Of a stretch of 35,896 nt of DNA, positions 1 through 35,896 are shown piece after piece. The DNA is from a virus. The notes under the pieces were generated by a model. That model saw only the letters and a list, made by a program, of their open reading frames with translations. It did no database searches and was not told where the DNA came from. A program made the translations under genes and the position numbers. The DNA lies in IMG/VR virus record IMGVR_UViG_3300003323_000810, positions 1-35,896 of that record. One strand, 5' to 3'. Numbering within the stretch: position 1 is the stretch's first letter; every line of letters begins with the position of its first letter.

Positions 1-379
1 CGGCGGTGATCTGGGCCGAAAGCAACTGGACCGCCTGTCCTGCGCTGATGACGGTGCTGTTCAGGCCGTTGCTGATGATCACGTCTGCCGCAGCAGTCGG
101 GATGCCCACCGAAAGGCCCGAGATCACCGTGGCGCCGTTCCCGTCCTGGACCGCTGCCGCATCGACCGTGCCGGTGACGGCGGCGGACGGGTCAAGCAAC
201 GGGGTGCCCGAAAAGGTGAGGACGCCGGCGTCCACCGTCCCGCACGGTCGGTCCAATTGAATCGTGGCCACCACGGTGCCGCCGGCGAGGAGCACCATAA
301 CCCCGTTGCCGCTGGCGGCGTCGATCGTGTCGATCACGCCCTGCAGCCGGTCATTGTTTGCCGCCGTGCTGTACAGCAT
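1..379 (-). CDS. Tail-associated beta-rich protein, copy 2 (3' end cut by window)
   Basis: An open frame starts at an ATG at 379 and runs off the left edge without a stop, giving at least 126 residues. Its sequence is clearly homologous to the C-terminal two thirds of the protein encoded just upstream (380-916). Both share the order R-L-x-G-V-[IV]-D, R-P-C-G-x-V, G-V-L-T-F-S-G, L-D-P-S-A and a closing L-L-S-A-Q-I. The upstream stop TGA is followed directly by this ATG, so the two are coupled. I do not recognise the family. The alternating hydrophobic/Gly/Thr pattern suggests beta structure, and the place after a tailspike suggests a tail or receptor-binding accessory. Function is inferred from context only. 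Confidence 0.7.
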   Translation of the reverse strand, partial: MLYSTAANNDRLQGVIDTIDAASGNGVMVLLAGGTVVATIQLDRPCGTVDAGVLTFSGTPLLDPSAAVTGTVDAAAVQDGNGATVISGLSVGIPTAAADVIISNGLNSTVISAGQAVQLLSAQITA

Positions 380-916
380 TCAGGTCCCGTGGATCTGCGC
401 AGAGAGCATCGAGATGGTCTGGCCCGAGCTGATGGCCAGCGTCCCCAGTCCATTGTCCAAAAGGATGTCGGCGCAGGCGCCGGGAAGCCCGATCGTCAAT
501 TCGCTAACCACGGTGTCGCCGGTCGCGGTCGCGATGATCGCGTTGTCGGCTATTCCGGTTGCCGGAGCAGACGGGTCAAGAAGCTCTCCGGAAAACGTGA
601 GCACTCCGCCAGAGACCACCCCGCATGGGCGCGCCAACTGGAAGACCGCCAAATTCACCTGGCGGTCCGACCTCATGATCAGGTAGCCATTTCCGTCGAC
701 GTCGATCGCGTCGACCACCCCGAGAAGCCGCGCATTGATGGCGTCGAGAGAGTAATCGACACCCGGGGCCGGCACGACCCCATGATCGTCGCAGAATGGG
801 TAGATCGTAGAGGGCACGGTGATGAAGAGTCCGCTGCTGTCTACAAGGTAATTGCCATTGCTGTCGGTGACGAACGAATACCCAAGTCTTAATGATGGCA
901 GGCTCGGCATCGTCAC
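380..916 (-). CDS. Tail-associated beta-rich protein, copy 1
   Basis: This encodes 178 residues. The GTG start at 916 shares four bases (GTGA) with the stop of the tailspike gene, so translation is probably coupled; an ATG six bases further in is an alternative. The N-terminal 50 residues, with S-N-G-N-Y-L-V-D-S-S-G-L-F, resemble short domains seen beside tail fibres. Residues from about 55 to the end match the neighbouring truncated gene, so the pair is a tandem duplication. There is no signal peptide or membrane segment. It is most likely a virion tail accessory, but the family is not recognised. Confidence 0.7.
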   Translation of the reverse strand: MTMPSLPSLRLGYSFVTDSNGNYLVDSSGLFITVPSTIYPFCDDHGVVPAPGVDYSLDAINARLLGVVDAIDVDGNGYLIMRSDRQVNLAVFQLARPCGVVSGGVLTFSGELLDPSAPATGIADNAIIATATGDTVVSELTIGLPGACADILLDNGLGTLAISSGQTISMLSAQIHGT

Positions 917-2805
917 ACGTAGAGATCACAAATCGGACCTTCCCCTGCCACGAACGTCACCGGCATCGTCTTGGCCACGAACGACCCAAACGCCCCAGAA
1001 AAGCTGAGTTTCTGGGCGAAAAAGTTTCCGATCGTATGAGTTCGAATGCGCCCCGTGTTGTCCGTTTGGATGGCCGCGAAATACTTGGCCGGACCGCTCA
1101 GTGTGGCTGAGGCCGCAAATGGGATTTTCTGATAAGCCGACGTGCCCGCCTGTGCGACGCCTGTCGTGTTCTGCGCCGTCGTAATCGGATTGCCGTCTGC
1201 CGTGTACATCGATATCGCGATGTTGCCGGCCACCACTGTGCCGTTCAGGATCGCGATACCTGTAAAGGTCGCGGTCTCCGGAACGTAAATCTCAACGACG
1301 AAGTAATCGAGCGCGGACATCACCTTGTCCGTGCCCGTAGCTGCCGCCGTGACGCCGACGCCGCCAGAATGCAGGCAGTCCGGGATGCTAAGCCCGTTGC
1401 GGGTTATGGTGATGCCCGGCTCACCGACGGTGAGCTTATTGTAGGCCGCAGGAAGCAATCCGCTCAGGCCGCTGCTCGGATTGGGAGCGATGATCTCCCA
1501 GAAGCTGTTCCCCGCAGAGAAACTGACATCGCCCGTGTTGAGGCCGATGCGCCCCCAACCTTGATAAGAGCCCACGCCGCCGATCGGCACGCTGGTGTAG
1601 GCCGGTATATTCCGGCCGCGCTCGCTGCCGGCAATCGCAATGTTCGAGGTCGCCTGGATCCAGATTTCGTCCTTGAGGCGCGTGCCCCAGAACATGAGAT
1701 TGTAGCCCTGCAAATACAGGCGATTGATGTTTCCCCCGATGAAGAAGATGTCGTTGACGCGGTTGAAATTTCCGCCGATGTCGCAATAGACGTCCCAGCC
1801 CGCCACCGACATCGTGCCCGGCACATTGCCGGCAAAAGTCGCCGTGATGTCGAAGTGGTCAGCGTCAGGCGTCGCAACAATCGAGTAAGAGTTGGTGTAG
1901 CCGGTCGCCGTGACAGTCACGCTGCGGGTGCGAGGCAGCAGCAGATGGCTGACGCAGGCGCAGCGAACTGTACCATCACCGTTGTCCGTGATCGCCGTGA
2001 TTGGAAGCGAGCGCGCCGTAGCGCCAGTCGCGGTCATCCCGATGAGGTAGCACTCGACGAGCGTGTTATCGTTGTCGCCGTATAGATAGATGTTGTACCG
2101 CCCAGCGGTGGTCGCGTTGCAGTTTATGAACTTCAACGCGTTGACGTTATTCCCGCCTGACGGCGCGATCTGGATATTGTCGCCAATGCCCAGCGATGTC
2201 GAAGCCGTGCGGAACACCGTGTTGCAGATGTTGATTTCGCCGTCGTTGTTGAGAACCTGGAGGTTCACTCCGTTGTTCTCGAACACGCAGTTGTCCATCT
2301 GATCGCCGGAGCCGCCTTCGATCAGCCAGCCGACGTTCCGGTCGCGGACACGGAGGCCGTAGTAAAAGGCCCCTCGCCGGCCGGAGCGCGAGCAATGAAT
2401 GCCGTAGGAGCCGGCACCGATCAGCGCAAAGTTGTAGAGGCTGACAGAGTCGTCATCCAGATCGAACGCAATGCCGTCCAGCTGGGTCTGGAGCCCTTGT
2501 CCAAAGACAGTGAACCCCGTGCCAATGCTGCTGATGACGAGCCCAGGCGCGTAGTACCATCCAGCCGGAAAGAAGAGCGCCTTGGCTCCAGCCACAGCAT
2601 ATGTGGCATCGAGAGTGCTGCCTTGGATTTGAGCCAGCGCCTTCTGGATGGCGGCCGAGTCATTGGTGACGCCGTCACCAACAGCGCCGAAGTCGCGGAC
2701 ATTCACGACCTGCGCAAATCTCGCCGGGACCGTTAGATTGACGCCGCCGAGCGCCAGAGGCCAAGCCGCAAGAGGAGCGCTCTCGAAAGCGATGGTGTCG
2801 ACCAT
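913..2805 (-). CDS. Tailspike with pectate-lyase-like beta-helix
   Basis: This encodes about 630 residues. The frame is open further upstream (to 2943), but the ATG at 2805 overlaps the previous stop in the form TGATG and gives a sensible N-terminus, so I chose it. Near residue 35 it has V-N-V-R-D-F-G-A-V-G-D-G-V-T-N-D-S-A-A-I-Q, the classic opening of the pectate lyase superfamily 3 / right-handed beta-helix fold of phage tailspikes and depolymerases. The middle is rich in short N/G-turn strands, as expected of beta-helix coils. The last roughly 130 residues look like a separate beta-sandwich. Proteins of this kind bind and often cleave host surface polysaccharide. Enzyme activity and substrate cannot be read from the sequence. 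Confidence 0.85.
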   Translation of the reverse strand: MVDTIAFESAPLAAWPLALGGVNLTVPARFAQVVNVRDFGAVGDGVTNDSAAIQKALAQIQGSTLDATYAVAGAKALFFPAGWYYAPGLVISSIGTGFTVFGQGLQTQLDGIAFDLDDDSVSLYNFALIGAGSYGIHCSRSGRRGAFYYGLRVRDRNVGWLIEGGSGDQMDNCVFENNGVNLQVLNNDGEINICNTVFRTASTSLGIGDNIQIAPSGGNNVNALKFINCNATTAGRYNIYLYGDNDNTLVECYLIGMTATGATARSLPITAITDNGDGTVRCACVSHLLLPRTRSVTVTATGYTNSYSIVATPDADHFDITATFAGNVPGTMSVAGWDVYCDIGGNFNRVNDIFFIGGNINRLYLQGYNLMFWGTRLKDEIWIQATSNIAIAGSERGRNIPAYTSVPIGGVGSYQGWGRIGLNTGDVSFSAGNSFWEIIAPNPSSGLSGLLPAAYNKLTVGEPGITITRNGLSIPDCLHSGGVGVTAAATGTDKVMSALDYFVVEIYVPETATFTGIAILNGTVVAGNIAISMYTADGNPITTAQNTTGVAQAGTSAYQKIPFAASATLSGPAKYFAAIQTDNTGRIRTHTIGNFFAQKLSFSGAFGSFVAKTMPVTFVAGEGPICDLYV

Positions 2806-3617
2806 CAGGCCGCCCCCACCGCCGTCATGTACGCGTTCATGGCGTTGAAGAAGGCGAGCTCCTTGCCAGCCAACCCACTGCCCCACGCCGCCGCCGCCAT
2901 TTGTCGTGTTGAGAATTGGCTGGAGTTGGCTGCGCAAATCCATTGCGCCAAGTTGGCCACACCGGTCGAGGCCTGAGCTATGTCAGCCCCGCTCTGCACG
3001 CCATTTCGGAAGGCGCGCTTGGCCGCAGCGCTGGTGCGTTGCACACCATAGAAGCCGGTGCCGTCCGTGTTGGCGCCGGCCGTGCCATTGGTTCCGTCAT
3101 TGATGCGGATCAGGTTGACCGTGTTGCCCGCGCTGCGCGGGTTGATCATGCAGTGAATGGTGCTGCTGTTGTTGCCAGCGCAGCTCACCGCCTCCGTACC
3201 GGTGGTGCGTGACCACACCCACATCGAGGCGTTGTCTTGAACAAAGTTGACGCCATTGGTGGACGGCGTCCAATTCGTATTGAGACGAGAAGCCGCGCCG
3301 TCGCCGGTATAGCCACGGTCGATCGCAAAGGTCGGCGCGCTCACCTCGGCAGCTGTGAAAGTGGCCGGGCTCACCCAGTTCAGCCGGGCGATCTGGCTAT
3401 CGGCCGCGGCCAGCACGTAAAGCAGATCGAGCGAATTCCAAATGCCGGCAACCTGAAGCGCGACCACCAGGTTGTTGATGATGATCTTGCGCGCCTGCGT
3501 GGGCTGCGTGGTCGCGGCGTTGAAGATGGCTTGGGCAGCTGTTGTGAAGCGCGATCCGCTCGCGAGCGATGGCAGATAGCCCCACCCGTGAAGCGGTGGG
3601 ATCATGACGCCGCGCAT
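2805..3617 (-). CDS. Putative virion or tail protein, unrecognised
   Basis: This encodes 270 residues. An AGGTGGG ribosome binding site sits five bases before the ATG and overlaps the stop of the upstream gene. The protein is rich in Ala, Asn, Ser, Thr and Trp and has no transmembrane segment. Its middle (R-G-Y-T-G-D-G-A-A-S-R-L-N-T-N-W) and the pattern of short strands suggest a jelly-roll or lectin-like fold of the type found in phage tail accessory proteins, but this is inference. It is coupled by TGATG to the tailspike, which supports a role at the distal tail. Confidence 0.65.
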   Translation of the reverse strand: MRGVMIPPLHGWGYLPSLASGSRFTTAAQAIFNAATTQPTQARKIIINNLVVALQVAGIWNSLDLLYVLAAADSQIARLNWVSPATFTAAEVSAPTFAIDRGYTGDGAASRLNTNWTPSTNGVNFVQDNASMWVWSRTTGTEAVSCAGNNSSTIHCMINPRSAGNTVNLIRINDGTNGTAGANTDGTGFYGVQRTSAAAKRAFRNGVQSGADIAQASTGVANLAQWICAANSSQFSTRQMAAAAWGSGLAGKELAFFNAMNAYMTAVGAA

Positions 3618-3626
3618 GGTCCCACC

Positions 3627-4076
3627 TCAACTTACGAACGTGAGGTGCACCTCGACGTCGTTCGACGAGCCGAAGGTCGGAGTGCCGCGCGTGACCAACG
3701 CGAAATAGATGACCGGCAGATTGGCATTGGCCACGCGATAGACGTAGCCGAGACCGTTCGCAGTTCCGACGTAGGGGGTGCCAAGCGACGTCCAGTCCGA
3801 CACATGAATGGGCGAAAGCGCCGAAGTCGAGTCCTGCGTCGATACGGCAATTGCACTGTTGTCGGTGAACGTCGTGTTCGGCATCGACGAGCGAAACGGA
3901 AGGAAGTCCATCTGCCCGGTGTTGCATGACTTCGACGTGATCGTGATGCCCTGCAGAAACATGCCTGACGGCACGTTGTTCACGGCGTTGATGCCGCTGC
4001 CGATCACGTCGCCAGACGCATACGCGTTGGTCGAAGTGACCAGCGTGATGTTTCGCGTCAGGTAGGGATAGCTCAT
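3627..4076 (-). CDS. Putative virion structural protein, unrecognised
   Basis: This encodes 149 residues. The sequence is rich in Thr, Ser, Asn and Gly, without membrane segments. It begins M-S-Y-P-Y-L-T-R-N-I-T-L-V-T-S-T and has many predicted short strands. The ATG lies one base after the stop of the frame -1 reading frame at 4078. Position between the capsid block and the tail block suggests a head decoration, connector or tail protein. I do not recognise the family. Confidence 0.65.
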   Translation of the reverse strand: MSYPYLTRNITLVTSTNAYASGDVIGSGINAVNNVPSGMFLQGITITSKSCNTGQMDFLPFRSSMPNTTFTDNSAIAVSTQDSTSALSPIHVSDWTSLGTPYVGTANGLGYVYRVANANLPVIYFALVTRGTPTFGSSNDVEVHLTFVS

Positions 4077-4077
4077 C

Positions 4078-4326
4078 TCAGTGCATCGCCTTCAGGGTCT
4101 TGGCGAGAGCCGCGCGCCGGCGCAGCGTCGGGTTGTCCGAGTGGGCGGCCTTCTCGAGCTTTTTGGCCGGGATTTTCTCGCCTTCGGGCACACCAAGCTC
4201 GCGATGCAGGGCGCCGGGGTGTTTGATGGCGCCGCTGATCCATTTGGTGCGCCCACCAGAAGCGCGATCTACTTCCCGTGGGCCGAGCTGAAAGGGTGGT
4301 GCGCCGCGCCAGGCGCCATCGGGCTC
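4078..4326 (-). CDS. Reading frame without a start codon; likely frameshift extension of the 4269-4517 gene
   Basis: In the -1 frame relative to the gene at 4269-4517 there is an open stretch from 4326 to a TGA at 4080-4078. Its C-terminal part reads like a real phage protein: T-K-W-I-S-G-A-I-K-H-P-G-A-L-H then L-G-V-P-E-G-E-K-I-P-A-K-K-L, ending L-A-K-T-L-K-A-M-H. From memory this resembles a small basic family common in alphaproteobacterial phages. There is no ATG, GTG or TTG in frame after the preceding stop (4329-4327), so it cannot be started normally. A ribosome slipping -1 in the upstream gene would read straight into it. A one-base assembly error in the GGG run just before the upstream stop would give the same picture. 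The next gene starts one base after its stop. Confidence 0.6.
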   Translation of the reverse strand, partial: EPDGAWRGAPPFQLGPREVDRASGGRTKWISGAIKHPGALHRELGVPEGEKIPAKKLEKAAHSDNPTLRRRAALAKTLKAMH

Positions 4327-4517
4327 TTATCGGAGCCGACCTTGCCGCCGCGGGTACGCTTGTCGAGCCGATGCTTGGGCTTGCCGCCCTCCATCTTCCC
4401 GACCACCTTGCCGCCGTCTTTGCGCTCGAAGGCTTCCTTGGCAACGTTGCTGTTGCCGCCAGCGTAGAAGACCTTGCCCCCGCCGGCCTTGCGTTGAACC
4501 TTGTGCCGATTTGCCAT
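4269..4517 (-). CDS. Small basic Gly/Lys-rich phage protein
   Basis: This encodes 82 residues if read without frameshifting. A CGGAGA ribosome binding site lies six bases before the ATG. The composition is very basic and Gly-rich, with K-A-G-G-G-K-V, D-G-G-K-V-V-G-K and R-G-G-K-V blocks, and no hydrophobic core. Similar small proteins accompany capsid genes in related phages, and a second one lies at 9513-9716 here. The function is unknown; DNA or scaffold contact is possible. Its 3' end overlaps a start-less reading frame in the -1 frame and contains a CCCTTTC heptamer in the register needed for -1 slippage. Confidence 0.7.
   Translation of the reverse strand: MANRHKVQRKAGGGKVFYAGGNSNVAKEAFERKDGGKVVGKMEGGKPKHRLDKRTRGGKVGSDKSPMAPGAAHHPFSSAHGK
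4290..4296 (-). other. Candidate -1 slippery heptamer CCCTTTC
   Basis: On the minus strand the frame reads CAC-CCT-TTC, so C-CCT-TTC fits the X-XXY-YYZ pattern exactly. It is nine codons before the TAG of the 82-residue frame. Slippage here would continue into the conserved-looking frame ending at 4078. No clear stimulatory hairpin was worked out by eye. Confidence 0.4.
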
Positions 4518-4528
4518 CGCGTTCTCCG

Positions 4529-5506
4529 TCAGACCGAACTGAATTGCGTCGCGCCGAACAGACCGGACACGTTGGTCGACGTGACGGAGGCCAGAGCCGA
4601 AACCGGCGGCAGCACATGAATCTGCAACCTGTTCGAGCCGTTCGAGGCCAGCGACGACGTGAAAGTGCCGCGCACGTCTGGGGTGGTCGACGTCTGCGTC
4701 GCAGCGGTGGACGCGAGGATCGTATTGGCCGAAGACAGGGCGATGCTCACGCCGCCGTTGCCGCTCAGACCGCCTGACGACATCGAGACCGAGACGTTCT
4801 GGCCCGTGTAGCCGACCGCCATGGGGAACCCAAAGACATCCGTCAGACCGATCGACACGCCGGTGCTAGTCACCGTGGTCGAGGCCGTGATCGACGAGAT
4901 GTATTTGAAAGCCTTGACACCGGCCGTCACAGCGCTGGAGAAGATCGTCTCCGTCATCTTGTAGCCGTACATGTCACGGCCAGCGATGGTGTAGCCGCCC
5001 GCGTCAAGGTTCGACGAGGTAGCCAGCAGAATGGCGCGGCCGGCGCCTCCAGCCGGATTCCAAAGCGTCACTGTTCCGTCCGAGCCGAACGCAACCGATG
5101 CCGCGGTGCTGTCGATCGCGATCACCGAGACCGACAGGCCGGTTTCGGGGGCGATGATGGTGGTCGAATAGGTGCCCTTCGCCGACGAAGGCGTCAGCGT
5201 GATCGCGGCGCCAGCCGACGGCACGGTGTTCGAGCTGATCGCGAACGCGTTGGACGAGGCCGACGACGGCGCGTAGTCGACGATACCGCGGCCCTGATAG
5301 AAGCCGGTCACCGTGTTCGTGACCGCGCCGCCCGGCTCGTAGGCGTACGCCTGCCGCGGATCCAGAAGACCGAAGCTCAGGTCGAACAGAGACGGGCCAC
5401 GCTGCCCGTTGTTCTCCATGTTGTTGCCGGTGATCCCGTCGCCCGAGGTCGACGTCAGCGTGATGCCGTAGCCAAGGAACGGGCCGGAGAGTGCTGTGAT
5501 TGCCAT
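4529..5506 (-). CDS. Putative virion structural protein next to the capsid gene
   Basis: This encodes 325 residues, rich in Ser, Thr, Gly and Ala with very few charged residues, no membrane segment and a regular strand-turn pattern. It begins M-A-I-T-A-L-S-G-P-F-L-G-Y-G-I-T-L and contains L-D-P-R-Q-A-Y-A-Y-E-P-G-G near residue 50. It follows the major capsid gene by 15 bases. The size, composition and place fit an abundant particle protein such as a decoration or tail-tube type protein, but I cannot assign a family. Confidence 0.7.
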   Translation of the reverse strand: MAITALSGPFLGYGITLTSTSGDGITGNNMENNGQRGPSLFDLSFGLLDPRQAYAYEPGGAVTNTVTGFYQGRGIVDYAPSSASSNAFAISSNTVPSAGAAITLTPSSAKGTYSTTIIAPETGLSVSVIAIDSTAASVAFGSDGTVTLWNPAGGAGRAILLATSSNLDAGGYTIAGRDMYGYKMTETIFSSAVTAGVKAFKYISSITASTTVTSTGVSIGLTDVFGFPMAVGYTGQNVSVSMSSGGLSGNGGVSIALSSANTILASTAATQTSTTPDVRGTFTSSLASNGSNRLQIHVLPPVSALASVTSTNVSGLFGATQFSSV

Positions 5507-5521
5507 GCGTCTCGCGCCCCG

Positions 5522-6436
5522 TTACGAGGTCGGGAAGTTTCCCTGCACCGCGCGCCATTCCCAGTAAGTCGGGATGTAGCGCTGATAGCCCTTGACCAGC
5601 AGGTTGTCGGTCGTGAACTCCACCGACATGTCGGTCTCGAACGGCTTGCGGTCGAACATCGCGAGGCCCGGAATGTTCGTGAGAACGAACCACGAGTAGT
5701 TCGACGTGAGGTAGTCCCAGACCATGAACCCGTCCTTGAAGGACTGATCCATGTGCAGGACCGCGTTGATGTCGTTGTTGCCGGTGCCGACGCGAAGTTC
5801 AGACCGGAACAGGCGTGCAGCGATCGGCTCCAGCGTCGGAGGCACGATCAGCTTGCGGCCACGCGCGTGAATCTTCAGGCCGGCGTTGTCGAGCCACGTC
5901 GACCGGACCGTGATACCGGCATTGAGCAGCGACGTCTCGTTGAGGCTGGCCTGCGTGGTCGGCGTGTTGCCGATGGTCGAGCCGTCGATCGGGTGCGCGG
6001 TCGAGAACAGCGCCACACCGTCGCCGCCGATCTGCGGGTTGTAGGTCTGGCCGGTGTTGAAGACGTTCGCGGCGTAGACCTCCTCGGTCTCCTTGAACGA
6101 CTCCATCAGGCCATCGTTGTTCGGGCCGAAATCGGACTTGTAGAGGTTGTCGTCGATCGCCTTGCGCGTGATCGCGTACATCAGGCCGATTTCGAACGAC
6201 TCTGCGTTGTAGATGAAGCGCTCGCCGGCGGCGTTGTCGGCCGATGTCGGCGCGCCTTCCTGCTTGAGCTGGGCGTAGCTCAGGTAACGCATCGAGGCGC
6301 GGCGTTCGACCGCCATGCTGGATTCGATGCGCTTGAAGATCTGCGGCCACTGCCGCTCGATCATCGGATACTTGCCGGAAACACCCCACAGGCCCGGCAG
6401 GAGCAGGTCGCGGATTTGGGAGAGTGCGACGGGCAT
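5522..6436 (-). CDS. Major capsid protein
   Basis: This encodes 304 residues. A TAGGAG ribosome binding site lies seven bases before the ATG. The protein starts with P-V-A-L-S-Q-I-R-D-L-L-L-P-G-L-W and contains F-S-T-A-H-P-I-D-G near residue 145, a pattern common in HK97-fold major head proteins of phages. Middle helices (E-S-F-E-I-G-L-M-Y-A-I-T-R-K-A-I-D-D-N-L-Y) and the final strand-rich part fit the same fold. It lies downstream of terminase, portal and a scaffold candidate, the usual order. The length is typical. Confidence in the role is high; the exact subfamily is inferred. Confidence 0.85.
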   Translation of the reverse strand: MPVALSQIRDLLLPGLWGVSGKYPMIERQWPQIFKRIESSMAVERRASMRYLSYAQLKQEGAPTSADNAAGERFIYNAESFEIGLMYAITRKAIDDNLYKSDFGPNNDGLMESFKETEEVYAANVFNTGQTYNPQIGGDGVALFSTAHPIDGSTIGNTPTTQASLNETSLLNAGITVRSTWLDNAGLKIHARGRKLIVPPTLEPIAARLFRSELRVGTGNNDINAVLHMDQSFKDGFMVWDYLTSNYSWFVLTNIPGLAMFDRKPFETDMSVEFTTDNLLVKGYQRYIPTYWEWRAVQGNFPTS

Positions 6437-6448
6437 GGTGCGCTCCTA

Positions 6449-7081
6449 TCAGGTCGACACGGCGGTCAGAGACCGGCGGCTGAAGTTGTTCGGCGCGACG
6501 ACCATGATCTGGCCCGCCGCATCAGTTGACGTGCCGTTGACACCGGGCGGCAGGTAGCGGGCGCCCGTGTCGATGATGCGGAACGGGAAGCTGGAGTTTC
6601 CGGTCACCGTCGAGGAATTCAGCGCGAGGTTCGAGATGCCGGTCGTGGTGTTGCCGCTCGCCTGCAGCGACGAGGCGAACCCGACGTTGAGGCCGATGCA
6701 CGAAGTTCCGAGCACCGCGGTCGTCGTGCCCTGCACGAGATAGAGCTGCTGCGGGTTCGTGATGACGAAGGCCTTCACGGGGCTCGATGAGCCGACGCTG
6801 CCCGGGAAGTACGGGCTGAACACCGGGCGTCCCACGGTCGCGCTGTAGTATTCGCAACCGTTGAAGATGCCGGAGAGCGGCGAGCCGATGGTCGAGCCCG
6901 ACGCCGGAAGCGTCAGAAACCCTGCGACCAAGGACTGGGAGCTCACGACGACGACGTCGCCGGTGTAGTAGCTGTTGGTGTCGCTCGACAGGATCCACAT
7001 CGTGTCCTGGCCGGCGGTCGGCGCTTGGCCGTCCTGCTGACCGAACGAGCGGAAACCGAATGGCGAGAACGTATTCGGCAT
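6449..7081 (-). CDS. Putative capsid-associated virion protein
   Basis: This encodes 210 residues. An AGAGGA ribosome binding site lies seven bases before the ATG. It begins M-P-N-T-F-S-P-F-G-F-R-S-F-G-Q-Q-D-G and is rich in Ser, Thr, Gly and Val with few charges, consistent with beta structure. It ends 12 bases before the major capsid start, so the two are probably co-translated. A head decoration or stabilising role is likely from position and composition, but no family is recognised. Confidence 0.7.
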   Translation of the reverse strand: MPNTFSPFGFRSFGQQDGQAPTAGQDTMWILSSDTNSYYTGDVVVVSSQSLVAGFLTLPASGSTIGSPLSGIFNGCEYYSATVGRPVFSPYFPGSVGSSSPVKAFVITNPQQLYLVQGTTTAVLGTSCIGLNVGFASSLQASGNTTTGISNLALNSSTVTGNSSFPFRIIDTGARYLPPGVNGTSTDAAGQIMVVAPNNFSRRSLTAVST

Positions 7082-7174
7082 GGCGGGTCCTCTGCCGGCA
7101 TTCCTGCGTGCGATGCAGTTCAGCCAGATGGGCCAGCCACGGCGTGTGGTGGTGAAACGGAGCGGCGCGCTCCT

Positions 7175-7190
7175 CGGTCAGAAATGACCG
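7175..7190 (-). repeat. Small perfect hairpin in the 143-base gap before the capsid genes
   Basis: CGGTCA-GAAA-TGACCG on the plus strand (TTTC loop on the transcribed strand) forms a perfect six-base stem with a four-base loop. It lies in the longest gap of the structural operon (7082-7224), about 94 bases before the ATG at 7081. It has no T-run after it, so a regulatory or processing role is as likely as termination. Confidence 0.4.
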
Positions 7191-7224
7191 TCAGTTCGGC
7201 GTGTATACCCGAAGTGGCGAATCG

Positions 7225-7806
7225 TCAATCGTCATTCGGAATGGCGATCTGCTCGCGCGACTTCGTGATGGAATTGCGCACGCTTGGATGACTGGCGCCG
7301 GTGACGCCCTTCAGGTCCTTGCCGTAAATCTGCGATTCCATGATCCGCACGGGCTCCTTGCCCTTGCGAGCCTCGCGCTCCTCGGCTCGCCGCGTGATCT
7401 CCATCGGCCGCGCGTGCAGCACGAGGCCTTCCATGTTGATCTCGCCGTCGTAGCCCTTCGGCGTGAACAGCCCGTCGAGGCAGCCGTCGAAGTCGCCGGT
7501 GTTGACGGGCGTCCAGCCGCCCTTCTCGAAGGCCGATCGATACTGCGGCTCATCCTTGCCGTAGACCGACGCCGTGACCCACTGCACCGACATGCCGTAG
7601 TCGCGCCGGAGTCTGTTGAGCACGTCGTCGGGAATTTTCAGGCGGTCCGGCCCGGGCTCGACATCGCTCATGTCGTCCCAGTTCGGACGCGCGCGCATCT
7701 TGTGCTCACGCGGCGCAGCGTCGCCGGCATCGTCGGTCTGAGCGCCGAAGCGGCGCGGGACAGGCTTGCGGCGCGGTGCGGAAGTGTCCGGATTCTCGCT
7801 CATCAT
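7225..7806 (-). CDS. Conserved-looking phage head protein, function unknown
   Basis: This encodes 193 residues. The start ATG at 7806 overlaps the upstream stop by four bases, with a second ATG one codon in. The sequence is soluble and mixed-charge. Its centre reads L-K-I-P-D-D-V-L-N-R-L-R-R-D-Y-G-M-S-V-Q-W, followed by G-G-W-T-P-V-N-T-G-D-F-D-G. From memory, similar proteins lie near capsid genes in other alphaproteobacterial phages. No enzyme motif, signal or membrane segment is visible. It is likely made with the scaffold and capsid genes. Confidence 0.7.
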   Translation of the reverse strand: MMSENPDTSAPRRKPVPRRFGAQTDDAGDAAPREHKMRARPNWDDMSDVEPGPDRLKIPDDVLNRLRRDYGMSVQWVTASVYGKDEPQYRSAFEKGGWTPVNTGDFDGCLDGLFTPKGYDGEINMEGLVLHARPMEITRRAEEREARKGKEPVRIMESQIYGKDLKGVTGASHPSVRNSITKSREQIAIPNDD

Positions 7807-8846
7807 CGGCTCTCCACGTAGTTGCCGTTCTTCTTCTCGTTCAGCAGGCGCTGCTTCTGCTTGGCGTACTCGACTTCGCTGACGCCGGAGAAGCGCGCGG
7901 CTTCGCGTTCGGCCGGCGACAGGGTGATCTTGTTGGTCTGCGGGCGGCCAGTGGCGCTCGACGGCACGTCTCGGGACGGAGGTGCGGACACGGCGGGGGT
8001 CCTTCGTTGCTGTTGGGGTTCGGGTTCTTCGTCAACGGCTGGCGGCGGTGGGGGCGGCGAAAGCGGCTGCCGGTAGCCCAGCCGCTCCTCGAGGAACTGG
8101 AAATACTGCGGCGTACCGCGGACATGGCCGGCGTCCTGGGCATCCCAGTAGGCGGCCTGCAATTTGGCGTTCTTGCGCGGATCGGTCATCGCGTCCGGAT
8201 GCTGCTTCAGCCAGCCGCGCTCATCTCCGGAAAGCTGCGTCATGGCGTCGATCACAGCGACGACGTCGTTCGGCGCCGCGGGTTGCGGCCGCGGGTTTCG
8301 CTTCAAGTCCTCGCGCTGCTGGTCGAGAGCGGCCTTGCCCTGCTCCAATTGCTCCATGCGCCCTTCGGCGCGCGCCAAGACGCGGAAGGCTTTCCGCTCC
8401 GCGTTGAGGTCCCCAGCGGCGCGCGCGGCCTCGATATCGCGCTCAGCCGCGTCGGCCTCGGCGCTCGCCGCGTTGATAGCGTTGGCGATAGAATCGTACT
8501 GCGCCTGCTCGGCGGCGCTCAGCGATTGAGCCACCTCGCCTTGCAGCCGCTGCGCATTCTGCTCGGCGGTGCTCGCGCGGCTCTCAGCCGCCTCGGCGCG
8601 TCGGCGCTGCGCCTCCTCGGAGGCCTTCAGCGCGTCCAGCTGCTGCTGCAGCGGGTTTGGCGGCTCCTGCTCGTCGGGAGGCTCAGGGGCCGCGGCCTTG
8701 GGCTTCGGCGCCGGTTCGATTTCCTGTTCGGGCTCAACGATTGCCGCGGCCGACGATGAGGGCGTCAGGTCCACGGTCACCTCCTGCTCAGGAGGCACTT
8801 GGGCGATTTCTTCGTCGGTGCGCAGCGCGCGCGGTCGTGTGGCCAT
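7803..8846 (-). CDS. Putative scaffolding protein (coiled coil, Pro-rich ends)
   Basis: This encodes 347 residues from the ATG at 8846, which has a GAGGT ribosome binding site that overlaps the preceding stop; a longer open frame to 8918 has no such support. Residues from about 10 to 65 are acidic and Pro/Glu/Ala-rich. From about 65 to 190 comes a long Ala/Glu/Arg/Gln heptad region predicted to be coiled coil. Residues around 265-300 hold a proline run. The C-terminus is basic and helical. Highly charged, helical proteins between portal and capsid genes are usually capsid scaffolds that leave the particle. This role is inferred from composition and gene order. Confidence 0.6.
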   Translation of the reverse strand: MATRPRALRTDEEIAQVPPEQEVTVDLTPSSSAAAIVEPEQEIEPAPKPKAAAPEPPDEQEPPNPLQQQLDALKASEEAQRRRAEAAESRASTAEQNAQRLQGEVAQSLSAAEQAQYDSIANAINAASAEADAAERDIEAARAAGDLNAERKAFRVLARAEGRMEQLEQGKAALDQQREDLKRNPRPQPAAPNDVVAVIDAMTQLSGDERGWLKQHPDAMTDPRKNAKLQAAYWDAQDAGHVRGTPQYFQFLEERLGYRQPLSPPPPPPAVDEEPEPQQQRRTPAVSAPPSRDVPSSATGRPQTNKITLSPAEREAARFSGVSEVEYAKQKQRLLNEKKNGNYVESR

Positions 8847-8854
8847 GCGTGACC

Positions 8855-9304
8855 TCAGTAGATGATGCTCGGGTCTTTCACCCGAAGCCGGATTTTCTCG
8901 TAGGGCACCAGACGGCACGGCGTGCCGTTGATCTGCAGCGGCCAGCCGTCGCCAACGTGGATCGTGACCCAGGTGTGCGGCGCGGCGTTCTTGCCGATCT
9001 CGTCACCCTCCTCCCAGTCCGCATACGCGAGCGGCCCGGTCTTCAGCACGAGACCGACCTTGCTCTGGTACTGGGCTTCCTTGACCTGGTCGTCGTTCTT
9101 CAAAAGCTGGAACGTCGACCCGTCGTTGCGCGTGATCGACTTCAGGATCGTCGATTCCGGATAGGTGCCGACGAGCACGAGGTCTGACAGCACCTCGACG
9201 CCGGCCAAGTCGCCGACCGCTTCGAGAATGACCTGCTTCGGGTCGGCTCCTTCGCCGACTTTCTTGCTCATTTCCTGCAGTTTCGGTGCGCTTGCGACTG
9301 GCAT
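8855..9304 (-). CDS. Phage protein with possible GroES-like fold
   Basis: This encodes 149 residues. The ATG at 9304 overlaps the previous stop by one base (TAATG). The middle reads V-L-S-D-L-V-L-V-G-T-Y, and the second half runs from K-V-G-L-V-L-K-T-G-P-L-A-Y to D-E-I-G-K-N-A, with V-P-Y-E-K-I-R-L-R-V at the end. This order of strands around a G-D-E-[IV]-G motif recalls the GroES/Cpn10 barrel, as in phage head-folding or head-stabilising proteins. That match is by eye and not tested. The gene lies between portal and scaffold, so a head-assembly role is likely. Confidence 0.55.
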   Translation of the reverse strand: MPVASAPKLQEMSKKVGEGADPKQVILEAVGDLAGVEVLSDLVLVGTYPESTILKSITRNDGSTFQLLKNDDQVKEAQYQSKVGLVLKTGPLAYADWEEGDEIGKNAAPHTWVTIHVGDGWPLQINGTPCRLVPYEKIRLRVKDPSIIY

Positions 9305-9516
9305 TAGTTCTGCATCTCCTTGTCCGTGTCCTCGGCGATCTTCAGAGCCTGCTCGAGGCCGTTGATGATGCCGACGTGCATCTTGTAGTTCATGCCCACC
9401 GTGGCGGCGTCTTCACCGCCGACCTGACCTTTCGCGAGCGACGCCTGCTTTTCGAGGATCGCGGCCTCGATCTTCGGGCGCAGCAGTTGCCGCCAGCGGC
9501 TCGTGACTTCGGTCAC
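9304..9516 (-). CDS. Small helical phage protein
   Basis: This encodes 70 residues. The GTG start at 9516 overlaps the upstream TGA by four bases (GTGA). The protein is predominantly helical and charged (W-R-Q-L-L-R-P-K-I-E-A-A-I-L-E-K), ending E-D-T-D-K-E-M-Q-N. There are no membrane segments. It is coupled on both sides to head genes. The function is unknown. Confidence 0.6.
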   Translation of the reverse strand: MTEVTSRWRQLLRPKIEAAILEKQASLAKGQVGGEDAATVGMNYKMHVGIINGLEQALKIAEDTDKEMQN

Positions 9517-9716
9517 TTGCGAACGCCGGCGCCGTGAGCCTTCTGAAGCGCGCCGACACCGGAAGCCGCGCCGGCGGTCATCGTCTTGCTCTTGCTGATC
9601 GGGGGCACCGAGATCCGGCCGCCATCCGCACGCTTGTACTCGCGGCCGCTCATGAGCTTGTTCGCGCGTCGGTGACCGACGGCGGTCTCGCTGTGCTTCG
9701 CGTAGGGGTGCGCCAT
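9513..9716 (-). CDS. Small basic Gly-rich phage protein
   Basis: This encodes 67 residues, basic, with M-A-H-P-Y-A-K-H-S-E at the start and R-A-D-G-G-R-I-S-V-P-P-I in the middle. It resembles in composition the protein at 4269-4517. A much longer open frame in this register (to 11168) lies inside the portal gene antisense-free frame shift and is not coding by composition. The ATG at 9716 follows the previous stop by four bases. The function is unknown. Confidence 0.6.
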   Translation of the reverse strand: MAHPYAKHSETAVGHRRANKLMSGREYKRADGGRISVPPISKSKTMTAGAASGVGALQKAHGAGVRK

Positions 9717-9720
9717 GGTG

Positions 9721-9990
9721 TCAATCCTTCTTGAACTCGGCAGTGCGCGGCGGAATCGCTCGCTCCTTCTGCGGCGAATAGATTTCGAGCACCGCACGCT
9801 CGGGGTGCTCGCGGTCAAACGGGAGAATCCGGCCCTCGCGGACCTCGACGGCCGGATTGCCCTTGTCAGCGGCCACAGGCGGATAGCGGCGCTCCGCGGT
9901 CTCGCGCGGGCAAGGGCTTTTGTCGACGCCCATCTTGGCCATCTTGTCGTAGTAGGACTTCTCGTATTCGTTCTGGAACGGGTTAGGCAT
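9721..9990 (-). CDS. Small charged phage protein
   Basis: This encodes 89 residues. The ATG at 9990 overlaps the portal stop by eight bases (ATGCCTAA). It begins M-P-N-P-F-Q-N-E-Y-E-K-S-Y-Y-D-K-M-A-K-M-G and is rich in Glu, Lys, Arg and Pro with no hydrophobic segment. The function is unknown. Close coupling to the portal suggests a head-associated role. Confidence 0.6.
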   Translation of the reverse strand: MPNPFQNEYEKSYYDKMAKMGVDKSPCPRETAERRYPPVAADKGNPAVEVREGRILPFDREHPERAVLEIYSPQKERAIPPRTAEFKKD

Positions 9991-12484
9991 CGGTCTTCTC
10001 CCTCGCGGATTTCCGCGGCTTCTTCGCCTGCTGCAGCCGCGCCTCGTGCATCTGCTGGCCGTGCTCCATGCGCTGGTCGTGCTGTTCCTGCTTCATGTGC
10101 ATGGAAAGGATCGCTTCGATCAGCGACATCACAGCGTCGGCCTGCTTCCGGTCGCCCTGCTGCTGCGCATCGTTGGCGTGGATGATCTCGCTCTGGCGCG
10201 TATCCATGACCTCTTTGATGAGGCGCAGGATTTCGATCTGTTCGCGGGACTGGCGGTCCGCGGCGCGGTCGACAAGCTGGTCGTGCGCGGTCGCGGCCTT
10301 GATCGTGGCTAGCTTCTCCTGGACCTGCGCCATCCGCTCCTGCTGCGCGGACTTCTGCTTGATCGCCTCGAAGCGCGGGTCGGGCTGCGGGTTGGCCGGC
10401 ACCGGGTTCATCGTGTCCTCGGCGTCGAGGCCGACGATGGTCATGACCTTGCGATCGACCTTGTACGGGTCGTAGAGTGTCGGCGACGCCTTCTGAAGCT
10501 CCTTCAGGCCGGCGGCCTTGGCGATGCGGTGCAGGCTGGTCGGATTGTTCGGATCGGCCACCGGCACGAGGCCGTAGGTGTCGAGCGCCTTGAGGAACTG
10601 CTCTTTCTGCCACGGCTTCGCTGGCCGCTTGTTGTGCCGCCAGAACGCTTCGGGGTCCTCGCGGAAACAGTCGGCGAGCAGGCCGAACTCCTCGGCCTGC
10701 GCGGCATGAAGCCGCTTGTGCACCGAGTCGATCATCTTGGTCGCCTGCTCGATCAGCGCAAGCGTGGTGCCGACCGGCGCGTCCTGCTTGCCCTCGCCGA
10801 CCATGATGTTCGCGGTCTGGCTCAGGCGCTGAACCACCTCCTCGACGTGCGCGATGAAAGTCGCAAACGACGGTCCCGTTTCCTTGTACGGGAGCGCCAT
10901 GAAGGCTTTGCGGATATCGTCGAGCGTGCCGATGTCGAACAGCGCGACGCCGCCCGGGGGCACGCGAATCTGGTTCGAGCTCTGCCGGCCCGCGCCCTTG
11001 GCCCCCAGCATGCCCGGGAAGTTCGCGAACATGCCGTTGTCGAGCATCAGTCGGTAGGCCGCAGTCAGCGCGATCGTCAGGTTGCCGAGGATGTGCACAT
11101 AGCCGATGCCGTAGAAGCCGAGGCCGCGGATGAACGGGAACTGGACGAAGCGATGGCGCGCCAGGCACATCGCATCGTCTTCCTTCCAGTTCCGGCGAAT
11201 TTGCAGGATCTGCCGGCTCTGCTCCTCGATCGTGACGATGTAAGGCAGCGGCAGGCTCTTGCCCTTGAACTGCTCAGGCGCGAACTCGTCAATGTCGAGC
11301 TCGCAATAGCACTCGAAGACGATGTAGCTGCCGTCCTCGGGCCGCGTCGGACGCGCCGGAACACCCTGGATGTCGGCCTTTTTCTCCTCGACCGGATTGA
11401 TGGTCGTGGCGATATTCGGCTGCTGCAGCGTCACATCGCGATAGGCGCCGATGATCTGCATGCGCCGCACCAGCGCCGGCCGCATTTTGATGCGGTGCGT
11501 GACACGGATGCAGTTCTTCAGGTCCGTCGACGCGTTCGCGACGATCAGGTCGTCGGCGTCGACGCTTTCGGACACGGGCCGGCGCCTCAGCGGGCAGTTG
11601 AAGACCTTCTTGAAGCCGTCACCACCGAAGCCGACGTAGAACAGCATCCGGTCCGTGTCTGGCACGTACTCGGTCGCCGTCACGGTCAGGTAGTGGTTGA
11701 AATCTTTCTCCAGCGCGGCCGCGAGGTCGTCGCCGCTTTCCTTGATCGCGGGCGCGGCGGGAGGCGGCGGCGCGGCCGGCGGTGCTGGCGCAGCCATCGG
11801 CGGCGCGCCAGCAGCGGCTTCCGGAGGCGCAAAAGGTGCCGGCGCAGCGACAGGTGACTGCGCCGGCGGGGCTGCCCCTGTCGGGGGGGCAGCCGGTGCC
11901 GGGCCCGCTTCTTCGAGAGGCGGACCACCGTTGTGCCCGATTGTGGGGAGGGCGGGAGGCGCAACGGGTGGCGGCACAGGGGTGTCGTTCCGGACCTTCA
12001 CGGGCCCCGACGCGGGCAAAAGCTCGCTGCGGGCCGTGGCCTGGAAACGAATGGTGGCTTCGAGCAGCGCCGGGTGCCGGATTGTCGACATGCCCTCCAG
12101 CGGCGCGGTGGTGTTGACGTCGCTGCGCGGCTCCTCGAGCTGCAGGCCGAGCAACGTAATGCCACGCGCGCGGGTCGCAAGCCATTCGCTGCGGGATTGG
12201 TCGTCCGCCTGGATGCCTTGCAGCAGCTGCTCGGCGATCTGGGCGAGCCTGTCGGCGTCGATGTGGTCGGCCAGATTGGCGTCGAACGCGAGATTTTCCG
12301 CGCTTTTGGTCTGCGGGCTGAAGTCGACGGTGACCGAGCCGTCGGCGTTCTGCGTCACGGCCGCGCCGTCCTGCGCCTCGGGCGCCGGCGTCTCCGGCGT
12401 CAGGTCGATCTCGACCGACGCATCGAACGGATTCGGCGCCTCGGGCTCGACCAGTCGCAGGCTGTGCGTGCGGGCAGTCGCCAT
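9983..12484 (-). CDS. Portal protein with internal Pro/Ala-rich insert
   Basis: This encodes 833 residues. A GAGG site lies eight bases before the ATG. The N-terminal part (about 75-170) and the part after about 250 look like the large portal proteins of podoviruses: a helical body including H-K-R-L-H-A-A-Q-A-E-E-F and A-D-P-N-N-P-T-S-L-H-R, then a long Gln/Glu-rich C-terminal helical barrel region. Portals form the twelve-part ring through which terminase packages DNA. Between about residues 170 and 250 there is a low-complexity Pro/Ala stretch containing I-G-H-N-G-G-P-P-L-E-E. The gene follows terL by 73 bases, the usual order. Confidence 0.8.
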   Translation of the reverse strand: MATARTHSLRLVEPEAPNPFDASVEIDLTPETPAPEAQDGAAVTQNADGSVTVDFSPQTKSAENLAFDANLADHIDADRLAQIAEQLLQGIQADDQSRSEWLATRARGITLLGLQLEEPRSDVNTTAPLEGMSTIRHPALLEATIRFQATARSELLPASGPVKVRNDTPVPPPVAPPALPTIGHNGGPPLEEAGPAPAAPPTGAAPPAQSPVAAPAPFAPPEAAAGAPPMAAPAPPAAPPPPAAPAIKESGDDLAAALEKDFNHYLTVTATEYVPDTDRMLFYVGFGGDGFKKVFNCPLRRRPVSESVDADDLIVANASTDLKNCIRVTHRIKMRPALVRRMQIIGAYRDVTLQQPNIATTINPVEEKKADIQGVPARPTRPEDGSYIVFECYCELDIDEFAPEQFKGKSLPLPYIVTIEEQSRQILQIRRNWKEDDAMCLARHRFVQFPFIRGLGFYGIGYVHILGNLTIALTAAYRLMLDNGMFANFPGMLGAKGAGRQSSNQIRVPPGGVALFDIGTLDDIRKAFMALPYKETGPSFATFIAHVEEVVQRLSQTANIMVGEGKQDAPVGTTLALIEQATKMIDSVHKRLHAAQAEEFGLLADCFREDPEAFWRHNKRPAKPWQKEQFLKALDTYGLVPVADPNNPTSLHRIAKAAGLKELQKASPTLYDPYKVDRKVMTIVGLDAEDTMNPVPANPQPDPRFEAIKQKSAQQERMAQVQEKLATIKAATAHDQLVDRAADRQSREQIEILRLIKEVMDTRQSEIIHANDAQQQGDRKQADAVMSLIEAILSMHMKQEQHDQRMEHGQQMHEARLQQAKKPRKSAREKTDA

Positions 12485-12557
12485 TCGGCGCGCCTCAAGC
12501 TCTGAAGTTTAGATTCATCCCTTGGCCCAATACCACGCGAATCGGGGCTTTGGCACG

Positions 12558-14216
12558 TCAGGCCGGATAGAGCGGCGTGGGCCGGGACCGGTAGCGGGTC
12601 TCTTCCTCGACCTCGGCCGCATGCTCTTCGCGCCGCAGCAGCAGATTGGCACGGCGGAGGTGGAGCAGCGCCTGCGACATGGAGTCGACCATGTCGTCAT
12701 GGCCTTTCGGGAAGACCGCGCACTGGTCGATCATGGCCTGCGCCCATTCCTTGTCGGGCGCGTAGATCAGCCCCTCGCTGAACAGGTGCACGATGGCGTG
12801 CACGCGCGCGACCTTGTCGCCGTATTCGCGAGGATTGAACAACTGGATGCCGAACTCGGCCGAGCCGAACATGCGGCGCAGTTCCTGACTGACCGAATGG
12901 CCGGCCGCCTTGTCCTCGATCAGGATGCGATCGACGCGGAACGCGCGGCAGTCCGCATGAACTCGGCGCACCAAGTCGGGAAATTGCAACCGATCCTCCC
13001 ACGCCAGCATCAACATGACGTTCGGATTTCCGGCCTTGTCGCGCCAGACGCCCCAGATCGACAGCGCCGACGGGTCGTTTTCTTCCTGCTCGGTGTAGGC
13101 GGTGTCGAGGCTCGCGAGGATGTATTCGCACCGCGGGTAGGTGTTTGGCTTTACGCCGTTTTTGGCCGCGGCCTCGTCGTCCCAGTCCTGCCACCAGTCG
13201 CGCTTGATGATGCCGCCGCCGCGCGGCTCGGGACTCTGCATGTACTGGCCGGCAAACGCGTACGGCCCCAGCTCCTTTTCGAGCTTGCGGACTTCGGCGG
13301 CCGGGAAGCGGGCCGGCCAGAGCAGGTCACCTTCCTTGGTCCTCGGGTCCTTCCAGAACACATCTTCCGACGCGACAGCATCGGCCTCGTCGGCCAGGAA
13401 AGTCTCGATTTTATCGGCATTCCAGCCGTTCACGTGGCGGCATGGCTCGTAGTACATCGGCAGGCAGATGTGCGTGTAGCCGAGGTCGTTTTTGAGGATG
13501 TGGCCGGCGACGTCATCCTCGTTGACGCGCTGCATGACGACGATCATCGCGCCAGTCATGCGGTTGTTGAGACGGGACGGCATCGTTTCCGTCCACCACC
13601 TCACGACGCCCTCGCGCACCAGTTCGGACTCGGCCTCCTTCACGAGGTGCGGATCGTCCGCCACGAGCACGTCGGCGCCGTAACCGGTGGCGCGCGCGTC
13701 GACCGATGACGCCATCCGATAGCCGCCCTTCGAGTTCTCGAAGTGGCCTTTGGTGTTGCGGTCCGAGACCAGATCGAAGCGCTGGCCCCAATGCTTGCGA
13801 TACCAGTTGGATTCGACGAGCCGCCGCGTCTTCAGGCTGTGCTCTAGCGACAGCTGCTCGGCGTACGAGGCGTAGAAAAACGAGACCTGCGGGCCGGCCA
13901 GCACGCGGCGCTCGCGCTGCGCCCAGACCCACGCCGGGAAGCACACCGAGACCAGCGACGTCTTTGCTGACCGCGGCGGCACGTTGATGAGCAGCCGCTT
14001 GATGTGGCCGTCGGCGACTGCCTCCAGGTGCTCCGCGATCGCGTGGAGGTGCCAGTTGTCGGTGAAATCCGACGGATCGAAGTTCGGCCAAGCCGCCTTC
14101 AGGAATTCCGCCAGGCTCGCCTCGCACCTCTCGGCTTCCCGGATTTCGTGGATGCGGCGCATCGCTTTGGCGAGCGTGACGGCGCGGTCGCGGAGTGTGA
14201 GGGGGTCGGTGGACAC
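12558..14216 (-). CDS. terL: Terminase large subunit
   Basis: This encodes 552 residues. It is the DNA-packaging motor: an N-terminal ATPase with Walker A V-P-P-R-S-A-K-T (79-86) and Walker B V-L-V-A-D-D-P-H (183-190), and a C-terminal RNase-H-like nuclease with acidic clusters at S-L-D-T-A-Y (369-374), I-E-D-K-A-A-G (433-439) and H-D-D-M-V-D-S (506-512). The length is normal and all key residues are present. The start is a GTG at 14216 with no strong ribosome binding site; an internal ATG at 14162 is possible. The gene is divergent from the regulator at 14298. Its small-subunit partner is 9 kb away at 23455-23988. Confidence 0.95.
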   Translation of the reverse strand: MSTDPLTLRDRAVTLAKAMRRIHEIREAERCEASLAEFLKAAWPNFDPSDFTDNWHLHAIAEHLEAVADGHIKRLLINVPPRSAKTSLVSVCFPAWVWAQRERRVLAGPQVSFFYASYAEQLSLEHSLKTRRLVESNWYRKHWGQRFDLVSDRNTKGHFENSKGGYRMASSVDARATGYGADVLVADDPHLVKEAESELVREGVVRWWTETMPSRLNNRMTGAMIVVMQRVNEDDVAGHILKNDLGYTHICLPMYYEPCRHVNGWNADKIETFLADEADAVASEDVFWKDPRTKEGDLLWPARFPAAEVRKLEKELGPYAFAGQYMQSPEPRGGGIIKRDWWQDWDDEAAAKNGVKPNTYPRCEYILASLDTAYTEQEENDPSALSIWGVWRDKAGNPNVMLMLAWEDRLQFPDLVRRVHADCRAFRVDRILIEDKAAGHSVSQELRRMFGSAEFGIQLFNPREYGDKVARVHAIVHLFSEGLIYAPDKEWAQAMIDQCAVFPKGHDDMVDSMSQALLHLRRANLLLRREEHAAEVEEETRYRSRPTPLYPA

Positions 14217-14236
14217 ACGACAGATTTAAGTTGCGA

Positions 14237-14269
14237 CTCAAGGAATGAACATGCATTTCAATTCTTGAG
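14237..14269. promoter_or_regulatory. 33-base imperfect dyad in the terL / regulator divergent gap
   Basis: CTCAAGGAATGAA and TTCAATTCTTGAG form 13-base arms with two mismatches around the self-complementary core CATGCAT. It sits 21 bases upstream of the terL GTG and 29 bases upstream of the ribbon-helix-helix gene. The place suggests an operator shared by the two divergent promoters, bound by the protein at 14298. The left arm also overlaps a GACTC (14235-14239), a GANTC-type CcrM site. Confidence 0.5.
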
Positions 14270-14297
14270 GTTTTATTGCCCAGTTCAATGGGATGCG

Positions 14298-14477
14298 ATG
14301 CGCAACACGGTTTTTTGGGCTGTCGGCCTGACGCTGCCGTCCAGCGCTCGGGACGAGATCAAAGCGCTCGCGGGCCAAGAGGGCCGCGCTGACGCGAACA
14401 TGGTGCGAGCGCTGGTGCGCGAGGCGCTCGACGCGCGGCGCCGAAAGGAGGAATCCGATGTGGCTCACGCCGGATGA
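14298..14477 (+). CDS. Small ribbon-helix-helix-like regulator
   Basis: This encodes 59 residues. The N-terminal strand V-G-L-T-L-P-S-S-A is followed by two helices (A-R-D-E-I-K-A-L-A and A-N-M-V-R-A-L-V-R-E-A-L), the pattern of Arc/CopG ribbon-helix-helix DNA binders, which act as dimers on inverted repeats. A good inverted repeat lies just upstream at 14237-14269. The gene heads the plus-strand operon with the sugar genes and overlaps the next gene by 20 bases. Control of its own operon and possibly of terL is inferred. Confidence 0.65.
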   Translation: MRNTVFWAVGLTLPSSARDEIKALAGQEGRADANMVRALVREALDARRRKEESDVAHAG

Positions 14478-14667
14478 GGCAAAGACCAAGTGGTGCCCGA
14501 TGTTCCGCCGTGCTGGCGGTGGCGATAATTCTGACGCGGATGGAGGCCGCCGCCCCAGCTGCGTCGCCGACAGATGCGCGATGTGGCGATGGCTGGATGC
14601 TGCTGCCGGATATCCGAAAGCCACCGGCTACTGCGGTTTAGCCCAAAAGCCGACCTTGCTCGCATGA
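14458..14667 (+). CDS. Small Cys-containing phage protein
   Basis: This encodes 69 residues. It starts M-W-L-T-P-D-E-A-K-T-K-W-C-P-M and contains C-V-A-D-R-C-A-M-W-R-W and G-Y-C-G-L-A, four cysteines spaced as in small metal-binding or disulfide folds. A GGAGG-type site (AAAGGAGG) lies before the ATG. Proteins with this spacing recur in phages of this host group as far as I recall. The function is unknown. Confidence 0.6.
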   Translation: MWLTPDEAKTKWCPMFRRAGGGDNSDADGGRRPSCVADRCAMWRWLDAAAGYPKATGYCGLAQKPTLLA

Positions 14668-14828
14668 CCCGCGCTGAGATCGTCGAACTCCGCAAGCGCC
14701 TGCAGTCGGCCGTCGAGGAGCGCCGCCGTCTTGGCGACTACAACGCGGACGCGCCGTACATCCGGCTTTCGCTGGAGTCGCAACTCGCGATGGTCGACCA
14801 CACGCTTTCACGGATGAAGGGAGATTGA
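14664..14828 (+). CDS. Small helical phage protein
   Basis: This encodes 54 residues: two helices joined by a short linker (A-E-I-V-E-L-R-K-R-L-Q-S-A-V-E-E-R-R and S-L-E-S-Q-L-A-M-V-D-H-T-L). The start ATG overlaps the previous stop as ATGA. There is no membrane segment or known motif. It is a coupled member of the plus-strand operon, with unknown function. Confidence 0.55.
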   Translation: MTRAEIVELRKRLQSAVEERRRLGDYNADAPYIRLSLESQLAMVDHTLSRMKGD

Positions 14829-14830
14829 CG

Positions 14831-15004
14831 ATGTGCGGAACGATTCCCACCAACACAGACACCACCCCGCCCGAGCAGACGCTCGCGAAGTGCTTCCGCG
14901 AAGACCTCGGCGTCGAGATCAATCCGCAGGCACTGCGCATGTTCATCCGCATGCGCTGGGACCGGATTTCCACGCTGGCGCATCGCATCCACGACGCCAA
15001 ATGA
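14831..15004 (+). CDS. Small phage protein, unknown
   Basis: This encodes 57 residues. It starts M-C-G-T-I-P-T-N-T-D-T-T-P-P and then forms a probable helical domain (C-F-R-E-D-L-G-V-E-I-N-P-Q-A-L-R-M-F-I). It begins two bases after the previous stop, with a GGGAG ribosome binding site inside the end of that gene, and its own stop overlaps the acetyltransferase start as ATGA. No function can be assigned. Confidence 0.55.
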   Translation: MCGTIPTNTDTTPPEQTLAKCFREDLGVEINPQALRMFIRMRWDRISTLAHRIHDAK

Positions 15005-15513
15005 CCGCTACCCTCTCGACCAAATCCCTGGCCCTGCGCCCGCTCACCAAGGCGACGCCGCAGCACGTCGAGTGGCTGAACGACCCCGAGACCGTGAAGT
15101 TCAGCGAGCAGCGCCACGTCACGCACACGCCGGCGTCGGTCGCGCGCTACGTCAACAGCTTCGACCATAAGAGCGGATTTCTGTGGTCGGTCGTGCACGT
15201 CGAGAGCGGCAAGCCCATCGGCACGGTGGCGTCGCGCATCGACGAGGACAACAGCATCGCAGACCTCGGCATCCTGTTGGGGGACATGCGCGGCAAGGGC
15301 TACGGCCGCGAGGCATGGAACGCGTGCGCCGGCTGGCTGCTTGCGAAGAACGGCGCCGCGGTGCGCAAGGTCGAGGCCGGCACCATGGCGGTGAACACGC
15401 CGATGCGCCGGACCATGGACGCCACTGGGTTCAGGCTCGAAGGCGAGCGGCTGAATCACTTCCTCTGGCAGTCGCAGCCCGTCGGCATGGTTCTCTACGG
15501 GCGCTTTCCATGA
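15001..15513 (+). CDS. GNAT acetyltransferase, probably acting on a sugar
   Basis: This encodes 170 residues. The acetyl-CoA binding signature R-G-K-G-Y-G-R-E-A-W (97-106) follows a strand L-G-I-L-L-G-D-M, as in RimJ/RimL-type GNAT enzymes. The N-terminal W-L-N-D-P-E-T-V-K-F-S-E-Q-R-H is the type of helix seen in nonulosonic-acid pathway acetylases such as PseH. In those pathways the enzyme acetylates the amino group of a nucleotide-linked amino sugar. The neighbours (aminotransferases, CMP-sugar synthetase) make a sugar substrate likely, but a protein or small-molecule substrate cannot be excluded. Confidence 0.75.
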   Translation: MTATLSTKSLALRPLTKATPQHVEWLNDPETVKFSEQRHVTHTPASVARYVNSFDHKSGFLWSVVHVESGKPIGTVASRIDEDNSIADLGILLGDMRGKGYGREAWNACAGWLLAKNGAAVRKVEAGTMAVNTPMRRTMDATGFRLEGERLNHFLWQSQPVGMVLYGRFP

Positions 15514-16127
15514 CCAGCCAAGCGGCCATCATGCTGTGCGGCGAAGGTGACCGCTGGTTCGCGCGCAACCGCGACAAGCTCGGGCAAGTGGATCCCGTCT
15601 GCGATCTTCTTGAGCAGCACAAGGTTGTGCCGACCGCTGTGCTCGAAATCGGTTGCTCCGACGGTTGGCGGCTGAAGAAGTTGCGCGAGCGCTACGGCTG
15701 CGCCGTGAACGGCATCGACGCCAGCGAGAAAGCGGTGAAGGAAGCAGAAGCCGCGGGCATCGACGCGCAATGGTGCAGCGCCGACAAAGTGTCGTTCGTG
15801 AGCCGTCGGTTCGACCTCGTGATCTTCGGCTTCTGCCTCTACCTCGTTGACCGCGTGGACCTGCTGCGCGTGGTATTCGAGTCCGACCGCGTGCTGAAAG
15901 ACGGCGGCCACATCGTCGTGCACGACTTCTACCATCCTGACCGCGGCACGGCGTATCGCACGCCGTACGTTCATCGCGTGGACCTTTGGTCCTACCACAT
16001 GAACCACGAGGAGCTGTGGCTCGCGCATCCGTCGTATCGGCGCCTCGGCCACATCATGCCGGACGACGACACAGCGGCGGTGCTGCTCAAGAAGGACCAC
16101 GCCGCTTCGTGGCCGGTGCTGGGATGA
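15510..16127 (+). CDS. SAM-dependent methyltransferase
   Basis: This encodes 205 residues from the ATG at 15510, which overlaps the acetyltransferase stop as ATGA; an open frame reaching further upstream lies inside that gene. Motif I is V-L-E-I-G-C-S-D-G-W (44-53), with the acidic ribose-binding residue D70 in V-N-G-I-D-A-S. F-D-L-V-I-F-G-F-C-L-Y-L is motif IV. It is a class I Rossmann methyltransferase of the type found in sugar and polysaccharide clusters. The likely substrate is the sugar or glycan made by this operon (O- or N-methylation), which is inferred from context. Confidence 0.75.
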   Translation: MTSQAAIMLCGEGDRWFARNRDKLGQVDPVCDLLEQHKVVPTAVLEIGCSDGWRLKKLRERYGCAVNGIDASEKAVKEAEAAGIDAQWCSADKVSFVSRRFDLVIFGFCLYLVDRVDLLRVVFESDRVLKDGGHIVVHDFYHPDRGTAYRTPYVHRVDLWSYHMNHEELWLAHPSYRRLGHIMPDDDTAAVLLKKDHAASWPVLG

Positions 16128-16399
16128 AGCAAACATTCGAGCAGCGCCGCGACTATGAGCGCAACGATCATCGACGATTCGGCGCGGCCGTGGCGTGGGG
16201 ACTTATTTTCGGCGCGCCTTACTTGATCGCGGTCAAAATGTTGGGTTTCCGCCCGCGATACCCGGCAGGCTGGTTCGTTGTCGCTGGGTTCGTCTGTTTC
16301 TATGTCGCCGGGATTGTTGCGGGCTACCGCTTCCACGAACGCGTCGTCAATTATCTCACGCTTCAGGTCTACCGCTTCGTCGGATGGTGGCACCGATGA
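16124..16399 (+). CDS. Small two-helix membrane protein in the sugar operon
   Basis: This encodes 91 residues. A basic N-terminus (about 25 residues, many Arg) is followed by two hydrophobic helices, roughly 27-48 (F-G-A-A-V-A-W-G-L-I-F-G-A-P-Y-L-I-A-V) and 54-73 (G-W-F-V-V-A-G-F-V-C-F-Y-V-A-G-I-V-A-G). Starts and stops are coupled by ATGA on both sides. It is too small for a flippase. It could be a membrane anchor, an inhibitor of a host glycan enzyme or a superinfection-exclusion protein. No family is recognised. Confidence 0.6.
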   Translation: MKQTFEQRRDYERNDHRRFGAAVAWGLIFGAPYLIAVKMLGFRPRYPAGWFVVAGFVCFYVAGIVAGYRFHERVVNYLTLQVYRFVGWWHR

Positions 16400-17304
16400 G
16401 CAAGACGATCGGCGTCATCGGGCTCGGATCAATTGGCGCACGTCACGCGCGCAGTTTGCGTGATCTTGGATGCGAAGTATGGGGGTACGATCCCGACCCG
16501 GCCAAAGCACAAGGGCTTGGCATCTATCCGATCGCCGACCCATTGCACCATGCCTATGACACGATCCGGATGGCGGATGGCGTAGTCATAGCCAACCCCA
16601 CACATAATCACTATCGCGTGCTGCTGGAGAGCATGGCCTACAAGCGGCCAACGTTTGTCGAGAAACCTCTTGTCGCTACGGACAATGAATGGCGCGATCT
16701 GCACAACTATCTGAGCACAAAAGCGCTGGTCGTAGGGTACAACCAGCGCTTCAACTCCGCCGTCCGCCATGCCAAGGCGTGGCTCGACACCGGCGCAATC
16801 GGCACTCCGACATGGGCGACGTTCTCGTGCGCGCAGCACAACGAAAAGCCGGACTATCTGCGCGACGGCGTGATCCTCAACTGGTCGCATGAAATCGACC
16901 TCGCGCTGTATCTGCTCGGACCGGCGAAGGTGCACGACGCTATCATCGATAAGGACAAGCGCGAGTCCTGCGCCGACATTCTGCTGATCCACGACAACGC
17001 GGTCGTGACGCACATCCATCTCGACTACGTGACGAAACCGGAGCGGCGCGGCTTTGCGATCGGCGGTGCGGGTGGCTGGTTGTCGGCAAGCCTGCCGGAT
17101 CGCAAGACGTCGCTCTACGGCGCGGACGGCCGCGAGGAACACTTCTGCGACGGCGTCGGCAGCTACGACCAGGACTACAAAGACGAAATGCAGGCGTTCC
17201 TCGATCGTATCGACGGCAAGGAAACCATCGGTGCGACCGGCGAGGAAGGGCTTGCCGTGCTGCGCGTGTGTCTCGACGCAAAAATGAAGGCGATGCTCGG
17301 ATGA
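16396..17304 (+). CDS. Gfo/Idh/MocA family oxidoreductase
   Basis: This encodes 302 residues. The N-terminal Rossmann domain has the NAD(P) motif G-L-G-S-I-G (9-14) and the second strand acidic residue in G-Y-D-P-D. F-V-E-K-P-L (87-92) carries the conserved E-K-P lysine of the family, and N-W-S-H-E-I-D-L-A-L-Y holds the catalytic-region histidine. Family members oxidise or reduce sugar hydroxyls, often on UDP-sugars or nonulosonic-acid precursors, ahead of an aminotransferase. Here it is directly before the CMP-transferase/aminotransferase fusion, which fits a keto-sugar made for transamination. The substrate is unknown. Confidence 0.8.
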   Translation: MSKTIGVIGLGSIGARHARSLRDLGCEVWGYDPDPAKAQGLGIYPIADPLHHAYDTIRMADGVVIANPTHNHYRVLLESMAYKRPTFVEKPLVATDNEWRDLHNYLSTKALVVGYNQRFNSAVRHAKAWLDTGAIGTPTWATFSCAQHNEKPDYLRDGVILNWSHEIDLALYLLGPAKVHDAIIDKDKRESCADILLIHDNAVVTHIHLDYVTKPERRGFAIGGAGGWLSASLPDRKTSLYGADGREEHFCDGVGSYDQDYKDEMQAFLDRIDGKETIGATGEEGLAVLRVCLDAKMKAMLG

Positions 17305-19334
17305 AAGTCGTTGCGGTCATACAGGCGCGCATGGGATCGAGCCGGCTGCCGGGCAAGGTCATGATGGACCTCTGCGGCGAGCCGGTGCTGTCGTGGGTCG
17401 TGCGCGGGTGCCTCATGGCGCCAGGCGTGGACGAAGTCGTCGTCGCCACCACGACCGAGGAGCGCGACGACGAGATCGAGAAGTGGTGCGGCACCCGGCC
17501 GGTCGGTATCTTCCGCGGCTCGGAGACGGACGTGCTGTCGCGTTTCGTCGGAGCCGCGGAGAAATACAGCGCGGACGTGATCCTGCGCATAACTGGCGAC
17601 TGCCCGTTCGTCGATCCCGAGGTGATCGGCTCGGTCGTTCGGTTGCACAAGAAAACCGGCGCGCCGTACGTGAGCAACATCCATCCGCGGACCTATCCCG
17701 ACGGCTTGGACGTCGAGTTGTTCACGCGCGACCTGCTGATGACGGCGCATGCGGAGGCAACGCGCGCCGTGGACCGCGATTGCGTGACCTACTGGATAGT
17801 CCGCAACCGGTCGCGCTTCCCGGCCGAGGCCGTGGTGTGCCCAGTCTCCGGTCTGCAAGACGAGCGCTGGGTGCTCGACACCGAGGCGGATCTGAAGTTC
17901 TGCCGCGCCATCGCCGAGCGAATGGTGTTCGACCCTGTCGGCAAGAAGTACGAGCACTCGACCTACCTGAACATCCTCGAAATCCTCGACAAGCATCCGG
18001 GGCTCCGCGAACTCAACGCGGGGCACGTGATGAACGAAAGGTTCTACGATGCGCTGGCCGATGAAGCGATCGTTCCACGAAACTATGGGCGCTCTGCAGC
18101 TCAGCTTGCTCGTGCTGAAGCGGTCATTCCGCTCGGCGCCCAGACCTTCAGCAAATCACGAGTCCAGTTTCCCGCCGGAAGTCCCCTTTTCCTCTCCCAC
18201 GGACAAGGCGCTCTCGTCTGGGATATCGACGGAAACGAATACGTTGATTGCGTGTCCGCATTGCTCCCTGTCGTTCTGGGTTACCGGGACCCCGACGTGG
18301 ACGCAGCCATCAGACGGCAGCTCGGAAGCGGAATTTCTTTCTCTCTCGCCACCGAGCTCGAAGCTGAACTAGCGGAGCGGCTGCGCCGGTTGATCCCGTG
18401 CGCCGAGATGGCGCGGTTCGGCAAGAACGGCAGCGACGTGACGACAGCGGCGATACGCGTGGCTCGCGCCCACACCGGTCACGACCGCGTGCTGATGTGC
18501 AAATCGCACTATCACGGCTGGGGCGACTGGGCGCTGTCGGAAGACCGCAGCGTCGGCGTACCGGAAGCGGTGCGAGACCTGACCACGCGCATTCCATTCG
18601 GTCACGACCCCGAGATGTGGCTGAAGGCCGGAGACGTGGCCGCGATCATCGTCGAGCCGGAGACCAATCCGGAATACCTGAAACTGCTGCGCGAGCGCTG
18701 CGACCACTATGGTGCGGTCCTGATCTTCGACGAGATCATCACCGGCTTCCGCTTCGACATGGGCGGCGCGCAGAAGCTGTACGGCGTCACGCCTGACCTT
18801 GCGACGTTCGGCAAGGCGATGGGCAACGGGATGCCGATCAACGCCATCGTCGGCAAGCGCAAGCTGATGCAGCGCATGGCGCCGGGCGAAAAGCCGAACG
18901 TGTTTTTCAGCGGCACGTTCCAGGGCGAAACGTTGTCGCTCGCGGCCGCCATCGCGACCATCGACAAGATGGAGCGTGACAAGGTCATTCGGAAGCTGTG
19001 GAACACCGGCGCTGAACTCGATGGCGCAGTGCAAGCTCTCATTAATGCTCACGGGCTCGAAACGACGGTGAAGCTGTCGGGCCACGCGCCGCTGGTTCGG
19101 CTCAATTTCTCATCGCCGGAAGTTGCGACCCTGTTCCGCAAGGAGATGATCGCGACCGGAACGCTGATCATCGGCTCGCACAACATCAGCGCGTCGCATG
19201 ACGCGAATTGTTTGCGGCGCATCCTGAAGTCCTACGAACACACGTTCGGTTCGATTGCCGACTGCTTGAAGCGCGGCGATCTCAAGCAACGCATTGGCAA
19301 TGACGTCGTGCAGCAGATGGTGAGGGCGTCATGA
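17301..19334 (+). CDS. Fused CMP-sugar synthetase-like nucleotidyltransferase / class III aminotransferase
   Basis: This encodes 677 residues from the ATG at 17301 (ATGA overlap); the frame is open slightly upstream. Residues 1-240 are an SpsF/PseF-type cytidylyltransferase: I-Q-A-R-M-G-S-S-R-L-P-G-K (7-19) is the CTP-binding loop, with G-D-C-P-F-V-D-P-E (99-107) further on. Residues from about 250 to 677 are a class III PLP aminotransferase like glutamate-1-semialdehyde aminomutase: F-D-E-I-I-T-G-F-R (476-484) and the Schiff-base lysine K505 in F-G-K-A-M-G-N-G-M. Such enzymes usually come as separate neighbouring genes. An internal ATG at 18030 marks the domain border. Codon use from about 18055 to 18380 is unlike its flanks. 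Role: activation of an acidic sugar with CMP and amination of a precursor, inferred. Confidence 0.85.
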   Translation: MKVVAVIQARMGSSRLPGKVMMDLCGEPVLSWVVRGCLMAPGVDEVVVATTTEERDDEIEKWCGTRPVGIFRGSETDVLSRFVGAAEKYSADVILRITGDCPFVDPEVIGSVVRLHKKTGAPYVSNIHPRTYPDGLDVELFTRDLLMTAHAEATRAVDRDCVTYWIVRNRSRFPAEAVVCPVSGLQDERWVLDTEADLKFCRAIAERMVFDPVGKKYEHSTYLNILEILDKHPGLRELNAGHVMNERFYDALADEAIVPRNYGRSAAQLARAEAVIPLGAQTFSKSRVQFPAGSPLFLSHGQGALVWDIDGNEYVDCVSALLPVVLGYRDPDVDAAIRRQLGSGISFSLATELEAELAERLRRLIPCAEMARFGKNGSDVTTAAIRVARAHTGHDRVLMCKSHYHGWGDWALSEDRSVGVPEAVRDLTTRIPFGHDPEMWLKAGDVAAIIVEPETNPEYLKLLRERCDHYGAVLIFDEIITGFRFDMGGAQKLYGVTPDLATFGKAMGNGMPINAIVGKRKLMQRMAPGEKPNVFFSGTFQGETLSLAAAIATIDKMERDKVIRKLWNTGAELDGAVQALINAHGLETTVKLSGHAPLVRLNFSSPEVATLFRKEMIATGTLIIGSHNISASHDANCLRRILKSYEHTFGSIADCLKRGDLKQRIGNDVVQQMVRAS

Positions 19335-19525
19335 GAGCGTTACTGTTGCTTGCTTGGATTGCAGGCACGGCTCTTTTCATGGGGTACATGGGACCGTGTC
19401 CACAAGACGCTCCCTATTCATGCGTCATCAAACGTTCCGCTGTCGTGATGTTCTGGCCTGCGGTTATAGCTCACGACATCATTAGATGGTCGGCGGATAC
19501 ACACGCAGAAAGCACAAAGCGATGA
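19331..19525 (+). CDS. Small membrane protein in the sugar operon
   Basis: This encodes 64 residues. An N-terminal hydrophobic helix (A-L-L-L-L-A-W-I-A-G-T-A-L-F-M-G-Y) is followed by a short loop with two cysteines (P-C-P-Q-D and Y-S-C-V-I-K-R) and a second moderately hydrophobic stretch (A-V-V-M-F-W-P-A-V-I-A). It is coupled by ATGA at both ends. The base composition is lower in GC than its neighbours. The function is unknown; a membrane-located partner or inhibitor of the glycan pathway is possible. Confidence 0.55.
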   Translation: MRALLLLAWIAGTALFMGYMGPCPQDAPYSCVIKRSAVVMFWPAVIAHDIIRWSADTHAESTKR

Positions 19526-20646
19526 TCCTCGCCATCGACGGCGGCACGCCTGAAGTCCGCGGCCAGCTCGCACCGTTCAACACCATCGGCCGCGAGGAGA
19601 TCGCTGCGGCGACAACCGCAATCGAGAGCGGCGTGCTGTCCGGCTTCATCGGCGGCGAGCTTCGCGGCGGCAAGCACGTCCGCGCGCTGGAAGACGCGTG
19701 GTGCGAGACGTTCGGAGTGCGGCATGCGGTGGCATGCAACTCGGCAACGAGCGCGCTTCTCGCGGCGTGCGCGGCGGTGGGCGTCGAACACGGTGACGAC
19801 GTCGTCACCACTCCATTCACCATGAGCGCGACGGCGGCCGCGCCGCGTCTACTCGGAGCCAACATCACGTTCACCGACATCGAAGAAGACTTCTTCTGCA
19901 TCGGCAAAGGCCACGATGTCATTCCCAAGGTTTTGATCGCGTCGAACATCTTCGGCCAGCCAACATCAATCGGTCGGCTTTCCGACATCTCCGGGGTTTT
20001 GACCATCGAGGACAACGCGCAAGCGCCATTCGCGATGAACCACGGGAAATACGCCGGCACCATCGCGGACATCGGCTGCTGGTCCCTTAACGTGCACAAG
20101 CACTTCCAGTCCGGCGAAGGCGGCGTCTGCACGACTGACGACGACGCTTTGGCGCAGGAGCTGCGGCACTTCATCAACCACGGCGAGATGGCCGGGTCGC
20201 GGGTCGGCCTCAACCTCCGGATGACCGAGGTCACGGCCGCCATAGCCCTCGCGCAACTCCGCAAGGCCAAGGCGATCATGGTGGACCGCGTCGACCTGGC
20301 CGAGAGCCTGACGCGATCGGTGCGCGGCCTTCCCGGACTCACGCCACCGGTCGTGCGCTCCGGCTGCATGCACAGCTACTACCTCTGGGCGCTGAAGGTC
20401 TCCCGCGACCGCGACTGGTTCGTGCGCGCGATGAAGGCGGAGGGCGTGCCGCTCTACGCCGGCTACGTGCCGCCGCTGTACCGGCTGCCCGCGTTCTCGC
20501 AATTCGCGCGGCCCTGTCCGGTCGCCGAGCGGATGCACGACAGAGAGCTTGCGCTGTTCGAAGTCTGCGCGCACGCGCCGACCGCCGCTCAGATCACGCA
20601 GATCGGCAACGCGTTCCAGAAGGTTGCGGAGAATATGCGGGGCTGA
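19522..20646 (+). CDS. DegT/DnrJ/EryC1-type sugar aminotransferase
   Basis: This encodes 374 residues of normal length. N-S-A-T-S-A-L (73-79) binds the PLP phosphate, E-D-N-A-Q-A-P (163-169) holds the pyridine-nitrogen aspartate, and K193 in S-L-N-V-H-K-H-F-Q-S-G-E-G-G is the Schiff-base lysine. These enzymes place an amino group on a 3- or 4-keto nucleotide sugar, as PseC and LegC do. It is the second aminotransferase of the operon, so the final sugar may carry two amino groups, one perhaps acetylated and one formylated by the neighbouring enzymes. That scheme is inferred. Confidence 0.9.
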   Translation: MILAIDGGTPEVRGQLAPFNTIGREEIAAATTAIESGVLSGFIGGELRGGKHVRALEDAWCETFGVRHAVACNSATSALLAACAAVGVEHGDDVVTTPFTMSATAAAPRLLGANITFTDIEEDFFCIGKGHDVIPKVLIASNIFGQPTSIGRLSDISGVLTIEDNAQAPFAMNHGKYAGTIADIGCWSLNVHKHFQSGEGGVCTTDDDALAQELRHFINHGEMAGSRVGLNLRMTEVTAAIALAQLRKAKAIMVDRVDLAESLTRSVRGLPGLTPPVVRSGCMHSYYLWALKVSRDRDWFVRAMKAEGVPLYAGYVPPLYRLPAFSQFARPCPVAERMHDRELALFEVCAHAPTAAQITQIGNAFQKVAENMRG

Positions 20647-20649
20647 CAC

Positions 20650-21201
20650 ATGACCCCCATCCTCTACCTCGGCCCCCCATCGCCGCTGATCGACTTCCTC
20701 GAGCGCGGCGGCGACCGCGTCGAGTCTACCGAAGACGACGTGAACGGCATCACGGTTGCTGCGGAAGGCGCGTGGCTCATCAGCTACGGCTACCGCCACA
20801 TCCTGCGCCGGCCAACGCTCGACCTTTTCGCCGGCCGCGCGGTCAACTTGCACATCTCGTTTCTGCCCTGGAACCGCGGCGCCGACCCAAACCTGTGGTC
20901 ATGGGTTGACGGCACCCCGAAAGGCGTGACCATCCACCACCTCGACGAGGGCATCGACACCGGCGACATCATCACGCAGCGCCGCGTCGAGTTCACGCCG
21001 CACGACACGCTGGCGACCTCCTACGCCAAGCTCCGCGCCGACCTCGAGCTACTGTTCATGGAGACGTGGCCCGCGATCAAGGCGGGCACCGCACCGCGTA
21101 TCCCGCAGCCGAAGCCGCCGAGGCGGACGCGCGATCGAGCGGCAATCGCGCAGCCACGCGGCTGGGACACGCCGGTGACAGCAATCGCTGCGTCATCCTG
21201 A
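20650..21201 (+). CDS. Formyltransferase-like protein, probably sugar N-formyltransferase
   Basis: This encodes 183 residues. It has the formyltransferase active-site set: N66 and H68 in V-N-L-H-I-S-F-L-P-W-N-R-G, and G-I-D-T-G-D (101-106) with the catalytic aspartate. This is the 10-formyl-tetrahydrofolate-dependent fold shared by methionyl-tRNA formyltransferase and sugar N-formyltransferases. It lacks the tRNA-binding C-terminal domain of Fmt, and it follows a sugar aminotransferase by three bases, so an amino sugar is the likely substrate. The first sheet is short compared with typical members. Its 3' end overlaps the end of the convergent gene at 21193 by nine bases. Confidence 0.8.
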   Translation: MTPILYLGPPSPLIDFLERGGDRVESTEDDVNGITVAAEGAWLISYGYRHILRRPTLDLFAGRAVNLHISFLPWNRGADPNLWSWVDGTPKGVTIHHLDEGIDTGDIITQRRVEFTPHDTLATSYAKLRADLELLFMETWPAIKAGTAPRIPQPKPPRRTRDRAAIAQPRGWDTPVTAIAASS

Positions 21202-21420
21202 CGTCAGCAACGGACTTCCCTTTTCAAGCGGCCACCGACACCAGTCGTGCCAGCCGCGGACCGTCATGTCGAAGGTGGCATTGGTCCACTCGCCCTGAAC
21301 CACAACCTCCCGATATTGGTCATTGGCGTCATGGCCACGAACAAGCCAGCCTCCGATGTCCATCTTGGATTCGTCCGGATAGTTGAAGAACGCGTCGAAC
21401 ACCATCATCGGTTCTGACAT
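21193..21420 (-). CDS. Small protein, unknown, at the convergent junction
   Basis: This encodes 75 residues. An AAGGTG ribosome binding site lies five bases before the ATG. It is acidic and Trp-rich (F-F-N-Y-P-D-E-S-K, G-G-W-L-V-R-G-H-D, R-G-W-H-D-W-C-R-W) without a membrane segment. It is the last gene on the minus-strand transcript that carries the NeuB-like gene and tRNA-Gly, 18 bases after the tRNA. I do not recognise it. Confidence 0.6.
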   Translation of the reverse strand: MSEPMMVFDAFFNYPDESKMDIGGWLVRGHDANDQYREVVVQGEWTNATFDMTVRGWHDWCRWPLEKGSPLLTSG

Positions 21421-21438
21421 TGGTCACCTTCATCAAGT

Positions 21439-21512
21439 TGGTGCGGACAGCGGGATTCGAACCCGCGACTTCGGTTTGGAAGACCGATGCGTTGCCCCTA
21501 CGCCATGTCCGC
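21439..21512 (-). tRNA. tRNA-Gly (anticodon TCC), CCA encoded
   Basis: The minus strand folds as a complete cloverleaf. The acceptor GCGGACA pairs with TGTCCGC, the anticodon arm is TCGGT-CTTCCAA-ACCGA (anticodon TCC, reads GGA), the T loop is TTCGAAT, the discriminator is A, and CCA is encoded. Its first 15 bases overlap the last codons and TAG of the NeuB-like gene. Confidence 0.95.
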
Positions 21513-22550
21513 AAGGTCCCACGCCATAGCCGTCCCCCGCGCAATATCCCGCACCGCCCGCCGCCCGATCACCTCCGGCAGATGCTTCGGCGAAAGCCCG
21601 TACCCAGGCCGGATCGACCGGACGTTCTGCGCCGTGAACGGGTCCCCCTTCCGGATATCCGCCACCACGTACAGCGACCGCCGCAACTGCCGCGACGGCT
21701 CCTCGGATTGCCGGGCCATACCCGGCGAACACGCCTCCCACGCCGACCGCACGTCCCGACACAGCGCCGCGAACTCCTGCGGCTCCATCGAGAACTCCGC
21801 GTCCGGGCCACCGTCCGCCCGCGCCAGCGTCAGGTGCTTCTCCACGATGCAAGCGCCGAGCGCCACCGCAGCGACCGCAACCACGGATCCGGCCGAATGG
21901 TCCGAAAGCCCAAGCGTCCGCCGCAGCCCGAGCCGTCCATCCATGTCCATCCAGTTCGCCAGCCGGTACAGGTTCGCCTCGCCGGCCGGCGTCGGATAGC
22001 CCGACACGCAGTGCAGCAGCGCCACCGGCACACCCGTAGCCGCCCGGACCGCGTCGCCGATCTCCCCCTCGTCCGCCATCCCCGTCGACATCACCACCGG
22101 CTTGCCCTTCGACGCGATGTGCGAAATCAGAGGCGTGTCGACGAGCTCGAACGACGCCACCTTGTACGCCGGCGCGCCCAGCCGCTCGAGGAAGTCCACC
22201 GCCGATGGATCGAACGGCGAAGAGAAGCACGTGATGCCCAACTCCGCGGCGCGCGCGAACAGCGCCGGGTGCCACTCCCACGGCGTCGACGCCTCCGCGT
22301 AAAGCTCGTACAGCCGCCGGCCGCCCCAGGGGCCCCCTTCCAGGACGAACCCGGGCCCCCCGTGGTCAATCGTGATCGTGTCCGCCGTGTAGGTCTGAAG
22401 CTTCACCGCCTCCGCGCCGCACTCCTTGGCGACCTCGACCAGCCGCAGCGCACGCGCCAGATCGCCGCGGTGGTTGCCCGAAAGCTCGGCGATAACGTAC
22501 GGCGGATGGCCTGCGCCGATCGCGCGGCCGGCGATGGAGAATTCAGGCAC
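21498..22550 (-). CDS. NeuB/PseI-family nonulosonic acid synthase
   Basis: This encodes about 350 residues from a GTG at 22550, which overlaps the upstream stop by eight bases and gives the usual N-terminus P-E-F-S-I-A-G-R-A-I-G. In-frame GTG 22583 and ATG 22574 are alternatives. The enzyme joins phosphoenolpyruvate to a six-carbon amino sugar to make a nine-carbon acid. It has V-I-A-E-L-S-G-N-H, A-V-K-L-Q-T-Y-T-A-D-T, the S-S-P-F-D strand, V-M-S-T-G-M-A, L-S-D-H-S-A-G and V-E-K-H-L-T-L-A-R; P-W-E-W-H and Q-T-Y-T-A-D-T-I-T favour pseudaminic over sialic acid synthases. A C-terminal antifreeze-like SAF domain follows (last 65 residues). It is on the strand opposite to the rest of the sugar genes, and its end lies inside a tRNA gene. 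Confidence 0.9.
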   Translation of the reverse strand: MPEFSIAGRAIGAGHPPYVIAELSGNHRGDLARALRLVEVAKECGAEAVKLQTYTADTITIDHGGPGFVLEGGPWGGRRLYELYAEASTPWEWHPALFARAAELGITCFSSPFDPSAVDFLERLGAPAYKVASFELVDTPLISHIASKGKPVVMSTGMADEGEIGDAVRAATGVPVALLHCVSGYPTPAGEANLYRLANWMDMDGRLGLRRTLGLSDHSAGSVVAVAAVALGACIVEKHLTLARADGGPDAEFSMEPQEFAALCRDVRSAWEACSPGMARQSEEPSRQLRRSLYVVADIRKGDPFTAQNVRSIRPGYGLSPKHLPEVIGRRAVRDIARGTAMAWDLADMA

Positions 22551-22761
22551 GGGGCGGATGGCCCCACAGGGCATCGAAACCACGGGTATACGGCGAACCG
22601 TTGCGCTCGATATCCCGCATCATGTGCTGTTGTTGTTGCGCGATGCCTCGCGCCCAGTTCGCCCGGCGTCGCTCCGCCTCAGTCAGGCAGAAGTGGAGCG
22701 TCCCGAGCAGAGGTTTGTGGGACACCCATTTCCGACAGTAGCCGCATTGTTCCGTGTGCAT
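22543..22761 (-). CDS. Small Cys-containing protein, possible zinc finger
   Basis: This encodes 72 residues. It opens M-H-T-E-Q-C-G-Y-C-R-K-W-V with a C-x2-C pair and a later H-F-C, followed by a helical Arg/Gln-rich part. A GGGG run lies seven bases before the ATG. It overlaps the NeuB-like gene by eight bases if that starts at 22550, and the upstream small gene by 79 bases. Metal binding is a guess from the cysteines. Confidence 0.45.
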   Translation of the reverse strand: MHTEQCGYCRKWVSHKPLLGTLHFCLTEAERRRANWARGIAQQQQHMMRDIERNGSPYTRGFDALWGHPPRA

Positions 22762-22871
22762 GAAGAAGCCCCGCCCAAATCGTAAACCAGCGTGCTGCTC
22801 TGAATGAGCGCCTGCCAGAGCAGCCGTTCCTCATCCGGCGTGAGCCGGCGCGTTCCTGAAATTGGCGTCAT
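22683..22871 (-). CDS. Small protein, unknown, overlapping the next gene
   Basis: This encodes 62 residues. An AGAGG site lies five bases before the ATG. The first half (R-R-L-T-P-D-E-E-R-L-L-W-Q-A-L-I-Q) looks like a real helix. The second half, which overlaps the Cys-containing gene in another frame, is rich in Ser, Thr, Asn and Cys and may be only a by-product of that overlap. Confidence is low to moderate. Confidence 0.4.
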   Translation of the reverse strand: MTPISGTRRLTPDEERLLWQALIQSSTLVYDLGGASSCTRNNAATVGNGCPTNLCSGRSTSA

Positions 22872-22910
22872 CCGGACCTCTGTCGCACCGGACTCAGCCC
22901 CGATCAAGCC

Positions 22911-23078
22911 TCAGCCGCCGCGCTCCACCGTCCAAAGCCGAACGCACGTAAACGCGAACAGCCCAACCACTGCGCCGATCAGGTCAGCGCCTGATCCCAT
23001 GAACTGCCGACCGAGCACTCCACCCACCACCGCACAGACCACAAGCCCCGAAATCCAGATTGCCACCGTCCTCGCCAT
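22911..23078 (-). CDS. Small two-helix membrane protein
   Basis: This encodes 55 residues. GGGAGG lies nine bases before the ATG at 23078. It has two hydrophobic segments, V-A-I-W-I-S-G-L-V-V-C-A-V-V-G-G-V-L-G and L-I-G-A-V-V-G-L-F-A-F-T-C-V, joined by a short polar turn. Size and topology would fit a class II holin or another small phage membrane protein, but it is far from the endolysin gene. A longer open frame upstream (to 23378) is not supported. Confidence 0.6.
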   Translation of the reverse strand: MARTVAIWISGLVVCAVVGGVLGRQFMGSGADLIGAVVGLFAFTCVRLWTVERGG

Positions 23079-23318
23079 GGGTCCCATCCTCCCACCAGAA
23101 AGCACTCCAGGGAGTAGAGCAGATTTTGGGGGGATGATGAACGCCGCGCGCCGGGCCCCGCCCTGCCTGCAGCCCCTCACCCGGTCTGCACCGGACCCCT
23201 TTTCAGATTCGGAACAAGGCCGACCGATCGAGACATAGGGCGCCGCGACCGACGAGCACACGACGCGCCGAGGTCTGGCTAAGCTCGCCAGGCGCTGCGA
23301 ACTCCACGCACATCGCCA

Positions 23319-23341
23319 GCGTTCCCCGACCAAGGGAACGC
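23319..23341. repeat. Perfect eight-base inverted repeat
   Basis: GCGTTCCC-CGACCAA-GGGAACGC makes a stable stem with a seven-base loop about 115 bases after the terS stop. No T-run follows on either strand, so a simple Rho-independent terminator is not supported. Confidence 0.5.
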
Positions 23342-23368
23342 CAAGCGTTGTAATGTCTGAAGATTTCC

Positions 23369-23390
23369 CGCTGTCCACGCGCTGTCCACG
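23369..23390. repeat. 11-base tandem direct repeat
   Basis: CGCTGTCCACG is repeated twice without a gap. The 11-base period places both copies on nearly the same face of the helix, 65 bases downstream of terS. Binding by the small terminase is possible but not shown. Confidence 0.45.
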
Positions 23391-23454
23391 GTTTCAGTGC
23401 CTTGATCTATCAACGACTTAGCCATCGCCCGCAGTTAGTGCGGCCTTAACTCGG

Positions 23455-23988
23455 TCAGTTGACCGCGCCAGATCCGCCATGCGTCGGCTCGACGTCAGGC
23501 TCGGCGACCTGCTCGGGCGCCGGCGTGCCGTCGGGCTTACCGATCGCCAGTTCGAGCGCGCGCGCGGCGACTTCCCCGAGCTCCTTGCGCACCGTCTCGA
23601 TCACGTCACCGGCTGACTGCGCGTCGATAAAGTCGCCAGGCTTGCCGACTTCCTTGCGGTCGACGAGGTGGCCGAAGAGCTTGGCCTTGACGGTCGAGGC
23701 CTGAACGGCAGCGGAAGGCTGCTCGGTCTTCAGCGCGAGAGCCCGCGCCTCGTCGAGTTCCTCCGCCAAACTCTCCACAGTTACGGCTGTTCTGCGCGTC
23801 ATGTGGCGACGAAGCTCCTCGATTCGGGCTTTCACGGTAGCGTACGTAAGCAGCCGCGATGCGTTGGCCTTGCGAGTGTCCGGGCTCGTGGTCGGATATC
23901 CGGCGGCGGCGTAAGCTTTTGAGCCAATGCCGATTTTGATGTAGGCGTGGGCGAAGCGCTCATGCCGGGGATTTCGCAGCGCGGGCAT
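23455..23988 (-). CDS. terS: Terminase small subunit
   Basis: This encodes 177 residues. The N-terminal N-P-R-H-E-R-F-A-H-A-Y, G-S-K-A-Y-A-A-A-G-Y and T-R-K-A-N-A-S-R-L-L form the helix-turn-helix of the terminase_2 family, followed by V-K-A-R-I-E-E-L and a helical oligomerisation part; the tail from about 150 is Pro/Glu-rich. The protein recognises the packaging site and feeds DNA to the large subunit. The large subunit gene is normally next to it, but here 9.2 kb of other genes, including the sugar cluster, lie between them. The ribosome binding site before the ATG is weak. Confidence 0.85.
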   Translation of the reverse strand: MPALRNPRHERFAHAYIKIGIGSKAYAAAGYPTTSPDTRKANASRLLTYATVKARIEELRRHMTRRTAVTVESLAEELDEARALALKTEQPSAAVQASTVKAKLFGHLVDRKEVGKPGDFIDAQSAGDVIETVRKELGEVAARALELAIGKPDGTPAPEQVAEPDVEPTHGGSGAVN

Positions 23989-24037
23989 GCGACGAGGAAT
24001 GGGGCGAATCGGGGTCGGCAGGCAAGGGGCTGGCCGA

Positions 24038-24250
24038 TCAGGCGGCTCGCTGCTGCTTCGGCTTTCGCGGTCGTGTACCGCGTTTCCATCTCAGGTCGAT
24101 GTCGGGCTCACAAGCCAACCGGCCTTCGACCTGCCAGCGTTGACAAGCGATGTGATCTTGCCGCTCGAAACTGTCTTTCGGGATGGCTCGGCTCAGCGCG
24201 TCGAGAGCTTGGAGGGCAATCGTTGAGCGGGGAGGTCGCTGATGATGCAT
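24038..24250 (-). CDS. Possible small basic protein upstream of terS
   Basis: This encodes 70 residues from an ATG at 24250, although the frame is open to 24361. Third positions are GC-rich and the end (D-I-D-L-R-W-K-R-G-T-R-P-R-K-P-K-Q-Q) reads like a natural basic tail. No ribosome binding site supports this start. It ends 49 bases before the terS start. No family is recognised, and it could be spurious. Confidence 0.35.
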   Translation of the reverse strand: MHHQRPPRSTIALQALDALSRAIPKDSFERQDHIACQRWQVEGRLACEPDIDLRWKRGTRPRKPKQQRAA

Positions 24251-24439
24251 CGCTCGGCGGTTGCGCTTCGTCGTGGTCCTCGCTCGCAGGCTCGCTGCGG
24301 AAAGAAGCGCGCGCACGTGTGGACGCGCAAGCCGATGCATGGAATCGGCGCGGCTTGTCAAATCGATTCGCGGCCACCCGCATTTTTGCTAGGCTTTCTG
24401 ATTGGACAGTATTGCTGACTTATCGCTTGACAGAAATAG

Positions 24440-24462
24440 GGTGTTGTTGGTTTGACAACACC
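24440..24462 (+). promoter_or_regulatory. Hairpin or operator abutting a start codon
   Basis: GGTGTTGT-TGGTTTG-ACAACACC is a perfect eight-base inverted repeat that ends at the base before the ATG at 24463. As DNA it could be an operator; as RNA it would occupy the ribosome binding region of that gene. Confidence 0.5.
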
Positions 24463-24681
24463 ATGCAGCCCACCCAGCACCATCGCCGCGCAACAGCCAT
24501 GCGCATGCTGCGACGAGGACAGATCGACGTGCGCGAGGCGGCGCTGATCGGCAATGTGTCTCGGCAGCGCGTACTCGTGTGGTGCCAGAACGCGGGGCTC
24601 GACCCAGCAGAACGCCGCAAGGAATGGCTCGCGCCGATCCTGGACAGGATGGCGCGGCTGGACAAAAATCCAAGAAAATAG
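24463..24681 (+). CDS. Small helix-turn-helix-like protein
   Basis: This encodes 72 residues. After a basic start (H-H-R-R-A-T-A-M-R-M-L-R-R-G) comes I-D-V-R-E-A-A-L-I-G-N-V-S-R-Q-R-V-L-V-W, a typical helix-turn-helix with the recognition helix S-R-Q-R-V. The protein resembles small phage DNA binders. No Shine-Dalgarno sequence is present; instead a perfect hairpin ends at the start codon. It stands upstream of two tandem palindromes, and could control them or itself (inferred). Frames extending further upstream are unlikely. Confidence 0.6.
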   Translation: MQPTQHHRRATAMRMLRRGQIDVREAALIGNVSRQRVLVWCQNAGLDPAERRKEWLAPILDRMARLDKNPRK

Positions 24682-24723
24682 CGGACTCTCGCATGCTGTA
24701 ACAATAGTTGATCGAGAGCATCT

Positions 24724-24754
24724 TATGTCACCTTGACATATGTCACTGTGACAT
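24724..24754. promoter_or_regulatory. Two tandem palindromic operators, TGTCA-N3-TGACA
   Basis: TATGTCA-CCT-TGACATA (24724-24740) and ATGTCAC-T-GTGACAT (24740-24754) are both perfect palindromes and share one base. Both contain TGTCA-N3-TGACA, spaced 15 bases apart. They lie upstream of the 27-codon frame and the gene at 25011. The binding protein is unknown; candidates are the small regulators at 24463 and 25433. Confidence 0.6.
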
Positions 24755-24831
24755 GCGAGAACACATGCGTTGGCTACGGCCGACCCGCGACGCGACCACG
24801 CGGCAAGATGGGAGCAACCTCGGAGGGAACG

Positions 24832-24915
24832 ATGCAGTTTGTCGTTCTGTCCCTGCGGATCAAATGGAAAGGCCGAACGCTTGTCACGCTCGGCCTCATC
24901 CTGAACCTGATCTAG
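24832..24915 (+). CDS. Possible 27-residue hydrophobic peptide
   Basis: A strong GGAGG lies six bases before the ATG. The peptide starts M-Q-F-V-V-L-S-L-R-I-K-W-K-G-R and ends in a hydrophobic stretch T-L-V-T-L-G-L-I-L-N-L-I. The good ribosome binding site supports translation. Two hairpins follow directly, so it may be a leader peptide; it may also be a small membrane peptide in its own right. Confidence 0.5.
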   Translation: MQFVVLSLRIKWKGRTLVTLGLILNLI

Positions 24916-24925
24916 CTAGGGATAC

Positions 24926-24973
24926 GGGGGCGGTGTTCACAGCACCGCTCCCACTCCGGGGAGGATAGCCCCG
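24926..24973 (+). ncRNA. Two consecutive stable hairpins (possible leader RNA)
   Basis: Hairpin A pairs GGGGGCGGTG with CACCGCTCCC (24926-24952, one G-U, seven-base loop). Hairpin B pairs CGGGG with CCCCG (24957-24973, seven-base loop). They lie between the stop of the 27-codon frame and the gene at 25011. No T-run follows, so they look like a structured leader and not a simple terminator. Confidence 0.45.
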
Positions 24974-25010
24974 TCGGGTTAAGAGTTCAATACCAGCCAC
25001 AGGACAGCCC

Positions 25011-25418
25011 ATGACCACCACCATTCACAGCAACGGCAGCAAATGGGGCGGCGAGCAGCCAGACGACATCAACGCGCTGGTCGACGTGCTCGGCAACTAC
25101 GCCCTGGACCGGACGTTCGAGGATGAACGCTTCGGGAATTTCGTGTTCCCGCATGACAAGCAGCAGGGCATTACCTGCTTCTTCGGCAACTTCGCGGACC
25201 TGAGTCACGTCTTCAGCATCGACACCGACGATGCTGAGGTGATCGCCCGATTGACGACCGCGATCCGCGCCAACCAGCAGCGCCCCGACTATCTCTCGCA
25301 AAAGACCTACCCTGAAGTTGAAGCCGAGCGCGCAGCGCTCGAACACGCAAAGCGGGAAGCTGAAGACGAGAAGCGCAAGACGCAGGCCCGCGCGGTTCTC
25401 GGCCTTGAAGCAGCGTGA
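25011..25418 (+). CDS. Phage protein, unknown
   Basis: This encodes 135 residues. It starts M-T-T-T-I-H-S-N-G-S-K-W-G-G-E-Q and has aromatic-rich R-F-G-N-F-V-F and C-F-F-G-N-F-A-D-L-S-H-V-F strands, then a charged helical tail (E-R-A-A-L-E-H-A-K-R-E-A-E-D-E-K-R-K). It has no membrane segment. A well-formed gene with high third-position GC, but I do not recognise it. Its stop lies 15 bases before the next ATG. Confidence 0.65.
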   Translation: MTTTIHSNGSKWGGEQPDDINALVDVLGNYALDRTFEDERFGNFVFPHDKQQGITCFFGNFADLSHVFSIDTDDAEVIARLTTAIRANQQRPDYLSQKTYPEVEAERAALEHAKREAEDEKRKTQARAVLGLEAA

Positions 25419-25432
25419 GAGGGGCGCGTATC

Positions 25433-25681
25433 ATGACCAGAAAGCCACGCAAGTCAGCATCGGAGCAAAAGCCACGCTCCGAGTTCAAGCCGATGGGCGC
25501 CGCCGAGTTCAACGCGATTTGCAAGCGGCTCAACATCACGCCGAACCGGCTGGCGCACGTGATCGGCATCAGCCCGTCGCTGGCCTACAAGCACGCCCGG
25601 GACGAGCAGCCGGTGTCGAAGATCGTGGCGAAGTTCATGCGGGTGCTCAGCCGTTATGCGATCGACCTCGACGAGGTGTAG
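25433..25681 (+). CDS. Cro/CI-like helix-turn-helix protein
   Basis: This encodes 82 residues from the ATG at 25433, with GAGAGGGG about eight bases upstream; a GTG at 25415 in frame is less likely. After a basic tail, F-N-A-I-C-K-R-L-N-I-T-P-N-R-L-A-H-V-I-G-I-S-P-S-L-A-Y-K is a five-helix lambda-repressor-type DNA-binding unit, the recognition helix being P-S-L-A-Y-K-H-A. It converges with the endolysin gene, five bases apart. A regulatory role is likely, the target unknown. Confidence 0.65.
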   Translation: MTRKPRKSASEQKPRSEFKPMGAAEFNAICKRLNITPNRLAHVIGISPSLAYKHARDEQPVSKIVAKFMRVLSRYAIDLDEV

Positions 25682-25685
25682 CGCC

Positions 25686-26300
25686 TCACGAGCTCGACGC
25701 CGACACATACGCCACCACGCGGCTTTTCGGGTACACGGACTCGGCCACGCGCCGATTGTGGTTGCCCGAGACCACGACCGGATTGCCGCGCCGGTCGAAG
25801 CCCGAAACCACGCCAACGTGCCCGCCGCCGCGCCTGGTCAGCACCACGATCGCGCCGACCCGCGGTTTGACGTGCGGCAGCCGCGCCCAGTCCCTCGCCC
25901 AATTCGGGTTCGGCACGCGGCGCGCAAGATCCGGCGCGATCAGCGCCATGAAGCGGCCGCACCAGACGCGCGCCCAGCCGGTCGGGTTCGTGCCGAGATA
26001 CTTGCGGGCGCGGTCGATAAGCGCCGAGTCTCGGATAGCTGCCGAGGGGCGCCAGCGCGGCACGGGCACGGGTAGCACGGGCTCGATGTAGACCGGCGCG
26101 GTGTCGGGCGGTGGCAGCGCGACGTAGAGCGTCACCGGCTCGTCGCCATGATCATCGGCGCGCAAATGGACCTGCTCCAGCGCCGGCGAAACGGCCGCCA
26201 TTTCAAACGGCGCGCGCACCCATGCGATTTCCGCCACCGCAGCGGACAAGGCCACCGAAATGACGAACGGCGCAACGCTGGACGCATGCCGCTCGGTCAT
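25686..26300 (-). CDS. Endolysin-like peptidoglycan hydrolase with N-terminal membrane segment
   Basis: This encodes 204 residues from the ATG at 26300, which overlaps the previous stop as ATGA. The C-terminal domain (about 88-204) looks like the NlpC/P60-related TIGR02594 phage lysin family: catalytic C114 in R-V-W-C-G-R-F, H161 in G-G-G-H-V-G-V-V-S-G and a polar N180/H181 in S-G-N-H-N-R. These enzymes cut cell-wall peptides. Residues 8-29 (S-V-A-P-F-V-I-S-V-A-L-S-A-A-V-A-E-I-A-W) form a weak hydrophobic segment that could be a signal-anchor-release or a signal sequence. Residues 40-88 are a Pro/Val-rich linker. No holin is adjacent. Confidence 0.8.
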   Translation of the reverse strand: MTERHASSVAPFVISVALSAAVAEIAWVRAPFEMAAVSPALEQVHLRADDHGDEPVTLYVALPPPDTAPVYIEPVLPVPVPRWRPSAAIRDSALIDRARKYLGTNPTGWARVWCGRFMALIAPDLARRVPNPNWARDWARLPHVKPRVGAIVVLTRRGGGHVGVVSGFDRRGNPVVVSGNHNRRVAESVYPKSRVVAYVSASSS

Positions 26301-26512
26301 GCCGCGCCCCGCCAGTAAACCCAGCGTGTGCCGCTGGGTATCGGCTCGGTGCGGCGCATGATCACGCCATCGCTCTGAAGCTCGTCGAGCATGTGGCGAA
26401 CTCCAGTCGGAGACCACATCCCGAGCCGGCGCCATACCTCGCGCGAAGGTGCTGCCTGCTCGGCACCGATTGGCACGGATTCAATCAGCTTTGCGCGATC
26501 GGCCGCCGTCAT
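26297..26512 (-). CDS. Small winged-helix-like protein
   Basis: This encodes 71 residues. A-P-S-R-E-V-W-R-R-L-G-M-W-S-P-T-G-V-R-H-M-L-D-E-L form a helix-turn-helix, followed by a probable wing (G-V-I-M-R-R-T-E-P-I-P-S-G-T-R-W-V-Y). It is coupled by ATGA to both neighbours. A DNA-binding regulator just before the endolysin is likely, but the target is unknown. Confidence 0.6.
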   Translation of the reverse strand: MTAADRAKLIESVPIGAEQAAPSREVWRRLGMWSPTGVRHMLDELQSDGVIMRRTEPIPSGTRWVYWRGAA

Positions 26513-27114
26513 TCCGCAGCCTCGGATTGCTTCACGTGTGACGTTTGCGAGTCGGTTGCAGCCACGACCTTGGCTGCCGCCGTGCCGATCGATCCTGAAG
26601 GCGGTGGCGCATCGGGGATTGCATCGAATGCCGCTTGGCCAATCTGAGCGATGAGTTCCTGCCTGCATTGCTCGCGCGAGCGCGTCGGGGGGCGGCTCGT
26701 GTCTACGATGCCCCAAGGCTCGCCATTCGGACCGTCGTATTTGGCGCGTAGCTCGTCGTATGTAAGCCGGCGTTGTTTCGGCCCTTCGATCGCCAGCCGC
26801 TCGGTTTCCTCGAGCTGTGCGCGCGCGTTGCGCTCCCACTCGGCCGCGTATTTCGGCAACCGCACGTGCTCATCGAGCAGCGGCTTGATCTCAGCGTGCG
26901 TAGTCGGAAATTTGATCGTTTCCTTGACCTTGGCGATGGCCTTCTCGCCGGCCCAGAGCGGATAGCCGCACAGCAACGTGCAGAGATCCGTGATGTAAAT
27001 CTCAGGATCATGCAGGTTTAGCGAAGGGAAGGAGCCCAGATATCTCCGCACGAGCGCCTTGGCCTGGTCCAGGCTCATCGGTTCGAGGGAATGGGTCGAG
27101 AGATCGGAGCGCAT
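26509..27114 (-). CDS. Phage replication-region protein, unknown
   Basis: This encodes 201 residues from the ATG at 27114, with AAGGA eight bases upstream; an ATG at 27078 is an alternative. The first half is helical (M-S-L-D-Q-A-K-A-L-V-R-R-Y-L-G-S-F-P) with L-C-T-L-L-C-G-Y-P-L-W-A-G-E-K-A-I, and the second half is charged and low in complexity. It follows a replisome-organiser-like gene and could be a helicase-loader or replication accessory protein. That is inferred from place only. Its start overlaps the preceding gene by 107 bases. Confidence 0.55.
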   Translation of the reverse strand: MRSDLSTHSLEPMSLDQAKALVRRYLGSFPSLNLHDPEIYITDLCTLLCGYPLWAGEKAIAKVKETIKFPTTHAEIKPLLDEHVRLPKYAAEWERNARAQLEETERLAIEGPKQRRLTYDELRAKYDGPNGEPWGIVDTSRPPTRSREQCRQELIAQIGQAAFDAIPDAPPPSGSIGTAAAKVVAATDSQTSHVKQSEAAE

Positions 27115-27670
27115 TGATCGTCCTTTCGCGAGTATCGTCTTTCGAGCCTGGCCGCGGTGCGTGACTGCCGTTCGCCACAAATCGCGGCGCATCGCGGCGC
27201 AGGAAGCCGTGGAATGTCAGGTCCCAATCGACTTTCGTGGCGCCACTTGAACCGGCCCAGATGCGCATGTCCTCGGCTTTTTCGAGTACGGCTTGGCGCG
27301 AATAGTTGCGCTTGGCGCCTGCCTCGAAATGCTCGGGCTTCGGTTGCCAATCCGCGGACAGCGGATGCTTGCGGGCTCTTACTTTCTTCACTTCCTTTGG
27401 TTGATCTGAATCTTTGGAAGGAGAAGAAAGAGAAAGATCCTGTTGTGACATCGGCGGATTGTCGGCGGATTGTCGGCGGAGTTCGCGGATTTTCCGTTGT
27501 CGCTCCCGGTCGTACGCGCGTCGTTTTTCGGTCGCGGCGTCCACCGGATGCTCGGCGGATTGTCGGCCGACAGCGCCAGCGGCGAACGCCTCCGCGACCA
27601 CCGAAGCGGCGAGCTCCGGGGGTGTTCCGGCGGCGATCAGCCGCGAAACCATGTCGGCTATCGATGTCAC
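27008..27670 (-). CDS. Replisome-organiser-like phage protein
   Basis: This encodes 220 residues. A helical N-terminus (M-V-S-R-L-I-A-A-G-T-P-P-E-L-A) leads into a basic linker (K-R-R-A-Y-D-R-E-R-Q-R-K-I-R-E-L-R-R), a serine-rich stretch, and a domain L-S-A-D-W-Q-P-K-P-E-H-F with R-Q-A-V-L-E-K-A-E-D-M-R-I-W and W-D-L-T-F-H-G-F-L-R-R. This last pattern matches the DnaT-like C-terminal DNA-binding part of phage replication organisers. The role at the phage origin is inferred. Its end overlaps the next gene in another frame for 107 bases, which is long. Confidence 0.6.
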   Translation of the reverse strand: MTSIADMVSRLIAAGTPPELAASVVAEAFAAGAVGRQSAEHPVDAATEKRRAYDRERQRKIRELRRQSADNPPMSQQDLSLSSPSKDSDQPKEVKKVRARKHPLSADWQPKPEHFEAGAKRNYSRQAVLEKAEDMRIWAGSSGATKVDWDLTFHGFLRRDAPRFVANGSHAPRPGSKDDTRERTINALRSLDPFPRTDEPGPGQGARAEISGLLPFAKPA

Positions 27671-27978
27671 GCGCTCACACCCTCCCGCACTACGCGCCCG
27701 CCCCTCACCGTCACCCAGTCGAGCGACGGATAGAACGTAGCTATCGTCTGGGTGTCGTGGCCGAACACGGCATAGGCGCTGCGGCCTGCGTACCGGACGT
27801 GGAAGACGCGGACATTGTCGGGCGTCAGCGCGACGAACGGGGCATCGCCGGCCACCACGGCGCGGACCATGCGCGCATACTGGTCACGAGGCAGATCAAT
27901 GCCGATGCGCTCACGAAATCGGCGCAGAGCATGGATCTCAGTCGCACGCACATGATGGGGAGAGCCGCGCGCCTTCAT
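27667..27978 (-). CDS. Small protein, unknown, between GcrA and replication genes
   Basis: This encodes 103 residues from the ATG at 27978 (ATGA overlap with GcrA). A helical first half (A-L-R-R-F-R-E-R-I-G-I-D-L-P-R-D-Q-Y-A-R-M-V-R-A-V-V) is followed by strands (F-V-A-L-T, V-R-V-F-H-V-R-Y-A-G, A-Y-A-V-F-G-H-D-T-Q-T-I-A-T-F-Y). The strand set near the end recalls small RelE- or Fic-unrelated mRNA interferase-like folds, but that is weak. No function is assigned. Confidence 0.55.
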   Translation of the reverse strand: MKARGSPHHVRATEIHALRRFRERIGIDLPRDQYARMVRAVVAGDAPFVALTPDNVRVFHVRYAGRSAYAVFGHDTQTIATFYPSLDWVTVRGGRVVREGVSA

Positions 27979-28466
27979 GCTGCCTGCTCCCTCCGCTGCT
28001 CGAGCGGCTGATAGGCCATACGGCAATGGCGCGCGCAGTAAGGGCGCTCGGTGAGCGGCTGGGCGCCGCAGAACCGGAATTCGACCGACGCAGGATCGCC
28101 GATCGGCCAGCGGCAATGCTGTTCCCCGAGATCGGCGAACGTCACGGCGCAGTCGCTGTGGTCGGGCGGCAGTTCCTTGATGAGCGGAAACGGGTGCGGA
28201 GATGTCGGCGGCTCATCCGGTCGGCGCAGCTTGATGCGCTTGGGCGCGCGGGCGCGCGGAAATTGGCGCAGGCGGCGTACGGCTCGTGGCTTCGGCGGCG
28301 TGTCGGCGTTGTGCGACAGCCCGAGCCGGTGCACCTTGCCGATCACGCCGTTCCTGGTGATCTCCGACTTGTGCAGCTGGTTGATTTCCGCTGCGCACCG
28401 AGTCGCGGAGACGCCGTCACGCCAAAGTTTGGCCAGCGTCTCGGCCATCGGCTCGGTCCAACTCAT
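27975..28466 (-). CDS. gcrA: GcrA-family cell-cycle regulator
   Basis: This encodes 163 residues. The N-terminal M-S-W-T-E-P-M-A-E-T-L-A-K-L-W-R-D-G-V-S-A and I-T-R-N-G-V-I-G-K-V-H-R-L-G-L form the helix-turn-helix of GcrA, and the C-terminal region holds C-R-W-P-I-G-D-P and F-C-G, P-Y-C-x2-H, the conserved sigma-interacting domain. In Caulobacter, GcrA binds sigma-70 RNA polymerase and activates promoters that carry CcrM-methylated GANTC. A phage copy could redirect host or late phage transcription. It is coupled by ATGA to the adenine methyltransferase upstream, which is notable given the methylation dependence. Confidence 0.9.
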   Translation of the reverse strand: MSWTEPMAETLAKLWRDGVSATRCAAEINQLHKSEITRNGVIGKVHRLGLSHNADTPPKPRAVRRLRQFPRARAPKRIKLRRPDEPPTSPHPFPLIKELPPDHSDCAVTFADLGEQHCRWPIGDPASVEFRFCGAQPLTERPYCARHCRMAYQPLEQRREQAA

Positions 28467-29083
28467 TCATCTCCCCCAAATTTTCCCACTTCGTTGCCCC
28501 AACATGTCCAACCAGCACGCTGCTCGCGGGCGAATAGTTCGACGTACGGGCCGTCGGAATAGCGTTCGACGCGCTGATAGAACTCGTCGGGCTTGCGGCT
28601 GTGCTCGCGCCGGGGCGAGATGATGACCTCGTGCACGCCGGCGTCGCGGCGCACCGAGCGGCCGCGCTTGCCGAGCACGCAGAACTCGGCGTTCTTGCGC
28701 GTGGTGAAGCCGCCGCCCATGGCGAGATCGGTGGAAAGGAAAAACAGGCTCGCGGCCTTCGGATTAAGCTTGATCCACACGTAGGCCATGCCGGACGGCT
28801 GGAAGCCCCAAGCAGCCATGATCGGGATGTGCGCGCCGAGCGCCAGCAGTGGGCCGGTGATCCAAAGCTTGAGCGCGGAGTCTTCGGCGGCCAGCTCGGC
28901 GACGGGCAGCGAGATGATTTCGTTCATGTCCATGCATGCGTAGTGGCGCATGGCGTTCCGGCCGGGATTGGCCTTGCTGTTCGACTTGAAGCGCCATGGC
29001 GGATCTGCGGCGATCACCCGCGCTCGACCACGCGGCAGGCCGATGAACGGCCCATGGTCGATGATGTCGGCGCGAGCCAGCAT
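28463..29083 (-). CDS. MT-A70-family DNA adenine-N6 methyltransferase
   Basis: This encodes 206 residues from the ATG at 29083, which overlaps the nuclease stop as TGATG. The catalytic motif is D-P-P-W (27-30) in V-I-A-A-D-P-P-W-R-F. The rest fits the family: L-K-L-W-I-T-G-P-L-L-A-L, Y-V-W-I-K-L-N-P-K and the SAM-pocket G-M-A-Y region, with R-S-V-R-R-D-A-G-V-H and H-S-R-K-P-D-E-F-Y-Q-R-V-E-R at the end. These enzymes methylate adenine in DNA. The site is not deducible. It may protect phage DNA or mark promoters for the neighbouring GcrA; the latter is speculation. Confidence 0.85.
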   Translation of the reverse strand: MLARADIIDHGPFIGLPRGRARVIAADPPWRFKSNSKANPGRNAMRHYACMDMNEIISLPVAELAAEDSALKLWITGPLLALGAHIPIMAAWGFQPSGMAYVWIKLNPKAASLFFLSTDLAMGGGFTTRKNAEFCVLGKRGRSVRRDAGVHEVIISPRREHSRKPDEFYQRVERYSDGPYVELFAREQRAGWTCWGNEVGKFGGDE

Positions 29084-29511
29084 CAGACCGCCTCCCCGCG
29101 CAGGAGGCCCCACGCCTCAAGATGCTTGAGCGCGTTATCGAGGCCAGCCGCCCACCCCGCGACGCCGCCTTGGTCCCATACGCGCTGGAGAAACTTGTCC
29201 TGATCGCTGCCCGGCTCGACGCGTTTGCCCTCGGCCTTCAGCTCCAGGAAGTATGACTTTCCGGCATACAGCACGTAGACGTCGGACGCGCCGGACTTCA
29301 CGCCCATCTTGGCGTTGTTGATGCGCTGCCCCTTGGTGGCCTGGTGCACGCCACCGTTCTTGAGGTGGAGCGCGATATGCCCCGGCACGCCGCGGCGCCG
29401 GAGGTGATCGAAGACGGCCCTCTGAATGTCGTCCTCGCTCAGTGGCAGCGCGAACGGCCTTTCAGCGGTTGCTGGCGCGCGGAATTTCGATTTTGGCAGA
29501 GCGCGGCTCAT
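29083..29511 (-). CDS. VRR-NUC-type nuclease
   Basis: This encodes 142 residues. The core G-A-S-D-V-Y-V-L-Y-A-G-K-S-Y-F-L-E-L-K-A-E-G has the D...E-x-K arrangement of the PD-(D/E)XK superfamily as in VRR-NUC domains, preceded by L-K-N-G-G-V-H-Q and E-D-D-I-Q-R-A-V-F-D-H-L. It is a stand-alone domain of normal size. Such phage nucleases usually work in DNA replication or recombination (structure-specific cutting). It overlaps both neighbours by a few bases (ATGA, TGATG). Confidence 0.8.
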   Translation of the reverse strand: MSRALPKSKFRAPATAERPFALPLSEDDIQRAVFDHLRRRGVPGHIALHLKNGGVHQATKGQRINNAKMGVKSGASDVYVLYAGKSYFLELKAEGKRVEPGSDQDKFLQRVWDQGGVAGWAAGLDNALKHLEAWGLLRGEAV

Positions 29512-29705
29512 GCAGCAGTGCTCTCCCGCTGCAATGCGCCACAGACCTCAAGCACGAGCAGCCGATGCAGTTCGTTCGTGCTCTGGTGATTGCGCGCGCG
29601 CTCGTGCACGCGAGACTTCAGCAGTTCGATGTCTCGGCGGTGAGGCGCGAAAAGGTCCCGGACCGAGTCGGAGAACTCGGCGACGAGCGCGTCGGTGTCA
29701 GGCAT
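29508..29705 (-). CDS. Small helical protein, unknown
   Basis: This encodes 65 residues. The ATG overlaps the GapR stop by eight bases (ATGCCTGA). The protein is one long amphipathic helix set ([20 protein letters not shown]). It has no known motif. Tight coupling in the operon supports that it is real. Confidence 0.55.
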
Positions 29706-30009
29706 TCTCCGCCCCCGTCGCGCGCTCGATGGCGGCTTGGCCGAGGGGGAGATCGGACAGCATGCCGAGCGCATGCATGTACGTTTCGAGCATTGCTTGT
29801 TGCTCGGCGCGCTCCTGGGCATCTTGCTTACGAAGCCGAATGACCGCACGCAGCGCTTTGACGTCAAAGCCGTTCGACTTGGACTCCGCGTAGACATCGC
29901 GGATGTCCTCGGAGATGGTCTTTTTTTCCTCCTCCAAGCGCTCAATGCGCTCGACGAAAGCCTGAAGCTGTTCTTTGGCGATGCGAGAATTGTGACCGAT
30001 GTCGGCCAT
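29698..30009 (-). CDS. gapR: GapR (DUF2312) nucleoid-associated protein
   Basis: This encodes 103 residues from the ATG at 30009, with GGGAGG five bases upstream; an in-frame start at 30033 lacks this. It starts M-A-D-I-G-H-N-S and has [20 protein letters not shown] and [18 protein letters not shown], which are diagnostic for the family. GapR clamps overtwisted DNA ahead of replication forks and RNA polymerase in alphaproteobacteria. Phages often carry it. It is one of three cell-cycle-linked genes in this operon. Confidence 0.95.
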
Positions 30010-30102
30010 AGCGCCCTCCCGTGCACGAGTCATCGAGCCGGCCCGACGCCGGCGGAAAACGCGAACGCGACAGAACGCAACAGGAAACGAAACAGCGGCG
30101 CT

Positions 30103-30456
30103 TCAGTAATTCAGCGCGCGCAGGCACTGCGGCACGTAGCCGGCGTGGAAGCCTGGCGGCACGCGCGTAACCGGCCCGGTGTAGTTGGCAATGGCGTTTT
30201 CGATCTGGACATCCGAGGACGGCAACCGCGCCATCTTCTTCAGGTGCCGAATGCGGTTGAGCGCGGCGTGCCCGCGTGCGAGCGCGATTGCGTGCCCGGC
30301 GTTCGATCGCGGTTTGGCGCGACGATCCCCCAGCAGCCGAGCTTCCGATGCGATCTTCAAAACGGTGCCACGCTGTGCCCCTGTCGCCAGCATGATGGCT
30401 TCGACAGCGTCATCCGCAGCCCACATGTTCAGCACAAGCTCACGATCAATTGCCAT
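30103..30456 (-). CDS. Phage protein, possible helix-turn-helix
   Basis: This encodes 117 residues. GGAGGGG stands just before the ATG. V-E-A-I-M-L-A-T-G-A-Q-R-G-T-V-L-K-I-A-S-E-A-R could be a helix-turn-helix, followed by a basic part (R-R-A-K-P-R, H-L-K-K-M-A-R) and a Gly/Pro-rich tail. A far longer open frame in this register extends through the upstream genes and is not coding. The function is unknown; DNA binding is possible. Confidence 0.6.
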   Translation of the reverse strand: MAIDRELVLNMWAADDAVEAIMLATGAQRGTVLKIASEARLLGDRRAKPRSNAGHAIALARGHAALNRIRHLKKMARLPSSDVQIENAIANYTGPVTRVPPGFHAGYVPQCLRALNY

Positions 30457-30481
30457 GCACTCCCCTCCGACAAAAACGCGA

Positions 30482-30931
30482 CTAGACGCGCTTGGTGACT
30501 TCTCCCACTTCCAAAAGGTCGAGCTGTTCGCGGCGCGCCTCGTAAGCGAGCGAGCATTCGCGGGCTCGCACGACGTCGAGCCACCAGCGTTTTTTGCAGC
30601 CGCGCATGAGATATTCGAGGACGGTCCAGCCGGCGTCAGTGTGCAGCAGCTGGATGATCGCAAGCGCCGGCGGGTCAACCTTGCCGGCGCACCAGTCGTA
30701 TACGGTGCGAATTTTCGCGATGACGTCTCCACCGATGAGGTGGTGAACGGCGGCAGACGGCTTGTCTTTTGAGAGCTTTTTCGCGAGCGCTGGAAACCAC
30801 TTGCGGACTTCCGCAACGATTTCGACGAGATGCAAATCTCCGCGCGAAATGACCGGTGCACGTAAATCGTCGCGCAACCCCGCAACGACTGTGCTGGCGG
30901 GATCGACCGCCGCAGGCAACATTGAACGCAT
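30482..30931 (-). CDS. Phage protein, unknown, first gene of the minus-strand early operon
   Basis: This encodes 149 residues from the ATG at 30931, with GGGGAG seven bases upstream; the frame is open further but without support. It has V-V-A-G-L-R-D-D-L-R-A, W-F-P-A-L-A-K-K-L-S-K and Y-D-W-C-A-G-K-V-D-P-P-A-L-A-I-I-Q-L-L-H, reading as a compact helical, mildly basic protein. The central G-G-D-V-I-A-K-I-R-T-V-Y-D-W may be a helix-turn-helix-like unit. No family is recognised. Confidence 0.6.
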   Translation of the reverse strand: MRSMLPAAVDPASTVVAGLRDDLRAPVISRGDLHLVEIVAEVRKWFPALAKKLSKDKPSAAVHHLIGGDVIAKIRTVYDWCAGKVDPPALAIIQLLHTDAGWTVLEYLMRGCKKRWWLDVVRARECSLAYEARREQLDLLEVGEVTKRV

Positions 30932-30955
30932 CGAACAACTCCCCGAGACGCAACG

Positions 30956-31072
30956 ATGACGCAACGAACGAAACTGATGCTGGCCGACGCCGTAGTCGCA
31001 CTGACGATGCTCGCGATCGGCGCGGCATTTGCGCTGCGCTGGGCGACGGCGAACGGCATCGTGATCTGGTGA
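30956..31072 (+). CDS. Possible 38-residue membrane peptide
   Basis: A short plus-strand frame, divergent from the gene at 30931. A basic start (M-T-Q-R-T-K-L-M-L) precedes one hydrophobic helix (A-D-A-V-V-A-L-T-M-L-A-I-G-A-A-F-A-L). The ribosome binding site is weak (GAGACG). It could be real, as phages of this type often carry single-helix peptides, but chance is not excluded. Confidence 0.35.
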   Translation: MTQRTKLMLADAVVALTMLAIGAAFALRWATANGIVIW

Positions 31073-31202
31073 TCTTGTGTGCAGCCCCGAGCACACAAAG
31101 AGAGCGGCCGCGAGTCCGATGAACGTTGGTGCGTACGGGACTCGCGGCCGCAGTTGGTCAGCGCCGGAGGACGGGAAGTCGTGGCGCCGACGGACCCTGT
31201 CG

Positions 31203-31278
31203 TGGAGCGGGCGGTGGGAATCGAACCCAACCTGCAACAGCTTGGAAGGCTGCGGCCTACCCAGTCGGCCTCACCCGC
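31203..31278 (-). tRNA. tRNA-Gly (anticodon TCC), CCA encoded
   Basis: On the minus strand the acceptor GCGGGTG pairs with CGCCCGC, the anticodon arm is GCAGC-CTTCCAA-GCTGT (TCC, reads GGA), the T loop is TTCGATT, the discriminator T, and CCA is encoded. There is one mismatch at the base of the T stem. It is a second Gly-TCC gene, different in sequence from the one at 21439. Confidence 0.92.
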
Positions 31279-31283
31279 AAGAG

Positions 31284-31359
31284 TGGAGCCCGGTGACGGA
31301 ATTGAACCGCCGACCATCTGCTTACAAAGCAGTTGCTCTGCCTGCTGATCTAACCGGGC
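31284..31359 (-). tRNA. tRNA-Thr (anticodon TGT), CCA encoded
   Basis: On the minus strand the acceptor GCCCGGT pairs with ACCGGGC, the anticodon loop TTTGTAA gives TGT (reads ACA), and CCA is encoded. The top pair of the anticodon stem is an A-A mismatch. It lies five bases from the Gly gene, so the two are probably one transcript. Confidence 0.92.
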
Positions 31360-31574
31360 GCAGCATGTCGTTTGAAATAGCAGCTTGTTACTGTCGATAC
31401 CGACGGCAAAATTGTGATTATTCCCAGACTGGAGGCATACCAAAGTGTGACAGACCTGTGTCTTTTCGACACTTGTGGTTGCGGCGCAAAGTTGGGTTGA
31501 ATGCTTATCGGCTGAAGTCCGAGCATCCCGGGGGTTCCGATGCTGCTGCGCTTCCCGACCGATCGCACAAGCCG
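31360..31574. other. 215-base gap between the tRNA genes and the Cro-like gene
   Basis: No supported gene. It holds nested small inverted repeats: GTGTC-TTTTC-GACAC (31458-31472) inside AAGTGT...ACACTT (31443-31474). These may form a hairpin in the transcript upstream of the tRNAs. Confidence 0.35.
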
Positions 31575-31826
31575 TCATGCGCGCGCCTCGACCGATTCCG
31601 GTGGGCGTTCGACCATCCCCCACAACGACGCCGGGGCCGAGCAGCGGGCTGCCCGAAGCTCCTCTTGCAAAACGACGAAGGTGTCAGAAGGAAATCTGCC
31701 CAGCGCCTTCCAGTTGAAGGCCGCGCTGTATTTGCGACCTGTCAAGGAAGCCACGGCATTGATGCCGCCCAAGGCCGCGAACACCTCGGTGGTGGTCTCA
31801 AGCTCACGAAGCGGTTCTTCATCCAT
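31575..31826 (-). CDS. Cro-like regulator, divergent from the repressor-like gene
   Basis: This encodes 83 residues from the ATG at 31826, with GGGGGAGG four bases upstream. V-F-A-A-L-G-G-I-N-A-V-A-S-L-T-G-R-K-Y-S-A-A-F-N-W is the DNA-binding core typical of small Cro/YdaS-type regulators, with a Trp-containing recognition helix and P-S-D-T-F-V-V-L-Q-E-E-L after it. One operator of the ATCCAA-N5-TTGGAT set (31841-31857) lies 15 bases upstream. It is likely the lytic-side partner of the switch, which is inferred from position. Confidence 0.7.
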   Translation of the reverse strand: MDEEPLRELETTTEVFAALGGINAVASLTGRKYSAAFNWKALGRFPSDTFVVLQEELRAARCSAPASLWGMVERPPESVEARA

Positions 31827-31840
31827 GGCCTCCCCCAATA

Positions 31841-31857
31841 ATCCAAGTTATTTGGAT
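31841..31857. promoter_or_regulatory. Switch operator 1 (ATCCAA-N5-TTGGAT)
   Basis: ATCCAA-GTTAT-TTGGAT is a perfect six-base dyad, 17 bases long. It lies between the two divergent regulator genes, closest to the minus-strand one. Confidence 0.7.
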
Positions 31858-31880
31858 AAGCAATCTCCAAATGTCATTGA

Positions 31881-31897
31881 TACCAAGAAATTTGGAG
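31881..31897. promoter_or_regulatory. Switch operator 2
   Basis: TACCAA-GAAAT-TTGGAG keeps the CCAA-N5-TTGG core. Its centre is 40 bases from operator 1, and its right arm merges with the ribosome binding site of the gene at 31912. Confidence 0.6.
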
Positions 31898-31911
31898 GCG
31901 AGGCATGGTCT

Positions 31912-32280
31912 GTGCCGATGGCACAGGCTGGAACCGACGATGACGTGGACGTGGCGCTCCGATGCCGCGCGCTCGTCCGTCTTTATGCGATGGTCGACGG
32001 CAAACCGAATTCCAGCCACTTTGCTGATAACGTCGGGATTTCCCCGACGCGATGGAACAACATCGAGCGCACTGGCGCCCTCAGTAAAGACGTCGCGCGT
32101 CAAATCGTACGGAAATGGCCGGAGATCAGTCTAGATTGGCTTTGGCGCGGTAGAGACGATGCATATAGCCGCCAGCGATCCGAGGAATTCCTAGCGGCTT
32201 ACCGGGACGCTGCAGCCCAAGAAAAAGTTGACCGAAAGCCTGCGGCAGCCACGCGCTCAAAGAAGCGGGCTGTGGGATAA
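31912..32280 (+). CDS. Phage repressor-like DNA-binding protein
   Basis: This encodes 122 residues from a GTG at 31912 (GAGG eight bases upstream); the ATG at 31918 is nearly as good. F-A-D-N-V-G-I-S-P-T-R-W-N-N-I-E-R-T-G is a helix-turn-helix, followed by L-S-L-D-W-L-W-type residues (E-I-S-L-D-W-L-W-R-G-R) that are common at the end of CI/XRE-type phage regulators. The C-terminal 40 residues are charged. There is no protease domain, so it is not a self-cleaving LexA/CI-type repressor. Two copies of the same operator stand on each side of the gene. Confidence 0.7.
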   Translation: MPMAQAGTDDDVDVALRCRALVRLYAMVDGKPNSSHFADNVGISPTRWNNIERTGALSKDVARQIVRKWPEISLDWLWRGRDDAYSRQRSEEFLAAYRDAAAQEKVDRKPAAATRSKKRAVG

Positions 32281-32296
32281 TCCAAATTATTTTGAT
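32280..32296. promoter_or_regulatory. Switch operator 3
   Basis: ATCCAA-ATTAT-TTTGAT has one mismatch from the perfect dyad and starts in the stop codon of the repressor-like gene. Confidence 0.6.
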
Positions 32297-32309
32297 ATTC
32301 AGCTTGTAA

Positions 32310-32326
32310 ATCCAAATAATTTGGAG
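32310..32326. promoter_or_regulatory. Switch operator 4
   Basis: ATCCAA-ATAAT-TTGGAG, centre 30 bases from operator 3 and 32 bases before the next gene. With operator 3 it probably controls the plus-strand arm. Confidence 0.65.
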
Positions 32327-32357
32327 CATGGTCCATCTATCCTGATTTGGAGGGGCC

Positions 32358-32612
32358 ATGTCCGCCGCGCATCCTGCCAACACCGTCTTCCGTGCCGTCC
32401 AGCGCCTCACTGGCCCGGAATTCGACCGCAAGCTGAGCTACGTCGAGCAGATCGAGCTCCACGCGGCCGATCCGGCCAAATACGACCGCTATCTCGACTG
32501 GCTGTTCAGCGCCAATGGGCCGCTGACTCGGCAATGGGCCATCCGGGAATACGCCCGCGAGCGCGACCTCGACGCCGAACGCGAGCGCGACAACGTCGGG
32601 AGCGCCGCATGA
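32358..32612 (+). CDS. Small helical protein, unknown
   Basis: This encodes 84 residues. GGAGGGG stands three bases before the ATG. It starts M-S-A-A-H-P-A-N-T-V-F-R-A-V-Q-R-L and continues with charged helices (Y-V-E-Q-I-E-L-H-A-A-D-P-A-K-Y-D-R-Y-L). It has no membrane segment. It is the first gene of the plus-strand recombination operon. The function is unknown. Confidence 0.6.
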   Translation: MSAAHPANTVFRAVQRLTGPEFDRKLSYVEQIELHAADPAKYDRYLDWLFSANGPLTRQWAIREYARERDLDAERERDNVGSAA

Positions 32613-32791
32613 GCCCCGAGCAGGCCGTCGCCCTCGCCGACGAGATTATCGCCGACGTCCAGCGCGGCTCCGCGGTCGCGCGCCAGCTCATCGCCGCCCG
32701 GCTGATGCTGGTCCGCGCCCAGGGCGAGCGCGACGGCTTCATCGAGGCGCGGGAAACCACCGACCGGGCCCTGACGGAGGCGTTCCAATGA
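32609..32791 (+). CDS. Small helical protein, unknown
   Basis: This encodes 60 residues, almost wholly helical (A-V-A-L-A-D-E-I-I-A-D-V-Q-R-G-S-A-V-A-R-Q-L-I). It is coupled by ATGA to both neighbours. No motif is recognised. Confidence 0.55.
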   Translation: MSPEQAVALADEIIADVQRGSAVARQLIAARLMLVRAQGERDGFIEARETTDRALTEAFQ

Positions 32792-32886
32792 TCCGCGCCT
32801 ACTCGCACCCGCTGCAGGGTCTCGTGGCCTACGGCGTCGGCGTGGCCTGCCTGGCCGCGTTCGGCGCGATCATGGGGTGGTTCTGA
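32788..32886 (+). CDS. 32-residue membrane peptide
   Basis: The start overlaps the previous stop as ATGA and the stop overlaps the next start as TGATG, which supports translation. After M-I-R-A-Y-S-H-P it is one hydrophobic helix (G-L-V-A-Y-G-V-G-V-A-C-L-A-A-F-G-A-I-M-G). The function is unknown. Confidence 0.5.
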   Translation: MIRAYSHPLQGLVAYGVGVACLAAFGAIMGWF

Positions 32887-33308
32887 TGATCACCAGCCCC
32901 GAGATTTGGCGCCCGGTTGTCGGTTCTCCGGATTATGAAGTCTCCGACCATGGCCGGGTCCGCAGCATCGATCGGGTGAAGACCTATCAGCGGTTTGATC
33001 CCCCTACTGGTCAAACGCTCACGATATCGCGGCGCCATCGCGGTCGGGTGCTGCGGCCCGGGACCGCCGAAAGCGGCCATCAGATCGTCGTCCTCGGACG
33101 CGGCGAAACCCGGCTCGTGCATCACCTCGTGCTTGAAGCCTTCGTGGGGCCGTGCCCTGCGGGCATGGAGTGCTGCCATTTCAACGACGTCCCGGCCGAC
33201 AACAGTCTCGGCAATCTGCGGTGGGACACCCGGGCCGCGAACATGGCGGACTTCAAAAGAAACTACGGGCATCCACAGAGCAAGCGGAGCTTGGCCGCCC
33301 ATGTCTAG
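32886..33308 (+). CDS. HNH endonuclease with NUMOD4 domain (homing type)
   Basis: This encodes 140 residues. The N-terminal E-I-W-R-P-V-V-G-S-P-D-Y-E-V-S-D-H-G-R-V-R-S is a NUMOD4 motif; further on V-H-H-L-V-L-E-A-F-V-G-P-C-P-A-G-M-E with C-H-F-N-D-V-P-A-D-N-S-L-G-N-L-R-W-D-T is the HNH_3 nuclease core. Free-standing genes of this type are mobile homing endonucleases in phages. It is inserted within the recombination operon without breaking it, overlapping the exonuclease start by eight bases. Confidence 0.85.
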   Translation: MITSPEIWRPVVGSPDYEVSDHGRVRSIDRVKTYQRFDPPTGQTLTISRRHRGRVLRPGTAESGHQIVVLGRGETRLVHHLVLEAFVGPCPAGMECCHFNDVPADNSLGNLRWDTRAANMADFKRNYGHPQSKRSLAAHV

Positions 33309-34248
33309 GCTCATCGAACCCGGCATTTTCTATGACATGACCGCCGACGAATACTTCGCCGACCCGTGCCCGGCGCCCTCCTTCACGCAGTCGCTGGCGA
33401 AGCTTGTGCTCGAGCAGAGCACGCTCCACGCCATGCACCAGCATCCGAAGCTGGCGCCGAACCGCGAGGACGATGACGAGGAAGAGAAATACACGCGGGC
33501 CAAGGCTATTGGAAACGCGGTACACACCACGCTGATCGGCCGCGGCAAGAAGCTGGCGATCGGCGAGTTCGACAATTTCAAGAAGAAGGCGGCGAAAGAG
33601 TTCCGGGACGACGCCTATGCAGCCGGCATGGAGCCGATCCTGCGCAAGCACATGACCGAGGCCGAGAACGTTGTCACCGCGGTGCGCGTGCAGGTCCAGC
33701 GGGCTGGCTGGGCCAATGCTTTCTGTCTCGGCAAGGGCGAAGCTGTGGCCTGCTGGCAGGAGAACGGCCTGTGGTTCCGGACCATGATCGACTGGATCAC
33801 GCCGGACATGCGCGAATGCTACGACGCGAAAACTACGGAGGCGTCGTTCGCCCCGCACATCATCGGCCGCAAGATGGTCGCCGACGGGTGGGACGTCCAG
33901 GCTGCCATGCACGAGCGCGCGCTCGACGCTATCGACCCGAACGGCGCCGGCCGCCGGAAATTCCGCTACGTCGCGATCGAGAACTACCCGCCCTACGCCA
34001 TGGTGCCGGTCGAGATGACCGAGACGTGGCTGACGATGGGCCGCAAGAAGCTGGCTGTTGCCATCGACCAGTGGCGCGCCGCGATGGCCACCGGCAAGTT
34101 CGCCGGCTATCCGCTGGAGCCGTGCCGACCGGAGTACCCGGGCTATGCCGAGAACGCCTGGCTCGGGCGCGAGCTCGGCGAGTTCGCCCGAGAGGATCAC
34201 CAGAACGAGCGGCCGCAGCGGTCTGCCGACTACATCCAGGCGGGCTAG
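33301..34248 (+). CDS. PD-(D/E)XK exonuclease, RecE/exonuclease VIII-like
   Basis: This encodes 315 residues from the ATG at 33301; the frame is open upstream inside the HNH gene. The RecB-type nuclease motifs are visible: H75 in I-G-N-A-V-H-T-T-L, D164 in R-T-M-I-D-W-I, D175-x-K177 in C-Y-D-A-K-T-T-E, and V-Q-A-A-M-H near 205. The opening I-E-P-G-I-F-Y-D-M-T-A-D-E-Y-F-A-D fits the RecE/DUF3799 group. It resects DNA ends to leave single strands for the annealing protein encoded 1.1 kb downstream. Confidence 0.85.
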   Translation: MSRLIEPGIFYDMTADEYFADPCPAPSFTQSLAKLVLEQSTLHAMHQHPKLAPNREDDDEEEKYTRAKAIGNAVHTTLIGRGKKLAIGEFDNFKKKAAKEFRDDAYAAGMEPILRKHMTEAENVVTAVRVQVQRAGWANAFCLGKGEAVACWQENGLWFRTMIDWITPDMRECYDAKTTEASFAPHIIGRKMVADGWDVQAAMHERALDAIDPNGAGRRKFRYVAIENYPPYAMVPVEMTETWLTMGRKKLAVAIDQWRAAMATGKFAGYPLEPCRPEYPGYAENAWLGRELGEFAREDHQNERPQRSADYIQAG

Positions 34249-34250
34249 CG

Positions 34251-34358
34251 ATGGATACGACCCTCACGACGATGCTCAATCCGGAGTGGTGGACCGTGTC
34301 GCGCATGCTGATCGCGCTGCTAGTCGTTATCTGCGCCGTCAAGATGATCAAGGACTGA
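34251..34358 (+). CDS. 35-residue membrane peptide
   Basis: It lies between the exonuclease and ATPase genes with gaps of two and one base. M-D-T-T-L-T-T-M-L-N-P-E-W-W is followed by one hydrophobic helix (M-L-I-A-L-L-V-V-I-C-A-V). A third tiny membrane frame of this arm. The function is unknown; translation is supported only by spacing. Confidence 0.45.
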   Translation: MDTTLTTMLNPEWWTVSRMLIALLVVICAVKMIKD

Positions 34359-34359
34359 C

Positions 34360-35397
34360 ATGAACGCCCACGAACGCCCGCGCGTTTTCACGCCATCGAC
34401 CACCACCGAGCCGAAGGCGCTGTTCATCGGCCTCTATGGGCCATCTGGGTCGGGCAAGACCTATTCGGCGCTGCGGCTGGCGACCGGCATCCAAGCCGTG
34501 CTCGGCGGCGAGATCGCCGTCGTCGACACCGAGGCCGACCGCGCCCGGCACTACATGCCGCCCTTTCAGTTCACGCACTACTCGTTCGCGGCGCCGTATC
34601 GATCGGTCGACTATCTCGCCGCGCTGCGACAGCTCGTCGCCAGCGGCGCTCGCACGATCATCGTGGACTCGATGAGCCACGAGCATTCCGGCCCCGGCGG
34701 CGTCTGCGAGGAGCATGACCGCCTCGTCGCCGAGAAGGGCCAGAACTACACCTTCACGGCATGGCGCGTTGCCAAGGCCGGCCGCAAGCAGCTCATCACG
34801 GCGATGACCACCGAGTTCAAGGGCTGCTGCTTCATCTTCTGCTTCCGCGCCAAGGACGCGACCGACTTCGAGGTGAAGCCGCCGCGCAAGCTGGGATGGA
34901 TGCCAATTTCGGACGACGATTTCCTGTTCGAGATGACGCTGTGCACCCTGCTGACTCCGGGCGGCGAAGGCGTGCCGAACTTCAAGTCCGACATGCCCGG
35001 CGAGCGCACGTACCTGAAACTGCCCGGGCAATTCCGGACGCTGTTCCAGGACAAGAAGCCCCTCGACGAAGACACCGGCCGCGCGCTCGCCACCTGGGCC
35101 CGCGGCGGCGCGGCGCCTGCTATTGCCCAATCCGTGTCAGGCGACGCGGAGGCAACCGCTCCCCCTGACCAAATGGCCCCCCAGGTTCAAGGTCAGGGCG
35201 GCGCGGCCGACGTTCCGACGTGGCAGGAATACGACCGGCGCTGGACCGGCCTGATGCAGAACGCGACGAAGGTCACGGACCTCAGCGCATGGAACGGCGA
35301 GCGCGCGCTGCGCGGTCAGATCGAGTGGCCGAGCCTCGACGTGCGCCAAGGGCTTGAGGGGCGCGTGCGCAAGGCGGTGGAGGCGCTGAAAGCATGA
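34360..35397 (+). CDS. Sak4/RecA-like recombination ATPase
   Basis: This encodes 345 residues. Walker A G-P-S-G-S-G-K-T (27-34) is followed by V-V-D-T-E-A-D (54-60) and Walker B T-I-I-V-D-S-M-S (99-106). The domain fits the phage AAA/RecA-like (Sak4, single-strand annealing) group; the C-terminal 90 residues are a separate helical part after a Gln/Pro-rich linker. With the RecE-like exonuclease it makes a phage homologous-recombination pair. It is coupled to the following gene by ATGA. Confidence 0.85.
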   Translation: MNAHERPRVFTPSTTTEPKALFIGLYGPSGSGKTYSALRLATGIQAVLGGEIAVVDTEADRARHYMPPFQFTHYSFAAPYRSVDYLAALRQLVASGARTIIVDSMSHEHSGPGGVCEEHDRLVAEKGQNYTFTAWRVAKAGRKQLITAMTTEFKGCCFIFCFRAKDATDFEVKPPRKLGWMPISDDDFLFEMTLCTLLTPGGEGVPNFKSDMPGERTYLKLPGQFRTLFQDKKPLDEDTGRALATWARGGAAPAIAQSVSGDAEATAPPDQMAPQVQGQGGAADVPTWQEYDRRWTGLMQNATKVTDLSAWNGERALRGQIEWPSLDVRQGLEGRVRKAVEALKA

Positions 35398-35672
35398 GCC
35401 GCCCGTCGAAATGGGAAGACCTGCCGCTGTTCGCGACCGACGCCGAGATCGGCGCGGCGCTGCTCGGCGCGGTGCGCGCCAGTGAATTCAAGGGGCAAGC
35501 CGCCTTGCTTGAGGGCCGCGGCTTTCCGAAAATCGATCCGCGTTTTGGAGCCCGCTATACGCCCGCGGTGAAGCGCTTCTTCGACATCGAGTACGGCCTG
35601 GCCGACACCCAGCCGAAGAACCCTGGCGGCGTCGAGAGACCTGACACATGGACCAGAAAGAAGACGGCCTGA
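35394..35672 (+). CDS. Small DNA-binding protein upstream of integrase, possible excisionase
   Basis: This encodes 92 residues. W-E-D-L-P-L-F-A-T-D-A-E-I-G-A-A-L-L-G and A-A-L-L-E-G-R-G-F-P-K-I-D look like a winged helix-turn-helix of the excisionase/AlpA type. It overlaps the integrase start by 25 bases. Genes in this place often encode the directionality factor. The assignment as excisionase is inferred. Confidence 0.6.
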   Translation: MSRPSKWEDLPLFATDAEIGAALLGAVRASEFKGQAALLEGRGFPKIDPRFGARYTPAVKRFFDIEYGLADTQPKNPGGVERPDTWTRKKTA

Positions 35673-35896
35673 AGTTTCCAGGGCTGAAATGGCGCAAGCG
35701 CGCGCGCCGTGCCGTGCCCTACTGGTACGCGCCGGAAGCAGACGTGCGCGAGGGCTATCCGGTGAAGTCGGTAAACCTCAGCACGTTCGCCGACGACCGG
35801 CCAGCGCTGTCACAGCGCTGCGAGCACTTGCACGCCGAGCTGCTGATGTGGCGGCGGCACCGGATCACCACCGCCGCTGGCGTAGCCACCTACGAC
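35648..35896 (+). CDS. int: Tyrosine integrase, N-terminus only (cut by window)
   Basis: At least 83 residues are present. The sequence L-K-W-R-K-R-A-R-R-A-V-P-Y-W-Y-A-P and G-Y-P-V-K-S-V-N-L followed by a charged helix (L-S-Q-R-C-E-H-L-H-A-E-L-L) is an arm-type DNA-binding and core-binding N-terminus as in integrases of alphaproteobacterial phages, as I recall. The catalytic domain is outside the window, so this is a probable call. It shows that the element is temperate. Confidence 0.7.
   Translation, partial: MDQKEDGLKFPGLKWRKRARRAVPYWYAPEADVREGYPVKSVNLSTFADDRPALSQRCEHLHAELLMWRRHRITTAAGVATYD

Follow-up and report, generated by a model that had tools for sequence, protein, structure and literature searches.

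How is a conserved reading frame translated when it has no start codon of its own? This question is raised by a frame, here called B, that follows a small gene, A, in a virus record of 35,896 bases (the window, by which we mean the whole stretch of DNA analysed). We propose that ribosomes reach B from A.

The A-B junction in the window

The late genes of the window lie on the minus strand. Their order is terminase large subunit (12558-14216), portal (9983-12484), a probable major head protein (5522-6436; phrog_371, E 5.8e-7; Mu-like gpT, E 3e-4), a second protein (4529-5506), A, B and further genes, which include a probable tail spike (913-2943). Gene A is downstream of the probable head protein gene in the same operon.

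Gene A (4269..4517, minus strand) encodes 82 aa, MANRHKVQ...HHPFSSAHGK, in what we call the 0 frame. The protein is basic and Gly-rich, the gene ends with a TAG at 4271-4269, and homologous A parts are present in related loci. Frame B, from stop to stop, occupies 4078..4326 of the same strand in the -1 frame of A. It has no internal stop, and its translation (...PREVDRASGGRTKWISGAIKHPGALHRELG...KAMH) ends in a stop codon. When 4326-4078 was scanned for ATG, GTG or TTG, none was found before the last two residues. The heptamer C_CCU_UUC (4290..4296, minus strand) begins 25 bases before the TAG of A and is in register for -1 slippage: the A frame reads CAC CCT TTC AGC and the -1 frame reads CCC TTT CAG. 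An earlier note on this DNA had described a conserved frame without a start in the -1 frame of the preceding gene, and a CCCTTTC in exact register 25 bases ahead of the stop. It gave no strand; all of its statements about the sequence hold on the minus strand.

A 6-base spacer (4284..4289, minus strand) separates the heptamer from a predicted stimulatory hairpin (4251..4283, minus strand), in which a G.G mismatch divides the stem into two 6-bp helices and the loop has 7 bases. The TAG of A falls partly at the top of the 5' arm and partly in the loop. The predicted energy is -21.6 kcal/mol with a z score of -3.5, and 0 of 200 shuffles matched it. A structure about 5-9 bases downstream of the slip site is thus present in the window; in the other group I loci described below it is found unevenly.

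Based on these features and on the comparisons that follow, we think it very likely (probability about 0.93) that programmed -1 ribosomal frameshifting yields A-B in this phage. In our model, most ribosomes would translate A to its TAG, whereas a fraction would be stalled by the hairpin 6 bases past C_CCU_UUC. The Pro and Phe tRNAs would then re-pair one base back, from CCU to CCC and from UUC to UUU, and the slipped ribosomes would read on in the B frame. The part of B used after slippage would be 4290-4078 (minus strand; 70 aa plus stop), which carries the KWIxGAIKHPGAL domain. The predicted trans-frame product (4078..4517, minus strand) would join 76 aa of A, ending HHPF, to these 70 aa, giving a protein of 146 aa and 15.7 kDa with the KWIxGAIKHPGAL domain at its C-terminus. 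The fusion has a predicted pI of 10.8. The slip and its efficiency are suppositions, as is the idea that A and A-B would both serve in the virion, with A in excess and A-B as a minor form.

Conservation of the putative slip signals

One heptamer in one sequence is weak evidence, since we estimate roughly that some in-frame X_XXY_YYZ would occur by chance in about 7% of stretches of this length. It is the comparison across relatives that makes the case strong. When IMG/VR was scanned with B, over 500 relatives were confirmed. The loci compared here came from scans that were blind to the heptamer and from one scan that required it, and they were sorted by their junction with A. By our own count, about three quarters of the 58 distinct A/B junctions have no ATG, GTG or TTG suitably placed for B.

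Group I includes the window; its A genes end in ..PFSSA.. or ..PFAPS.., with B in the -1 frame. CCCTTTC is in register in 16 distinct junctions of this group, the window among them, at 22-46 bases ahead of the stop of A, and 15 of these 16 came from the scans blind to the heptamer. The heptamer falls in the conserved Pro-Phe pair of A. Close to the C-terminus, group I A genes use C CCT TTC at 16/17 Pro-Phe/Leu sites, the 17th being a second Pro-Phe in L006. The same bases are used at 0/38 comparable sites in the A genes of other groups, despite a similar P-F/L-S motif, and at only 1/119 Pro-Phe pairs in the long ORFs of group I contigs, where CCT makes up 12.7% of Pro codons. The A proteins are strongly diverged (L078 versus L089, for example), but the seven bases of the heptamer are unchanged. 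Thus, the putative slip site is kept among the relatives beyond what codon usage would give. We give no P value, since the loci share ancestry and the counts are not independent. In L002 the heptamer is accompanied by a TTG that overlaps the stop of A. In three further loci (L080, L227 and L230) the hairpin of the window is present, but the slip position holds GGCTTTC or GGCTTTT, neither of them a standard heptamer.

The hairpin of group I occurs in two forms. Six sequences of a short type align without gaps and keep 88% of their pairs, compared with at most 56% when the partner strand is slid, and A-U/G-C exchanges are present at two pairs. Six sequences of a long type share another stem, made of two parts and lying at a similar distance. 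The z score is -4 to -5 in L078, L087 and L099 and near zero in L003 and L088; in L089 and L093 it is positive, with no clear hairpin. Over group I the mean z is -1.65, no better than the -1.53 of the downstream coding stretch. A strong hairpin is thus predicted in the window and in several of its relatives, but not throughout group I.

A second putative signal was found in another clade, group II, where the A genes end ..K(T/S)PAGRxVxxGES. All carry an invariant GGGGGAGTC, with GGGGGAG (read G_GGG_GAG) likewise invariant, and the stop of A comes immediately after GGGGGAGTC. A hairpin of 9-12 bp begins four bases later, with an average z of -3.5. A scan with the group II pattern returned 51 contigs with constant spacing, which represent 20 distinct junctions. 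When nine junctions of one stem register are aligned, all cells of the stem pair, including an A-U/C-G exchange. In L008 and L015 a nearby upstream stop in the B frame narrows the interval available for the slip to 13 or 19 bases, and this interval contains G_GGG_GAG.

These repeated junctions bear on what the earlier note regarded as the main rival of frameshifting, namely a one-base assembly or sequencing error in a gene that is truly continuous, with a base missing, for instance, from the GGG beside the stop. It is true of the sequence that one extra G there would join the frames, and A and B do form one gene in three relatives (see below). However, the same error would have to be repeated in tens of separately assembled contigs that show the split with a conserved heptamer or GGGGGAG; no joined version was found in group I or group II, and the A of the window ends with the usual PFSSA..stop pattern. 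We regard such an error as very unlikely. That many related environmental phages keep the split gene indicates that it reflects a genuine control signal and that sequencing error is not its cause. A case where an error is possible is L043: about 100 bases upstream of KWI it reads AGCAACAAGG, compared with AGCCAACAAGG in near-identical relatives, so that a run inside A is one base shorter and the frame of A is broken.

Another way to join the frames would be slippage of the RNA polymerase, which would produce a mixed mRNA population. The GGGGG of group II is a short homopolymer run of the kind that this would need. For slippage of the polymerase, though, a run of 3-5 bases is short, and CCCTTTC has none longer than 3; moreover, the codon register and the downstream hairpin are what ribosomal slippage predicts. 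Transcriptional slippage is, in our opinion, extremely unlikely.

Selection on B and other possible ways of reaching it

The B frame is under strong purifying selection in loci that have no start for it. Its medians are pN 0.22 and pS 0.71 in the start-less loci of group I, with pN<pS in 136/136 pairs, and pN 0.083 and pS 0.62 in those of group II, with pN<pS in 78/78 pairs. Between the window and L003, B has pN 0.06 and pS 0.55. Substitutions in B of the start-less loci fall mainly at third positions. Because B is under purifying selection and yet has no start, it would have to be reached from A. These values weigh heavily against the view that B is a decaying remnant and has ceased to be expressed, as does its lack of internal stops. 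The missing start codon would fit decay, as would the unusual junctions of a few relatives (L004, L012, L206 and L276), where no signal is evident, but we find this explanation scarcely credible.

One-piece relatives point in the same direction as the selection data. In L191, L247 and L270, A and B lie in one open frame. The protein of L247 shares 48% identity with the predicted 146-aa fusion of the window over 154 columns that span both parts, and its A part alone matches the A of the window at E 1e-12. The search for a one-piece homologue that the earlier note had recommended was thus successful. Its reading of the locus as a -1 frameshift is supported by the recurrence of the junction, the register of the heptamer, the hairpin, the selection on B and these homologues.

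The same note had counted homologues whose second part begins with its own ATG against a frameshift. Such homologues do exist, in L047, L060, L159 and L269, and in L022, L024 and L253 there is a ATGACTGA overlap. However, these are other lineages, where B stands as a small gene of its own or is coupled through an overlapping start, and they provide no such start for the window and its close relatives. A related possibility is that B is made as a separate protein from a non-standard start, such as the GTA at 4272-4270 that overlaps the stop of A, through termination and reinitiation. In many start-less loci GTA, ATA or CTG overlaps the stop of A in the B frame, and in other lineages ATG, GTG or TTG is found there, which would suit such a mechanism. 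GTA is not known as an efficient start, though, and a strong hairpin begins at this point or right after it. A non-standard start would also leave unexplained both the heptamer of group I and the invariant GGGGGAG of group II, and the one-piece homologues favour a fusion. We therefore consider initiation at such a codon very unlikely, and frameshifting remains our preferred explanation for the window.

Several minor junction types were observed. In L025 and L083, A ends C_CCT_TAG and B has no start; ribosomes that slipped by -1 while the stop occupied the A site (CCC TTA) would pass into B. L264 has G_GGG_GAA about five bases before the stop of A and a strong hairpin right after, an arrangement like that of group II in an unrelated junction sequence. 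In L041 and L072, A ends CCC_TGA or CCC_TAG and is followed by B in the +1 frame, as would be expected if ribosomes slipped +1 on a Pro codon at a stop. B is also in the +1 frame in L012, L206 and L276, where AAG, TAG or ACG stands at the start position and there is no clear slip site; in their relatives L022, L037 and L075 an ATG or GTG overlapping the stop of A (xxxACTGAC) occupies the matching position. Finally, in L004 (2884-3180) A and B share a frame with a single TAG between them and no later start for B, so that read-through or an unusual start is possible.

The candidate slip sites among these minor types suggest that recoding arose more than once, though each type rests on one or two contigs. 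We lean slightly towards a broader hypothesis, that across this widespread pair the same fusion is made by different recoding signals in different lineages, with selection for a VP2-like KWI tag (see below) on some or all of A, whatever the signal. The signals included in this hypothesis are C_CCU_UUC with a hairpin, G_GGG_GAG with a hairpin at the stop, G_GGG_GAA with a hairpin, C_CCU_UAG, +1 slippage at CCC_UGA or CCC_UAG, and one continuous gene. The A-B family is a natural series, with two main heptamers, hairpins with compensating changes and one-piece relatives, and it allows testing whether selection acts on the fusion as such or on the ratio between A and A-B. Because B has no start, gene finders will miss it, and a conserved domain of a virion operon will therefore go unannotated in many environmental genomes.

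Possible function and known systems

Searches against PHROG and Pfam gave no family match for A and no tail chaperone family match for A or B. B matches phrog_15706, a family of unknown function. The fusellovirus VP2 profile (PF25632) is matched at E<0.1 by 47 of the 48 B members, with 4.5e-6 as the best value; the B of the window scores 19.2 bits over 17 residues (10-26), which is below the Pfam cut-off of 27. An AlphaFold2 model of B has four helices with a mean pLDDT of 72.5, and a comparison of this model with PDB folds gave no match. In a PDB sequence search, the C-terminal half of the B profile aligned with residues 391-419 of crAss001 gp45 at a non-significant E of 0.3; we rejected a function for B based on gp45 as too weakly supported. 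gp45 is a cargo protein inside the virion (PMC10172136), and unlike B it is an 842-residue chain with no frameshift. 

Among the cultured phages of INPHARED, tblastn with A or B gave nothing at E 0.001-0.01. The B consensus gave one partial match there, to Tunturiibacter phage Tunturi_3 (E 1e-3), and non-significant matches to fusellovirus VP2. The B-like stretch of Tunturi_3 (97456-97542; L283:1501-1587) is unannotated and lies at the record end, near the opening point of a circular record; no A gene is evident in the annotation at this match. A search of genome contigs gave six MAG matches. Elsewhere among phages, B is a free gene that starts near KWI or a module of larger proteins.

We infer that B is a small helical virion-associated module and that slippage would attach it to a fraction of the A molecules, much as C-terminal extensions are added to phage head and tail proteins (PMC5009743). 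The -1 frameshifted proteins of this kind include T7/T3 gene 10 and proteins of Lactobacillus phage A2 and Listeria phages A118/A500 (PMC5009743). As in those systems, a gene of the virion operon gives a short product and a predicted minor longer form with a C-terminal domain, the -1 slip falling late in the first frame. Unlike them, A has no family match that would make it the major head or tail protein, the prediction for B is helical and not a beta-sandwich like the Ig-like extensions, and the predicted slip sites, C_CCU_UUC or G_GGG_GAG, are followed after 4-9 bases by a hairpin. The tail assembly chaperones G/GT of lambda and its relatives (PMC5009743; PRFect, PMC10885494) are, like the proposed A-B pair, two adjacent small genes joined by a programmed frameshift, and the direction and site of the shift, putative for A-B, vary between phages in both cases. 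However, the A-B pair stands just after a probable major head protein and has no chaperone family match.

According to a review (PMC9608457), VP2 of fuselloviruses is a virion protein, and bacterial viruses unrelated to these have homologues of it. The review states in one place that deletion of VP2 from SSV1 had no effect on assembly or infectivity, and yet elsewhere lists vp2 as apparently essential. The likeness to B lies in the first 17 residues of its KWI motif, which match the start of the VP2 profile. Unlike A-B, VP2 is a separate gene, for which we found no frameshift reported (PMC9608457).

The mechanism that we propose is already known, whereas neither the gene pair nor its slip signals seem to have been described before: a literature search largely confined to papers outside subscription did not find CCCTTTC or GGGGGAG as a phage slip site. 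A mycovirus CCC_UUU_C was considered as a precedent and rejected, as it is in another reading frame and was proposed as a +1 site (PMC9029208).

Away from the late operon, the plus strand of the window carries a run of sugar-type genes at 15183-21201. These encode a methyltransferase, a GFO/IDH/MocA oxidoreductase, a formyltransferase, a cytidylyltransferase fused to a class III aminotransferase, and a DegT/DnrJ aminotransferase. The run looks like a phage-borne nucleotide-sugar pathway.
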